Source of the DNA: Symbiodinium sp. CCMP2592
Taxonomy: Eukaryota; Sar; Dinophyceae; Suessiales; Symbiodiniaceae
Assembly: GCA_905221615.1 (NCBI GenBank)
Contig: CAJNDT010006001.1
Coordinates: 124,001 to 188,000 of the forward strand
Reading direction: 5' to 3'
DNA: 64,000 nucleotides
This document shows, piece by piece, positions 1-64,000 of this stretch. Every line of letters begins with the position of its first letter. The first letter of the stretch is position 1. The notes under the pieces were generated by a model. That model saw only the letters and a list, made by a program, of their open reading frames with translations, was not told where the DNA came from and ran no database searches. Made by a program: the position numbers and the translations under genes.

Positions 1-224
1 GATATACATTTGCAAGAGGCACATGCTCCGCAACTATCCTTCCTTTTGTGCCCCTTCTGCGGACCCAAAGCTGAAACTGCTAATTACTGGCAGCAGCAAC
101 AGGAGCCTTTACACCTGCCAGCGTTGGGACCACGACAGCCCCCACAACATCAGCTCCCTGTCCGAAGTTGTGCTTTGAAGGCTTCCATCATGCCTCCATA
201 GGATCGACTGGTTCTCCTTTTTAG

Positions 225-3200
225 TGGGATTCGATAAGCTCAGGCTACGACCTGACGGCGTACCCGGAGCTCGAAGAGAATTTCTGTGGGAAGCCCAATT
301 CAGCATGTTTCGGCCAGTGCATCAGTTTGATGGGCCTTCCAACTCCGCAACAACATGTCAGATACATAAATTGAGCAGGTCGTAACCCAGATGGGGCAGC
401 CACGACGATCTGGTGGGAGTCCCAGAACGTCTACCATTTCATGACGCTGTCCTGTGCTTTCTGTGCACTTTCATGACCCTACATCGTCGTTGTTTTATTC
501 GTGGCACCACGGTGACGGGAACGAGTGCTACAGCAGATCCGTTGACGTGCCTTTCTGGGACTTCTGGGACTTCTGGGGCCTTGAGCCTGAGCCTCGTCTA
601 GCGAAGAAGGTGCTTTACGACGGACAAGAACAAGAAGTGGGAGCTTTGCAATCCGGCTCCTTGTCTGCAGGTCCTGCGGAACTCTCCGGCATGGGGCGGA
701 AGCTTGACGTAGTCGTTAAGCCAAGGTTGGAGTAACCCTCGGAGAGTGCCTGGCACTTACAACCATTACTTGAGATCTTGCATGAACTTCGTTTCGATCC
801 GTCTGCGTCGGGTGTGCTTGTCTGCTTATGGAAGCGGAGAATGATCTGATGGCTGAGGCAGCAAAGGATTCGCGATTGAGGATACTGGCATCCGTCTTTT
901 TGCCTGGAACAGAATCAGCTTCGATGGTTTGCATACAAGCAGCACCTTTAACATCTGCTTTCTCACCTACAGCTTCTCAGGTGAGTTTGTCCGGGTCTTG
1001 GCCTACATCATTTGGGGTTTGGGCGTGATCTGGGCTTCTTGGCCGCAACATGTTTCGTTGGGTGCCTCCGACCCCTGCTACGAAGCAGCTGGGGTCAATT
1101 TCCAACTGGCTGAGATCATTGCCGTCTGCTTCCTGCAGAAGCGAATTCGGCTAGCTATTGGCGTCAACAAAGTAGCTGCCGCTTGAGCTGCATTCAGGCT
1201 CAGATCTAGTTTGGATTTTGCACACCGCAGGCCGCATAGCGTTGCGCCGGGCCTGTTCACATCCGTTTCTTTCGGATGTGCACCAAGCCTGGCACATGTG
1301 TATTCTTGGGATATCCTCACAGGCATCATTCGTGGCCAGCAACCCCACAATCCTGGCAGTTCCAGCTCCTTGGCCATTGCTGACGAGTTCTTGAGGTCCC
1401 ATGTCCATTCCTCGGATGCGCCCAAACGCTAAACCCTGCAGAGCTGAGATTGTCCAGATCCTCATTGGCTTCGCTTGGATTCTGATCTGGATTGTTTGTG
1501 CGTCTTTCCTTCTCTCCCAAGTCCCCGCAGATTATACGCTGCCGCCTGAGTCGCAGTGCAGCTCGCGTCGCGCGCCACCTGAAACTTCAGAGTTCTGCGG
1601 GCTGCATGAGGCCAACTGAAGCGTTTGCCACATATGAAGAAGCGCTTCTTGGCAAAAGAAGTGAAAGAAAGTCTTGTGTCCGGTTGCGCCTACATGTCCT
1701 CTTTTCTTTCGCGGGAGGGAGCTGGAAGAGCAGATGGCCTACTATGCGCACCCCCAAACTCTAAACCCTAATCCCTACCAGCCCATGGCCGTAACAAAAG
1801 AGAAACCTCCCAGCGGCAGTGTCCTAAACCCTAAACCCTACAAATCGAGAAGTGTACCAAAAAAAGACCCTAAACCCTGAACCCTAACCCTTTCCGAAGG
1901 TGGGGAAACGACACAACGCCCGGGCTTTGCACGGACAAGTGGCCACAAAGCACCGTTTGGAAGTACGAGGCCGGCTGAGCTTCATAGGCCAAAAGGGTTT
2001 TTTTAGCCTATGGGGGTTTAGTAGGGATTAGGGTTCCCATAAGGTAAAAGCCAGAAAGTTGGAATATGATTATCTTAACCCTTCTATGGTAAATTATAGG
2101 GTATCCTACCATGAAACCATATTCCAACTTTCTGGAGTGCCCTGTAATAGGGTTCATATTAAGGAATCCCTAACCCAAGAATCTGGAACCCCCCTTTTGG
2201 CCTCCCATCAGAGCTAGACTGCAGCGTATTATGCTAACTGTAGTATTTGTCTAGCATAATATAGCATCGTGTAATATAATAGAGACAATATCGTATGGTA
2301 TAATACAGTATAAAATAAATCATACAATATGTATGCTATGAGATAATTTCCACATCAGTATCATGACGGTTATATCGCATAATGTAGTATCATGCGCTAG
2401 AATATATGACAATGCAAGATAATGGAATACCAGATAGTATAACTTGTTCTGGTGGAATAGAACTATCTTGCTGACTTTGTCATAAGAGAGCAGTGTTAAG
2501 TTGTGTCTTCGTTGCGGAGAGTGTGAGCATGCAGACGCATCTTCGTTGAGGAGTGCGTGAGAACGGGTGTCACGACGGAGATCAGTATGTTTCATGGACT
2601 CTGCCTGGCTGTAAAGCGGGAGCCCCGTGACGCAGAAGCGAAGCACGACCTTGCGAACCAGCAGGAATCCCTACCCTTCAATTCTCAGCCCCAAGCCCCA
2701 AAACCCCTAAAGGCCCCTGGCGCAGGGGAACATAAGCTCGGCCAACGACACCTGCACCGGGGTCTTTGGAGACACGACGGGCCTGGTGCACGGCACTCAG
2801 AGCGCAATGGGAGCTGAGGGCTGTGCGAACTCCCAGCAACTTCCTGGTTAAGGCTTCCATAGAGGTTTTACAGGTCTTGACCTAAACCCAATCCCCTGTG
2901 CAGACAAGCTTCTTCGTGGCGTGAAGGAGAGAGAGACCCCATACGCTTCGTTTCCCGAAAGCCCTTGCTCAGGGAGATTGAGGAGGTGCGGCTCGAATAC
3001 CGTAAATTCCTACATCCTTATGAAAAGAAGGACAGGGTTTAGGGTTATGGGGTTTGCAGGGCGCAGGATTTCGGTTTCTAGGCCTTAGAGCAACGTTGCG
3101 TCAAATTTGAAGCGCTGAAGCCGGCTCAACTGTCTCACATGGAATGGTGCGCTTGCGCGGCGTAGACTCCAAAGAGTTGTTTCCACCTTAGAACAAGGGT

Positions 3201-6200
3201 AACTAACTATAAGAGTACAACAAGGGCTACTATAAGGGGAAGTCTAAGGGTAACTACTTGTATAAAAGTTATCAACACCGCAAGCTGAATCCCCTCTCAG
3301 GCCTCGGTGCTGGAGATGTTCTCCACCTCGTTACGCCTTCGACGCCAAGTTTGCAGCAGTGGCTCTGATTGCATTCTGTATACCTTAACCCCAGGTAACC
3401 TACCTTTTCAAGGACTTATATAAAGAAATCATATTAGGGAACCCTAAAAAAGGTAGGTTCCTTAGGGTCCAGGTAAGGGTTTAGGGTTCGGGAAGCCTGT
3501 GAAGCTTCAGTGCGTTGGTCTAGGAGCTAAGAAGTAGGAACCAAGAAGACCTGGTGCTTTTTTAGACTCACGTTACCGCCCTGAAGGATGAAGAGCCCGA
3601 TCAAGAACCGTGGGTCTCTGAATATACCCTGATATTCTGAAACTACTTAGGATCTCTCTTGAAGCAAGCCCCAAACCTTATAGCAATACCCTAATTTTAA
3701 ATCGTAGACCCTGTATCCCAAACCTCAAACACAAAAGCCCTAAACCCTGAACCCTAAACCCCAAAACCCAAAAACCCTAAACCTAAACCCCAAGACCTTA
3801 AAACCCTAAACCCCAATATCCCGAAAGCCCCGAACCCTAAGCCTTAAACGAAAATCCTGAAGCCCCAAACCCTGGCCCAAGGCCTTCTTCTCGCTCCTCT
3901 GGAACAACGCATTTCTCGTGGCGCTGGGCCAGCCTCCTTCCTTGAATCAAAGGGCTCAAGGGTGGGATGAAGGGGTCCCTAAACGCTAAACCCTAAACCC
4001 TAAACCCTAAACCCTAAACCCTAAACCCTAAACCCTAAACCCTAAACCGCTCCTTTAGGGTTTAGGCTTTAGGGCTCCAAGGGTTGGATGAAGGCCGGTG
4101 GAGGAATCCCACAAGAAGAGTCCTCAGACAAGGTATCCTCACTCCTACCTACCTTCATCCCACCTTTTGAGGCCTCCTTCCTTGAAGTCGGTTTCAGGGG
4201 GACTCTAAGAGGGAGGTGACCTTTAGAGTTCCTGTAGGGATTCTTATAATTAGGGGTTCCCGTAAGCGTTTCATTACTACCAGGGTCTTGTTGCAGGGGA
4301 TGAGGGCTGTAGGGTTGCAGAATTAGGTGATGAAGGCGGGAAGGTGTTGCAGGGTATTGGGTTCTGCTTGGACCTGGAGCTTTAGGACACGTGTCGGGCA
4401 TGGTTTATAGGGTGGAGGAATCAGGCAGCTTTGCAAGGGTTTTGATGGGTTTGATCATGGTTTGATATGGTTTGATATCGCCCCTGGATTCCTGGAGCTG
4501 GGAAGCGGGATGTGGGGAGGTTTCGGGAGTGTTTATGCAATCTTTGTTGGACTGCACCGGGGGGTTTCATCATGGTGTGTCAGAGCGCTTTGATTGCAGA
4601 GAGGCTATCTGCGAGTTGATCTGTGTTGGTGACTGGTCCGGTGTTGACCTCCCAGGCTAATCGTCGCCTTTGCGTGTGCCCAGTGGTTCTTTACTATCGA
4701 CGAGAGGCGTGGCAAGGACCGGTTTGGACGGTTCCTCACTCGTCTTTCACTGTAGAGTTGTGCTTCCGGCACATTGCAGGAGCCAGTAATCCGAGGAGCA
4801 GTGTGGAGTTCTTTCCGTTCTGGCCTGAACGTCTTGCAGATGTTCGGAAGTGTGCAGAATGCGCTGCAGATCTTCCCGAGGCTATCATTTAGGCACACTT
4901 GCCTTCGGCCTGGGTCTCAGACCTTGCATGTAATATAGGGGCCAAAAAATTGCCTGTGCTATTTTGAGGTTTCCTTGTTATAATTATTGTATAATGGGCC
5001 CCAAAGCCCTATTCTGATTGTTAAGGCTCCTACGTTAGACAGCCTGCAGTGCATGTTCGATGGCTTAGGAGCCTTCATCCTGGCCTTGGTTCAGTTCATC
5101 AGGCCTTGCGTTTCTTGCTACTGCTATCGTCACTCATAACGCTATTTCCAACTATTGCTATAATTCCGATCATTACGAGCACTACCATTATTACCATTAC
5201 TACCATTACTACTATTATTACCATTATTATCGTTTTTATCATTATTGCTAATATTACTTTTGCACTCATCGCCAAGCACCTCTCTTCCAGCGGCATTCTT
5301 GCAGGTATCTCTGCAAGTACTTTGAGAAGCAGGTCCGTGCGGGTGCGGGAAAATCGACGAGCAGTAGGGTCGTGCGCTTTGATGTTGTGACACAGACTGA
5401 CCCGGAGTTTTTGAAAGGCGGCTGCTCAAAAGAATCGAGTCATGGCCCATGCCTCAGGGAATGCCGCCTTGATGTTGGCAGTTGTTGAGTCTCGATGTCG
5501 CGGCACGTCGTGGGTATACCGTGTGGAAACCAAATACAAAATGTTGATGACAGGCACCCCTGAACCCTGGGCCCTAAAAGGCCACTAAACCCTGAGCCTT
5601 GAACCTTAAACCCAAAACCTTCAACCCAAAACCAGGGGTTCGTATTCTGACGACCAGAAGCCCTAAACCCTCTTAGTCTGAGACATCGCGCCTCTGCAGG
5701 TGATCGTCCTTAAAGTTCTTGGATGCATTATTTGGTGTGTTGAGCCGCTCTCCCGCATTGGCCGCTTTGAGGGAGCCCCTTGAGGGGGCTATAGGGTTCT
5801 AGAAATAGGGTTCCCTTTAAGGGTACTACAACAGGATTCCCTTTAAGGGTGCTACGAGAGTACTCTACGGCCTAGTAAAGGGACTGCAAAAAAGGTTTTC
5901 AGCAGAAGGCTATTCGGGCATTTTGGGGTTGCAAGAAGGATTGCAATTTTCACCGAGGAAGTGCATCAAGTTCCTCAACAAGAACGCGTACATCCAGGCA
6001 CGCGGCACACACGCGCCGTCGGCAGTTTGTGTTCGTTTTTCACCAGCAGGCTGAGGCAGTGCTGAGGCAGACTGGAACAGCTACAGAAGGGCATCCAATC
6101 TAATTACTTTCCAGTCCAGGCATTTTTCCCATTGCAAGTTGTTCATGCTGAAGCCGTGTATGTGGAGTTCACACTGCGAAGAGACTGCACGTGTTCATGT

Positions 6201-8104
6201 TCCCACATTCGCACTTGAGGACGTGCTGTGCAGAGCTTCTGCCTCTGTCTTTCAAAGTTAGACTGAGAAGGCTCCAGACTGACAGAGGCGACGGCATAAA
6301 TCCGGTCATACTTGGAAGATCGTGGGACTTAGTAAGTAAGGTTACAAGTACCCTAATTGGGGTTATAAGCAGCTATGAGTTCAGTTACCCTAATTATAAC
6401 CCTAGTTACTAAGTCCCATGATCCTTGAAGTATCGCCGTCGTGCAGGTCGCCCTAATGGGCACCAACTTCTGCACATCCGCCAAGACGCTTCGATGCGTA
6501 GAGTCGGTGCATCCGATTTCAGGAGCAGGCGGCAGGCTGCAGGCTGCAGGAAATCTTACAGAGGTGGTATTAATGTTAGCATTACTACTAGAATTAGTAT
6601 TACTATTAGTATTAGTATTACTATTAGAATTAGTATTACCATTACATGCGGTATTAGTATTAATCAGCAATGTCTCCGCAGCCGAGGAATGCTTTCCAGC
6701 TGATCATTCGCAACATGTTCCGCTTCGGGGTCGTCGTGTCTCGGCGAGGGAATGCCGTGCATGTTCTCTCTCCACAGCTGTCTCTACTTAGCCTCGCTGG
6801 CTGCTGAAATCGGTACCCTGTGTCAGATCCAAAACCCAAGAAAAGAAGCGGCGATGAAAGCCAGGCCATTCTTGGCACCGTGATCCACTATATCGGCTGG
6901 ACGGTCATCTTTGTGGGGACCACCGTCATCGGCTACTTTGTCTTCGATGCCGCTTGTTGCCAAACGGACCTCATCCTTTTTTAGATTTTATGTGTTTGCG
7001 GTGCTTGGCATGATTTTGTGATTTGGCGTGCTGAGCTTGGAGCTCGATGCGAAAACGACCTAATCAGATCATACTACCGTAGCAGGGCCAGATCGATGAG
7101 AGCAGATGAAGCAGCATGAAAGACAAGGGCGCACATTTGTACATTTTCTTTTGCAAATGTGCGAAGACGGTGTTGTGCAGGGCTGGAAAGGAGGGGGGGG
7201 CGGGGTTGGACTCTGCGAACGATCAGCTAGCAGCCGTGGAGTGATGAACTTCAGCCTTCTCTGGTGTGAAGGTTTCTATTCAAGGCTACCTTGCTTATTC
7301 TAAGGATGCTTGGATCCTACTGCTCAGGGACCTTAATTCTGAGAAGCCTCCCGTTGCTTTCAGAAGCTCTCTTGTCATTGGCTGCCAGGCCTTCCATCCA
7401 AGCGAAGATCCGCTTCTGCCCCTACTGACGTATGCAGCCACCGGGTACATCGTTGCCGCTTGTCCTGAAAACAATCTCATTGCAGGGACTCTGAAGCACT
7501 CTCGCTTCCGGGGGCTTGGACTACACCCCGAGCAGTCATTCTGAGAGCAATGGACCATGTAGAATACTATGTTGGGGTACTTCAATATAAATATGGTAGA
7601 ATGGTCCCCAAATCCCCATTCTAAGTATTAAGGCCCCTATATTTAAAGCTTCAAGTGAGGGTTGCCGGACATCGCGAGGCCCACCTTTACATGAACGTCT
7701 TCGGGTTGGCGGTCGACACTTCGCTCCAGTGTTTCATTGCCGCAGAGGAGATGGGCTGTGCAGAGGAGCGCTGGCCAGGGGGTGCTCCTCAATCGTATGA
7801 TGTTATTGCAGTATAGTATTTATTGTAGTAGATTACATATCGTATAGTAACCTCGAGATAGCAGGGGCTTCAGGGAGTCGGAGCTAGGCGTAGGCATAGG
7901 CACGGCATAGGCGTTGCGATTTGTAGTGGGAGCGGCGCGAAGCCGTGATGGATCCCAAGTCTCCTCCCATAATCTCCCGCTTTAGCGCGAGTGGAAGCCT
8001 TGAGGAGTACGTGCCTGGACCTCTGAAATCCCTGGTCGATTCGAACCCGGGAAAGAAGAAGTGGAAGATGTTCGGCGGCTCCAGCAAGGCCCAGTCCCCA
8101 AACC
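225..8104 (+). CDS. Choline transporter-like (SLC44/CTL) membrane protein, multi-exon gene
   Basis: Family role: polytopic transporter of choline or related organic cations. Exons in family order: a Cys-containing N-terminal loop at 225-363; a membrane segment near 980-1060; QKRIRLAIGVNKVAA at about 1134-1182; a helix at 1436-1530; ACAQWFFTIDERRGKDRFG near 4675-4731; GAFILALVQFI, whose exon ends at 5102; RYLCKYFEKQ from 5305; CIKFLNKNAYIQ at 5962-5997; VALMGTNFCTSAK at 6447-6484; NAFQLIIRNMFRFGVVVS from 6687; AILGTVIHYIGWTVIFVGTT from 6865; TYAATGYIVA near 7430; LYMNVFGLAVDTSLQCFIAA near 7686-7745; tail EEYVPGPLKSLVDS near 8002-8043. Joins such as NAYIQ|VALMGTNF and TSAK|NAFQLI restore the CTL signature, using GC donors at 5103 and 5998 and a GA donor at 6485. 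The 3.1 kb between 1.53 and 4.66 kb is repeat-filled intron. The start codon was not located, and some loop exons are missing. Confidence 0.8.
1753..1886 (+). repeat. Telomere-like (CCCTAAA)n tract, degenerate
   Basis: Several CCCTAAA units on the + strand mixed with variants, inside the long SLC44 intron. This is the first of about 30 interstitial tracts with the plant/dinoflagellate telomere heptamer. Confidence 0.75.
2051..2135. repeat. 85-bp inverted-repeat (MITE-like) element
   Basis: Left arm ccagaaagttggaatatg pairs with right arm catattccaactttctgg. The interior is AT-rich with a shorter imperfect palindrome. No second member was seen in the window. Confidence 0.65.
2220..2460. repeat. 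AT-rich island of TATA/ATAGTAT-type words
   Basis: Low-complexity DNA dominated by overlapping taTaGTATaATA-like words, inside the SLC44 intron. Similar islands recur near 9.4, 15, 23.5, 24.4, 32.3, 38.3, 40.8 and 61.5 kb. Confidence 0.5.
3721..3872 (+). repeat. Telomere-like (CCCTAAA)n tract, degenerate
   Basis: About 150 bp of CCCTAAA, CCCCAAA and CCTTAAA variants, 100 bp before the long perfect tract. It lies in the SLC44 intron. Confidence 0.75.
3978..4075. repeat. Near-perfect telomeric (CCCTAAA)~10 with orientation flip
   Basis: About ten tandem CCCTAAA units end at about 4048 and are followed at once by TTTAGGGTTTAGG, so the repeat changes strand. It is the most homogeneous interstitial telomere tract in the window. 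Confidence 0.85.
4931..5033. repeat. MITE-like element, family P6
   Basis: Begins TATAGGGGCC and ends TTAAGGCTCCTAC. The core GAGGTTTCCTTG...TATAATGGG is shared with 41293-41397 and, in part, 7575-7640. The right end lies 16 nt before the SLC44 exon that starts at 5050. Confidence 0.6.
5155..5255. repeat. ATT/ACT trinucleotide-rich tract
   Basis: Imperfect ATT, ACC and ACT triplets fill the intron between the SLC44 exons ending at 5102 and starting at 5305. Confidence 0.6.
5790..5870. repeat. Short tandem repeat of CCCTTTAAGGGT words
   Basis: Two to three copies of TTCCCTTTAAGGGTRCTAC. The same words recur at 34738-34930 and, in rearranged form, at 9935-10045, 11560-11860 and 63090-63240. 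Confidence 0.5.
6309..6432. repeat. MITE-like element, family P2
   Basis: Long inverted repeat. The left arm starts TACTTGGAAGATCGTGGGAC and the right arm ends GTCCCATGATCCTTGAAGTA. It lies in an SLC44 intron and ends 14 nt before the acceptor of the VALMGTNF exon (6447). Family P2 has at least eight members here. Confidence 0.8.
6562..6662. repeat. ATT/AGT trinucleotide-rich tract
   Basis: Imperfect (ATTAGT)n in the intron before the SLC44 NAFQLI exon. It is similar in style to 5155-5255. Confidence 0.55.
7575..7640. repeat. Partial MITE-like element, family P6
   Basis: Shares TAGAATGGTCCCCAAATCCC...TTAAGGCCCCTAT with other P6 members but lacks a clear left arm. It ends about 30 nt before the SLC44 exon that carries LYMNVFGLAVDT. 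Confidence 0.45.
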
Positions 8105-8106
8105 CC

Positions 8107-8192
8107 CAAAAGCCCTAAACCCTAAACCCAAAAGCCCTAAACCTTAACCCCAAAACCCTAAACGCTCAACCCTAAACCCCAACCCCGGAAGC
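8107..8192 (+). repeat. Telomere-like (CCCTAAA)n tract
   Basis: CCCTAAA and CCCAAAA variants begin within a few bases of the SLC44 C-terminal coding sequence, so they may lie in its 3' UTR. Confidence 0.7.
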
Positions 8193-9792
8193 CTAAACGA
8201 GCTGAGTTGCGTGTGTTGTGGCTGCGGTTTCTGCGTGTCAGGTCGAGCCGGAGGCAGTCCCAGCCTGATGAAAGCAAAGCTTCGGTTCTTCAGGCAAACT
8301 CTTGTGATGAAACTGTAGCAGCTAGGAATCAAGGGTCATCTCATCTGAAGTCCTCCAAGGCGGACCCCGCTAGTCCGCGTAGGCAGGAATCACAAGTATG
8401 CCATTCTGCACGACGCGTTGCACCCTTGGGGTGCAGATCCGGGCCTCCGCCCACCTAAGTTTTAGGCACCAAGGCCACTACGAGGGTTGTTGCCACCTGG
8501 ATCGTTCCGGCAACAGCCCACTGCAGTCGTTTCACTGGGCAGCCGCAAATAAAAGCCCATAGGCTTGGATATATAACCAGCACTAGGCCCAGGCTCTTGC
8601 GGTTGCTCAGAGACCCTGTTTTGAAATTTCAGGATGCTATCTTTGCATGCAGGCAGTTCTGTCCGAGATAAAGATGATATCTTAAGTAGGTCGCTCTGTT
8701 TTGTGTTGATATCGTCTCACCTTTCGTGTTTCTGCACACAGCCCGTCCAAGACGCCTGTGAAGGTGACCTATCACTTCCGATGTGAAGGTTTGCCATGTG
8801 TGATGGAAAGCTCACAAAGAGCTCGGTCAAAGTAGCCCAGTCATCCCTGAGGCAGGGTATCCAGCATAAATGTTTAGCTGCCGTATCAGAAAGGCCTTAT
8901 ACAATTTCGTGGCACTCCCAAATATACAATATGCATTATATAATCGATTATATATTTTATGCATTGCCAAGCTTCTGTTGCCCCCTGGGAGCACCGAGCT
9001 GGTCAGAAGTGCCCCTCGGTGTGAAGGGGACGCGGGTCCAGCTTGGCAACAGCTATCCGAAATACACCAACACTTGGACAAATTTGAGCATGTTCTTTCG
9101 TTTCAGTTCCTTCACTTTGCACCTCGATTTGGGCTTAGGTGTGGATGTCTGTGCCTTTTTAGACTGCTGACGACTTCATTCATCAATGCTTAAAAAGCGT
9201 GAGCCATGCTGCGAGTGCGAACTGTTTGTTGTGAAAGGGGCCATGGAACGGGCCCTAAACCCTAAACTCTAAAGCCTAAACCGTACTTTCAACGGCAAGA
9301 TCCCGGGAGCCCGGGGCGGGGAAGAAAGGAGTCCGTGCCCGTCGCCGAGCACCTGAAATCCAAAGGGCTCCTGCGGCAGGCGCCAAAGAGTAAAATGTAA
9401 TCTAATATAATATACTTAGTAGCTGAGTGGATACACTTTAAACTTTTTGGGATAATATTACCCATTATAAAACTAAAAGGGCACACTTTTGGGGACGTAT
9501 GAACTCAGCAACTAAGATAAGGTAATATGAGACAGGAGGACATAATATAGAATAAGCTAACACGATGTTATAGTATATTACATACAAAATAACAAAATAC
9601 GATATACAAAGAGTGTTGGGTTTTGAAGTGCTTCTGTGGTTCTTTCGTTTGTGAGTGTGATGCCTTACGTCTGACATGTGAGATCGATCGAGTGCTTTCA
9701 TGACCATTCAGTTTCTGATCCGCAGATCTTGGCACAGGTGCAGTGCGAGAAGGCCGTAGAAGAGGTGCCAGCGCATGATCCTAAACCTTAAA

Positions 9793-9901
9793 CCCAGGGA
9801 TCCCAATATCCCTTGACTAAGGAATATACCTTACACTAGAATAGGATCCCTGATATGCTTCAAGGTATTTTCCTGAATTAAGAGATATTGGAGTCTCTGG
9901 G
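9793..9901. repeat. MITE-like element, family P3
   Basis: The left arm CCCAGGGATCCCAATATCCC pairs imperfectly with the right arm GATATTGGAGTCTCTGGG. Related members lie at 37261-37394, 47539-47654 and 60229-60343. Confidence 0.65.
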
Positions 9902-9934
9902 AACCGTGAACCCTAAACCGAAACCCTATAGATC

Positions 9935-10045
9935 CCTTAAAGGAACCCTTTAGGGATCCCTTAAAGGAACCCTTAAAGGAACCCTAAAGGATCCCTTAAA
10001 GGAACCCTTAAAGGAACCCGTAAGGATCCCTTAAAGGAACCCTTA
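9935..10045. repeat. Tandem GGATCCCTTAAAGGAACCC repeat
   Basis: Five or more units made of GATCCCTTAAAGGAACCC and CTTAAAGGAACC follow one another just before the first located UMP-CMP kinase exon. Confidence 0.75.
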
Positions 10046-10054
10046 AGCATCTCA

Positions 10055-13000
10055 GGAGATCACTTCCCCGTCCCCTGCTGCGAGGTGTGGAAAGACGTCC
10101 GGGGACTCTTTGGTCCCAGTGTGGTGTTCGTTCTCGGCGGCCCTGGTGCCGGAAAAGGCTCTCCCATCTGAAGCTCTTCTTCAGTATCATACCCTATCAT
10201 AGCATACTGTACTATGATATTATACGATGCTGTTGTTTGTTGTATAACTCTTTGCTATCATAGCATACTGTACTATAATATTATGCGGTACTGTTGTTTA
10301 CTGTATAGCAGTACCAAAGCGTAATGTACTATTATACTATACGATACTGTTGTTTGTTGTATAACTCTACCAGAGCATACTGTACTACAATATTATGCGA
10401 TACTGTTGTTTATTGTATAGCTCTACTAAAGCGTACTGTACTATAATATTATACGATACTGTTGTCTATTGTATAATGTTGTATATTGGGGTTCTACGAG
10501 TGCTTTGTTTGGCCACCCTGTGATTCTCCTAAACCCTAAACCCTAAACCCCAAACCCTAAACCCTAAACCCTAAACCCTAAGATGCTGCTAGGCACGCTC
10601 TGCTCGCAGATTGTCCAGGCCGGCATGGGTGCTGCAAGGGAGGTGTGGCCAAGCCACAGCAGGGATCTTAGAAGTAAGGGTTAAGGGTTTAGGGGAAGTA
10701 GGAAGAGTATCCACATTCGTAACACACCCCGAAACCCCTATTTCAACTGTTAAGGCTCCATGGGGGAAGCACTTCCAGCTTCCAGGCGTGCGGTTATCAG
10801 CATCTCAGCGCCGGCGATCTTCTAAGAGAGGCCGGCCGGGGAAGGGAGGAAGGCCCTAAGCCCTAAACCCCAAACCCTAAACCCTAAACCGTGCTTCGAG
10901 CTGCGCAGGAGCGAAAGAGACCTGGCTCCCAGACGGGTGAGCTGATCGAGAACCACATCAAGGCCTGACCGAGGTCATGTAGACGCTGCTTAAAGGATCA
11001 TGGGACCTAGTAACTAGGGCTATAATTAGGGTAACTATACATGTATCCCCGAATAAGGTACTTATAACCTTACTTACTAAGTCCCATGATCCTCCAAGTA
11101 CCAAGCTCGACATCCCCATTGTCTTGACCGACCCCGGGTCCTAAACCCGTGCCCTTTAGGGGTTCAGGGTTTAGGGATTTTAGGGGTTTGGTACTCGTGG
11201 AAAAGCTTCTCTGCCTCGTTATGCCCCCAAGCCCAATCTCTCAATCCTGAGCCCAAAACGTCAGAAACCTAAACCCCCGAGACCCCTGCAGAAACAACTG
11301 GCCCTCTCCCGGAACCAGGGCTCAGTGGGCTGGAGAGACGCGCGCCCTGACCTCTATTTCTAAAGAAAAGCGAGAAGCCCTAAACCCTAAACCCTAATCA
11401 AACCCCTAAACCCTAAACCCCTAAACCCTAATTAAATCCCTAAACCCTAACCCCTAAACCCCTATGCGTTTTTGTTGCGGGCCTTTTGCATCAGAAGGCT
11501 GCAGGCCCTGAGATGAAGAGGGTCGGCCTTGAACCCTGAGCCCCACTTACAAGGATCCTGGGACTTAGGGTTCCTAAAAAGGGATCTATAGGGGTTCCTT
11601 AAAGGGGTCTATAGGGTTTAGGGTTTAGGGTCTACTTACAGCCCCACTTAAAATGATCCTGGGACTTAGTAACTAGGGTTTAGGGATCCTTTTGATATGG
11701 GTACTATAGGGTTCTATAATTGGGTTCCTTAAAGGGATCTATAGGGGTTCTATAATGGGGATCATGGGACTTAGTAACTATAGGGTTCCTTAAAGGGCTC
11801 CTTAAAAGGGATCGAAAAGAAGGGATTTAGGGTTCCTTTAAGGATCATGGGACTTAGTAACTAGGGTTCCTTATTGGGCCTCCTTAATAGGGATATGTAA
11901 GGGGTCTACCAGAGGGTTCTTAGGGTGACTTAAAGGATCATGGGACTTAGTAACTAGGGTCATAATTATGGTAACTAAACTTATAACCCCGAATAATGCA
12001 CTTATAACCTTACTTACTAAGTCACATGATCCTTTAAGTAAACTTAAACCCTGAATATCTCCCTCCTTTCCTTCTCCGGTGAAGGAAGGGAAGTTGGTGC
12101 CTGCCAGCATCACGGTGGAGCTCATCCTTAAGGCCTTTTGATCCAAGAGCCAGGTCTATGGAGTCTGGGGTTTCAGGGTTTGGGACTTGGGAGTTTCCGA
12201 AAATTAGGGGTACCTCATTTTGGGGTCCTGAAAATGAGGATCCTGCTATTTAGGGTACTACATTAGGGTCCCCTAGTTTCGGAAACTCCCACTTAGGTTC
12301 CGGGGTTCTAGGGTTCCCGGGTTACAGGGTTCCAGGATTTCAGGGTTCAAGGAGCCTCGCCTTTGCTGCGTCACGATTGCAGGGCCGTGCGTTGTTGAGG
12401 AGAGACTACTTAAAGGATCATGGGACGTAGTAACTCGGGTTATAACTAGGTTTATCTATACTTATAACCCCGAATAAGGTACTTATAGCCTTACTTAGTA
12501 AGTCCCATGATCCTCCAAGTATACAGATGCAAGGGACATAAGCCCTTGCGGCCTTGTCGACGGTGCTTCTTAAAGCCGCATGCAAGTGCAGCAGGCCATG
12601 CGAGAAAAAGGTTGGGGAGGCGGCAAGTACCTTATCGATGGCTTCCCCAGGACTCGTACATCTCTGATCATCCACACGCTGTGTGAGTAGACTTGAAGGT
12701 TGGTGGTGTTCTGCGGCAGCCGCGGGCTGTCTTTTTTCTTGCATTGGACCAGGTTTGAGAGGAGGGTTCTCCGAAACGGCTTGGTGTAGTGGCTTTGCAA
12801 CTGGCCGTGGTGCAAAGGAGCTTCGACAATTTGGCAGCGTGGGAGCAAATGGCTGGAGACCAGGTGCCTGTCCAATTTCCGGATGCTCGCTTGATCTTTG
12901 CGCTGCCGCTACAGGTGTTGGTGAAGTTTGTGCTCTACCTGGACGTTTGCGAGCAGGTCATGGAGGTGTGGTGCAAACAGTGCATACCAAGATGCAGAAG

Positions 13001-13670
13001 ATGTATTCTTACCTATTATAAGAAATATTTACAAATACTTTCATGCTTGTATATATGTATATGTATAAGTACACCACTCAGCACACTCTTTGTCTTGGCT
13101 CCTCTTGAGTTCCTGAAGGCGCGGCTTCTGGAGCGAGGAAAGACAAGTGGCCGCGCAGATGATAACATCGAGTCGCCCATCTCAGAGTCACAAACACCGT
13201 AAACCCCTAAACCACTCGGGTCCCTGCTGTCGATGCTCTCATCTCCGAGGTCAATTCGAAAAAGGTTTCTGACCTTCCACCAGGACGTTTTCTCTCGTTT
13301 CTTCCACATTTCTGAGCCTTGAGTACTGCAGACTACAAAAATCCGGGGGGCGGCGCTGTTGAAGGAGTCGAGACCGGTGGTGGAGAAGTTCCAAGCAGAT
13401 GGCCGTGTCGTCAGGAGCTGCGAGTTGCGCCTGCACCGTGCAATTGCAGAGTGTCCCACTATGAGCATGGCTTACCCTTGGTTAGTAGGGAATGGAAGAA
13501 TGGTCGTAATAGTAGTTATAATTGTACCCCATTCCTCCATTCCCTACTAACCAAAGGTAAGACTATGAGCATGGAGGATAGATGCCGAGCAGCACCGAGA
13601 TGACGTCTGGCGAGACGTGCAGGTCCTTCTCTTCAAGCAAACTTTGCTAGAGCTGCTAGAGCTGGTCTGA
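10055..13670 (+). CDS. CMPK: UMP-CMP kinase, tandem copy 1 (multi-exon)
   Basis: Transfers phosphate from ATP to UMP or CMP in pyrimidine nucleotide synthesis. Exons read in family order: P-loop FVLGGPGAGKG ending at 10157; GTLCSQIVQ 10593-10618; YQHLSAGDLLRE 10786-10830; ERKRPGSQTGELIENHIK 10909-10962; EGKLVPASITVELILK 12085-12132; GWGGGKYLIDGFP 12591-12650; SFDNLAAWEQMAGDQ 12818-12863; VLVKFVLYLDVCEQVME 12915-12965; LLERGKTSGRADDN 13119-13171; SIRKRFLTFHQ 13250-13283; SRPVVEKF 13365-13414; last exon IDAEQHRDDVWRDVQVL 13577-13670, ending TGA. All joins keep frame with AG|G junctions and GC, GA or GT donors. Lid motif SGRADDN and the DNL..W segment favour UMP-CMP kinase over adenylate kinase. 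The first exon with the initiator Met was not found. The introns hold MITEs, telomere-like tracts and a minisatellite. Confidence 0.82.
10190..10490. repeat. ~60-bp AT-rich minisatellite, 4-5 units
   Basis: Repeats of GCATACTGTACTATAATATT followed by a GATACTGTTGTTTATTGTAT block, diverged by a few bases. It lies in intron 1 of UMP-CMP kinase copy 1. Confidence 0.75.
10530..10590 (+). repeat. Telomere-like (CCCTAAA)n tract
   Basis: About eight CCCTAAA units end within 15 nt of the acceptor for the 26-nt GTLCSQIVQ exon. Confidence 0.8.
10855..10893 (+). repeat. Telomere-like (CCCTAAA)n tract
   Basis: About five units fill roughly half of the 78-nt intron between the LSAGDLLRE exon and the GELIENHIK exon. 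Confidence 0.75.
10987..11100. repeat. MITE-like element, family P2
   Basis: TTAAAGGATCATGGGACCTA pairs with GTCCCATGATCCTCCAAGTA. It lies in the 1.1-kb intron of UMP-CMP kinase copy 1. Confidence 0.8.
11376..11466 (+). repeat. Telomere-like (CCCTAAA)n tract
   Basis: About ten CCCTAAA or CCCCTAAA units, two of them separated by AATCAAA or ATTAAAT spacers. Confidence 0.75.
11560..11860. repeat. Tandem GGGTTCCTTAAAGGGATC / CATGGGACTTAGTAAC block
   Basis: Several copies of GGTTCCTTAAAGGGATCTAT alternate with four copies of a P2 arm fragment, GATCMTGGGACTTAGTAACT. It looks like nested or rearranged P2 ends inside the AAAGGATCC repeat. Confidence 0.6.
11928..12040. repeat. MITE-like element, family P2
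   Basis: GACTTAAAGGATCATGGGAC pairs with the right arm TCACATGATCCTTTAAGTA, with one C-to-A change. It ends 45 nt before the EGKLVP exon (12085). Confidence 0.8.
12189..12290. repeat. MITE-like element, family P1
   Basis: GGGAGTTTCCGAAAATTAGG at the left, TAGTTTCGGAAACTCCC at the right, with a GGATCC-like centre. P1 is the most frequent inverted-repeat family here. Flanks GGACTT and ACTTAG share ACTT. Confidence 0.8.
12407..12521. repeat. MITE-like element, family P2
   Basis: TACTTAAAGGATCATGGGAC pairs with GTCCCATGATCCTCCAAGTA. It lies in the intron before the GGGKYLIDGFP exon. Confidence 0.8.
13471..13561. mobile_element. 91-bp MITE (family P5) with 13-bp target-site duplication
   Basis: Terminal inverted repeats of 25 bp, CTTACCCTTGGTTAGTAGGG inward on each side, have one mismatch. 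The element is flanked by the direct repeat ACTATGAGCATGG at 13458-13470 and 13562-13574. It lies in the last intron of UMP-CMP kinase copy 1 (13415-13576). Without the element and one repeat the intron would be 58 nt. The acceptor AG follows the right duplication at once. Confidence 0.88.
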
Positions 13671-13773
13671 ATTCAGCCCAGCTGCACTTCAACTGGCAGT
13701 TGTCTCTGAAGAGGGAGTGTCTTTTCAACCATGCATCAGTAATAACGTAGCCCGAAGCATCTGCATCATCGAA

Positions 13774-16700
13774 ATGTTCGAAGTCTCACCGATGCTCGAA
13801 TCAGCAGCGTGTTGCCGGGAGGCGCTCTTTGGTCCCAGTGTCGTGTTCGTCTTGGGTGGCCCTGGTTCCGGAAAGGGCACGCAGTGCACGAAGATAGCCG
13901 TGCGGAGCTTATACAAACACGCTTTTGTGTGCTTCTCGTCCGAATATCGCATGCCGTGACAAACTGGAGAGGTGTGTTGCTGTTATTGCTATTATTATAC
14001 TTATTATTAGTACTATACGTAATCTTAGAGCTAACCTTACTACCACCTAGAAAAATTATCATATTCGGGGCACTCTCTGATGGTTTCTCCCCTTTTTCTC
14101 CGCTTTTTAGGAGAGCTTCGGCTACGTGCACCTCAGCGCTGGGGACCTGCTTCGCGAGGTCGGCAAGGAACTACTACTTGTAGTTTAGCAATATTATGAA
14201 GTATTAGTATTAGCATTTGTGGTATTATATCATTCGTCAGTAGTACTAACTGTTATTATGACGATGGTTATTCGTATCTCTACTAGTCTTGTTACATCTT
14301 CGCAGAGAGCGTCAAACGCCGTGCTGTTGCCTAAAAGAGCAGGAAAGGGCCCGTGAGGGTTCGGAGTACGGTGAGTTGATCAACTCCTACATCAAGGACT
14401 TCGCCAGTCTGGTGCGGTGGTTGTGCTTGGCCCTTGACTTTCGGGCTTGTTGCTTCCTCTACCTGCAGGAGGGAAAGCTAGTTCCAGTGGAGATCACCAT
14501 CGAGCTGATCAAGCAGGCCGATGTCGCAACGATCAAAGCAAGCAGAGCGAACTGTAATTTTCGACTTGTGAAATAGATGGTTGCACCATGTTGCGCGAGG
14601 CTATGGTGAAGTTTGGCTGGGAGGGTGGAAGGTGCTCCATTTCACCAGATGAAGATGCACTCGCGAGTCTTTGCGTGGGCTTCGCACTGCTTAAATCGGC
14701 CTGTTTGCATCATACAGGTACTTGATCGACGGGTTTCCCAGAAGTTTCGACAACTTGAAAGGCGCGTCCGAAGCAACAGGATGGACAGAGCGTCGTATTC
14801 ACCGAGCATGCATGACACTAGCTTCATGCAGAAAGCGCGAAGGATGAGTTGACCAATCTGTGCAGCTGTATGTTTTATGATCTCATAGCATGTCATACAT
14901 ATACATTTTGTAGCATATGAGATTCTATTACATTATGGTATGGTGTCGTATGTTGCTATACTTTTTGATATCATGTTGTTTTATATAGTCTGATATTGTA
15001 TGATGTTGGTCGTTTTTGTAGTATATTGCATTATACTGTACAATGATCTGTGACTATGGTGTACTATAGTATGTGGTGTTGGCTTGTGTTCTGCTACGGC
15101 ATCTTGTGGGGTGTTACATTATATCAGATTTTTACCATTTCATGTTTACATTTTATCCATGTTGTGTTGGGATCGTAGTTTTACAACGTAATGTAGTGTT
15201 GTGTTTTCGTATATCATATATGATTTCATATTATATCGTGGCTTGCTATATGGTATTATATTGAATTGCATAGGTTTGTGTTCAGTTAGATCAACTAGCA
15301 TAGTGTGCTAAGTTATGTTATGCTATGTTGCGTCAATGATGTTATTTCGTTTAATGTTATGGTATGCCTTGTTTATTGTGTTGGATCATATTATGTTGTA
15401 TCATAACATAAGCTGCTATATTGATCTCTGTTCTATTCTGTACTATTATGTTATGTCATAGTATATTATATTTCATTATACTATACCATACTACAGTGCA
15501 CACAGAAATTGTGCGATATGTTGTGCTCTATGTATGTTTCAATATTTGCTGTCTAGTATTTGCACAGTGCACCACAGTATAGTGAAAAGAGCTCAGACCA
15601 GTGTTTCTATGGAACTCTATATAGAAGCCCTAACCCTTAACCCTCAACCCTTAACCATGAACCCTAAAGAGTCAGGCTGGGAGAATGTGATCGGCAACTC
15701 GGAGGGCGCCTCAGAATTCACAGCCGTCGCAGCGCTGTCGCACGTCCGGGCCCTCGGGCTTCCCGAGGGGCCTGAATGATTGCAACATGGCTTCGGTGGC
15801 ATGTTGTAAGATATTTATCATATTTTGGATTAAGCTAAATATTATATAAAGGTGTATAATACAAGTATCCTTGTAGAATGTATCCCTAAACCCTGTTGGG
15901 ACGGAGGTGCGGGTGAAGTTTGTGCTCTTCTTCGACGCCTCAGAGGAAACGATGCAGGCGATCTGCAGCCTCCGTTTGCTGGCAGGTCCAGGGGGTCTTA
16001 ACAGGCTCAAGTCCCCAAAGAGGGTACTACATCACATCATTGAAAAAAGTAAACCATAATAAGTTACCGTACGATGAAGAAAATTACAAAAAATAGATTG
16101 TACTGTTCAACCGGAGTTTCCCTGGTTTTGCTTTTGCGCTGTGGGACTACAGGAGTAGCGGCAACTGAACAGCTCAACCCGGACAGATCCGACTACCCTA
16201 AACCCTAAACCCCAAAATCCTAAACCGTAAAACCCTAAATCCTGTACCGTCGTCCTGCAGGTGCGGCTGGTGGAAAGAGGGAAAACAAGCGGAAGGGCCG
16301 ATGACAACATGGAGCAATTTGCTGAGTCTGCATTTGCCGCTTTTTGCAAGCTTTTGCGTCTGGATTCCGCGGAAGTTCATGCCAAGGTCCATCAAAAAGC
16401 GCTTCGTAACCTTCCAGCAAGAGTGGCTCAGCATCAAAGTCTGGGAGTTTCCGAAAAGAGGGGACCCTAAATAGTAGAAGTAGGATCCTTATTATAAGGG
16501 CCTCAAATAGGGTACCCCGAATGTTCGGAAACTCCCAAGTATCGTAGGCAGGGTGGCACTTTGCAGACTGGAGTCCTGCAACAGCCATCTCAGCTGAGGT
16601 CGATGCCCGTGGTGGAGAGTTACCGGCTTCAGGTGCCTGAACTCGTATAATCCCTTCATAGATGTACAAGTCATACACTAGCCCTTAACCCTGAGCCCTC

Positions 16701-16838
16701 TAAATCCTAAGCCCTAAACCCTAAAGCCTAAATCCTAAGCCCGAAGTCTGGTCCGGTTGCGCTCCGACAGCACGGCTCTGCTTGCACGGCAGGGCTTGGT
16801 CCGGCGCATCGACGCAGAGCAGAGTTCCGAGAAGGCCA
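13774..16838 (+). CDS. CMPK: UMP-CMP kinase, tandem copy 2 (multi-exon)
   Basis: Second copy, starting 104 nt after the stop of copy 1, with a plausible ATG at 13774 (MFEVSPMLESAACCREALFG). Exons: P-loop FVLGGPGSGKGTQCTKIA to about 13897; ESFGYVHLSAGDLLRE 14111-14158; ERAREGSEYGELINSYIK to 14396; EGKLVPVEITIELIK 14469-14513; MVKFGWEGG to 14630; RYLIDGFPRSFDNL from 14718; GWENVIGN near 15670; VRVKFVLFFDASEETMQ near 15907-15957; RLVERGKTSGRADDNME 16261-16313; SIKKRFVTFQQE from 16387; MPVVESYRLQ near 16601; GLVRRIDAEQSSEK 16790-16834. The final helix that follows in copies 1 and 3 was not found, so the end is uncertain or broken. A 700-bp AT-rich island fills the intron after the FDNL exon. Confidence 0.78.
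14880..15560. repeat. Large AT-rich island (TATGTTGTAT/TATATTATA words)
   Basis: About 680 bp of low-complexity, T-rich sequence in the intron of UMP-CMP kinase copy 2, between the FDNL and GWENVIG exons. No coding signal or inverted repeat stands out. Confidence 0.55.
16195..16245 (+). repeat. Telomere-like (CCCTAAA)n tract, short
   Basis: About five degenerate units end 15 nt before the acceptor of the lid exon (SGRADDN) in kinase copy 2. Confidence 0.65.
16443..16536. repeat. MITE-like element, family P1
   Basis: GGGAGTTTCCGAAAAGAGGG pairs with ATGTTCGGAAACTCCC. It lies in the kinase copy 2 intron between the KKRFVTFQQE and MPVVES exons. Confidence 0.75.
16680..16745 (+). repeat. Telomere-like (CCCTAAA)n tract
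   Basis: CCCTAAA, CCCTGAG and CCTAAGC variants in the intron before the RRIDAEQ exon of kinase copy 2. Confidence 0.65.
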
Positions 16839-17144
16839 TAAACCCCCAAAGCCTCAAGATCTTAAAGGGTTCATGGGTTTTAGGGCTTATAGGGTAAAGC
16901 CTCAAGATCTTAAAGGGCTTATGGGTTTTAGGGCTTAATTATAGGGTATGTAGGGGTTATATTGCGTAAACGCTCGAAGCCTACAAAACCCTGAACCCGA
17001 AAACCTAAGCCCTCAGGAACAGAGGAAACGGCGCTCTCAATGAACGTCTAATTACGCGGCAGGCGAGAGAGAGGGCGGACATCGGAGAGTTGATCTTTTC
17101 TTGTTTGACCCTGGCTCGGCTGGTTGAGAGCCCAACACCCAATA

Positions 17145-17290
17145 TGGCACTACGACTACGACGACGACGATTACTTCAACTACTGCTTCGACGACGACTG
17201 CGACTAAACGGACAAGAACGACGAGGTTCAACACGAGGTTCAGAGGACGAGGAAGAGGACGAGGACGACGGCAACGACGACGTCGACGAT
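17145..17290. repeat. CGA/GAC-rich triplet tract
   Basis: Imperfect ACGACG and GAGGACGAGGAC repeats between kinase copies 2 and 3. They yield Arg- or Asp/Glu-rich open frames that I do not take as genes. Confidence 0.55.
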
Positions 17291-17667
17291 CAGAAATAAT
17301 ACACTCTTTAACAAGTGCATCTCGACACTAACAGCACGAATACTAGTGCATAATATGGTACTCATGAAAGCAACGGGCATTACAACAACCGCGTGTTATC
17401 AGGTGTTTTGCGCAAGCTGTGTTTACGTCCCTCCTGGTGCCTTGGCACATTCCTTTCACCTCCAGGTCTGGAGCGATGTGCAAAGGACCAGGGTTTCTTT
17501 GCAGTGCCAGTGCAACAGGTTTACCATAAGGGTTTCTACAAGGGATACCATGGATATTGGGCTATGAGGGTTTTTAATGTTAGGAGTTTAGGGTTTCTAT
17601 TCTGGGCACACCCTGTTGCACGGTTTTCTTGATTCCTGCGGCTTGGATACGTGCCATGCTGGCAGGA

Positions 17668-19721
17668 ACTTTGGGCCCCAAGTGATCTTCGTGCTGGGTG
17701 GACCAGGGGCTGGCAAAGGAACTCAGTGTGGTGCCGAGGGACAAGGATTGCCATGCCACGGCCATGTTTGAATGCTGTTGTGCCGGTACCTGGCGTTCCG
17801 AAACGAGGTGCGCTCGCATCGCAGCGAACTTCGGATTCCAGCATCTGTCAGCTGGAGACTTGCTGCGCGAGGCGGCGTCCACTGCGGTCCTCGGTCTCCC
17901 GTGCTTGGTTGTTGTCTTCGCAAGGAGAGGAAGAGGCCCGGATCAGAGCTGGGCGAGTTGATTGAGAGCCACATCAAGGACACGGAAATAGCCGCTACCG
18001 GTAGTTGTGCCTTCTCGCTCTCTTTTTGGTGTGATGGCTTTCGTCCTGACGCATGACGGGCTCACGTCGCCGCAGGAAGGCAAACTGGTCCCAGTATCCG
18101 TTGCAGACGCCTCAGATGTCCGTGCCCGTGCATCAGGCGAGGTATGCAAGTGTGAATGCCGCGACAGCGATCGGACCCTGCGAATCCTAACGAGGTGGTT
18201 CGTCTACTGCAGAAGGCCATGGAGGAACGAGGATGGGAGGATGGCAAGTACCTCATCGATGGCTTCCCGAGGATCCTGAGTACTGTTGCTTGTTTTGGCA
18301 GTAAGCTGCTTTCCGTATTGTGTTCCATTCCCGTTTAGCAGGAGTGCAGAGAACATGCAGGGCTGGAACGATATGATCGGTCCCAAGGCACTGGAGCACG
18401 AGCTTTATCCACCCTTCGGGTCACGACGAGGATGATGAAGATCATGACGATGATGATGATGACGATGGTGATAGCAGCAACTATCTGATAGTAGTGGTGG
18501 TGACGTCGAGTGCACATCGCCACATGGTGGACAGTGCTCCGCTGACTGAGAAGTGCACCATGCCCATGAGGTAATATATTACAATATGCTACAATATACT
18601 ACAATATGCTATAATATACTATAATATGCTATAATATACTATAATATACTATACTATAATATACCATTATAGTATATTACTTTATCCCAGATTTCATCTC
18701 TCTGACCATCCTTCAGTGCCAAGTGATGTCCCGTTGGATGCCAGAGCAAGGCAAGGGCAGGAACCGTCACCGAGGCCTAGACCCTACATACCACAGTACC
18801 GAAAAATACGACATAATCTCATATAGTATAACCAGTACATTATCGAAGTGCTACAGCATAATCTAGTATACTATAACCAGCCCTATAACCAGCATATTAT
18901 GTAAACGCCTGTCACAACACTAAACCCAGCTCTTAATTCGCTTGCCGGACAGCGCTATAAGGGCTTTCTTCCAGGTTGCAAGCTTCTGTGAATGCTTCTG
19001 CCTTAAAGCCATGGTCTATACATCTTACAGCATTTATGGCTTCATGGCCATGTGTGGCACCATGCCTTCGGTAAAAAGCTGTTTGTGCGTGGAGGTGGAC
19101 GTGAAGTTTTGCATGTTCTTCGACTGCTCGGAAGCAGTGATGGAGGCCGCTTCGAGGTTCATCTTATGTGCTGGTTGCCCTTCAGTGTCAGAGCATGATG
19201 CTCATGAACCCTCGGCATCCAGACCCCAAAAGTCTTGCATGCAGCTCCCCATTCATGCCGTCGGGCCAGGCGCGTCTGCTTGAGAGGGGCAAGACGAGTG
19301 GTCGCTCTGACGACAACTTGGCGGGGGCCTTGGGCCGGGGCGCTGGCTTCGCTGCCAGCTTCCGTGACAGGCATCCTGGCTTTTCGTTCCTGTCTGGCAG
19401 GAGTCTATCAAAAAGCGCTTTGCCACTTACCAGCAGGAGCCTTCGCCCTGGCACTTGATCTCACAGCTCTCTGACCCAAACTACGCATGGATGCTGCTGC
19501 TCTAGGGCTGTGTTGCAGGTCTTTGCCTGTGGTGGAGAGGTTCAGCAGGGAAGGCGCCATGCGCAGGACACGAATCACGTCGTTGAGTTCGCAGTTTGAT
19601 GGCATGGGGCGACCATGGAAGGATCAATGCAGAGCAGGGACTTGACGAAGTGTGGAGCTGTGTGCAGGAGGCCCCTTGGCCTCTGGCCCTCAAAATATCC
19701 AGTCCCACAAAAACTCTCTGA
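17668..19721 (+). CDS. CMPK: UMP-CMP kinase, tandem copy 3 (multi-exon)
   Basis: Third copy. Exons: FGPQVIFVLGGPGAGKGTQC to 17730; ANFGFQHLSAGDLLRE to 17871; ERKRPGSELGELIESHIK 17925-17978; EGKLVPVSVA from 18076; EVVRLLQKAMEERGWEDGK and YLIDGFPR to about 18272; SAENMQGWNDMIG from 18343; VDVKFCMFFDCSEAVME near 19093-19146; RLLERGKTSGRSDDN near 19264-19317; ESIKKRFATYQQE near 19402-19440; LPVVERFSREGAMR to 19566; last exon INAEQGLDEVWSCVQEAP 19622-19721, ending TGA. GA donors follow 17978 and 19566; the last intron is only 55 nt. Protein divergence from copies 1 and 2 is clear, so the array is old or the copies are specialised. The N-terminal exon was not found. Confidence 0.8.
18420..18480. 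repeat. GAT/GAC triplet tract
   Basis: (GATGAT)-like imperfect repeat in the intron after the GWNDMIG exon of kinase copy 3. Confidence 0.5.
18565..18672. repeat. TATAATATACTA tandem repeat
   Basis: Nine or so 10-11 bp units of CTATAATATA in an intron of kinase copy 3. Confidence 0.7.
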
Positions 19722-20224
19722 GAGTGCTTTGGCAGGTCATGCACAACGAGCGTGATGGCCACCTGCTGAACCAGGCAGGACCGTGTAGCTTGGGGGTCAA
19801 AGTTCATTTCCAAGCCATTGCCTCTTGAATTCTTGCATAGTCTTGAGCACAGGCGATCGTTCTCATCAAGCCGTCGTCTTTCAACAAGGCCGGCGGGATT
19901 GCTTCTTGCAGATTGACATGGATTCTGGGTCAAAACACCGTCGCGACAAGAAGTGCACAATGATTTTCTGAGTTTTGGTGCGTCCCCACACCTGTCTTGC
20001 ATGAATCTTGTCGTGGTGTCTGTCGCTCTTTGCCTAGTCAGGCGCTCACCAGCACTATGTAAAGAAGGGTTGTAAACGGGAGACCTACCGGACTCAGATG
20101 AGACAGGGTTTACCACGTAGAACCAGTCTGTGGTAGCTGCGTTGCCGGGAGATGTAAGATCCGTGCACCTCGCACACATCCCATGGTAGGAAGACTTGTG
20201 CCATAAAACAAAGCCACACTAGTC

Positions 20225-20310
20225 GCCCTAAGCCCCACCCCCCAAATCCCTAAACCCTCAAAGCTCAAAATGCCGCAATCCTAAACGCTAAACCCTGCAC
20301 CCCTAAATCG
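20225..20310 (+). repeat. Telomere-like (CCCTAAA)n tract, degenerate
   Basis: CCCTAAA units interrupted by CCACCCCCCAAAT and CCGCAATCC variants. Confidence 0.6.
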
Positions 20311-20756
20311 TGTCTCATGTTAAACCCGCATCCCCTCCCCTGCTTCAGCCCACGTCTGCAGCAAGACTTCAAGCCCAAACTGCAGCCGTGCAGTAAACAA
20401 AGGGGTTGGGGTGTCCGTCTTAGGGGGTTAGGGCTGTCTTAAGGGTTCCTGTAAGGGTTCTAACAGGAGTCGGGATAAGGAGTGGAGGGTTTTCTCGGGT
20501 CCTGCGGGGCGGGGGGTTCGGGGGTTACAGGGTTAAGGCTCTGCGATAGGTGTTCCGAACCCCTGCAGCCTGCGATCAGCGCAACAAAGAGCCCCTCGAC
20601 CGGCATCCGAACATGCGAATCCAGAGCCCAGATCCCCAAACTCCGGACCCCTACGCGCCTTGAAGTAAAACCCGCCCCCCCCCAAGCAAAACAGCCTCTT
20701 CCCTGAACCCTGCAGCAGTAAGAACCCCCAACGCATCAAGCCTTAAACCCTGAGAA

Positions 20757-20893
20757 GCAGGACCCTAAACCCTAAACTCCTAAACCCCAAACCCTAAACC
20801 CCTAAACCCTAAACCCTAAACCCCTAAACCCTAAAACCCTAAACCCCTAAACCCTAAACCCTAGACCCTAAAACCCTAAACCCTAAACCAGGA
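20757..20893 (+). repeat. Telomere-like (CCCTAAA)n tract, long
   Basis: About 17 units, many extended by one C (CCCCTAAA) or one A (CCCTAAAA). It is the second most regular tract in the window. Confidence 0.85.
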
Positions 20894-21194
20894 TACCCAG
20901 CGATTCGTGCAATCCTTCTTCACCACGCACAAGGCACGACAGGGATTCTCCAGAGCAGCTAGAGCCTCGGCCGCAGTTGCCATGCTTCCGTTGTAGTAGG
21001 CTATTGTAACTTAGAGTAAATTGCAGTAGATTATTGCATGATAGTGAACTGTAGTATCTCAAAGTGTCATATGATAGTGTATCATTGTATACTAGCCATG
21101 ATATATACATTATTCAGTGGGCGGTTAGAGTTGTGATTGACTATGCCAGCATCACTTTGATTGCGGGAAGATTGTAGTGCTCATTGGTTCGAAG

Positions 21195-24100
21195 ATGGAT
21201 TGGCAGCAGCTCTTCCGTCAGCTTCCAGTGTCTGCAGCTGCTTTGCATCACGAGTCTATAGTCTCCTTAGCTTTTTTCAGTTTTTGTTCATATACAAACA
21301 ACAAGAGTATTAGACATATTGTCTGTGTTATGGTTCAACGGGGGGTATAGGCGTAGGGAGTAATGTGACCAACGTCGCTCATGAAGCCTGCCATGGACGT
21401 GGTTATCCAGCTCAAACGCCCGGATTGCTCAACGATGGTCCCAAAGTCTCGGACAATCCGTGGGCCAGGCCTTCTTTAGGTCAGTTCCGTTTGAGCAACA
21501 GGGCTCAGAGGGCTTCGGAGGCTCTTGAAGTTTCATCTTACCCTGGCGAGGCCAGCAGGCTTTCTCCCCAGATCCTCTACGTCATTCTGCGCGATGCCGG
21601 TTGTCCTGGATTTGTTGGATGACTTTCTGGGCATGGCAAGGAAGGAAGAGGCCGCTGGATCCATCGCGATACTGTGACTTCTGGCAGTTTGCTGAAGATT
21701 GTCAGGTCGCTCGCCCAAACGCTTCCCCTTGGCACATTGTCTCTGGAAGGGGCAGTGGCGCTGGTTGCAGCTTTCTGCCCCTCAGAGTGGCTGACTGCAA
21801 CTTTGGCAGGGTGCCTTTATCGTGGGGAGGCGCCGGTGTTTGTGGAAAGCCACTGCTCCAACCTGAGCAAGTGAGCAAGCCCACACCGCGCGAGGATTCA
21901 CCGCAGCCCTCTCGGCTGGACCCGGTCCCCGACCTGCTGCAAACTGCAACCTATGGGCCATCTGGTGCGGACTACTTCGCGAAACTGGAGGACTATCTGG
22001 CTCTGAGGTGCTGGGCATCGCAGTGTGCACGGAACTTGCTGTGTGGCTGCTAGGCTTTCACTCCTTCACCACAATTGAAAGACTTGGTTTCCCGCCGGCC
22101 TGCAGCGCTTGCGCAGACCGAGAGCACCTCTGCCAAGTGCTGGGCACCTCTGCGGTGACCTGCCGCGCAATTGGCCGCCTGAGACTTTGATACTATATAT
22201 GTATAATATAATATGATGTAGTATTTAATATAACAATATAACATAATATAATATGTACTATATTTTATATAACAGACGGCATTTATCCCAAACCCTAAAC
22301 CCTGCTTTCGCGCATCGCTGTTGCCTCTCCCGTTTGAGGCGATCGCCCGGCTGCTGCAGCTTGGGGTCTGGCTTGCTCCGTCTGGCCATCCGGCGTGTCA
22401 TTCCCATTAGGGTACAATGTAAAGGCCTATAAGGATAACCATAAGGGCCTAAGGGATCAACAACGTAAGGACCTCCAAGGGTCATTATCAAGGGTGGCTG
22501 TGAAAATTATGGTCCCTTTTTGGGTCCCTAAGGTGTTTAGGGTTGTGTTTTTTTGGGTGGTGGTCGAAATCATGGTCCCTTTTTGGGGTGCCTAATATCG
22601 TACGGCACCCTAATATTTAGGGTACGCAAAAAGGGGCCAGAATTTTGACAACTACCCGTAAGTCTAAGGAAGTTCTCTGCATTATCGGACCCATACTACT
22701 AAGGGGCCCAAAACTATAAGGGGGTTCATATGGGAGTTTCCGGAAATATGGGACCCTAATATAGTACCCTAACTAGTAGGATCCTTCTAAAAAGGGACCC
22801 CTAAATAAGGTACCCCTCATTTTCGGAAACTCCGATATGGGCTATCCCTATTTTGGGAACCCATCCTACGATGCCCGGCCTGTTTTTTAGCGTGTTTCGA
22901 GGCCGCTGGGCGGCCTCTCCTTCGCCTGGCCTCGGAAGTCTCGCTGCTTCTGGGAGGAAGGAGCCTAGTAGGGTTTAGGGTTTAGGGGTTGGGGTTTTCG
23001 AGGTTTAGGGTTTCCGAGTAGTAGAGTAGGTAACCTTCAACCTTTTTGGGGTAGTACAGTCCCTAAATATAATCCCTATATAACCAAAAAGGTTAACCTT
23101 TAGTTCCCCATGATACCCGACAAGTAGGGGAGACTTCACGGGATTTAAATGGGGAGACACCGGGAGCTCTGCCCCAGAACTGGGCGAGGTGGCAGAGACT
23201 GCGCGACCTCCAGCCCATTGCAGCTTCGGTTGGGAGAGGTCGACCGGCCCTCCCCCCAATTTGCTTACCTCTAAAGGAATACTTCTGGGGCATTCTGAGC
23301 TCGTGGGTGATCTGTATTTCCCGTCGCCGTCATGTGCTTTCTTGAAGCAATGCGGTGTTTCATGCCGGAAGTTGTTGCGACAAGAGGAGTGGCTGCTGAA
23401 TTCCAGGAGGTTCTGGTGAACGAGGCCGGCAACAAGTGAAGCCATGCCAAGTAGAACCCTTTAGACTATTGTATTCTGTTGTGTTGTAATATGTTAATAT
23501 TGTACTGTATTTTATTATAGAAATACTGTATCATATCATACTAGATTATTTTTATTGTATATTATACATTCTACTATACATTATATATATAATATAATAT
23601 AATATAATATAATATTATATTATATTATATTATCTACTATATATCCTGGAGCCGAAGACAATTGCAGCTCCCAGAAAGCTCCGCAGGGCTTGGAGGATGC
23701 CATACGAGCTGGACATGAAGTGCTGTTTCAGTGCGATCTCGGCTTCATTGCGATTCCTCTGGACTGACTCCGAGACGTATGCGGTTTAGGGTTTAGGGTT
23801 TCATGGCAGTGTCTTGGGATTTTCAAAGACTCCGTGGCCTGAGGACTTGGAGAGGGACTTTCTGCAGCGGCTCCGGTGCGCCTCCCAGGCATCGCAGGCA
23901 TCGCAGAGCGCTTCGAGCAGCTTCTGAGCAAAGCTGTGGCACCCAAGCCACAAAGTTGGCTTTGGCGTTGTGCAGTGCGGCGCATACCCTGCTCGCAGGA
24001 AAAGGAGAGCGCATCGTTGCAGTACAAAGTCATTCAGACCTCACGGCATGACCAGCTGCTGCGACGGTTTTAGTCTTGATCTTGTTCACTAGAAGCTTGG

Positions 24101-25341
24101 TTACGCATGCAGATTTCCATCGTCGAGAAGGGCATCGTTGCTGCCAAGGCCGGCAAGTCATGAAATGCCACCATGCTGTCTTCACGATCATATGTAATAT
24201 ACAACCTATAATATGTAACATATTATATATAACCCATTATATACATAATATATAGTGAATATAGAATGATATGCTCCGTTCTACTGCGCCCTTGGGCAGG
24301 ACATTGCTGAGAGGAGTCTCTTCGACAAGCAGGAGCTGGGTAGCCGCTGAAGTGCTCGGTTTGGCAGGTACAAACAACAAAGAATATAGTATACTATAAT
24401 ACGAGATCGCTTGCTATAGCATGTAAGATAAAAGAGTACAAAATAATATAGCATAAGACCAATGTACTCTACTATAATATAATATACTAAATATAAGATA
24501 GCAGAATGTAATATAATGCTCGGTTCTCGCAACTCCCCGGCAGTACCTGCAGCTGGCACGCTTTGCAAATGGTATCCCTGACGACTTCAAGGCCTGCATG
24601 ATTGCATGTGCATTGCGCATGCGGGGAAACTGGGATCTGATCCATTAGAAAATAGCAGCAAGACCAACAAGAATAGCAAGAAGAGTAAACATAATTGTAG
24701 TAGTTAGAATAACAATAATCAGGCTTATGATAATCCCGAAAAATCCCTGTAATACCCCATGTAGTTAGTACCAGTTACTGCAGCCCCTGCAGTGTCCCTC
24801 ATGGCATTCGCTTCAGACAAAGACGAAAGCTCCTTGCAGGTTGCCAGTGAGGCGGCAGCTCGCTTTGAGAGCACGTTTGGTGCGGGCCCCGTTTTTTCGA
24901 AAGAGATTAAGTCCTGAACGCTCCACAGCCCAAGCATGTGAGGCAGGGTGCTAGACTATTTCAAGAAGCCAAGTTCTGGGTCCGATTCAGTGCAGACCTG
25001 CTGGAGGTGTTTCGTTCGCCGCAGCTGCACCGCTTGGTGCGGAGGCACACGGCATCTCAGTATTACTCTGTCGTCCAGTTTGTTGCAAGGCCTTGTGTGT
25101 TCAACCTTTCTTGGTGAGGCTGCTTCCGCAAAGCTGGGTGTCTCGACTGAGGCAGCTGCCGCTTTGTCGCCTCACTTGCCAGCTTGCGAAGCTTGCGGCT
25201 TCCGGATTTCTAAGCCCCACTAGACCCTGGAAGTCTTGTGCTACGTGCATCTTGTTGAGTTCGTGAGTTCGCAGGAGATGTTCGCGCTGTGGCAAAGCAG
25301 TCCTTCCATGAAGTTGGCTCCAGTCTCGGATCAGTGATACA
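21195..25341 (+). CDS. Unrecognised multi-exon gene (coding-like exons)
   Basis: Several stretches read as protein and are bounded by AG|G-type junctions, but I do not recognise a family. They are: MDWQQLFRQLPVSAAALHHE at 21195; LLQTATYGPSGADYFAKLED near 21938; AFLEAMRCFMPEVVATRGVA near 23338; LEDAIRAGHEVLFQCDLGFI near 23690; SIVEKGIVAAKAGKS near 24117; LGQDIAERSLFDKQELGSR near 24292; YLQLARFANGIPDDFKACMI near 24545; SLMAFASDKDESSLQVASEA near 24797; LFQEAKFWVRFSADLLEVFR from 24955; LEVLCYVHLVEFVSSQEMFA near 25228. They may belong to one soluble helical protein or to two genes. Frame and order are tentative. Confidence 0.3.
21256..21350. repeat. ~95-bp dispersed element sharing sequence with 42192-42285
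   Basis: Both copies start ATAGTCTCCTT, continue TTTTTGTTCATA, then AGACATATTGT or AAACATATTGT, then TTATGGTTC, and end GGGGGGTATAG. They lack long terminal inverted repeats. Here it directly follows the coding-like stretch that starts at 21195. Confidence 0.6.
22190..22275. repeat. AT-rich island
   Basis: TATAATATAATATGATG-type low-complexity DNA. Confidence 0.5.
22732..22833. repeat. MITE-like element, family P1
   Basis: GGGAGTTTCCGGAAATATGG pairs with CATTTTCGGAAACTCC, with a central GGATCC. Confidence 0.75.
23030..23115. repeat. Short inverted repeat
   Basis: GTAACCTTCAACCTTTTTGG is mirrored by CCAAAAAGGTTAACCTT about 30 bp downstream. This looks like a single-copy MITE-like palindrome. 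Confidence 0.5.
23455..23645. repeat. AT-rich island with (TATAA)n core
   Basis: Includes an AT palindrome, (ATATA)n mirrored by (TATAT)n, near 23590-23640. Confidence 0.6.
24370..24520. repeat. AT-rich island
   Basis: TATAGTATACTATAATACG-type words between coding-like stretches of the unrecognised gene. Confidence 0.45.
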
Positions 25342-25714
25342 CTTAGGGAATACTGAAGGGCTACAATTAAGGGCTACAAAACGGGTTACCATAGGGAAAA
25401 CAACAACGATTATTTACAACGGATGTTTCAAGGGTTATTGTTTGGGTTGCAATCAAGATCTGAAGATCTGAACTGAGTTTATCGATGCAGCGATGTCAGC
25501 AAATGAGGACTTCAGAGTATTCGCCAGAACATGCCTTGCCATGTCCAACCGACCTGCTGTCGTGTAGGTCCCCCTTTTCAGGACTATGCCTCCTGGTATC
25601 CATTGTAATACCCATTATAGTATCCCTCGATCATGGTACCCCTTACTTACAGTACGCATGCGTTACAGTCTCCTGCGTAGTAACCCTCATAATTTGTAAA
25701 CATCTCTTGAACGC

Positions 25715-25830
25715 TTTGAACCCCTAAGCCTTAAACCCTAAACCCTAAAACACAAAACCCTAAACCCCTAAACCTCAAACCCCGAACCCCCAAACCCTCA
25801 GCCCCAAAACCCGAAACCCTAAACCCAGAG
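25715..25830 (+). repeat. Telomere-like (CCCTAAA)n tract
   Basis: Mixed CCCTAAA, CCCCAAA and CCCGAAA units, about 800 bp upstream of the tandem array. Confidence 0.7.
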
Positions 25831-25929
25831 TCTCCGTCACAGAGCTCCCTGGTAGTTATCGGCTGAGAGCTTTTCTGGCCTTTCCACCTTTCCTTTGAGC
25901 CATGGCAGCACGGTCCGAAGCTTATCCAG

Positions 25930-26050
25930 AAGGTGTGGGAATGGTGATGGTGATGGTGATGATGACCATGACGATGATTGCTGCTGCTATGATGATGATA
26001 ATGATGATAATTTTGCTGCTGCTGCTGCTGCTGATGATGATGATGTTTTG
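25930..26050. repeat. GAT/GCT triplet microsatellite
   Basis: ATGGTGATGGTGATGATGAC and GCTGCTGCTGCTGATGATGA runs. Open in several frames, giving artefactual Met/Leu- or His/Gln-rich peptides. Confidence 0.65.
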
Positions 26051-26540
26051 GAACTTTTATGATGATTTCGTTGCGGTTCCTATGATTATGACGAACATTG
26101 CTGCTAACCGACTGCCCTTGCCGGTCTGTCCGTGTCACAAACAACCAGTCAAGAGCTGCGAGGAGTTCAACGGGAGCTAAGGGCAACGCGCGTGTGCCCT
26201 GGGAGGGGCTGTAAGGCTTTTGACGGGTTGCTTCGGACAATCCTTGCATGAGCGCAAACTCTGCGTCACTGCAATGTGAGTTGTCACCGTCTGTTGTTTC
26301 GCCTCCGACATATGGTGATTGCCCACAAGCAGATGGTAGTGAATCTCTCAAAGCGCTTAACACATCTGACGCTCCGGGCGGCGGCGAGCTTAAACTAGCA
26401 GCTGTGGGCAGTGCATGGGGAAGCGGGGTGGGTGAGGCCGTGGGTCCTTCGGGTGGTCGGAAGCAGAGGACGTTTGAGCAGATGTGTCGGCAAACTAGAC
26501 ACTGCACCGACCAAAACGAGCTTAAAGATAAGCACCAGAG

Positions 26541-27119
26541 GTCCGTGATCCTCGCGCTGGCTGCGAGCGCATGTGTTTGGCTTTTCCTGGGCCAGCTGAG
26601 CTTTGTCAACGCGCCCGTCGCGAATCGCGAGGTCAATGTGGCTGCAGCTGCGGCGGTGCAGTACGAAACGGATATGCCCGCCGAAAACGGCGTCTACCCC
26701 GTGGGCAACGCCAAGCGGACCGCGCCCTACGGCGAGCGTGACCCCCTGCCGGAGGGATATGGCATCCGCACTGGCCTGTCGGACTTGCTGAAGCCCCTGA
26801 ATGCCGAGGCAGGCGTTGTTGCGAAGGAGGACAGCATCCCGACCGTCTTGGCAACTTGCCTCGCAATCACTATCCAGTGCATTTCTGAAGTGTTGTTTCA
26901 GTTGCCTGATGTTGCCTGTGTAATGTTGCACACCGGCTAAGACATTGGTTTCCTCATATTTTGGAAAGACAGGTGATGGTGACTGGCATCGTCATGCTTT
27001 TCCTGTTCTACTTGCTGCTGTTGCTCCTCGACAACCAGTCCGTTCTGCTGCCGCCGGAGGATGAGTTCGACGAGTATGTGCAGAACTTCCTCCCCTACTT
27101 CTTCTTTGGCGAGAAGTGA
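26541..27119 (+). CDS. Tandem array copy A: small plastid-targeted single-span membrane protein
   Basis: Exon 1 26541-26850 (310 nt), intron 26851-26972 (GC donor), exon 2 26973-27119 (48 codons, TGA). Exon 1 begins with a hydrophobic signal segment, SVILALAASACVWLFLGQ, then FVNAP. This resembles the signal peptide plus FVAP motif of dinoflagellate bipartite plastid presequences. A conserved domain follows (QYETDMPAENGVYPVGNAKR ... EGYGIRTGLSDLLKPLNAEA). Exon 2 encodes one membrane helix (VMVTGIVMLFLFYLLLLLLD) and an acidic/aromatic tail ending YFFFGEK. An AG|G junction at the start implies an upstream exon with the initiator Met, not located. I infer a thylakoid or plastid-envelope protein; the family is not recognised. 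A photosystem accessory subunit is possible. Confidence 0.72.
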
Positions 27120-27602
27120 AAGCATGAATGGAGCCTTGTGCACAGTACCTCTCGCAGAGAGCATGCTTGTGCTTGCCGTTAAGTCTCTCACGCACAAGCC
27201 GACATTTTTGAAAAACGTTGCAGTGCGCCCGCAAATTGAAGCGTGTCTTGTCTGGCACTTTTGTGAGCGTTATAAGCCCGAGGATCATCTGTTGGGTGCC
27301 GGAAGAAGCACATCACTGTGCGTCGTGCACATCACTCTGCGTCGTGCTGAAGCATTTCGGTTTTTGTTGGGTTGCGAGGCAAGCCTAAGCCCTCAGCATG
27401 GCACGATCGCACGGGCCTTGGTGCTGCCTGTCTCATAATCTCGTGTTTCGGTCGCATGTGCCTCTGACTGAGTTTGAGTCTCTTAGCTGATTGTGTCGCT
27501 TCCAGAAGCTTCAGGCAAAAACTGCTTCTGTCTGCCAGTGTTTCCGCCTCCTGCGTTGCCTGCAGAAGCTCCAGCGATGGCATTTTTTTCCTCCTTACTC
27601 AG

Positions 27603-28170
27603 GTCCGTGATCCTCGCGCTGGCTGCGAGCGCATGCGTTTGGCTTTTCCTGGGCCAGCTGAGCTTTGTCAACGCGCCCGTCGCGAATCGCGAGGTCAATG
27701 TGGCTGCAGCTGCGGCGGTGAAGTACGAAACGGATATGCCCGCTGAAAACGGCGTCTACCCCGTGGGCAACGCCAAGCGAACTGCGCCCTATGGCGAGCG
27801 TGACCCCCTGCCGGAGGGATACGGCATCCGCACTGGCCTGTCGGACTTGCTGAAGCCCCTGAATGCCGAGGCAGGCGTTGTTGCGAAGGAGGACAGCATC
27901 CCGACCGTCTTGGTTACTTGCCACGCAATCACAATCCGGTGCATGTCTAGTTTTGTTTCAGTTTCCTGTTGCATGTTGCGCAGGGGGTAAAATTTCGCAT
28001 ATTCTGCAAAGTTGTAAAGACAGGTGATGGTGACTGGCATTGTCATGCTTTTCCTGTTCTACTTGCTGCTGTTGCTCCTCGACAACCAGTCCGTTCTGCT
28101 GCCGCCGGAGGATGAGTTCGACGAGTATGTGCAGAACTTCCTCCCCTACTTCTTCTTTGGTGAGAAGTAA
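27603..28170 (+). CDS. Tandem array copy B: small plastid-targeted membrane protein
   Basis: Exon 1 27603-27912, intron 27913-28023 (111 nt, GT donor), exon 2 28024-28170 (TAA stop; the other copies use TGA). The signal core equals copy A, and the mature region has KYETDM in place of QYETDM. If no upstream exon is used, translation could start at an in-frame ATG 25 nt upstream (MAFFSSLLR), which reads straight into the signal. The 483 nt between A and B hold no other gene. Confidence 0.72.
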
Positions 28171-28669
28171 GCAGGGAATGCTTTCACTGTCTTCCCTCCA
28201 CCCCTCTGTACAAACATAACTGCTTCAATTGCTGGCTAGCCTAATGCCCAGTTCAATGCTTGCTTTGTGGCAGCATGATGGGCTGCATTGCAGCTTTTTG
28301 AACAGCATTTTACGCTCACGAGTGTTCGTGGACCAATCCTGGAATGCTTCGATGAACCGTCCTGCCCGCGCTTTGTTGAGCGTGTGCAAACAGTCTGAAG
28401 CAAGAGGATGTCTGCGGGACTTCAGTCAGCAGCAGTTGTTTGATTTGGCAGTATTTGTTGCGTTTCTGTCGTCACCACGCAGTCTTCACTTTGCCCAACA
28501 GTTACGGAACTCACGCAGCTTGGTTTTTCAAGGGTGCCTGACAGTGCTTCAAAAGTTCCGCTATGGCTCGTGACGGCAGCAGCATGCCGCAACCTGAGCA
28601 TTTGGGGCCACGGGAGTTCACAGACTAACCTGAAGAGACAGCTGTCAAGCGTCGTCTTGCCGTTCCAAG

Positions 28670-29233
28670 GTTTTCCTTGCTCGCCATCTGCATGTGCCTG
28701 TGGGCACTCAGCAGCCAGCTGAGCTTTGTGAACTCGCCCGTCGCGAATCGCGAGGTCAATGCGGCTGCAGCTGCGGCGGTGCAGTACGAAACGGATATGC
28801 CCGCTGAAAACGGCGTCTACCCCGTGGGCAACGCCAAGCGAACTGCGCCCTATGGCGAGCGTGACCCCCTGCCGGAGGGTTACGGCATCCGCACTGGCCT
28901 GTCGGACTTGCTGAAGCCCCTGAATGCCGAGGCAGGCGTTGTTGCGAAGGAGGACAGCATCCCGACCGTCTTGGCAACTTGCCTCGCAATCACCATCCAT
29001 TGCATTTCTGAAGTTTTGTTTCAGTTTCCTGTTGCATGTTGCGCAGGGATTAAAATATCGCATATTCTACAAAGTTGTAAAGACAGGTGATGGTGACTGG
29101 CATCGTCATGCTTTTCCTGTTCTACTTGCTGCTGCTGCTCCTCGACAACCAGTCCGTTCTGCTGCCGCCGGAGGATGAGTTCGACGAGTATGTGCAGAAC
29201 TTCCTCCCCTACTTCTTCTTCGGCGAGAAGTGA
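28670..29233 (+). CDS. Tandem array copy C: small plastid-targeted membrane protein
   Basis: Exon 1 28670-28973 (304 nt, two codons shorter than A and B), intron 28974-29086 (113 nt, GC donor), exon 2 29087-29233 (TGA). The signal core differs: FSLLAICMCLWALSSQLSF followed by VNSP. From REVN onward the protein matches the other copies, with one V-to-A change (REVNAAAAAA). Confidence 0.72.
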
Positions 29234-29792
29234 GGGCGCGGAGAAATTTCTCCCGCACAGTCACTCTAGCACACAGCACGATCCAGTGCACCCAGTTAAT
29301 CCTCCGCATGCTCACGGGCAGCATCTGCATGGTAGCGCCTCAGGCCACATGCCAGACCAAGGTAGATGTTAAAAAGGCACGGATATCGCTGGCTGCTGTT
29401 GCGACATGAGGATTTAGAGGGCCCGGTGTTGCCCAACCATAAATAAGCACTAAATCTCTGGAGAACCTCCATGTTGAATTGGTCAAAATTGCATCTATCT
29501 GTACTAGCTGAGCAGCCTGAACTCAAGAAGAGTGAGTTTTACGGTTTCCCTTTGCATTCTGGCGATCCCCGCTTGGCTTTTGGCCTGCAGAGGGGTGAAA
29601 CGAGACGCAGGCAGATTCTCCGAAAACAGGTTGACACCCTGACCTTGCAGATGGCGCGCAGCTCGCTGGGCGCTGAGCAAAAGCCATGATAATTTGCAGT
29701 GGAAGCCGTGGCTCATGTCAGTGACTGCTTTTTTGACGGGATGTGCGAGAATCATGTAGCTTGTAGAGATGGAGTTCCAACGAACTGTACAG

Positions 29793-30356
29793 GTCCTTCG
29801 TCGCTGTGGTCGTTGGTTGCCTGAGCGCATGGGCCGTGTGCCAGTGCTTTGTGAGCTCGCCCGTCGCGAAGCGCCAGGTCAATGTGGCTGCAGCTGCAGC
29901 GGTGAAGTACGAAACGGATATGCCTGCTGAAAACGGCGTCTACCCCGTGGGCAACGCCAAGCGGACTGCACCCTATGGCGAGCGTGACCCCCTGCCGGAG
30001 GGATACGGCATCCGCACTGGCCTGTCGGACTTGCTGAAGCCCCTGAATGCCGAGGCAGGCGTTGTTGCGAAGGAGGACAGCATCCCGACCGTCTTGGTTA
30101 CTTGCCACGCAATCACAATCCGGTGCATGTCTAGTTTTGTTTCAGTTTCCTGTTGCATGTTGTGCAGGGGTTAAAATGTCGAATTTTCTACGAAATGTTG
30201 TAAAGACAGGTGATGGTGACTGGCATCGTCATGCTTTTCCTGTTCTACTTGCTGCTGTTGCTCCTCGACAACCAGTCCGTTTTGCTGCCGCCGGAGGATG
30301 AGTTCGACGAGTACGTGCAGAACTTCCTCCCCTACTTCTTCTTCGGTGAGAAGTGA
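29793..30356 (+). CDS. Tandem array copy D: small plastid-targeted membrane protein, divergent signal
   Basis: Exon 1 29793-30096, intron 30097-30209 (113 nt, GT donor), exon 2 30210-30356 (TGA). The signal is the most divergent: SFVAVVVGCLSAWAVCQCFV then SSPVAKRQVN. The mature domain and membrane exon are as in the other copies (KYETDM form, like B). It is preceded by 559 nt of non-coding DNA, the largest spacer in the array. Confidence 0.72.
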
Positions 30357-30734
30357 AAAGTCTCTTCTTGCATCGGCGTTTAAGAGAACAGTCTCGTGTC
30401 CCGAGTCAATCTCCCTGTGTGCTGATGCATGGCATCACGTAGTAGCGAAAAACGACGACCCAGCTTGTCTCTATGCCCTTTCTGCCTATACTGCACTGAT
30501 CTGCAAGGGGCTCAGGCGTCTTGTGCTTCATTCTGGCAGCCAGTTGCGCAATTTTCTCTTCCGTCGTGGCATTGAAGGTTTTTTTTGTCAAGCTTGGGCC
30601 GTGTTGAATACCCTCCTGATCGACGCCATGGCACGTGGAACGTACGGTTCACAGATTGCCTGGTCGTGTTTCAACTCATTCGCATGTGAGATCACTCCAG
30701 CCGTAGAGCAGTGTGTTGAATGCGTCTAACAAAG

Positions 30735-31308
30735 GTTCTCTTTGATCGCCATCTGCATGTGCCTGTGGGCACTCAGCAGCCAGCTGAGCTTTGTGAACTC
30801 GCCCGTCGCGAATCGCGAGGTCAATGTGGCTGCAGCTGCGGCGGTGCAGTACGAAACGGATATGCCTGCTGAAAACGGCGTCTACCCCGTGGGCAACGCC
30901 AAGCGAACTGCGCCCTATGGCGAGCGTGACCCCCTGCCGGAGGGTTACGGCATCCGCACTGGCCTGTCGGACTTGCTGAAGCCCCTGAATGCCGAGGCAG
31001 GCGTTGTTGCGAAGGAGGACAGCATCCCGACCGTCTTGGCAACTTGCCTCGCAATCACCATCCATTGCATTTCTGAAGTGTTGTTTCAGTTGCCTGATGT
31101 GGCCTGTGTAATAATGTACAGCGGCTAAGACGTTGCTTTCCTTACATGTTGGACAAGACAGGTCATGGTCACTGGCATTGTCATGCTTTTTCTGTTCTAC
31201 TTGCTGCTGTTGCTCCTCGACAACCAGTCCGTTCTGCTGCCGCCGGAGGATGAGTTCGACGAGTACGTGCAGAACTTCCTCCCCTACTTCTTCTTCGGTG
31301 AGAAGTGA
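30735..31308 (+). CDS. Tandem array copy E: small plastid-targeted membrane protein
   Basis: Exon 1 30735-31038, intron 31039-31161 (123 nt, GC donor), exon 2 31162-31308 (TGA). The signal is close to copy C (SLIAICMCLWALSSQLSF, VNSP), but the intron body matches copy A (GTTTCAGTTGCCTGATGT, ... GGCTAAGAC). It is thus a mosaic of C-like exon 1 and A-like intron. Last copy of the array. Confidence 0.72.
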
Positions 31309-32007
31309 GAGCGTGGAGAAATGCCTCCCGCAAAGTCACTCCCAAGGTCCCGCGGTCCAAGTGCGGAGTTGTTGTAAACAACACTCCGAACACGCAATCC
31401 CAATTGCACAGAAAAAGCTGCAAAGCTGAAGTTTAGTACTGCAGTGATTCATCTCAGCATCCTCATATCAACCGGAGAAGACAAGCCAAGTCAGCAATTC
31501 CAGCCTGTCGCACCTAGGCACAATCGCTCTATGTCGGGAAGGTGAGCACCCAGAACGATTCCCTCTTCGTAGTCAATGGCTTCGTTCCACATTGGTGCGC
31601 CCACATCTGGGTTCTTTGCGAGAAGCCAAGACAGCCTGTGTGAGCAAGGCGCCATGCCTTCAGCAAGCAGGGCGAGGCCAATGCACAGCAAAGATGCATT
31701 TGAGAACTCGGCCAACTGACTGCCGTCAGGCAGCCGCGTGGTATGTCGTGGAGCTTGATCCCAGCCAGGCTGTCTTTCATAGCTTTGAAGAGGTGCTGGG
31801 GGCTTGGCTTAAGAGGAGAAAGGTTGCCGGAGGTGCAGATTAACGTTCGGCTTTCATGACCAATGATCCAGCCCTGGGACAGGTCTCCTGGAAGCAGTTC
31901 GAAGACATCTTGGGTGCCACGGATCCGTCACAGGCCACGGACGAGACCCTATAACTCGTTCTCAACATCAGCTGGCTGCTGGTTGAATTTTTCACTCATG
32001 ACATTTA

Positions 32008-32125
32008 TCAAGCCTAAACCCGAAACCCTAAATCCTAAGCTAAGGGAGAAAAGGCTCTACAAAAACATCCTAAACCCCAATCCCCAAAGCCTAAACCCTA
32101 AACCCTAAGCACTAAACCCATGCAG
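32008..32125 (+). repeat. Telomere-like (CCCTAAA)n tract, degenerate
   Basis: CCCGAAACCCTAAATCC and CCTAAACCCTAAACCC blocks split by unrelated sequence. Confidence 0.6.
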
Positions 32126-32219
32126 CTGTACACACGGAGCGCCTTCCCGAAGAGGCCAGTAGCGACTCCATACGCGGTCAGCTCTTCCACCACTGGCAGG
32201 CAGGACAGCAGTTGTCGTA

Positions 32220-32400
32220 GAAGCTATAGTATAGTATACCATACTGTTCTGTACTGTACTGTACAATACGATACTAGACGAAATAGTATAGTACAGTATG
32301 GTACAGTATAGTGTAGCAGAGTGTAGTATCGTACAGCACAAAATAGCAAAATTGTAGTATGGAAAATAAGAGTATATCATAGCTTAGCACATAGTATACT
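32220..32400. repeat. AT-rich island with TATAGTACAGTATGG words
   Basis: Imperfect 10-11 bp units such as GTATAGTACAGTATGGTACA. Confidence 0.55.
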
Positions 32401-32699
32401 ACACCCCATGTTATCAGCTTGCAGTTGGGACCGCGAGCCAATATAGGCGTATAGGTCAAAAGGACTCTGGACGGAAGCATCGCCAAGATTGCCGTCGGTG
32501 GTTCTTTTTTATTCCATTCAGTTCTATTCTATTCTACTATGCTACATTGTACTAGAGTTGTAGGTTCATGGCTTGAGCATTGAAGGAGTGTGGGCTCAGC
32601 CAGCAGCCCACTACAACGGAGCCCGCTTCCCGGACGACAGAAAGGGCCCGAAGAGCTTTACGCTTCTTTCGACAGGCTGAGTCTGAGACTGAGACTTAA

Positions 32700-33060
32700 C
32701 ATTCATAACCGCTATCATTACCTCCATTATTACTGTTAACATATACATGTAGTTAAGCTTGTTCTGATGTGAATATTGTCCTTGTTATTGTTACTGTTAT
32801 TATTGCTGTCATGAGCAACATCACTACTTTTGTTACTATTGCCGTAGCTTTTAAAAATTATTGTTATTGTTCTTGGTCGTTCTTGTTCTTGGTCGTTCTT
32901 GCTCTTGTTCTTGTTATTATTCTTCTTCTCATTATTCTTACTCTTGTTTTCTTTTTTTTTCTTATTCACTCTCTTCGTATTGTTGATTTCTTATGATCAT
33001 TCTGATTAACGGTTACTTTTTGTGCGATTACTACTATTAGTTCTACTGTGATTGCTATTG
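32700..33060. repeat. TTATTG/TTCTTG pyrimidine-rich tract
   Basis: Strand-asymmetric T-rich triplets (ATTGTTACT, TTCTTGTTCTTGG). Gives Ile/Val/Leu-rich or Asn/Lys-rich open frames that are probably not genes. Confidence 0.5.
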
Positions 33061-33095
33061 TTACTATGGTTTGTAAAAGCCCGGGCTATGTGTGA

Positions 33096-36030
33096 ATCCG
33101 CCCAGCAACGCGGTGCACTTCTCGGCCGGCGCGCTGGAGGCGCTGAGGGAGCGCATGTTGTGTCGTTCTCAGCTTCTCTTGGGCCGTGCTTCTGCAGAAC
33201 TCAGGATTCAACTGCAGGTCTAAACTGCTGCAGGCAGTCGCAGTAATTTGGCCCCTTTGGGGTACACTACAGCTTCTGGAAGTACTTCGCCGAAGCATCC
33301 TAGGAATACATTGGAAGGCCACTCCAGCGAGCGTAGGCGTCACAGCGGATTACCATTTTACGGTTTGTGCAGCCGAAGTGCCTTTTTTCCATACTCGTGC
33401 GAGATGGACGCAAGAGCTCGTAGCGACGCCCTTTTGCAAAGATGTAATGCGCGAACGACGCGTCGAGAGTTTCGACTGCCCGGACAGGCAGCCGAACGGA
33501 CAACAGAAGGAAATGGCAACCTCCAGCGTGTAGAGAGAAACTTTCCAAGAAATATAATTCGCTGGGCCATCATCAGGTCGGCCATATTTCTGACAAAGTG
33601 GGCTGCGAGCGCTACACATGAAGTTCAGACGTTGGCTGGTTGTGGAGCACATGCTGCACGCTGAAAAGAATGGCCAGCTGCAAGCTGCAACTGGCCAAGC
33701 TCGCACTCTCCTTGTCTATTTGTGGTGGGGCTGCCGGAGGGTGGCGCAGTTCCCAGATGTACGGAGCGCGCTAGCAATGCACAGCGAAGCTAGCATACGG
33801 TGGACCTATCGGGACTGCTTTTTGGCTTGCCATTCCAAACATGCATGCTGCTAGTAAAGCATATGTCTGGAGCATCACTTTCGGTACGGAAGTGTTAGGC
33901 GAGTTTTCCCTTTTGATCGTTGCCGCCTCTGTCTATTGCTTTCCATGCGTTGCAAGCTGCTGTTGCGTGGCCAAACATCATCAAGCACATGTCCCACATT
34001 CGCCAAAGACTCCGCCCTTGACGCGTCACAGCTGGGCCAAGGTGGACTGGATGTCGCCTGGAAGACGATCCGCTTGGTCGCTTGCTGCTGTCCAGTGGAG
34101 TGCGCCTGCAGACAGTCTTGAAATCAAACCCTAAACCCTAAACCCTACACCCTAAACCCTAAACCCCTAAACCTTAAACCGCCCCACCAAAAAAAGAAAA
34201 ACCCTAAAAACCTAGACCCTAAACCTTAAACCTCCTCCCCCCCAGAAAAAAGAAACAACACTAAAAACCTAAACCCTAAACCCCTAAACCTTAAACCCCC
34301 CCGTCCAAAAAAATAAAAACCCTAAACACCTAAACCCTACATCCGAAACCAAATCGAGAGGGCATCTGAAGGGCGCAAGGGGTGGTACCCGATCATCACC
34401 TCCCAGGTTCGAGAGGCTCCCGAGATCGGCTTTAGAAGAGGCTCTGTGCACGGGGCTCAGGACCCGAAGGAAAGGACCCGGTTTAGGGTTTTAGGGGTTC
34501 AGGGGTTAGGGTTTACATTAGGGGTTTAGGGGTTTAGGAGTTTAAGGGTTTAGGGAAACTGGGATGTTCGATTCTATGGCTGCAGAGCTGTTCTTTGCAT
34601 CGGGCTCGGGTCTACTTTACGCGACTGTTCTCTGTGCCAGGTACCACAGCAGATCTTGGAGCAGTGGATGGAGAATCCAGATGTGGATGGCTGGTGTATA
34701 GGCTTGGCTTGCTTGTTTAGCCGACGGCCGACGGCAGCTAGGTTCCCTTTAAGGGTACTATAGGGGTTTCCTTAGAGGGTGTTACAAGGACTCCATGTCA
34801 CTCCCTTTAAGGGTCCAATAAGGTTCTATGTCAGGGTACTAGAAGGGCTCCACTTCGGGGCACTATAACCATTCCATGCCAGGGTGCTTTAAGGTTTCCA
34901 TGTACGGGTACTATAAAGGTTCCATGTAAGATGCACCTTGCACCACCGAAGCTGCTCGCCCGATCAACTCATCGCAGGCACGCGGCGCGTCTCTGGACCA
35001 CTTTTCGCCTGCACAGAGGCCTGTTATTGTTGTTCTTATTCTTTTGGTTATTGTATTATTACTACTATTCTTGCTATTCTTACTACTATTGCTAAATTCG
35101 TGTTATTACTCTTATTCCTAGTATTACTAGTAATATAAGTATTACTACTATTACCATTAGTACTATTATTACTCTGAAATATTATTGCTATTATTACTAT
35201 TTTTGCTACATGTTGTGCGATGGAGGGACGGAGCTGCACACGCGACGACAGCAAACGGCACACCCAAGCATGCCAGGACAGCGAACATGAACAGCAGAAC
35301 CAACCAAGATCGGGTGGGTCACGACAAGGCCAACGGCAGAATTTGCAGACTTAGCGAAGGCTTGCGACACGGCCACCTTCCGAGATTCGGCGCTTCGGTA
35401 TCTGCGGGACAAGGCAGGCCAACTAACTTCAGATCCGAATGTTGAATGTTCCGGAGCGGTTACTTATTTTACAGTCATCATAACGAGAGATATGGTCCAG
35501 GTTTCCGGATGAATCTGCCAGCATTTGCCAGGCACCATTGTTTTCTTAATGTTCCAGTCCTGCTCGCCTTCAAGTTTCTCCGGCGCTTTCTCGGTTGGAC
35601 AACTGGATTTGTTGTTGGGAAGGGCGAGTCGTGGAAGCATGTGAGACTCATGGCACCTCATCCGCAGATCAGTTTGCAGCTGCATGGTTGCTACCTGTGT
35701 TGTTGGGAGATCCCCTTTGTTCTGCTGTTGCTTCAGCCAGATTTGATACCCTTGTGGACGTACTGGGATCGAAGCCATGCTAGAGGAGGGGCCTCCAGGC
35801 TGATTTCTCTTTTTGCTTCTGTCATGCTTTGAGGAAGTGGCAAATGATTGTTATGCCCAGGATGGGCCCAGAAAAGCCTCGTCCCCGCTTTCGCAGTGGC
35901 GGTTTTGTGGATCTGCTAAGTCGGGTCCGGTCCAGACCTGTTTCTTCATCTCTGCGAATGTGACGGTTTCCCAGAAGAGTGAGTGCGCTGGTCAAGAGAT
36001 CAAGAGAATCCGTTTTCAAGATGCCCTCGG
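33096..36030 (+). CDS. Unrecognised multi-exon gene (coding-like exons)
   Basis: Protein-like stretches on the + strand: NAVHFSAGALEALRERMLCR near 33098; FAKDSALDASQLGQGGLDVA near 34000; MFDSMAAELFFASGSG at 34564; VPQQILEQWMENPDVDGWCI near 34643; AKACDTATFRDSALRYLRDK near 35352, continuing to VTYFTVIITRDMVQ near 35490; MPRMGPEKPRPRFRSGGFVD near 35854. The introns between them hold telomere-like tracts and repeats. The segments need not belong to one gene, and no family is recognised. Confidence 0.28.
34125..34350 (+). repeat. Telomere-like (CCCTAAA)n tract with CCCCCC/AAAAAA interruptions
   Basis: Three blocks of CCCTAAACCC are separated by near-identical spacers of the form CCCCCACC plus AAAAAAAGAAAAACC. 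The whole forms a 60-70 bp higher-order repeat. Confidence 0.75.
34480..34555 (-). repeat. Telomere-like (TTTAGGG)n tract, opposite strand
   Basis: GGTTTAGGGTTTTAGGGGTT-type units in the orientation opposite to the tract 130 bp upstream. Confidence 0.7.
34738..34930. repeat. ~33-bp tandem repeat, GGTTCCATGTNAGGGTACTATAA
   Basis: Six diverged units with GGGTACTATA and TTCCATGT blocks. Related to the CCCTTTAAGGGTACTAC words at 5790-5870. Confidence 0.65.
35025..35215. repeat. ATT/ACT triplet-rich tract
   Basis: Imperfect TATTACTACTATT repeat, same style as 5155-5255. Confidence 0.55.
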
Positions 36031-36121
36031 CGAGAAACCCTGTCGTGCAAAGCCGGTAGAGACATGGCCGAAGGCCGAAACCCTAAGCCTCAAACCCCAG
36101 AGAGACCCTCAGGGGGTATAT

Positions 36122-36222
36122 GGGAGTTTCCGAAAATCGGGGACCCTCATATAGTACCCTAAATAGTAGGATCCTTATTAAAAGGACCCCCGAATAAGGT
36201 ACCCCTATTTTCGGAAACTCCC
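36122..36222. repeat. MITE-like element, family P1
   Basis: GGGAGTTTCCGAAAATCGGG pairs with CTATTTTCGGAAACTCCC. The flanks read TATAT and ATATAA. Confidence 0.8.
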
Positions 36223-36349
36223 ATATAAGGGGTCCTTATTCAGTGTATTTAGGCCCCCTAGCCCGCTTCAAATTACCGACTGTGGGTCCCTAAACCATCG
36301 ACCGCCACCGCCTAGATCAACCCAAAAAAACACCAAACCCCAGAATCCC

Positions 36350-36520
36350 AATCCCACCTAAACCCTAAACCCTAAACCCCTAAACCCCTAAACCCTAAGC
36401 CCTAAACCCTAAACCCTAAACCCCTAAACCCAATTGCCTGGCAGACATCAAAAAGGAGTTCAAAAAAAAGAACCCTAAACCCCTAAACCCGGAAGCCCTA
36501 AATCCCAAAACCCTACACCA
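36350..36520 (+). repeat. Telomere-like (CCCTAAA)n tract
   Basis: About 12 units in the first 80 bp, then degenerate units to 36520. Confidence 0.75.
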
Positions 36521-37025
36521 CAAGTTCTCTCTGAAGGGCGAGATCCTGCACTGCTGGACTCTGTCTGCAAGGCCGGGAGCTTGTTCTGCAGGGTGCTATG
36601 TAACATAATGGTAATGTACAATAACAGGAGTAAAAATAAATGAAGAAATAGATGAGATAGAAAACAATTATATAAGTTAATAACAATACATAAATAAGTT
36701 GATAAATAAGTAAGTGTATATATATATATGTATATAACAAGAAGTATAATATAATGCAATATCATAGTAGAACATGATAATTTTACGGTTTGTATACTCC
36801 CTAGCATAGTTCAATATGAAGATAGTATAGTGCAATATCACATGGTGTCGGAAGGTATATAAGATGATACAGTATGTTAGAGTATCACAGCTCATCCGTG
36901 CACACTTGCATACACGCAGCGCCCACCGCAGCATTGCTCGAGATTGGTGGCTGCGAGTGGTACTGCTTGGTCAGACAGGTGGGCTCAGAAGCCACAGAAG
37001 CCACAGGCAGACACAGACATCTAAA

Positions 37026-37130
37026 CTGGGTTCTTGTTAAGGGATTTAGTTTAAGTTACCAGAATAGGGATCTATAGTAAATAATATGGTATTACGGTAA
37101 CTTAAACTCAATCCCTTAACAAGAACCCAG
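37026..37130. repeat. MITE-like element, family P4, 35-bp inverted repeats
   Basis: CTGGGTTCTTGTTAAGGGAT pairs almost perfectly with ATCCCTTAACAAGAACCCAG, and the arms continue through AGTTTAAGTTACC. Related copy at 61126-61349; one arm at 44593-44640. Confidence 0.82.
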
Positions 37131-37260
37131 TAAAGCCCTCAGTTGTTCCATCGGCTTGAGTCAGTCCCGGGCCATGCACCGTCTGCCGCGCCGGGTTCTG
37201 GGAGCCTATGCTTTCGCCGAGGGAACAGGCAGGACAAAGAGCCGTGCGCAAGCATGGCAC

Positions 37261-37394
37261 CCAGGGACTCAAATATCCCTTAATTAAGGAGCATACCCTA
37301 AACTATAGTAGGATCCCTTTTCTGATTTAAGATATATATATATATATATATATATGTATATTCTCCTTAGTTTGGGGATATTGGCGTCTCTGGG
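37261..37394. repeat. MITE-like element, family P3, with internal (TA)n
   Basis: CCCAGGGACTCAAATATCCC pairs with GGATATTGGCGTCTCTGGG. A (TA)n run of about 30 bp has expanded in the centre. Confidence 0.75.
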
Positions 37395-37405
37395 CAGCGA
37401 AATAT

Positions 37406-37505
37406 GAGTTTCCGAAAATTAGGGTACCTTATCTTGGGGTTCTTATGCTAAGGATCCTACCATTTAGGGTACCAGATTCGGGTCCCTCTGTTTTCGGAAG
37501 TTCCC
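37406..37505. repeat. MITE-like element, family P1
   Basis: GAGTTTCCGAAAATTAGGG pairs with TGTTTTCGGAAGTTCCC. It lies only 11 bp after the P3 element. Confidence 0.75.
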
Positions 37506-38047
37506 TAAATGTCCATGGACGTCGGACATCGGCAAAAAAAGCTCCAACATGCAACTCACCAGGCTTCGTGCATCATTGGTACGTGAAGCGAGACTTGGCC
37601 TTTAGGCGCAGGGCGGGAACCGGCGTCTCATAGATTGCTTGTGCTTCCGCCACGTTTTCCGGGAGCTAGATGTGGGGTTTGAGTAGACGGACCAGACAGG
37701 CGGTTCAAACTTCCCTACCAGCTTCCTTTCTCCAGGCATTGCTTCTCTGCCAGGCTCAAACCTCCAGATCCGATTTCTTTCAGTCGCTATCAGACCAGAA
37801 GAACGGTTGAGGATACGGGGATGTGCAGGGCTGGCAGATCCCTACTCAGGGGCCCGCAGTGACAGGATTAGGAAGTGGCCAGGCGCAAATGGGCAGAGGT
37901 TAGCACCGCAGCAGAACACTTTTGGGAGCCAAGGCAGGGGATCTCGAAAAAACAGGCAAGCTCAGAGTACTAGGAATTAGATATGCCTTTCTCGGTGGGC
38001 CACCGTGAAAGGAATCTATTCCTCTGCTTGGCCTTCCCAGGTCCTCC

Positions 38048-38152
38048 CTGGTGCTTAGTAGGGAATGGGGGAATGGATCCCTATAGTTGTCCCTATATAA
38101 TCCCGAATAATCGTCCCCATGACTCATTCCCCCATTCCCTACTCAGCACCAG
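38048..38152. repeat. MITE-like element, family P5, 28-bp inverted repeats
   Basis: CTGGTGCTTAGTAGGGAATG pairs with CATTCCCTACTCAGCACCAG, with one mismatch. It shares the TTAGTAGGGAATGG core with the copy at 13471-13561. No clear target duplication. Confidence 0.8.
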
Positions 38153-38269
38153 ACAGAGGTGTGTGCCTGTTGCGAAGTTGGAGGCAACTCCAAGCTTCCA
38201 GCACCCAGGCCGAAGATCCTCAACACCGAACCGGAACACTCCAATGTATTGATGTAGCTCATGAAAACA

Positions 38270-38450
38270 GTCTAGAAAAGGAAAGATGTGGTACAAAACA
38301 GTATATGAGGCCCAATAATATGAGGGATAATCTAGAATAGTATAGTATGGTACAATATATGAAAAGGAAGCCCAATAGTATAAGGGATAAGCTAGAATAG
38401 TATACTATGGTACAATATAGTATATGAGAAGTATAATATAGTATAAGGAA
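38270..38450. repeat. AT-rich tandem repeat, ~57-bp unit
   Basis: Blocks reading AGCCCAATAGTATAAGGGAT and AGAATAGTATACTATGGTAC recur two to three times. Confidence 0.6.
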
Positions 38451-38600
38451 GCCCAAACTGGACCCCAAGTGGGCCGCTCCTTCCGAGGACGCGCGCGGCG
38501 CAGCGAAGCGCCGGCGCACGCCCCCGCGGACGAGGAGTACGGTCGCCGATTTCTCTCTCTCGCACGCTGTGATGGCAGCCAAGGCCATGGGAGTTGAGCC

Positions 38601-38660
38601 TACTTAAAGGATCATGGGACTTGGTAATTAGGGTTGTAATCAGGGTAACTATAAGTTGGG
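38601..38660. repeat. Half of a P2 element
   Basis: TACTTAAAGGATCATGGGAC and the following TTGTAATCAGGGTAACTATA match P2, but there is no right arm. The element is truncated. Confidence 0.65.
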
Positions 38661-38930
38661 AGTCGAGCCCACATCAACAAGACCAGGTAGAGTCAAACGG
38701 GACGATTCTGGTGTCGACAGGAGCAATGGAGTATGTAAAGAGAGAGTTCTCTAAAGGCTTAGGCCCTCCGAGTGCCCGAGGCGACTTCGACTCCCTGGCG
38801 TGCGCACGCTTCCTTCGCCACGCCTTCTTTGGAACGCCCTGTGAGGCACTTTCCCGCGAGGCCCGGAGAGCAGACGGTGGGCACCAGCGCAGAGCAGTTT
38901 CTGGCTGCGGGGCTGCTTCCCTTCTTTCCC

Positions 38931-39032
38931 TATATATATAGTATATATAGTATGTATATATATATATATATATATATTATGTAGTGTATACTGTAGTATA
39001 TAGTATATAGTATATATAGTATATAGTATACT
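38931..39032. repeat. (TA)n / TATATAGTA microsatellite
   Basis: Runs of TATA and TATATAGTATATAG. Confidence 0.75.
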
Positions 39033-39686
39033 GGAGGTGGTCCATCGCTGGCTGCGCAGCCACCTTGGAGGACTTGGAGAGGCGGAGGATGCGGCCGAAG
39101 CCTGAGTAAGGGTTAGGGCTTGGAGGGGCCGAATCCTACCCTGCCATTTTTTTCCTCACCCCGATCCGAAAATTGCTGGCGACTCACCTGCGCCTGATGC
39201 CATGTCAATGCGAGTCTGGTGTGATTGCTTCATTGACTGACGTTTAGATGTTGCGATACATGATCTGAATCACTTGTTCCCGGATGTGAAAGCGGGTCTC
39301 CATTGAATCCACTCCGCAGATATCCTCTCTGGAAGCTGCACTTGGACCCTTCGCTCCCAGCATGCGAGGCACGAGGGTGGGTGGGCCGCTGCTCGAACCG
39401 TGCCCTTTTTTGCAAGCCTTGAGAGGCGTCGTGGCGCCTCCGGCGTTTGTTTTCGGCGAGGGATGGGCCTCTTGGACTCGAACTTGAAATCCGAAACTAG
39501 TGAATACCAAAGTCCTGAGCCTCATGAAGCCGTTGCATCAGGTTGAAGCCTGGTACAAGCCACTTCTTCTCCGCTGGTTTCTCGAAGCTCTTTGTCCGGA
39601 ACTTGTTCTTGCTGCTTTTTGCCACAATCACATCGTAAGCCAAGGGCCATGTCAGTAGCAAGGATGCATGCTTTTTTTCGGTGCAG

Positions 39687-42412
39687 GGGCAGCGCTACGT
39701 CGCTAGACGGAAGCTGCAGCGGCAGGGCTTCGTCGAGACGTGTGCAGACGCGGCGGGCCTGCCCCAGTTGAGCTGCTGAGACTTGCACAGTAGCACAGTG
39801 CGTTGTGTCATGTAGAGCAACGGACGCAGTGTGATATGCTGTGCGGCTTTGAGGCTTTTGGGAACGCGAGGGGGATGCGAGCGAGGAGGGTGGTGATCCG
39901 AATGAGCCACCACTCGTGGTTCTCCACGGCTACGGACGAGGCCGGCGGTAGTAGTCTACGAGATTCCACGAGCATCTGCACGAAACACACACGAACATTC
40001 TTGAAAGCTTCAATCTACTCTGTAGTAATCAAAACTCAAGTTGCTGTGCCATCCTGGATCCTGCCCAGTTCTCTATCTTGGCGTTGACTGCTGAACTCGG
40101 ATCCTTCGAAGCACACTAAAGCTCCGAACATGGCCCTCAACCCAAAAGCACCAAGTCTTGACACCCTCAAATCCTAAACCCCTAGGCCCCAAGCCCCTAG
40201 ACCCTTGAACCCTAAACCCCTGAACCCCAAAACCCAAACCCTAAAACCTATTCTGACGACTGGCTCATTCTGGTAAGGACTTCTAGCTGTACGCAGCCGG
40301 AAAAGAGCCCAAAACCCTAAACCCCTGAACCCCAAATCCCTAAACCCCTAAGCCCCTAAGCCTTCAAACCCTTGAAAAAAGCCTCGACAGACCCAGGTTT
40401 GGCATCGCCGCTCTTTGAGTGGATGATCCCCAGTCTCAAGCGGAGGCCGCCGCAAGGGGAGGAGTCCTACTTGGAGGATCATGGGACTTAGTAAGTATAA
40501 GGTTATAAGTACCTTAATTGGGGTTATATGTATAGTTACCCAAATTATAACCCAAGTTACTAAGTCCCATGATCCTTTAAGTAGATATTACGATATGGGA
40601 GTTTCCGAAAATTAGGGGGTACCTTATTTTGGGGGTGCTTATTTTGAGGATCTTACTATTTAGGGTGCTATATTAGGGTCCCCTGATTTTCGGAAACCCC
40701 CCATATTACGATGTACTGCAACATACGATAGTATACGCTAATTTTCTATAACATACCGGAGTATATTCAAATATATTAGATATTCGATAATATAGTAAGT
40801 TATACTATGCCAGAATATACTATAGTATACAACAACCGACTATAATATAGTCTATTATACGACCATGTACGATAGTTTGCTATGCTCTGCTATACAGTAC
40901 TATAATCTACTACGGTATACTCTAATTCTGCTATACAGTACTATAATCTACTACGGTATACTCTAATCTGCCACGTTGTACCATAATCTACCGTAGTCTA
41001 GTCTAGTGTCATATCATATCATGTACTCTTGTCTACACTATGTTAAACTACAGTTTACATACCTCAACCTAGTCTGCTGTGCTATAATGTACTATGATGT
41101 ATGATCTGTCACTGGAGTTAGTTGAAGCGTGTTGCAGCTTCTTCAGGCGCGTCATTATCGTGGACTGTCAGCGGCCTTGGCTGCGTTTCATTTGACACGA
41201 GCTCCATCGTTCCCTGCTACTGCTAGGTCACTAATGTGTTCCTTTAAACGGGTCCTATAAGGGTTACTATGGGGTTACTATCAGGGTACTGTGATATAGG
41301 GGCTTAACTAATTACCAATACGATCTTGAGGTTTCCTTACTATAAATATAGTATAATGGGGCCCGAAACCCTTTTCTACTTATTAAAGCCCCTATACTAC
41401 TCAGCTTGGAGCCAAGGTGGCTGATGGTGACTCGAGTTCCCGTGCGGGGAGATTTGGCGAAAACCCCCACTGTTCGCCAGATCTCCGCTGCTGTAGCGGC
41501 CTACCTGGCCAGGAGGCACACGGGTCCGGCAATGGGCTTCTGATTCAGTGCTGCGTTCTCAGGGGCAACGCATTGAACACTAGGATTCGGGCATACCCCT
41601 AGGCAACAGGGCATCTGTCGCGACAGTGCATACCACACCCTAAACCCTACACCCTAAACTCTACACCCTACTGGCTTGCACCTTAGGCGGAAAAGGGGCA
41701 AAAAAAACCTACACCCTAAACCCTACCGAAAATGGGGGACCCTCATATAGTACCCTAAAAAGTGGGATCCTTACTACAAGGACCCCTCCTTTCAGGTCTT
41801 AGTATTATTCTATGCTTATTCTTATCATTTCAACTATTATTCTTCGTAGTAGTATCAGTTAGTGAAGCAGGCCGCAACTCTTTGCAGTGATAGGACTCTT
41901 GCTTTTGTGTGGCCACAAGAAGAATCCGAAACCCTAAATGCGGCACATAATCCCGAAACTCTAAACCAAAAACCCCGAAGCCCGACACCCTTAAGCCGAA
42001 ACCCTCAACCGAACCCCGAAACCCGAAACCCTAAAGGGAAACCCGGAACCCGAAACCCGAAGCCCTAAACACTAAGCCCCAGCCCTCAAGACTGCTAAGT
42101 TTTGCAGGCCGGGCCTGGAAGTGGACATCCTCGCCCACAGCTTTGGCACAGCCGTGGCTTCCGCGCTGGTGCGGGAGATGGAGGCTTCTGAACGATAGTC
42201 TCCTTGAGATTTTTTATTTTTGTTCATAAGAACCCAAGAGAATATTAAACATATTGTTTTTATTATGGTTCTAAGGGGGGTATAGATACTGTCTATCTCT
42301 GTTCATCTATCTATCTGCCTATAAGCCCTACACTAGATGTAGTTGATTACATTATTGTAGTCTTTAAGTTTCTGGTAAACGTATAGTGTTACAATATCTA
42401 TTTATGTATCTG

Positions 42413-42444
<32 letters not shown>

Positions 42445-43610
42445 GGCGTCTTTCTAGCTATAGGATATTATGCTGTACATGGTGTATGTGCTCTCTCTCT
42501 CTCTATATATATATATACACAACTAAGATACGTAAAGAGTATCCTGAATGCTAAAGCTGGAAGCGCCGCAAACCTATAGTCTAGACCGTAAACCCTACAC
42601 CCCACTCACTATGTCCCGGTGCCGTGTACCACCTCCCTTTGCCTTCTCGACGCAGCTAAATTGCCAGACATGTCACCCTTAAACCCTAAACCCCAAGTTC
42701 GTCTCTAGATCTAGAATCTACCTGAGAAGCTCTGATTCTGCACCAGCGTTGTGAAACGGATCCTGGCCTTCGAAACCTCCCTTACAGCCCTGAACCCTAA
42801 ACCCTAAACTATACGGCCCTTGTTCCAAACGCCCTCCCCCCAAGATCACTTCTCGTCGCATCAGGCGCGTAAGTCGAGTGATGGGGAGCCCGTGACTGTT
42901 CGGCGGACGGTGCTGATGGACCCAATGTGCTTCATCCCAGGCCCGGTAGTGCTTGGCTAATGAACTTCTCCGTGTTTCCAAAGTATATTTATGTCATTGC
43001 TGTCGGTATGCGATTTCTGTTGTTTGGTGTTGTAGCTGTAGCTGTCTTCGATGTGCATGCAGAATGCCACGTTTGCAGTCCTGGCAGCTCGAGATACCTC
43101 ATGTGATGTACTGGCATGGCCCACGAGGCAGGCGAGCGAGAATGACAGGCCACAAGTCATGCAGTCACCCTGTTTTCTTCCAAGCTGCCAACCCCACTTG
43201 TCCCCCTGGTCCATATTCGCCGGGTGTCCGTTATACTATGTACATGTATATATAGGGACTTTACGAATACTGTGTATATATAAACAGAGGTTATTCGTTG
43301 CGTTTCAGAGCTTGCATTGCGGGGCACCCCACACTGTGGCACATACTGGCATACGCTTCGCAGGCATCTCCAAGCAAGCGCAGCTGTTGCGGCGTACCCC
43401 CCAAGACGTGGCGATGGAACTTCTGGCAGAGTCGACGAACGGCCCAGGCTTCTCATGACCATTGTTGTTGTTCTAAATTTCGTTGCCTTTCGGTGCAGAC
43501 TGCAGAACCCTGTTGCAGCTCCCACAATGTGGGAAGTGCTGCAAAACGTGGTGAACAAGCCTGAGCCGTGCGTCGACGAACTGGACCAGGCCGTCTGGAG
43601 TTTACGGTTT
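39687..43610 (+). CDS. Alpha/beta-hydrolase fold protein, multi-exon gene
   Basis: Pieces appear in the order expected for an alpha/beta hydrolase: PPLVVLHGYGRG near 39907-39940 (oxyanion-hole HGYG); RVPVRGDLAKTPTVRQISAA near 41433-41492, a pre-elbow helix; VDILAHSFGTAVASALVRE near 42124-42180, with AHSFG as nucleophile elbow and Ser the likely nucleophile; VRRTVLMDPMCFIP to 42940, a strand-Asp-Pro segment typical of the family, followed by a GC donor. Possible flanking exons: RRKLQRQGFVETCADAAG near 39703, LLRRTPQDVAMELLAEST near 43386 and TMWEVLQNVVNKPEPCVDEL near 43526. The catalytic His exon was not found. Introns are filled with P2, P1, P6 and telomere-like repeats. Substrate unknown. 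Confidence 0.58.
40140..40375 (+). repeat. Telomere-like (CCCTAAA)n tract, degenerate
   Basis: CCCTAAA, CCCCAAA and CCCCTAGA variants in two blocks around 60 bp of unrelated DNA, inside a hydrolase intron. Confidence 0.65.
40468..40583. repeat. MITE-like element, family P2
   Basis: TACTTGGAGGATCATGGGAC pairs with GTCCCATGATCCTTTAAGTA. It ends 3 bp before the target duplication of the next element. Confidence 0.8.
40595..40704. mobile_element. P1 MITE with 8-bp target-site duplication
   Basis: ATGGGAGTTTCCGAAAATTA at the left and ATTTTCGGAAACCCCCCAT at the right, flanked by ATTACGAT at 40587-40594 and 40705-40712. An 8-bp duplication with short inverted repeats is compatible with a hAT- or MULE-type transposase acting in trans. 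Confidence 0.82.
40730..41100. repeat. AT-rich tandem island
   Basis: Units such as TACTATAATCTACTACGGTA and TATACTCTAATCTGC repeat several times in a hydrolase intron. Confidence 0.6.
41293..41397. repeat. MITE-like element, family P6
   Basis: ATATAGGGGCTTAA pairs with TTAAAGCCCCTATA. It ends 7 nt before the acceptor AG of the hydrolase segment at 41405. Confidence 0.72.
41635..41730 (+). repeat. Telomere-like (CCCTAAA/CCCTACA)n tract
   Basis: CACCCTAAACCCTACACCC alternation, then a one-armed P1 fragment (CCGAAAATGGGGGACCC...) at about 41729-41790. Confidence 0.65.
41925..42085 (+). repeat. Telomere-like tract, CCCGAAA-rich variants
   Basis: Mostly CCCGAAA, CCCTAAA and CCGAAGC units. It ends 22 nt before the acceptor of the AHSFG exon. 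Confidence 0.6.
42192..42285. repeat. Second copy of the 95-bp dispersed element (see 21256-21350)
   Basis: Begins at the end of the hydrolase AHSFG exon (GATAGTCTCCTT) and ends GGGGGGTATAG. Like the copy at 21256 it directly follows coding-like sequence, so it may supply a 5' splice region. Confidence 0.6.
42405..42525. repeat. (CTAT)n, (CT)n, (TA)n microsatellites
   Basis: Seven or so CTAT units, followed by CTCTCTCTCTCTATATATAT. Confidence 0.8.
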
Positions 43611-43640
43611 AGGGTTTAGGGTTTAGGGTTTAGGGGGAGC
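43597..43640 (-). repeat. Telomere-like (TTTAGGG)n tract
   Basis: Four to five TTTAGGG units on the + strand directly after a coding-like stretch (DELDQAVW). Confidence 0.75.
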
Positions 43641-43964
43641 TAACAAGGTAAGCTCTTCTTGAACAGTCATGTCGTGATCGTGACTGGCGGGGAAGCTTCT
43701 GGCTTTCGTTGAATGCGTCATGGCACCTGTCTCTTCTCGCATGCTTGTCTGGATTGAGAGGAAGCTGCTGCTGTGGAGCGCAGGAAATGGATTCTCGGAG
43801 AGCAGTTGCCAGGACTGACACACACACACACACAGAGCACACAGCATGGAGATGCAGCTGAGGATTATTTTCCAGACCTACTTTTTCAATTATTTCATTT
43901 TCCGTGACTTGGTCTATTGCTGCTTGGATTCATGAACTTGGACGCGATCGACTGCAGCGCATGC

Positions 43965-44040
43965 CCTAGACCCTAAACCCCGAAACCCGAAACCCCTAAA
44001 CCCCTAACCCCTGAAGCCCTAAACCCCTAAACCCTATGTG
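43965..44040 (+). repeat. Telomere-like (CCCTAAA)n tract
   Basis: CCCTAGACCCTAAACCCC then CCCGAAACCCCTAAACCCC units. Confidence 0.7.
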
Positions 44041-44866
44041 TTGCTTCGCGGGGACGTGTCGGCCTGCCTGAGGTTGGGTCAACAGTCGTGCCCTGCACGG
44101 CCCTGAATATTTGGATCGGGGCCTTCTTCGGCAGATGAACCAACAGGGCAGGCTCGGTCTGCCCCAATATAATTACTATATATCATTTTGTGATATACAT
44201 TTTACATTGTAATATAGCATGTTAGATATGATCTGAACCTCTTTTCGACCTTCATGCTCCTTAAGCCTCCCGTCATCTGCTAGCTGTATTGTACAGAATG
44301 CTGCCATGACATGCGCCTTGAGATCTGTCTCTGGTTGCCGGGTCGTCCCATCCCAGCTTGCCCGCCACCCTTTAACCCTAAACCCTAGACCCTAAACCCA
44401 TCCCAGCTTGCCCGCCACCTTTTGGCATAACCTGTCACCCTGGAGGCTGCTTACGATCTTAGTGCCGGGCTGAGATGGTTGAACGAATGAAGGGTCGGTC
44501 CGGGGACCGCAGTTCCGTAGCAAACGAATGAGGCCGAGACTGACACCATGATCCCAGCCGCGCAGCTCTACAAGGAGCCTATGTCGAGCTTCTGAACTTA
44601 ACTGGGTTTTTGGTAACAGTTTAGTTTTTGTTACCACAACAGGGACATAGTGTTTCTAAATATGGTCTCCTTATTATGGTACCCAGGCTATGGGTTTCCG
44701 GAACTTCCGTTCAAGAGTTCTGGCCAGGAGCTGTCTGCTGACGGCGTCGAATCGTCAGGCCTGAAATTCCAGACCAGACAGTGGGTGGGTTTCCGAAAAT
44801 TGGAGTAGGGTTCCTCTAAAGGGTTACTATAAAGGTACTATAATGGGCTCTGTAAGGGTTTAGAGT

Positions 44867-44962
44867 TTCCGAAAATTCAGGGTACCTTATGTTGGGGTCC
44901 TGATAAGAAGGATCCTACTATTTAGGGTGAGGTATCAGGGTCCCGTATTTTCGGAAACCCCC
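44867..44962. repeat. MITE-like element, family P1
   Basis: GAGTTTCCGAAAATTCAGGG pairs with GTATTTTCGGAAACCCCC. A second left arm, GGGTTTCCGAAAATTGGAG, lies 75 bp upstream. Confidence 0.75.
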
Positions 44963-45164
44963 ATGTGGCATGACTGGCCACGGCGTGCAGAGAGACGATT
45001 TCTGGATCTCAGGCGTGATGTGGTTGCCCACAGTAGGTCACGGTGCATGTCGCTTGGCTCGAAATAACTGTGGTGGGAGCATGCAAGGGCACCAGCGGCA
45101 TAAGTGCAGTTTCGAGCCGGTTTGCAAAAAGGCGGCAGTTGCGGAAGGACCAGGCGGCATACCG

Positions 45165-45279
45165 TAAAGGATCACGGGACTTAGTAACGAGGGGTATAAT
45201 TAGGATAACTATACTTATAGCCCCGATTAAGGTACTTATAACCTTACCTTACTTACTGACTCCCATGAACCTTTAAGTA
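45165..45279. repeat. MITE-like element, family P2, diverged
   Basis: GTAAAGGATCACGGGACTTA pairs with GACTCCCATGAACCTTTAAGTAC. More substitutions than other members. Confidence 0.7.
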
Positions 45280-45359
45280 CTGTACATGAACGCTATCGGA
45301 ACTGAGGCCAGCATCGACTCGACGTGGTGGACCGGATCCGGTCTTTTCTCATGTCATGA

Positions 45360-45416
45360 ACGGTTTACGGTTTAGGGGTTTAGGGTTTAGGGTTTAGGGT
45401 TTAGGGTTTAGGGTAT
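45360..45416 (-). repeat. Telomere-like (TTTAGGG)n tract
   Basis: Seven TTTAGGG units, nearly perfect, reading TTTAGGG on the + strand. Confidence 0.85.
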
Positions 45417-45589
45417 GAGCCTTCTGTACATAAGTCTTCGCGTGCCAGCTCGCCAGTGCAAGCTCCTGCCAGAGGATCGACACTGTGCTGTGTGTAGAAG
45501 TTAACTTGTATTATATTATAGCAAAATGTAGTATATTATAGTGTATGATACTATATTGTAGTATTTTATATTATAGTGTCAATGTGGCT

Positions 45590-45955
45590 GCTCACTTTTG
45601 GACTTTGGACGTCCCGATGGCCACGGAGCATGCAGTGCGAGGTCACATGTTGCCCGAGGCAAAGCCCCAGTCAATGTTCGAGATTGAACTTCCAAAGGAA
45701 GTCGAGATACATTGCGCGTCAAGAGCCAAAACAGCTAAAACGACAAGTTGCAAGAATGGTACCGGAGCCCCTGAGAAGAATCTGAAACCCTCAAACCAGA
45801 GTCAGTCAGAGTCCTCTCTGCTTGTGGAAGGCAGAAGGAGGTCGCTGCCTCCGGCAGCGGGCGCTGGGTTGCAGACACCGCCGGGGGTGAGAAGTGCTCC
45901 CAGCCATTCCGAGCGAAATGGAGCTATAAATCCCCAAACCCCCAAGCCCGGATAG
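45590..45955 (+). CDS. Coding-like open frame, unrecognised
   Basis: Reads VAAHFWTLDVPMATEHAVRG, then LPEAKPQSMFEIELPKEVEI, then a Ser/Lys-rich part, and ends TAG at 45955. It follows an AT-rich patch and has no start codon at the transition, so it may be an exon rather than a gene. No domain is recognised. Confidence 0.22.
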   Translation, partial: AHFWTLDVPMATEHAVRGHMLPEAKPQSMFEIELPKEVEIHCASRAKTAKTTSCKNGTGAPEKNLKPSNQSQSESSLLVEGRRRSLPPAAGAGLQTPPGVRSAPSHSERNGAINPQTPKPG

Positions 45956-46439
45956 AAGCCCCAAAATGCCTTTAATACTTCAGGGCATGTTGAATTGTCG
46001 CAGCACTAGCAAGAGCTCTGTGCTTAGATGCTTCGACAATAGTCGGCCTTAGCGACACAGACATCATGTTCCTACGACCTTTGCAGGTCATTCTGCCTAA
46101 ATCGTCGTAAAACCGGCGTGGAGCATCGCGTGGGATCGTTCGATGCCAGGTCAAAGAGAATGACCATCTTGCATTTCAATGATGTCAGGGACTGAGCCAA
46201 CAAGGTGCTGCTGAGCTCATCCCAGTGGTTCACGCTGCTTGCTTCCCGTTCCGAGACATGACGCTCTGTTGTCCTGATAAACCACATCTAGCATTGGCTG
46301 CGAGTCAATTGTGATTCGGCTTTTGCCGGCACAGGTATACAACGTGGAACCTCGCTCCAAGGAAGTGGCCTCGGAAGTGAGATCATGCTTCAGAGGGTAT
46401 GGTGCCACACGACTTCAGCGGGACTGTAGCGAAAGCCTG

Positions 46440-46545
46440 AAACTCGAAACCCTTGACGCCTAACCCCCAAACCCCTAAACCCCTAGACCCTAAACCCCTA
46501 AACCCCTAAACCCTGAACCCATAGACCCCAAACCCTAAGCCCTAC
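46440..46545 (+). repeat. Telomere-like (CCCTAAA)n tract
   Basis: CCCCTAAA-dominated, about 11 units. Confidence 0.75.
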
Positions 46546-46689
46546 ATTCGAGAATCCACCGGAGGGTGGCCACAGATCAGGAGCCCGTCGGAGGCATCGC
46601 GCGCTTTGTGACACGAATGAAAGAGCTCAAGGCCAGCCCCCCTAGGGTTTAGGGTTTAGGGTTGCAGCCATGCTGCTGAAGATCTATCT

Positions 46690-46794
46690 GGGAGTTTCCG
46701 GAAATAGGGGAACCTTATATAGTACTCTAAATAAATAACAGGATCCTGATTATAAGGATCCCACAAGAAGGTACCCGAATTTTCCGAAACTCCC
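46690..46794. repeat. MITE-like element, family P1, in a CTAT microsatellite
   Basis: GGGAGTTTCCGGAAATAGGG pairs with AATTTTCCGAAACTCCC. The flanks read GATCTATC and ATCTATCT, so a 7-bp ATCTATC duplication is possible, with the right copy running into (CTAT)n. Confidence 0.78.
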
Positions 46795-47125
46795 ATCTAT
46801 CTATCTATCTACCTACCTATCTATCTATATATGTGTTTGTTAATATTTATGTTAGTCACTCATATATCTATATATTTATATATATATATATATACATATG
46901 TGTGTATATGTTCTCAGTCGATGGAGCTGCTGAATAGGGTTTTGTTTATGCCTATCTGTCTGGCGATCTATCGACCTATGTATCTCTCTACCTATCTAAC
47001 TATCTGTGTGTTTATTAATACTTATGTTTTTTTCTAGTGTATATATATACATATATGTGTATATGCATATATGTATATGTATATGCGTTTGCATATGCAT
47101 ATGTATATGTATATGTGTATCTATA

Positions 47126-47168
<43 letters not shown>

Positions 47169-47252
47169 GTGCATGTGTATGTGTATGTGTATGTGTATGT
47201 ATATTGGTATGTATATGTCTATGTATATGTATATGCGTATGTATATGTGCAT

Positions 47253-47303
<51 letters not shown>

Positions 47304-47335
47304 TGTATGTATGTGTATATATCTGTATGTGAGTA
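46795..47335. repeat. Compound CTAT / TATA / TATGTG microsatellite
   Basis: CTAT units to about 46830, TATA runs, then about 290 bp of TATGTGTATG and finally (TA)n at 47262-47300. Open in all six frames because its words lack stop codons. Confidence 0.85.
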
Positions 47336-47538
47336 GTGCTGCAGGCCATCCAGCAGAGTAGCTGTGCAAGCTGTTGTCAGGCCGAGTCGCTAGCTCGAGG
47401 AGAGCACGAGGCACGCAGAAATGAGCTCCTGTTACGGACTATGGTTTAGGGTTTAGTTTAGAGTTTAAGGTTCAAGATTTGCGATGAGAAGGAAGTCTCT
47501 GCAACGGCAAAAGCCTGACTGGAGCTGATCATTCTAAA

Positions 47539-47654
47539 CCCAGAGGCTCCAATGTCCTAGATTTTGTAGGGACTATACCTTAAATCACATTAGGGATTAG
47601 GGATCCTAGTAAAGTTTAAGGAATATTCCTTAATTCAGGGATAGTGGAGTCCCC
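47539..47654. repeat. MITE-like element, family P3
   Basis: CCCAGAGGCTCCAATGTCC pairs with GGGATAGTGGAGTCCCC, more diverged than the other members. Confidence 0.6.
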
Positions 47655-47794
47655 TAAACCCTAAACCCTATAGATCCCGTAAAGGAACCCCAGGTATATT
47701 CCTTGGATATTGGAGCCTCTGAGAAGGCAGTCATCCTCTTCAGCGGAGACGCCTTCAATCCCTCCCTCATGCTGGGCTCTCGATATGGGAGTTT

Positions 47795-47887
47795 CCGAAA
47801 ATTAGGGGTACCTTGTTTTGGGGCCCTATAATAAGGATCCTACTGTTTAGGGTCTATATTAGGGTCCCCTATTTTCCGAAACTCCCA
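47795..47887. repeat. MITE-like element, family P1
   Basis: ATGGGAGTTTCCGAAAATTA pairs with TATTTTCCGAAACTCCCAT. The next DNA is again CTAT-rich. Confidence 0.8.
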
Positions 47888-48854
47888 TATGTATCTATCT
47901 GTCAGTCTGTCTATCTATATGTTCTATATCTACATATTATTGTCGAATTTGTGAGTGGTCGTGTGAGTATGTCAATACATATTCCCTGCACACGAACGTC
48001 CGTGTTTGCAATTCATGTACTTTTGCTTGTCGGGTTTAGCTGTTGCTTCTGCAGCAGACTGACTTTCTGATACTGCCACCATTAGGTGTTGAAGCTGGCA
48101 ATACGAGCATTCTGAGTTTTTCAGTCTGATCGCGTGCTTCCCGATGGGTTTGATGTCTGACTTCTAGGTTTATACTTCCCTACTAACCTGCTGTTTTTTG
48201 ATTCTGCTAATATCTCAGTGCGACGGAAGGCACTGTTTAAATCACAAATTCCAGCTACACTGTCGTGAATTTAGCAGATGGAAACCGACAGAAACCGACG
48301 GACATTCGGTGCAGTATATTCTCTTACCATTGTGTTTTGCTCTCGATACGATCTCGAGCTTCGATGAGCAAAGCTTACTTTTGCCACTAAATCTTCTTCC
48401 CAGGTCCACGACCACGCACGGAAGGTGGAGTTGTTTGACTCTTCTGTGCAAGTATCGAGGAAGAGAACATTGGGCAGGGAAGCGCGTCCAACGGACTCCA
48501 GCCCAGACTTGACTACAAACGCAGTCAAGGTACATGAATGCCCGCAGTGGAATCAGCGCCAGAACCTGGCACTGTCCCCCTCATTCCTTAAGTCCCTTCT
48601 AGAACCCTTATAAGTCCCTTGAAGGAACCCGAAAGTACAAAGCTTAAGGGATATTGAACCCTGTCAGGCACATGGTGCCGGCCTTGAACGCCATAGGCCG
48701 GATGCTTGCTCGCTAGAAGTCAGAAAATGGCCAGGACAAGGCCTTGGTTTGTCAGGTATCCACACGGCCTGCTACGGAAATCATGACTTCGATTTCGGCG
48801 TCGACCAGCTGGAAGAGTCCTGCTCTCTGTCGTTTCTTTCTTGCGGCTTTGAAG

Positions 48855-48957
48855 AACAAACCCTAAACCCAAAACCCACAACCCTAAACCCAAAACCGTA
48901 AACCCAAAACCCACAACCCTAAACCCAAAACCGTAAACCCAAAACCCTAAACCCGGA
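48855..48957 (+). repeat. Telomere-variant tract with ~38-bp higher-order unit
   Basis: The block AACCCTAAACCCAAAACC plus GTAAACCCAAAACCCAC is repeated, so the telomere variants have duplicated as a longer unit. Confidence 0.75.
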
Positions 48958-49129
48958 TGTCATGCGCATGTCGGATCATGCTGTGAACCGCATCAGCTTG
49001 TCTGGCTCAAGACGGGTTTGCCTAGGGAAATGGGAAGTCGTTTCTTTCCTTGGTGCTTCAGAGCCTAATGAGTAAGCCAGAGGCGCTTGCAAGCAGTGTG
49101 CAAGCTTTTTGGGTCCTTCTGTTTGTGAA

Positions 49130-49971
49130 ATGCCTGCCGCAGGTGGTGCTTCAATCACTCAAAAATACACGGATGTGTAAGCCGACGCCTCAGTCGTACA
49201 GTGGAGGGCAGTGAAGTGAACGGAGCGAAGCGCCGTTGAGCTGTGAGGTTTGCAGAGACCGGGCGTTGTCGCCGAGGGCAAGCATGCAACTTCGCCCACT
49301 CCGAAGCAGACCTTCGTCCCCAGCCGGATTTGTACAGCACGCGGCTATGTGCGCAGTTCAGCGCCGGTGGCTGCCGATATGGCCGACGCTGTAGGTTTGC
49401 TCACGGAGAGGCTGAGCTGCGGCCTGTCATCAACGAGGTCCCAGAAGGCCAAAACCAAAAGGGCCGCAGCAGAGGCCGTCAGAGCCAGGGCTACCAAGCC
49501 AATGCTGCTCCGGTTCTTGACGACTTGAGAGAAATGAGACCAGGAGCAGTGAGGCAAGGGCCCAACCTGGGCCCTTGTCAAGGCCACCTCCAAGGACCAG
49601 CCGGCTGGCCCGAAGTGGTTCAGGAAGTGCCCCAGCTCGCGCCTCCAGCGATGCTCGCATCGAGATCACAGACAGACATTCCCATGTTTGTGGGTGAGGA
49701 CTGGACGCGAAGAAGGCCGCCGCGGGCCCCCAGACTGGCCACGGACACAACTTACAACGCTCAGCCTTCGATTTCTGAGCTGCACCCGGCCGTGTACCCT
49801 TTCGCACGGGCCACGACAGAGGGAGTCCGAGTCCCTGCGGATCGCGGCGATTCTCGTCTTCCCGAACTCGCCGCACGTCTCGCAGCTCATGGACTTCCGG
49901 GCAGCCCCGGAAAGGGACAGCACGCGGACCGCCTCTTCCTGGACGACCCGGTCGCTTGGCCTTTCCTTGCT
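49130..49971 (+). CDS. CCCH-type zinc-finger protein (two tandem C-x7-C-x5-C-x3-H fingers)
   Basis: Probable RNA-binding protein. The first finger spans a 67-nt intron: the exon ending ...LKNTRMCK at 49180 (GC donor at 49181) joins at 49248 to give MCKFAETGRCRRGQACNFAH. This fits C-x7-C-x5-C-x3-H. The second finger, LCAQFSAGGCRYGRRCRFAH, begins near 49348 after a linker (SEADLRPQPDLYSTR). A Gly/Arg/Pro-rich tail continues to FLA near 49971, where GTATGTATG gives a GT donor leading into (TA)n. The next intron contains the 8.6-kb LINE. A possible terminal exon lies at about 59020-59158. The upstream exon boundary (near 49130-49143) and the initiator Met are uncertain. Confidence 0.68.
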
Positions 49972-50158
49972 GTATGTATGTATATATATATATATATATA
50001 TATATCTATATATATATATATCTATATATATATATATATATATATACGTATATACGTATACGTAATATATACATATATGGAGTCTGTTTATATGTAAGTA
50101 TATAGGTATGTATGTATGTATGTGTGTATGTGTGTATGCATGTGTGTAATGTGCGTGT
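49972..50158. repeat. (TA)n and TATG/TGTG microsatellite flanking the LINE (5' side)
   Basis: About 90 bp of TA dinucleotides, then GTATGTATGTATGTGTGTATG. It continues on the other side of the LINE at 58740-58960, so it was one tract before insertion. Confidence 0.85.
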
Positions 50159-50229
50159 AAGCATCTCGGCTTAGATGTGAGCGACTGAGACCAAGGGAGG
50201 TCTCGACAGGTAGAAGTAGCTGTGGCTGC

Positions 50230-51009
50230 ATGCAGCCATGGACAAAGATAAGATGGTTGAGGTGGCGGTCCATGGCAGCAACAAAATCCCGCGACTGCCT
50301 GCAAGACTGCTATACAGTGATAGGATTGGCAATTATGTGCGGTATGTGGTGCTGGGCGCTCTTGCACAGCAGTGGAGACGACTCTCACTCACGGCACTGC
50401 GCCACAAGCAACACCGCCTGGACATTCAGTGGAGGTATGCTGGGGCGTTTCAGGTATGGCATGAGGGATGGACCCTCCTTAATGGAGCAGGTAAACTACT
50501 GCTACTTGAGCGCACCCTGCACTTCGATAAACAGTTTGCCCTGGCTTTACTGCACTGTGTTTATCTTTGCCAAGATCCTGACCTGCAGACTTTGGATTGA
50601 AGCCACCCGACAAGGTCGGGTCAGCCCAATGCGAGATCTCAGGAGAACCCTGCGAGGAGCCTTCAGGCTACAGACGAGTGGCTGGACTGGACGCCTGCCG
50701 GGAACCGAGCAGGCACTCAGATTGACCATGTTTCCAACAATTAGTCTGTGCCTGTGTGCTGGGATTGGGATCTACGTGATGGGCATGTTTGTAACACAGG
50801 CGGCCTTGACTCACACGGCCCCTCCTTCGATGCGAATCCAGTGCCCCTGCAAATCATGGCATGCATGTCTGCAGTGCTTTTGTCAGACAATGGGGATTCT
50901 GAGAGCTGGCCTGCAGAGGGAACTTGCCAAGCATATCCCATGTTACAGCTCGTTGGCTCATAGTTGGGGGGCCCATCAGGCCCACAAGGCCTCAACAGAG
51001 GCATCAACC
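50230..51009 (+). other. LINE 5' region with competing open frames
   Basis: Two frames are open. Frame starting 50238 (MDKDKMVEVAVHGSNKIPRL) stops at 50600 and looks protein-like; the frame continuous with ORF1 is Trp/Cys-rich and less natural. Either a small 5' ORF or a 5' UTR precedes the ATG at 51010. Confidence 0.35.
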
Positions 51010-54000
51010 ATGGCTGACTCCTCAGAAGAGATGGAGGAGGTCTGGGTGGAGTGCCCTTCTATGCCCCCGCGACCGCCAAGCCAGGCGCTGGCAGGACCGC
51101 CGCCTCCTCGACCCATCCAGATGGAGCAAGCCTTCGTGCACAGAGTGGCAAGGGCAGTGGCGAGAGAGCTTCCGGGATTCGTTGGGCCGATAATCTGCTA
51201 TGCACCGTGGGATCGCGCGACCTTGACGTCACTCAGAGTGACCCTGGAACCCATGAGAAGCTCCGACCATGGACACCCGAATGTCCTGCGGTGGGGTGCC
51301 AATGGCCCTCGCGAAGACGAGGGTGGTGCAACGGAGGGACCTGCAGCTGAAGACAGGCAGCTGTCTTACATGCTGTCGGCTGCCATTGCAGACACACTTC
51401 TGCGCCGAGGACACCCCACTGAGGTGATCCTCACGCGGCTGGACTCTGACATCGTGGCACCGGACACCAGGGTCCCCATGCTCACGGCCAACATCAGAAG
51501 GATGGCAGCCAATGAGACAGGCGACGAGCTGGCCCTGTGGACAGGAAGCCCTACGGATGATGACACGGGAAACCCCACCGTCATTGGGGAAGCCTTGAAC
51601 CGCAGCCGGTACGCGGGGGGTGGTGGACTCATCCCGCGGGAACATGCGGAGGAGATCACTGCGGAGCTCTGGGCGGATGGCACGCTGGCGGAGCTACTGG
51701 GCGACGAGGCCGAGGACACTGGCTCCACAGGAACGATGATGGCATCGGGCTCAAGCGAACCCTCTACGGCCAGGCCCAGCACCGGGAACTCTGGACCCAG
51801 GCGTGGGAGAAGGGCAAATGCTGATGATGATACGGCGCCTCCTCCGACACCGAAGCCGAAGGCGAACCGCAAGTCGCAGCCTCATTTGCAACGGAGTGTG
51901 ACCAACCTTAGGCAGCATAAGCTATACCACATTGGAACCCCACACAGATCCATCCTCGAACATCCAGCCGTCTCAGGCGCCGACACGAGGACAGTACGTA
52001 ATCTGAAGGGGCCATGCTCTAGGGAGCTTTTCAGGACTATTGGCCGAGGGCGTTGCACAGGGCAAATGGGCCTCGGTCGAAAGTACCTCCAGGATAGCCT
52101 GCCTCTTGAAAGCCTACTGATGACCTTGGGCGACAAAATAAAGAGTGGAGCGGTTCTGCTGAAGAGCCGGTGCATGTACCTGGTACACACTCCAGCAGTG
52201 GGGATTGTCCAATGGCCTGGGAGGTACAGTACCACGACTCTCTGGAAGAACTTGGCACGGGCCTCATTGTCTACCTGCCTGGTGGCACTATGCTTTTTGC
52301 TTGTGTACCACCTGATGAGCCAGGTCTGCCGCATCCTGCTTCTTGCCTACCTGCAGGGTGACCAGCTCAGACCTGACACAGTGATCCTGTCATCCTTCCT
52401 CCTTGTGACTGCGTGTAAGTGCAGACACCTGTTGCACCACAATATGGAGACGTGCCCTCCGAGGTGCACCAACAGAGCTACACTGCCTGCCGTATGCCTC
52501 CCACACGGTCGTATTCTCAGTTCATCTTTGAGCCGCCCAGGTCCCAAGTCCTGGGGTCGTTGCATAAGAGGGAACACAATCTCGCTACGAGTCTCTACTT
52601 TCTTGTTCTACATCATGATCCATACCACAAAGGCCATGCATGCAACGACAGATGCGAGGGTTTGGTTCCCAGAGCACCACTGGAACCAAGAAGCCACATC
52701 TCAGGTCATGACTGACCACAATTGGGCGAAGCATGGTGTTAGCCGCCACTCAGCCCAGGTTCACCCCCCAGGAGTGATTCGGAAGAGAGCGCTCCGCAGA
52801 GCGTACCACAGAGCGACACGGAACCCCTCGGGGCTAACATGGTACCGAGGGCAACAAATGCACTTCAGCCAGCTCTCCTCAGGTGACCCCGGAATGCTCC
52901 CAAGGAGCAAGACGAGGCCCGTCCCCAATAGCAGGGCTCATCGACGACTCAGAGTTATGACTTGGAACACGGGAGGACTCAGCACCACCAAGTACGCTGA
53001 GATCTTGGAATGGCTCGCTGAAGAGACGGACAAAGGCCACCCGGTGGATGTACTGTTCTTACAGGAAACATGCTGGAAACAGGACATGGAGTATGTGACC
53101 ACGCCAACGAACCACAGCCACATCAGCTACCACGTGATCCACTCAGCAGGGCCAGACCGGACTGGGATAATGTGTCTGCTTAGGAAGGGCATGATCCCTG
53201 ACTCGGAAATCCGCCATGTCAGCTGCCTACCAGGTCGGATGCTACACGTGCGGTTGTACTTTGAGGCACCGTTGGACATCCTGGGAATATATCAGTACTC
53301 ATGGAACCCGAGCAAGGTATCCCTTGAGGGCCACAAAGTGACGGCCTTGATCAAGCAACGGCAAAAGGTCTGGAAGCTGACGGAACAATGGCTCCGGACC
53401 GTGCCAAAAAGGCACGGATGTCTCATTGCAGGGGACCTAAACACTCCGGCAATCGAAGAACCCGGCATATGTGGGCCAGGTGTGGTGACACAACAAGTCC
53501 AGCAGAAGGACCAGGAAGCGTTCCAGGACATCCTCCGACTTCATCGCTGCTGCTTGCTGAACACCTGGACGGGTACAGGACTGATGCAGCGAACCTTCAT
53601 CCCCCCGGGTGAGCAGGGTGCTCAGACTGGCACACAGATTGATTTTGTGATCGCCAGGGATGATCTTGCTGATGCTGCAGCCAGGAGAGCCTGCCCCATT
53701 TCGACACCGTTCGAACCCTGCAGTGGTTGCCGACATCGACCAGTCCACGCTTCGATCCCCATGCCCAGGCTGCCCACTAAGCCCAAAGACACCCACATTC
53801 GGCAAAGACCTGCTCAGGTTCAGAAGGCGATGGCTGACCTTCAGAAAAAGGACCACTACCTCCAGCTTGTGGCCCCAGCCTTGGAGATGTGTGCGCCCAC
53901 GGACAGCCTCGACCAGATCCTGCAACAAGGATGGGCCCAGGCCCAACAGAAGGGACATGGCCCCTCGGAGGATGGTGGCCTGGACTCAGCGACACAGACT

Positions 54001-54774
54001 CAGCAGATAATTGTCCGTGACACGATCAGCTCAATGTGGCGGATCCGAGCCGAGCTACGAGCCCTTGCAGGTCACCCAAGAGATCCGGAGGACGTCCCCC
54101 CCCTGGGCACGCTGTGGAAGGCGTGGGCGACTACGGCAAAGCTCCAGGCTGTCACTCGCAACCTTCGTAAAGAATGCAGGAGAAGAAAGACCCTACGTAT
54201 CCTGGAGGCAGTGCAAGCGGATAATATCCATCAAGCTGCGAAGAAGTTTGCCCCCAAGCAGGCGAGGCGACGACTACAACTTCGATCTGAGGAAGGTCGC
54301 ATCCAGTCTCGGGAGGCGGAATTCAAGCAAATCAAAGACTACTTCATGTCTCTATTTTCGGGCCCACCGTGCACAGTCATCATGCTACCAGAGGACGTGT
54401 GCTTCACGATCGAGGAAGTCCATCGAGCCCTTGGCCGTCTCGCGGCGGGTAAGGCCATGCCCACCACAAGTGCTCACGCAGTGTTGTGGAAAACTGCGAT
54501 GATTCAGGTCGTACCAGCCCTGCAGCAGCAGATCAACTACTACCTGACCAAAGGCACCAGCACCCTGCCGGCCGGCTTTAACGTATCTGAGCTCATCCTC
54601 CTCCCAAAGCCGGGTAAGAATCTGTGCTCCCCTGACCAACTACGGCCAATCAACCTGCTCTCGCTACAGGCCAAAGTTCTAGGAGCGATGATCGCGGCCA
54701 GACTGCAGCCCTATGCGGTGAACTACCTTTTCAGGCTGTGCCTCAGTTTGCGTATGTTGGGGGCAGGTCTCTAA
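51010..54774 (+). CDS. LINE ORF: acidic N-terminus, APE-like endonuclease, start of reverse transcriptase
   Basis: The frame is open from 50230 and I prefer the ATG at 51010 (MADSSEEMEEVWVECP, in a CCATGG context). The N-terminal 300 residues are acidic and Pro/Ser-rich. The endonuclease runs from RVMTWNTGGLS (52951) through LFLQETCW, GDLNTP and TQIDFVIA to RHRPVHASI (about 53731). The last motif has Arg where Asp is usual before His. Coiled, basic sequence follows, then the RT fingers (ALGRLAAGKAM, LILLPKPGKN at about 54592, LRPINLLSLQAK). The frame ends at TAA 54772-54774 just after the RT sequence shifts to the next frame. Between about 51960 and 52890 another frame looks more protein-like, so this part may be frame-damaged. 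Confidence 0.72.
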   Translation: MADSSEEMEEVWVECPSMPPRPPSQALAGPPPPRPIQMEQAFVHRVARAVARELPGFVGPIICYAPWDRATLTSLRVTLEPMRSSDHGHPNVLRWGANGPREDEGGATEGPAAEDRQLSYMLSAAIADTLLRRGHPTEVILTRLDSDIVAPDTRVPMLTANIRRMAANETGDELALWTGSPTDDDTGNPTVIGEALNRSRYAGGGGLIPREHAEEITAELWADGTLAELLGDEAEDTGSTGTMMASGSSEPSTARPSTGNSGPRRGRRANADDDTAPPPTPKPKANRKSQPHLQRSVTNLRQHKLYHIGTPHRSILEHPAVSGADTRTVRNLKGPCSRELFRTIGRGRCTGQMGLGRKYLQDSLPLESLLMTLGDKIKSGAVLLKSRCMYLVHTPAVGIVQWPGRYSTTTLWKNLARASLSTCLVALCFLLVYHLMSQVCRILLLAYLQGDQLRPDTVILSSFLLVTACKCRHLLHHNMETCPPRCTNRATLPAVCLPHGRILSSSLSRPGPKSWGRCIRGNTISLRVSTFLFYIMIHTTKAMHATTDARVWFPEHHWNQEATSQVMTDHNWAKHGVSRHSAQVHPPGVIRKRALRRAYHRATRNPSGLTWYRGQQMHFSQLSSGDPGMLPRSKTRPVPNSRAHRRLRVMTWNTGGLSTTKYAEILEWLAEETDKGHPVDVLFLQETCWKQDMEYVTTPTNHSHISYHVIHSAGPDRTGIMCLLRKGMIPDSEIRHVSCLPGRMLHVRLYFEAPLDILGIYQYSWNPSKVSLEGHKVTALIKQRQKVWKLTEQWLRTVPKRHGCLIAGDLNTPAIEEPGICGPGVVTQQVQQKDQEAFQDILRLHRCCLLNTWTGTGLMQRTFIPPGEQGAQTGTQIDFVIARDDLADAAARRACPISTPFEPCSGCRHRPVHASIPMPRLPTKPKDTHIRQRPAQVQKAMADLQKKDHYLQLVAPALEMCAPTDSLDQILQQGWAQAQQKGHGPSEDGGLDSATQTQQIIVRDTISSMWRIRAELRALAGHPRDPEDVPPLGTLWKAWATTAKLQAVTRNLRKECRRRKTLRILEAVQADNIHQAAKKFAPKQARRRLQLRSEEGRIQSREAEFKQIKDYFMSLFSGPPCTVIMLPEDVCFTIEEVHRALGRLAAGKAMPTTSAHAVLWKTAMIQVVPALQQQINYYLTKGTSTLPAGFNVSELILLPKPGKNLCSPDQLRPINLLSLQAKVLGAMIAARLQPYAVNYLFRLCLSLRMLGAGL
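54726..54738 (+). other. Frameshift site in the LINE reverse transcriptase (CCTTTTCAG)
   Basis: Upstream coding uses one frame (…RLQPYAVNYLF) and downstream coding the -1 frame (QAVPQFAYVGG). Slipping back one base on TTTTC, or restoring one T, joins them into a normal RT. It is either a 1-nt deletion, a programmed -1 site with Phe-tRNA slippage, or an assembly error. Confidence 0.75.
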
Positions 54775-56652
54775 GTATGGCGCTTGAGCGCGTGGCGAGC
54801 CACTGCGCAGTGGTGCGAAAGCTGCTGGGAGATCAGGCGACCAACCTCCACGCCAGACGGGCTGGGAGACGAGCAGCACAGGTGTGTGGGGGAGTGCACC
54901 TCTCGCTTGATATCTCCAAAGCGTATGACAGGGTGCCGTGGAGCGACTTAGTCCTTGCATTGCGTGAGGCGGAAATACCGGAGGCCCTCATCGAACTGAT
55001 CCTGCTCATTCACCAGCAGGCCCAGATCCGTGTGACACATGGCGATTGCCAAGCCCACCTATCTTTGGGCCGAGGTTTGAGACAAGGATGTGGATTGGCC
55101 CCCATCTTATGGACAATCTATTCGAGCTGGCTGCTCAGACGACTCCATAAACCGCCGCTGCTCGACATCACGTCAAGCAACACAACATATGCAGATGACT
55201 TTCATTTTGGCTGGACCATACGCACAGGCCGGGACATGGAGGACGCGTACAACTCCATGAAACATATCCTCAAAGGCCTTAGGGACCGTGGGGTACTAGT
55301 CAGCATTGAAAAGACGGTTGCCCTCATTGAGCTCCAGGGCCCGGGTGCAGCAGCCTGCCTCTCCAGATACCTGGTGGAAAGACCACAATGGAAGGGCAAG
55401 TTCCTCAAGTTCACAATTCATGGCATGCCAGAATATGTCAAAGTGGTTGCCAAACACACATACCTAGGCATGATCATCAGCTTCAAGAAGCACGACCAGG
55501 AGACGGCCAAACACCGTATGGACCTGGCCAAAGGGGCCTACTCAAGGCTGGCTGTGATCCTCAAGTGCCGCGATGTGTCGGTTAGATTTGGACTTCTTCT
55601 CTGGCAAGGCACGATCCTACCAACCTTGCTACACGGACTGGACTGCACAGGGCTTCCACCGCACGAGGCCTCACAGATGATGATCATGTACTTCAAACAA
55701 GCCAGGGCGATTGCCAACTCGTTCAGCATGTTCACCCATGAATCCCACCAGGACTTTGCCCGCCGACTGCGACTACCTGACCCCCTTCGTCGTCTTATCC
55801 AGGCTCTAGATCGACGCACTCAGGCAGACTCAAATTGCCCGGTGCTCCTTCGCCCAGGTGACGCACAACTACAATGGCGAGCCTTTGTGAGGGGCCAGAT
55901 TCTGGAAGCCAGGGCATCCTGTGACAACATAGGCAAGACTCCTCCTGGTAACCACCTGCAGCTTGTACAAGACATTCTTCCGGAACAGCACTGTTGTGAC
56001 GTATGCGGACTGGCCTATGGCACGCAGGCTGCCCTCAAACGACATGTGTTTCGACAACATATGGATGAGGAAACCCAACTCCAAACTGTGACTGAAAACC
56101 GTCGTGTCTTACGAGGGGAGGCTATGTCACATGCCAAAGACGGTATGCCACTCTGTAGACACTGCAATCATGCATTCACGACCTGGCCAGCATTCTTCTA
56201 TCACATCAATGCTAGGAGTTGCCCTGCTCTCCAAGCTCTGTTTGAAGCTGGCTCCACCGCTACGCATGCACCTGTGGAGAGCGATGCTATCATTGAGAAT
56301 CCCGAGATCATAAAACTTGCAGGCAATTGCTCGTGGAGGGACCTGGCCTTGCACCCCAATGTTCGCAACAAGCACCAGCATTGCCCAGAGTGCAACTTGT
56401 GGACAGTTAAGCATCAGTATGTCAAGAGACACATGCTTCTCAAGCATCCTGCTCAAAGGGCCCTGATTGAACGCAGTGAGGAACTCATTGTACAGAGCGA
56501 CCTGAGCATCACCAATCCTTGTCAGTACTGTGGCCTCGTCTATCAACGCAAATCTGCGCATCTTAAGGCATGCATCGGCATCTTCAGTGGGGTATACCTT
56601 CACCTTAGGATAGCCAGAGGACGCCCTCTACAAGACCTCATCATCAAAGGTG
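54738..56652 (+). CDS. LINE reverse transcriptase core and C2H2-type zinc-finger array
   Basis: Continues the RT from VPQFAYVGGRSLSMALERV: SLDISKAYDRVPW (catalytic Asp codon 54909), GLRQGCGLAP (near 55074) and YADD at 55188-55199 give the three RT active-site blocks. The thumb follows (YLGMIISFKKH). Four Cys/His fingers lie at 55989 (CDVCGLAYG...H...H), 56157 (CRHCNHAFTTW...H...C), about 56385 (CPECNLWTVKHQYVKRHMLLKH split as C-x2-C...H) and 56520 (CQYCGLVY...H...C). They probably bind nucleic acid. No stop ends this frame; it stays open to 58589 through the next ORF and into the USP region. Its own start is only the frameshift site. Confidence 0.82.
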
Positions 56653-57756
56653 ATGACCATGGAAGTGGATGCCGAGCCTGTGAGGCAGATGACGGAGGCG
56701 ACCAAGGAACTGGAGCTGCTTCGAGCGCTTGCGCCCCCGGAGGTGACCAATCAGCCAAACAGGTCAGTGAACCCCGGGACGGTGGAGGAGCCCTTGGAAA
56801 GAGCTCAGGATTCCTGGTTTGGCGAGCCTCAGCCCAAGTACCACAAGGACGGCAACAAGGGCAGCGAAGGCCGAGGCAAAGGAGGACCGGAAAAGCGAGC
56901 GAGGGATCAGGAGACCTACGACACCTCCTGGCAAAGCCAAAACTCTTGGCCAAGCCAGTGGCGGGGACAATGGGAGAACCACGCTCAGAAGGGCAAGAAC
57001 AAGGGCAAAGGCAAGGGCAAGAGCAAGAGGCAACCCTACCCCCACCACGACCCATGGAGTGGCGAAGAGATGCCGGAGGAGTGCAAGGCCATGATCAACA
57101 TGATGGCGAACATGATCCTTCGGCAGGAAGCCCAGATCTTGATACAACGGCAAGACACTGCCTTCGTGGTTTTCATGCAGACCCACATGGAGGACAGCGT
57201 GGCGAAATCCACTTACACGCTGGCGCAGAAGTGGCATGCCATGAAGGCCAAGGAACCGGAGAAGCTGTCGTCCCCGATGAGGGTGCTACTCTTCCAGCAC
57301 TTTATCAAGACGGTGATCGAGAAGGTCGACAAGATGGTGTCTACCCCCTCGGCAAGATCAACGGCGGCGTCCTTGGGTTGGATGAACGACGAGGGCACCC
57401 AGATCAACGGAGTCAAATGGGACGCGGAGAATCGAACACACACCAAGGACACCACGGTCAACCCTTTGGCAACAGAGGAAGTCCAAGCGGCCTTGGCGGA
57501 GATCCTGATCAAATGCCCCCAGGACTTGGTGGTGTCAAGATACCATGCGACAAGGAAACTGGCCTCGGACTACCAGTCACCGACATTGACGATGATGCTC
57601 GAGATTGGCAATCGGGTGGAGGCTGCGCAGGCAGTCTGGCGACGACTTCATCAACTGGAGCGCTCGGCATGCTGGGTAGCGGCAGGTACGTTCCTCCGGG
57701 CGGAGACCATGCACAGGAGTGCACTGGGACAAAAGCTGGCAGCCCTCACGAAATAA
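56653..57756 (+). CDS. LINE overlapping ORF: Lys/Gly-rich protein, unknown function
   Basis: 367 codons from ATG 56653 (second ATG 56659 in CCATGG) to TAA 57754. Acidic start (MEVDAEPVRQMTEATKELEL), then a basic low-complexity region KGKNKGKGKGKSKRQ near 56990-57033, then a helical domain (ECKAMINMMANMILRQEAQI ... LFQHFIKTVIEKVDKMVST ... VEAAQAVWRRLHQLERS). It resembles an RNA- or ribonucleoprotein-binding, Gag-like ORF, but no family is recognised. It overlaps the RT frame, which is open throughout, and the USP ORF by 88 nt. Confidence 0.65.
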   Translation: MTMEVDAEPVRQMTEATKELELLRALAPPEVTNQPNRSVNPGTVEEPLERAQDSWFGEPQPKYHKDGNKGSEGRGKGGPEKRARDQETYDTSWQSQNSWPSQWRGQWENHAQKGKNKGKGKGKSKRQPYPHHDPWSGEEMPEECKAMINMMANMILRQEAQILIQRQDTAFVVFMQTHMEDSVAKSTYTLAQKWHAMKAKEPEKLSSPMRVLLFQHFIKTVIEKVDKMVSTPSARSTAASLGWMNDEGTQINGVKWDAENRTHTKDTTVNPLATEEVQAALAEILIKCPQDLVVSRYHATRKLASDYQSPTLTMMLEIGNRVEAAQAVWRRLHQLERSACWVAAGTFLRAETMHRSALGQKLAALTK

Positions 57757-58589
57757 GGGCACTACAGCTGGGGAACCGGGGCAACTACTGCTACTCCAAT
57801 GCGGCATTGAAGTGCTTGATGTATGTTGCTGTATTTAGGGGCGGCCTTGAGACGATGTTTGATGGGGCCATGCTCAAGTTCATCCGGGGAGTGCTTGAGC
57901 AGAAGGGGACCACACACCTGTGGAGCCAACCATTTTGGATGGCTATGATGAGCAAATGGCGGGAACCTGCACGCCAACATGATTGTGCAGAATTCCTGGC
58001 ACACTTTCTGCGGGAACAGAGGTTTACTGCGGACCAAATGCTGCTGTACTGGCAAGCTCGCTCATCTCGGGCTGGTGAGCCAATGATAGTGGACGGGGGT
58101 GAGTCTGCGCCAATCCTCATCCAGCCTCCCGAAAGAGTGAGTTCGGACCATCTGTACAGTACGAGTGTGCAAGAACTTATCAATGAATGGCGAAATCAGG
58201 ATTACGCACATGCGGCCACAGTCCCGCCAGCAGTGCTCGCCATACAAGTGGGGAGATTTAGGTACCAGGCTGCTGAGGGTCACAGTGTGAAGCGCCGTTT
58301 CGCTGTTATCCCTGAACCGTGTATCAAGCTGCCATGCTTTGAGGATGGTGTTGAAACTTACGATACTGTCTTTCACCTTCGTGCAGCACTGGTACACCAG
58401 GGCCCCTCTCTCCAATGTGGCCATTATACTGTTATCTTGTTTGATGGTGTTGATAATTGCGAGTATTGGATTGCTGATGATGACATGCCGGCTTATCGGA
58501 CCTCGTATGACACTGTTGCTAATCGCTTTCAAGATATCTACATGCTTTTCTATACGAAGCTGGCGAGCCACAACGAGGTTTTGCTTTAG
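57669..58589 (+). CDS. LINE-encoded ubiquitin-specific protease (peptidase C19)-like domain
   Basis: 306 residues from ATG 57669 (same frame as the RT), stop TAG 58587-58589. All USP boxes are present in order: Cys box LGNRGNYCYSNAALKCL, with catalytic Cys codon at 57789; QHDCAEFLAHFL at 57975, the QQD-E-F box; His box LQCGHYTVILFDG, with catalytic His codon at 58422; then EYWIADDDMPAYR and the closing strand IYMLFYTK. The finger subdomain is short. Known family role: hydrolysis of ubiquitin isopeptide bonds. Here it may remove ubiquitin from the element's proteins or host factors, or process the polyprotein; this is inference. It could be translated alone or as a fusion with the RT. Confidence 0.82.
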   Translation: MLGSGRYVPPGGDHAQECTGTKAGSPHEIRALQLGNRGNYCYSNAALKCLMYVAVFRGGLETMFDGAMLKFIRGVLEQKGTTHLWSQPFWMAMMSKWREPARQHDCAEFLAHFLREQRFTADQMLLYWQARSSRAGEPMIVDGGESAPILIQPPERVSSDHLYSTSVQELINEWRNQDYAHAATVPPAVLAIQVGRFRYQAAEGHSVKRRFAVIPEPCIKLPCFEDGVETYDTVFHLRAALVHQGPSLQCGHYTVILFDGVDNCEYWIADDDMPAYRTSYDTVANRFQDIYMLFYTKLASHNEVLL

Positions 58590-58739
58590 GGCACCAGTGC
58601 CGAAAACCTCCTCTCCTGGGAGGGTTCAACACAGATGTGCAATGCACAGCGCCAACAGAGCGCCGGGCTTCGAAGCTTGTCTGCATTTTCGTTCGCTGAA
58701 GCCGGATCTTCTGCAACGCCGAAAGTGAAAAAGTGAAAA

Positions 58740-58960
58740 GTAATGTGCGTGTCGTGTGTAATGTGTGTAATGTGTGTATGTATGTGTGTATGTATATGTA
58801 TCTGTATATGTGTATGCATATGCATAAGCATATGTGTATGTACTGTATATGTCTATGTCTAGGTATAAGTATATGTGCAGATGTGTAGATGTGTAGATGT
58901 GTATATGTGTATGTATATATATATATATATGTATATGTATCTATGTACAATACATGTATA
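58740..58960. repeat. TGTG/TATG/TA microsatellite flanking the LINE (3' side)
   Basis: Continues the tract that the LINE interrupted; starts with the target-duplication copy GTAATGTGCGTGT. Confidence 0.85.
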
Positions 58961-59160
58961 CGACTTCTGTCTTTTCCAGGGATGCCGTTTGCGAAACTTA
59001 TGCTCTTGACATCTTTCAGGTTTCTGGTGGAGCTCTTCAGTACCGCACCGAGACTGAGGCGGATTGATGCGCAAGTCATATTGATAGCCAGGCTTAGACG
59101 TAGAAGAACAAGTAAAGGGTACAGCCAAAAGCCAAATGGCCGCCACCTGGATTTCTAGAA
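58961..59160 (+). other. Possible 3'-terminal exon of the CCCH gene
   Basis: After the pyrimidine-rich acceptors CTTTTCCAG (58979) and ATCTTTCAG (59020), an open frame reads FLVELFSTAPRLRRIDAQVI then a basic tail ending at TAG 59158. It could close the CCCH gene downstream of the LINE-bearing intron. Weak evidence. Confidence 0.3.
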
Positions 59161-59811
59161 GTTTCGCTCTCTAGTTTCCAGCCAGCGCCACATTCTTCAT
59201 CCACAAAGTGCCAAAGAATATGAACAAATGGGTCAACCTGGCTGGAGGGCCAAACCCGAAAGCGTTTGCGTGTCGATTACATGAGCGGGCTTTGTAACCC
59301 TTGAACTGCAAAGCAATAGCTCTGAAGATGAAACGCTGGACCCTCATCCGAAGCACGAAGCCCTACATGGCACCGTAGCCTTTGGATTTTGCATCGCATG
59401 GACGTTGATCCCCAACTTCAACAAGCACTGGCCCGAAGTGCAAACACCCTGTGGGGATTCTTCCTTAGCTTGCCGCCCTGCAGAATTTGTGCGACATGCA
59501 AGTACTTGCGAGTGGCAGTTCTGACTTCCATCCCCTACGATGGCCCTACTTTCCTCATTTTCAGGAGCCGACGTCCTGTGGAACGCTGGCAAGCCGACGC
59601 GTGCCTTCAAGTACTCACGCTGCGAAGCCATTCCACGTATTGCTGTGCTTTACGCTCATGCTTCGATGCTCTACTTTGCGTTTCCAGATTCGAGGAACGA
59701 CGACCATGCAAACGGAATCGGAGGCCAGGCGTTGTCAAGGAAAACGAACTCCTGACGGTGCACCATTAGCAGAAACATGTCTCTGCCATGATCTGTGGGG
59801 GCGGGGGGGGT
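59161..59811 (+). other. Open, repeat-poor region with small unassigned ORFs
   Basis: Overlapping frames are open. The most protein-like is 59540-59755 (MALLSSFSGADVLWNAGKPT ... YAHASMLYFAFPDSRNDD), 71 residues, ATG to TGA. Another lies at 59389-59769. No domain, and no splice context that decides between them. Confidence 0.25.
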
Positions 59812-59927
59812 CTACTTAAAGGATCATGGGACTTAGTAACTTAGGTTATAATCAGGGTAACTATACATATAACCCCAATTAAGGTACTTATAACCTTACT
59901 TACTAAGTCCCATGATCCTCCAAGTAG
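59812..59927. repeat. MITE-like element, family P2, best-preserved copy
   Basis: CTACTTAAAGGATCATGGGA pairs with TCCCATGATCCTCCAAGTAG; the arms then continue as TAGTAACTTAGGTTATAA and TTATAACCTTACTTACTA. No clear target duplication. Confidence 0.85.
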
Positions 59928-60032
59928 CCCCGAAGTTCGGGGAGGCGCCTGCGCCGCCTACTTCGTTCTGGTTATGAGTTCTGCAGAGGCCGGAGCTCCA
60001 GTTTTTCGAAAGGCACTCTTCACATGAAGCTC

Positions 60033-60132
60033 GGGGGTTTCCGAAAATAGGGGACCCTAATATAGTACCCTAAATAGTAGGATCCTTACTACAAGGACCC
60101 GTAAATGAGGTACCCTATTTTCGGAAACTCCC
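60033..60132. repeat. MITE-like element, family P1
   Basis: GGGGGTTTCCGAAAATAGGG pairs with CCTATTTTCGGAAACTCCC. Confidence 0.8.
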
Positions 60133-60228
60133 AAGTGATGTGAACCACGTGAATTCCAAAGGATGCTCCGCGACTGCTGACCCGCTTCAGGCCCCTGGAC
60201 AGACTGGGGTTTAGGGATGTCGGGGTTT

Positions 60229-60343
60229 CCCAGAGACTCCCATATCAACGTCCCTTAATTAAGGATATACAAAAAAATAATACGAGGATCCCCAAATATC
60301 ATTTAAGGTATATCCCTGAATCGAGGGATGTTGGAGTCTCTGG
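60229..60343. repeat. MITE-like element, family P3
   Basis: CCCAGAGACTCCCATATCAA pairs with GGGATGTTGGAGTCTCTGG. Confidence 0.7.
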
Positions 60344-60424
60344 TTTAGGATTGGAATGTCAGTACGACGTCGGGTGACCCATCGCATCACGAAGCCCCGC
60401 AGTCCTGACAGCAGAACTGAGAAC

Positions 60425-60512
60425 GAGGGCTTAGGGGTTTAGGGCTTAGGGGTTTGGGGTTTAGGGTTTAAGGTTTAGGCTATATCGACGGTTTAGGGTT
60501 TAGGGTTCAGGT
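60425..60512 (-). repeat. Telomere-like (TTTAGGG)n tract
   Basis: About nine TTTAGGG or TTAGGGG units, interrupted by CTATATCGACGG. Confidence 0.75.
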
Positions 60513-60737
60513 CATGCACTGCTTGTACGCAGGTCTCGTGTGACGCTGCGGAACCAGCGTCGAGACTTTCTGAAGCAAGGACTGAATCTCTCCTTGAGTC
60601 CTCTGGTACACAGTCCTCGAGGCACCTGCAGCATCGTAGCAATCATCCGAAGAAAGTTGGAGTAGATGTGTTAGTCGAAAGCGAAGTAGCAGTAGCGGTA
60701 GCCGTCTTTGGGGATTTGTTGTTGCGGCTGCTGCTGC

Positions 60738-60955
60738 ATGTTGCTAGTGTTCTTGTTTTGCGTCTTCAGTTTTGTTGGTCGGTACTTGTCCCGGCAGAAT
60801 GTCAAAGCATTCGCTGACCGGAAACTTGGGCGTGCTCCTGGTGGAACGCTAAATACGTGGTACGAAACGCGCAGCCTTCCGTATCACGTCAAAGCAAAAC
60901 GATCACCTGTAACCCTCAACCCCACCGCGTTGGTTGCCGGCACAACTTCATCTCT
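60738..60955 (+). CDS. Possible exon encoding a signal anchor, unrecognised
   Basis: From ATG 60738: MLLVFLFCVFSFVGRYLSRQ, one hydrophobic helix, then a basic hydrophilic stretch (VKAFADRKLGRAPGG ... YETRSLPYHVKAKRS) that runs into a telomere-like tract. A GT at 60909 could be a donor. Could be the first exon of a membrane or secreted protein. Low support. Confidence 0.25.
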
Positions 60956-61055
60956 TACGCCCCTAAACCCTAAACCGTAAGCCCTAAACCCTATACTCTT
61001 TGGTTCTTCTTGATTTATTGGTAACCCTAAGCCCTAAACACTAAACACTAAACCG
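60955..61055 (+). repeat. Telomere-like (CCCTAAA)n tract
   Basis: Two short blocks of CCCTAAA around TATACTCTTTGGTTC. Confidence 0.65.
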
Positions 61056-61125
61056 GGGTTGTGCAGGCGATGCGGTCGCAACCGCTGCCAGGGTTCCAGT
61101 CACTTTGCAGGGCCACCTGCCGGGG

Positions 61126-61349
61126 TTTTGTTAGGGAATTTAGTTTAAGTTACCATAGTCTAATCTAATAGGTATCTATGGTTAAGGAATTTAGGTTAAG
61201 TTACCATCATAGGGGTCTATAGTACATGATATGGTTTTTTTATTATAGTTTAAGTTACCATAGTATGGATCTATAGTAAAGAGTATGGTTTCTAACATGG
61301 TTTCTTTATTATGGTAACTTAAAATATTCCTTAACAAGAACCCAGCCTG
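61126..61349. repeat. P4 MITE-like element with internal duplication
   Basis: Left arm GGAATTTAGTTTAAGTTACC and right arm TCCTTAACAAGAACCCAG match 37026-37130. The inner part TTTAAGTTACCATA...GATCTATAGTA is present about three times. Confidence 0.72.
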
Positions 61350-61499
61350 TCTGGCCCGGTCTCGTTGCGTGAGGATTCGAAGGAGGAGTGTCGCTACCAC
61401 CATCGGGGGGTCCTGCACCTGGGAAGTTTGCAGAGTGCATCACATGACCACCTGTGTGCACTGTCTTAGTCTGATGGAGCCGGCTGCTGCATCCCTATA

Positions 61500-61640
61500 A
61501 CATCAATCTCGTACCATCATATACTCGTATAATACATATGCTGTATTTATATGCGATTATAGCATAATATACTGTAACCATATACTATTATCATATAACA
61601 CATACTGTAGTTTATACTGTAACCATATACCTAGCACTTT
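61500..61640. repeat. AT-rich island
   Basis: CATATACTATTATCATATAA-type words. Confidence 0.45.
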
Positions 61641-61754
61641 CCACTTTTGAAGTCTTGGAGCAGATGGAGAGTTGCAACGCACTGAGGTGAGCAATGCCCG
61701 TGAAGACCTCTTGTGCCCAGGGTGCTTTCAGCCAAGTGCAAGGCATCTGGTCGT

Positions 61755-62550
<796 letters not shown>

Positions 62551-62644
62551 CTGAAGGCCGGTTTCCAAGGCAGGACACTTCCGGACACAATGCCCGGGTT
62601 GTATGCTGATGTTGAGAGTGATACGGTTGAATTTAGAAATCCTG

Positions 62645-62713
62645 CATTCCCAATAATAAGGACTATACCAGAATTCCCCATAGTTTAGGGTCCTTAACGT
62701 AATGCAGGATTTA
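62645..62713. repeat. Short inverted repeat (MITE-like)
   Basis: AAATCCTGCATTCCCAATAA pairs with AATGCAGGATTT at the right end; total about 70 bp. Confidence 0.65.
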
Positions 62714-63060
62714 TATCATCACCGGTACATCCTTGGCTGCAGTGTTCCATGCGTTGGAAGTTTCATTCCTTGGAGAGTTGTTCCTCTTTCCCCCTGTTGT
62801 ACGTTTCGACTTGTAAATGACACTTGGCTGACAGATTCATCTGGGCGCGAAGATGGAATCAGGTTTTTCGGAGTAGCTTTTATGAACCCAGCGCTGAGGC
62901 TCTTCCACGCCACACCCACGCAGAGAATGACCGGTGTCTTTCTTTGATTCTAAAGCCCTATACCCGAAACTCCACAAGACTCCATAACCCCAAACCCGAA
63001 GCAGGAGGACACAGCCCCTCAACAAAAAGCCCTGAAACCAAGCGAGCACGAAGACTGTAA
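62714..63060 (+). other. Coding-like stretch, unassigned
   Basis: WARRWNQVFRSSFYEPSAEA near 62845, or alternatively DGIRFFGVAFMNPALRLFHA in the next frame. Runs into telomere-like variants. No family seen. Confidence 0.18.
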
Positions 63061-63089
63061 CCCCTTCCTTGCTATAAGCCCTTAACGGA

Positions 63090-63240
63090 TCCCTTGAATT
63101 AAAGGAAACCCTACACCCTCTAATACCCTTATGGTACCCTAAACCCTATAGGTCCCTTAAAGGAGCCGTTATAGATCCCTTAAAGGATCCCTTGAATTAA
63201 AGGAAACCCTTGTAGCTCCCGTCAAAGGAACCCCCAAACC
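63090..63240. repeat. GGATCCCTTGAATTAAAGGA tandem repeat
   Basis: Two copies of CGGATCCCTTGAATTAAAGG-like units and several GATCCCTTAAAGGA words. Same family as 9935-10045. Confidence 0.65.
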
Positions 63241-63254
63241 TTACTCTCCTAAAT

Positions 63255-63478
63255 CCTAAACACCCTTCTAGACTCCCAGACCCGTAAACCCCTAAACCCT
63301 AAACCCCTACTTGGAGGTTCATGGGTAGTTATAAGTAGGGTTGTAAGTAGGGTAACTATACTTGTAACCCATATTAGGGGACTTATCACCCCGAATATAA
63401 CTACCCATGAACCTCCAAGTAAACCCTAAAAAAAGATCCTACTCACCCTAAACCCTAAAACCCTAAATCCCCCTGGGG
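63255..63478. repeat. Telomere-like tract interrupted by a P2-like MITE
   Basis: CCCTAAA units flank an inverted repeat at 63308-63421 (TACTTGGAGGTTCATGGG pairs with CCCATGAACCTCCAAGTA). This is a diverged P2 form with a different inner arm. The element appears to have inserted into, or carried, telomere-like DNA. Confidence 0.78.
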
Positions 63479-63589
63479 TGATCTCGCGTGGGTGGATGCC
63501 AGGCCCGGGTCTGGCTTGTGCTTCGCGTTTCAGAGACTACAGGATGCGGGGGACGATAGGGCTCAAAGGGACTATGGGTTTGGGGCTTA

Positions 63590-64000
63590 GGATATAGGGT
63601 TTAGGGTTTGGGGTTTGGGTTTGGGATGTAGGATTTAGGATCTAGGGTGCAGGAGCCGAGATACTGTCATTCTGTACTTGAGGGACCCCCTAAAAACGAA
63701 TCCCCTATGTTCTGAAACCAGCCTGCTTCGAGTTTCAAGTTTTCATCGCCATGGACAGCGCTGTCGAAAGGAGGGATTTGAACTTCCGAACGAAGCCTCT
63801 CTCTGCCGAGTAGAATGCTGCTCGCTTTTCAGAGCTTCTGTTCGACGGATTTATCTGCTATTTTCTGGAGGTGAGGTTCGTGGACGTGCACCGTTATTAG
63901 CAATCCTAAGCCCAAGGTCCAGACTTCAGACATGATTTTTTAGGGATTGGGGTTTAGGGACCTCCTTTTAGGGTTTAGGGTTTAGGGACCTCCGTTTAGG
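63590..64000 (-). repeat. Telomere-like (TTTAGGG)n tracts at window end
   Basis: TTTAGGG variants at 63595-63650 and 63940-64000 surround an unassigned coding-like stretch at 63678-63935. The tract continues past the window. Confidence 0.6.

What the first reader, a model, noticed from the sequence alone, without database searches (positions are those of the whole stretch)
57669..58589. A LINE retrotransposon that encodes a ubiquitin-specific protease-like domain
The 3' end of the element carries the Cys box (GNRGNYCYSN), the QHDCAEF box, the His box (CGHYTV) and the closing YMLFYTK strand, in order, in the same frame as the reverse transcriptase. The target-site duplications lie outside it, so it is inside the element. 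Ulp1-type cysteine proteases are known in NeSL-type elements, but I know of no USP in a LINE. A deubiquitinase could stabilise the element's RNP against proteasomal control or process its polyprotein.
Basis: partly seen in the sequence, partly recalled or inferred. Interest (0 to 1): 0.9.

Follow-up and report, generated by a model that had tools for sequence, protein, structure and literature searches.

The report
Retrotransposon clade carrying a deubiquitinase domain
A whole family of LINE jumping genes, in what looks like a dinoflagellate genome, carries its own ubiquitin-removing enzyme domain plus protein genes packed in overlapping reading frames, suggesting that these elements manipulate their host's protein-tagging system much as some viruses do.

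Summary
Confirmed and extended. Window 57768-58553 is a ubiquitin-specific protease domain (Pfam UCH, E=1.1e-15) with an intact Cys-His-Asp triad. It lies inside a full-length APE-type LINE (50159-58739) bounded by a perfect 13-bp target-site duplication. It is not a captured host fragment. The 28 genomic copies compared keep the catalytic residues at 22-100% USP identity; USP dN/dS is 0.11-0.18 in 5 pairs; USP divergence tracks RT (r=0.94, n=11). Of 49 RT copies at least 48% identical to one query, 44 have a listed USP downstream. Two database proteins of unstated organism combine UCH and RVT_1 likewise. 'Same frame as the RT' is right but incomplete: between zinc fingers and USP the frame is overlapped by another conserved ORF (LINK, +1). 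Long-frame stops are absent over LINK in 27 of 28 copies where 4-12 are expected; a small 5' ORF (alpha) is overlapped likewise. Most likely the USP ends a ~2,600-aa polyprotein and acts in trans; activity and target are inferred. No USP in a LINE appeared in the listings of nine literature searches. The window copy has a frameshifted RT.

The parts
50146..50158 (+). 5' target-site duplication GTAATGTGCGTGT
   Evidence: 2 exact matches in the window, 0 expected in 100 shuffles
50159..58739 (+). the whole LINE insertion (8,581 bp), ends in short GTGAAA-type repeats
   Evidence: bounded by the TSD; 3' homology with L025 stops at about 58738
50230..54774 (+). long frame A, part 1: N-terminal region, endonuclease, first part of RT; ends at 54774 because of a frameshift in this copy
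   Evidence: Exo_endo_phos PF03372 E=1.3e-9 at about 52957-53451
50238..50600 (+). alpha ORF (120 aa), overlapping frame A; first ATG 8 nt after the first ATG of frame A
   Evidence: frame A 0 stops vs 3.58 expected, P 0.006 here; the window's alpha is only weakly like the others (no tblastn hit outside L025)
53845..55877 (+). reverse transcriptase (YADD at about 55188), split by a frameshift within 54738-54774
   Evidence: RVT_1 PF00078 E=6.7e-14
55878..56597 (+). C2H2-type zinc-finger region
   Evidence: weak Pfam C2H2 matches below cut-off; conserved in copies
56650..57756 (+). LINK ORF (+1 relative to the RT-ZF and USP frame), ATG at 56653; stops just before the USP
   Evidence: dN/dS 0.04-0.13; homologues P0003-P0014
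56598..57767 (+). frame A over LINK ('X' linker): open, Gly-rich, not constrained in sequence
57768..58553 (+). ubiquitin-specific protease (peptidase C19) domain
   Evidence: PF00443 E=1.1e-15; fold
57789..57791 (+). catalytic Cys codon (with oxyanion Asn at 57774-57776)
   Evidence: invariant in 28 of 28 copies
58422..58424 (+). catalytic His codon
   Evidence: invariant in 28 of 28
58479..58481 (+). third catalytic residue, Asp codon (preceded by another Asp, kept in 27 of 28)
   Evidence: invariant in 28 of 28
58590..58739 (+). 3' UTR and short-repeat tail
   Evidence: shared with L025, and with L038 as far as that locus reaches
58740..58752 (+). 3' target-site duplication

Best explanation
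This is one copy of an old, diverse clade of APE-type LINEs whose long open frame (about 2,450-2,700 aa in the intact copies examined) runs N-terminal region - endonuclease - reverse transcriptase - zinc fingers - Gly-rich linker (X) - USP. Two further proteins, alpha at the 5' end and LINK between zinc fingers and USP, are read from frames overlapping that long frame. Shown: the USP domain is inside the element, complete by profile and model, keeps its catalytic residues and is under purifying selection together with the RT over deep divergence; the long frame is kept free of stops over LINK and alpha although its peptide over LINK is not constrained. Inferred: the USP is made as the C-terminal domain of the polyprotein, is an active deubiquitinase, and acts in trans, most likely by removing ubiquitin from the element's own RNP proteins (or from host factors bound to it) so that the RNP escapes proteasomal loss before or during target-primed reverse transcription. 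Alpha and LINK are probably started from their own AUGs, by leaky scanning (alpha) and by an internal or trans-spliced mRNA (LINK).
For: UCH E=1.1e-15, EN and RVT_1 in the same element. TSD around everything. 9 of the first 20 loci taken from the USP match list have window-like USP and LINK; 8 of these 9 show EN-RT-ZF-LINK-USP in order, L019 only ZF-LINK-USP. 18 of 18 later loci have ZF-LINK-USP with the same frame relation (chosen mostly for long open frames; 3.2-kb loci reach only part of the RT and 4 of the 18 show no RT match). One RT-chosen copy absent from the USP lists also has LINK and USP (L047). 44 of 49 RT copies at >=48% identity have a listed USP 1.5-7 kb downstream. Catalytic residues 28 of 28. 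dN/dS USP 0.11-0.18, RT 0.03-0.09 in 5 pairs. LINK-USP distance correlation r=0.954 (n=28), RT-USP r=0.939 (n=11). LINE USPs form one clade, 97/91, apart from the Helitron-type USPs. Long frame over LINK: 0 stops in 27 of 28 copies, 3.6-11.9 expected (P 0.011 for L042, 0.004 or less for the rest), while the third frame has about as many as expected (P 0.029-0.975). Of 137 of the 138 USP matches, 105 have an open frame >=560 aa. P0001 and P0002 in a protein database.
Against: No activity, expression or protein data. The ubiquitin target is a guess. The window copy is frameshifted in RT and so probably immobile. The fold match has high rmsd (4.4 A for the best) and only one of five AF2 models exceeded pLDDT 75. 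In the 30-38% RT group only 10 of 61 have a listed USP; the USP lists are truncated, and just one of the other 51 was checked (it had a USP). Of the 5 unlinked RT copies at >=48%, one was checked (L048: LINK and a broken-off USP start). Which mRNA yields which protein is not shown. Alpha's overlap is significant in only 4 of 7 copies singly (P<0.05). dN/dS cannot tell selection for the element's spread from selection by the host.
Confidence: 0.62

Rival explanations
1. The USP is made as a separate protein, not as part of the polyprotein: ribosomes that finish LINK reinitiate just downstream, or a trans-spliced subgenomic mRNA carries the USP.
For: LINK stops 5-92 nt before, or up to 55 nt inside, the USP homology. 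In several lineages an in-frame Met lies 6-10 residues before the conserved Asn of the Cys box (L016, L017, L018, L021, L027, L028).
Against: The window copy, L025 and L022 have no such Met. It does not explain why frame A is stop-free over LINK. P0001 and P0002 are predicted as continuous proteins.
Confidence: 0.27
2. The USP serves mainly to cut the element's own polyprotein, as viral deubiquitinating proteases do.
For: It sits at the end of a very long polyprotein; [quoted passage not shown]
Against: No conserved LxGG site in 6 polyproteins (P0002 partial) plus the two halves of the window's: 0-1 per sequence, at unrelated places.
Confidence: 0.08
3. The USP acts on host chromatin or repair proteins (for example monoubiquitinated histone or PCNA) at the integration site, rather than on RNP stability.
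For: Nearest solved relatives include USP46/USP12, which act on nuclear substrates (recalled); LINK has a KRRRPE-type basic motif in many copies, like a nuclear localisation signal (recalled).
Against: Nothing here identifies a substrate; dinoflagellates have few nucleosomal histones (recalled).
Confidence: 0.15
4. A host USP gene fragment next to or captured by one LINE copy.
For: The genome has many other USPs.
Against: Linkage, co-divergence, TSD, shared 3' UTR, low dN/dS.
Confidence: 0.01
5. The domain binds or cuts a ubiquitin-like modifier other than ubiquitin.
For: Only 13-18% identity to the 50 solved USPs shown; USPL1 is a USP-family member that prefers SUMO (start of an abstract seen).
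Against: Nearest solved relatives by profile are USP7, USP46, USP12, which cut ubiquitin (recalled).
Confidence: 0.1

Closest known systems
NeSL / Utopia LINEs with Ulp1-like protease (PMC4640811, passages seen)
   Same: A LINE whose protein carries a cysteine protease of the ubiquitin/SUMO-removing kind.
   Different: Those have a C-terminal restriction-like endonuclease and an N-terminal Ulp1-like domain; here an APE-type endonuclease precedes the RT and a C-terminal USP follows zinc fingers, with overlapping ORFs.
Helitrons/Helentrons with OTU or VTD deubiquitinase domains (PMC9741609, passages seen)
   Same: A eukaryotic mobile element encoding a deubiquitinase; the authors suggest protection of proteins needed for transposition.
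   Different: Rolling-circle DNA elements, other DUB families, other architecture.
Transposase_11 joined to peptidase C19 in Trichomonas, and Ginger1 with OTU or Ulp1 (PMC2836005, passages seen)
   Same: C19 or related proteases fused to a transposase; the authors suggest that the ubiquitin pathway is used in transposition.
   Different: DNA transposons; one C19 example is mentioned in the passages, no LINE.
Symbiodinium LINEs (PMC8045281, passages seen)
   Same: Probably the same host group; LINEs make up 74-171 Mb in Symbiodinium genomes there.
   Different: The passages describe abundance and age, not domain content.
Cellular USPs (USP7, USP46/12, USP35)
   Same: Fold and catalytic boxes.
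   Different: About 270 aa, 13-18% identical to the solved ones shown, element-borne.

Membership tests
APE-type LINE (non-LTR retrotransposon) | RT of non-LTR type | tested here: met
   RVT_1 E=6.7e-14; the 10 solved matches are reverse transcriptases, those with a telling name R2 and LINE-1 ORF2p
APE-type LINE (non-LTR retrotransposon) | apurinic-like endonuclease upstream of RT | tested here: met
   Exo_endo_phos E=1.3e-9
APE-type LINE (non-LTR retrotransposon) | target-site duplication | tested here: met
   13 bp, (the window copy only)
APE-type LINE (non-LTR retrotransposon) | no long terminal repeats | not tested
   no repeat search was run
USP / peptidase C19 | significant match to the family profile | tested here: met
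   PF00443 58.3 bits, cut-off 23.9
USP / peptidase C19 | catalytic Cys, His, Asp/Asn | tested here: met
   28 of 28 copies
USP / peptidase C19 | USP fold | tested here: met
   AF2 pLDDT 80.7, Foldseek USP35 E=2.5e-16
USP / peptidase C19 | deubiquitinating activity | not testable with these tools
   needs an assay
NeSL clade | Ulp1-like protease at the N-terminus | tested here: not met
   Pfam finds only Exo_endo_phos in 50230-54771; the protease found is UCH, at the C-terminus
NeSL clade | C-terminal restriction-like endonuclease | tested here: inconclusive
   Pfam finds no endonuclease after the RT, but I did not check that it has a model for this domain; no RT tree with named clades was made

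The most novel reading that the evidence does not exclude
A LINE clade with a virus-like compact genome: a polyprotein of about 2,600 aa ending in a working deubiquitinase, with two unrelated proteins (alpha, LINK) overprinted on it, the linker frame being kept open only so that the deubiquitinase is attached to the reverse transcriptase. The clade radiated for a long time in dinoflagellates with this module intact.
Probability: 0.55. Interest if true: 0.88.

Novelty: new variant of a known kind. Interest (0 to 1): 0.8.

Why it matters
Ubiquitin-removing domains have been noted in Helitrons, Ginger1 and NeSL-type LINEs, which hints that mobile elements repeatedly use or fight the host ubiquitin system, but a USP in a LINE did not appear in the listings of nine text searches (up to 25 papers listed each, of up to 2,152 that held the terms). 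Here the link is deep, conserved and testable: the catalytic Cys can be mutated and the enzyme assayed. The kilobase-scale overlap of two coding frames in a retrotransposon, with stops removed from a frame whose peptide is otherwise free to change, gives a clean case for how overlapping genes are kept in cellular mobile elements.

Tried and rejected
Host-fragment reading: rejected (TSD, linkage, co-divergence). Chance open frame over LINK: rejected by synonymous shuffles, with the third frame as control and 600-nt windows along four intact copies as a further control (2 of 68 windows had P<0.01 in either alternative frame). In one search the long frame was held fixed instead; there LINK itself stood out only weakly (P 0.01-0.36 over the LINK windows), so the strong signal comes from holding LINK, the constrained frame, fixed. 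Frame X as a conserved protein: rejected, dN/dS above 1 in 5 of 5 pairs and at best E=4e-4 in other lineages. LxGG self-processing: not supported. LINK function: AF2 pLDDT 66.7 and no PDB match at E<=0.001; no Pfam family in the window's LINK. Origin of the LINE USP from the Helitron-type USPs: not supported, separate clades, but only one presumed host USP was in the tree, rooting is by midpoint and some branches are long. DinoSL motif in the window: 0 matches with up to 3 mismatches; the genome-wide search never got an answer, so the host as a dinoflagellate rests on LINK homologues named Symbiodinium. Open frames above about 3,000 aa may be inflated by runs of N (seen in L029). A wrong strand option left empty; redone. 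The RT group cut is coded as >=45%; its lowest member is 48%. One linked pair there (C990) is 5.4 kb apart and may be spurious.

Full report
What was checked. The finding says that a LINE at the right end of the window encodes a USP-like domain. Pfam-A gives UCH (PF00443) at 58.3 bits, E=1.1e-15 on 57669-58586, an endonuclease (PF03372, E=1.3e-9) and RVT_1 (PF00078, E=6.7e-14) in the same element. A profile of nine LINE USPs matches 102 distinct PDB sequences at E<=0.01 (60 shown), best USP7, then USP46 and USP12. The AlphaFold2 model (pLDDT 80.7, pTM 0.84; the other four models 42.6-71.0) finds USP35 at E=2.5e-16.

Element limits. GTAATGTGCGTGT occurs twice in the window, at 50146-50158 and 58740-58752, none expected. 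The insertion is 50159-58739. Homology of the window copy to L038 and L025 continues through the 3' UTR after the USP and stops at about 58738 in L025; the L038 locus ends before that point. So the USP is inside the element.

The genome. The window lies in a 1.10-Gb assembly of 5383 contigs. LINK homologues include three named Symbiodinium (P0006, P0008, P0010), so a symbiodiniacean dinoflagellate is likely; this is inference.

Copies. UCH gives 148 matches in the genome, a lower bound. I took 20 loci of about 10 kb from near the top of that list, with skips and no fixed rule. In 9 of 20 the window's USP and LINK matched; 8 of the 9 show endonuclease, RT, zinc fingers, LINK and USP in that order, and L019 only zinc fingers, LINK and USP. 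The other 11 (L009-L015, L020, L023, L024, L026) had no match to any of the window's query pieces. I scanned one ORF each of 8 of those 11: all 8 have UCH, and 2 also have a Helitron domain. I then took 18 more loci, mostly chosen because their USP frame was long, so they are biased to intact copies: 18 of 18 have zinc fingers, LINK and USP with the same frame relation; 4 of the 18 show no RT match, as 3.2-kb loci reach little of it. To look from the other side, an RT search gave 110 matches. Of 49 with at least 48% identity, 44 have a listed USP 1.5-7 kb downstream on the same strand; of 61 at 30-38%, 10 do. The USP lists are truncated, so these are lower bounds. I checked two without a listed USP: L047 (35% group, chosen partly for its long frame) has LINK and USP, and L048 (53% group) has LINK and the first ~20 residues of a USP that then breaks off. 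L048 thus looks like a damaged copy, not a lineage lacking the USP.

Selection and age. In 28 copies, the Asn, Cys, His and Asp of the active site are invariant, at USP identities of 22-100%. In five pairs of copies, dN/dS is 0.02-0.06 for EN, 0.03-0.09 for RT, 0.04-0.13 for LINK and 0.11-0.18 for USP. USP distances follow LINK (r=0.954, n=28) and RT (r=0.939, n=11). LINE USPs form one clade (97/91) with P0001 nested inside, apart from the Helitron-type USPs; some branches are long and the tool warns about them.

Overlapping frames. The zinc fingers and USP share frame A. Between them a different frame, LINK, is the constrained one: 20-23% identical between the window lineage and seven copies of other lineages, with significant matches, while frame A there (X) has dN/dS above 1 in 5 of 5 pairs. 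In 8 copies LINK has a plausible ATG of its own at about the same place (L016 has no Met there); of 9 LINK proteins read from the database, 3 begin with MF at the same place and most others with a Met nearby. Yet X is stop-free in 27 of 28 copies where synonymous shuffles of LINK give 3.6-11.9 stops; the third frame has about as many stops as expected, P 0.029-0.975. L016 has one stop. L047 is also stop-free, with 9.5 expected; there the third frame is somewhat low too, 5 against 8.6, P 0.049. Part of this set was chosen by open frame; among the 10 copies not so chosen (including the window), 9 are stop-free. Of 137 of the 138 USP matches, 105 have an open frame of at least 560 aa, long enough to include X, although runs of N may inflate some. 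At the 5' end a second ORF, alpha, is likewise overlapped: frame A has 0 stops in 7 of 7, with 1.0-4.0 expected each (P 0.001-0.31 singly), and the first ATG of frame A lies 8-32 nt upstream of the first ATG of alpha in 7 of 7. The window's alpha is at best a weak homologue of the others.

In protein databases. Two proteins have the same kind of architecture: P0001, 2445 aa, UCH+RVT_1+Exo_endo_phos, USP 40% identical to L017, and P0002, 1557 aa, UCH+RVT_1, USP 52% identical to L025. Each search gave that one protein, among 626 and 857 candidates. No organism is shown for them, and they could come from the same species as the window. A LINK profile found 12 proteins, three named Symbiodinium.

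How it probably works. The simplest reading of a stop-free but unconstrained X is a linker that must be translated to attach the USP to the RT-zinc-finger protein. An active-site triad kept over such divergence implies that catalysis matters. Without conserved LxGG sites, action in trans on ubiquitinated proteins, probably of the element's own RNP, is more likely than self-processing. None of this is shown biochemically.

Known comparisons. Passages seen: NeSL and one Utopia family with an N-terminal Ulp1-like protease (PMC4640811); Helitrons with VTD and OTU (PMC9741609); Ginger1 with OTU or Ulp1 and a Trichomonas transposase with C19 (PMC2836005); LINE abundance in Symbiodiniaceae (PMC8045281); a dinoflagellate genomics review (PMC11453091). 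None of the passages describes a USP in a LINE. Nine searches of an open-access library listed none by title or start of abstract (at most 25 papers listed each); subscription papers and Repbase were not searchable.

Noticed in passing
L010:7123-9999 (+), L013:3-2861 (-): Long ORFs with an N-terminal UCH (USP) domain followed by Helitron_like_N (E=3.3e-7 and 4.2e-8): Helitrons with a USP, a second kind of mobile element with this DUB in the same genome.
   Followed up: partly
G000 contigs C994, C1987, C2844, C1555: Repeated USP matches in long ORFs close together on one contig; on C994 and C2844 they alternate between 593-594-aa and mostly ~1830-aa open frames about 3 kb apart.
   Followed up: no
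window 50238-50600; L017:3-506; L021:96-629; L022, L027, L028, L016 (reverse strand): The alpha ORF: 120-178 aa, motif DWIPNHNKIT...YARELFARP in most (not in the window's), overlapped by the long frame; no function assigned.
   Followed up: partly
frame A N-terminal region, e.g. L017 residues 724-742, P0001 488-506, window copy residues 678-696 of ORF 50230: A strongly hydrophobic, membrane-span-like stretch about 170-235 residues before the endonuclease in 6 of 6 polyproteins examined, and a hydrophobic leader at some N-termini.
   Followed up: partly
window 49243-50097: ORF with two CCCH-like zinc-finger motifs (by eye) just upstream of the insertion, running into TA-repeats; the LINE sits in a TG/TA-rich stretch, and L025's 3' flank is similar.
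   Followed up: no
window 61672-62590: Long trinucleotide-repeat stretch giving poly-Val/Ser/Tyr/Thr ORFs.
   Followed up: no
P0004, P0005, P0007, P0013: LINK proteins predicted on contigs of only 924-1665 bases, which might be transcript assemblies carrying LINK alone; source type not known.
   Followed up: no
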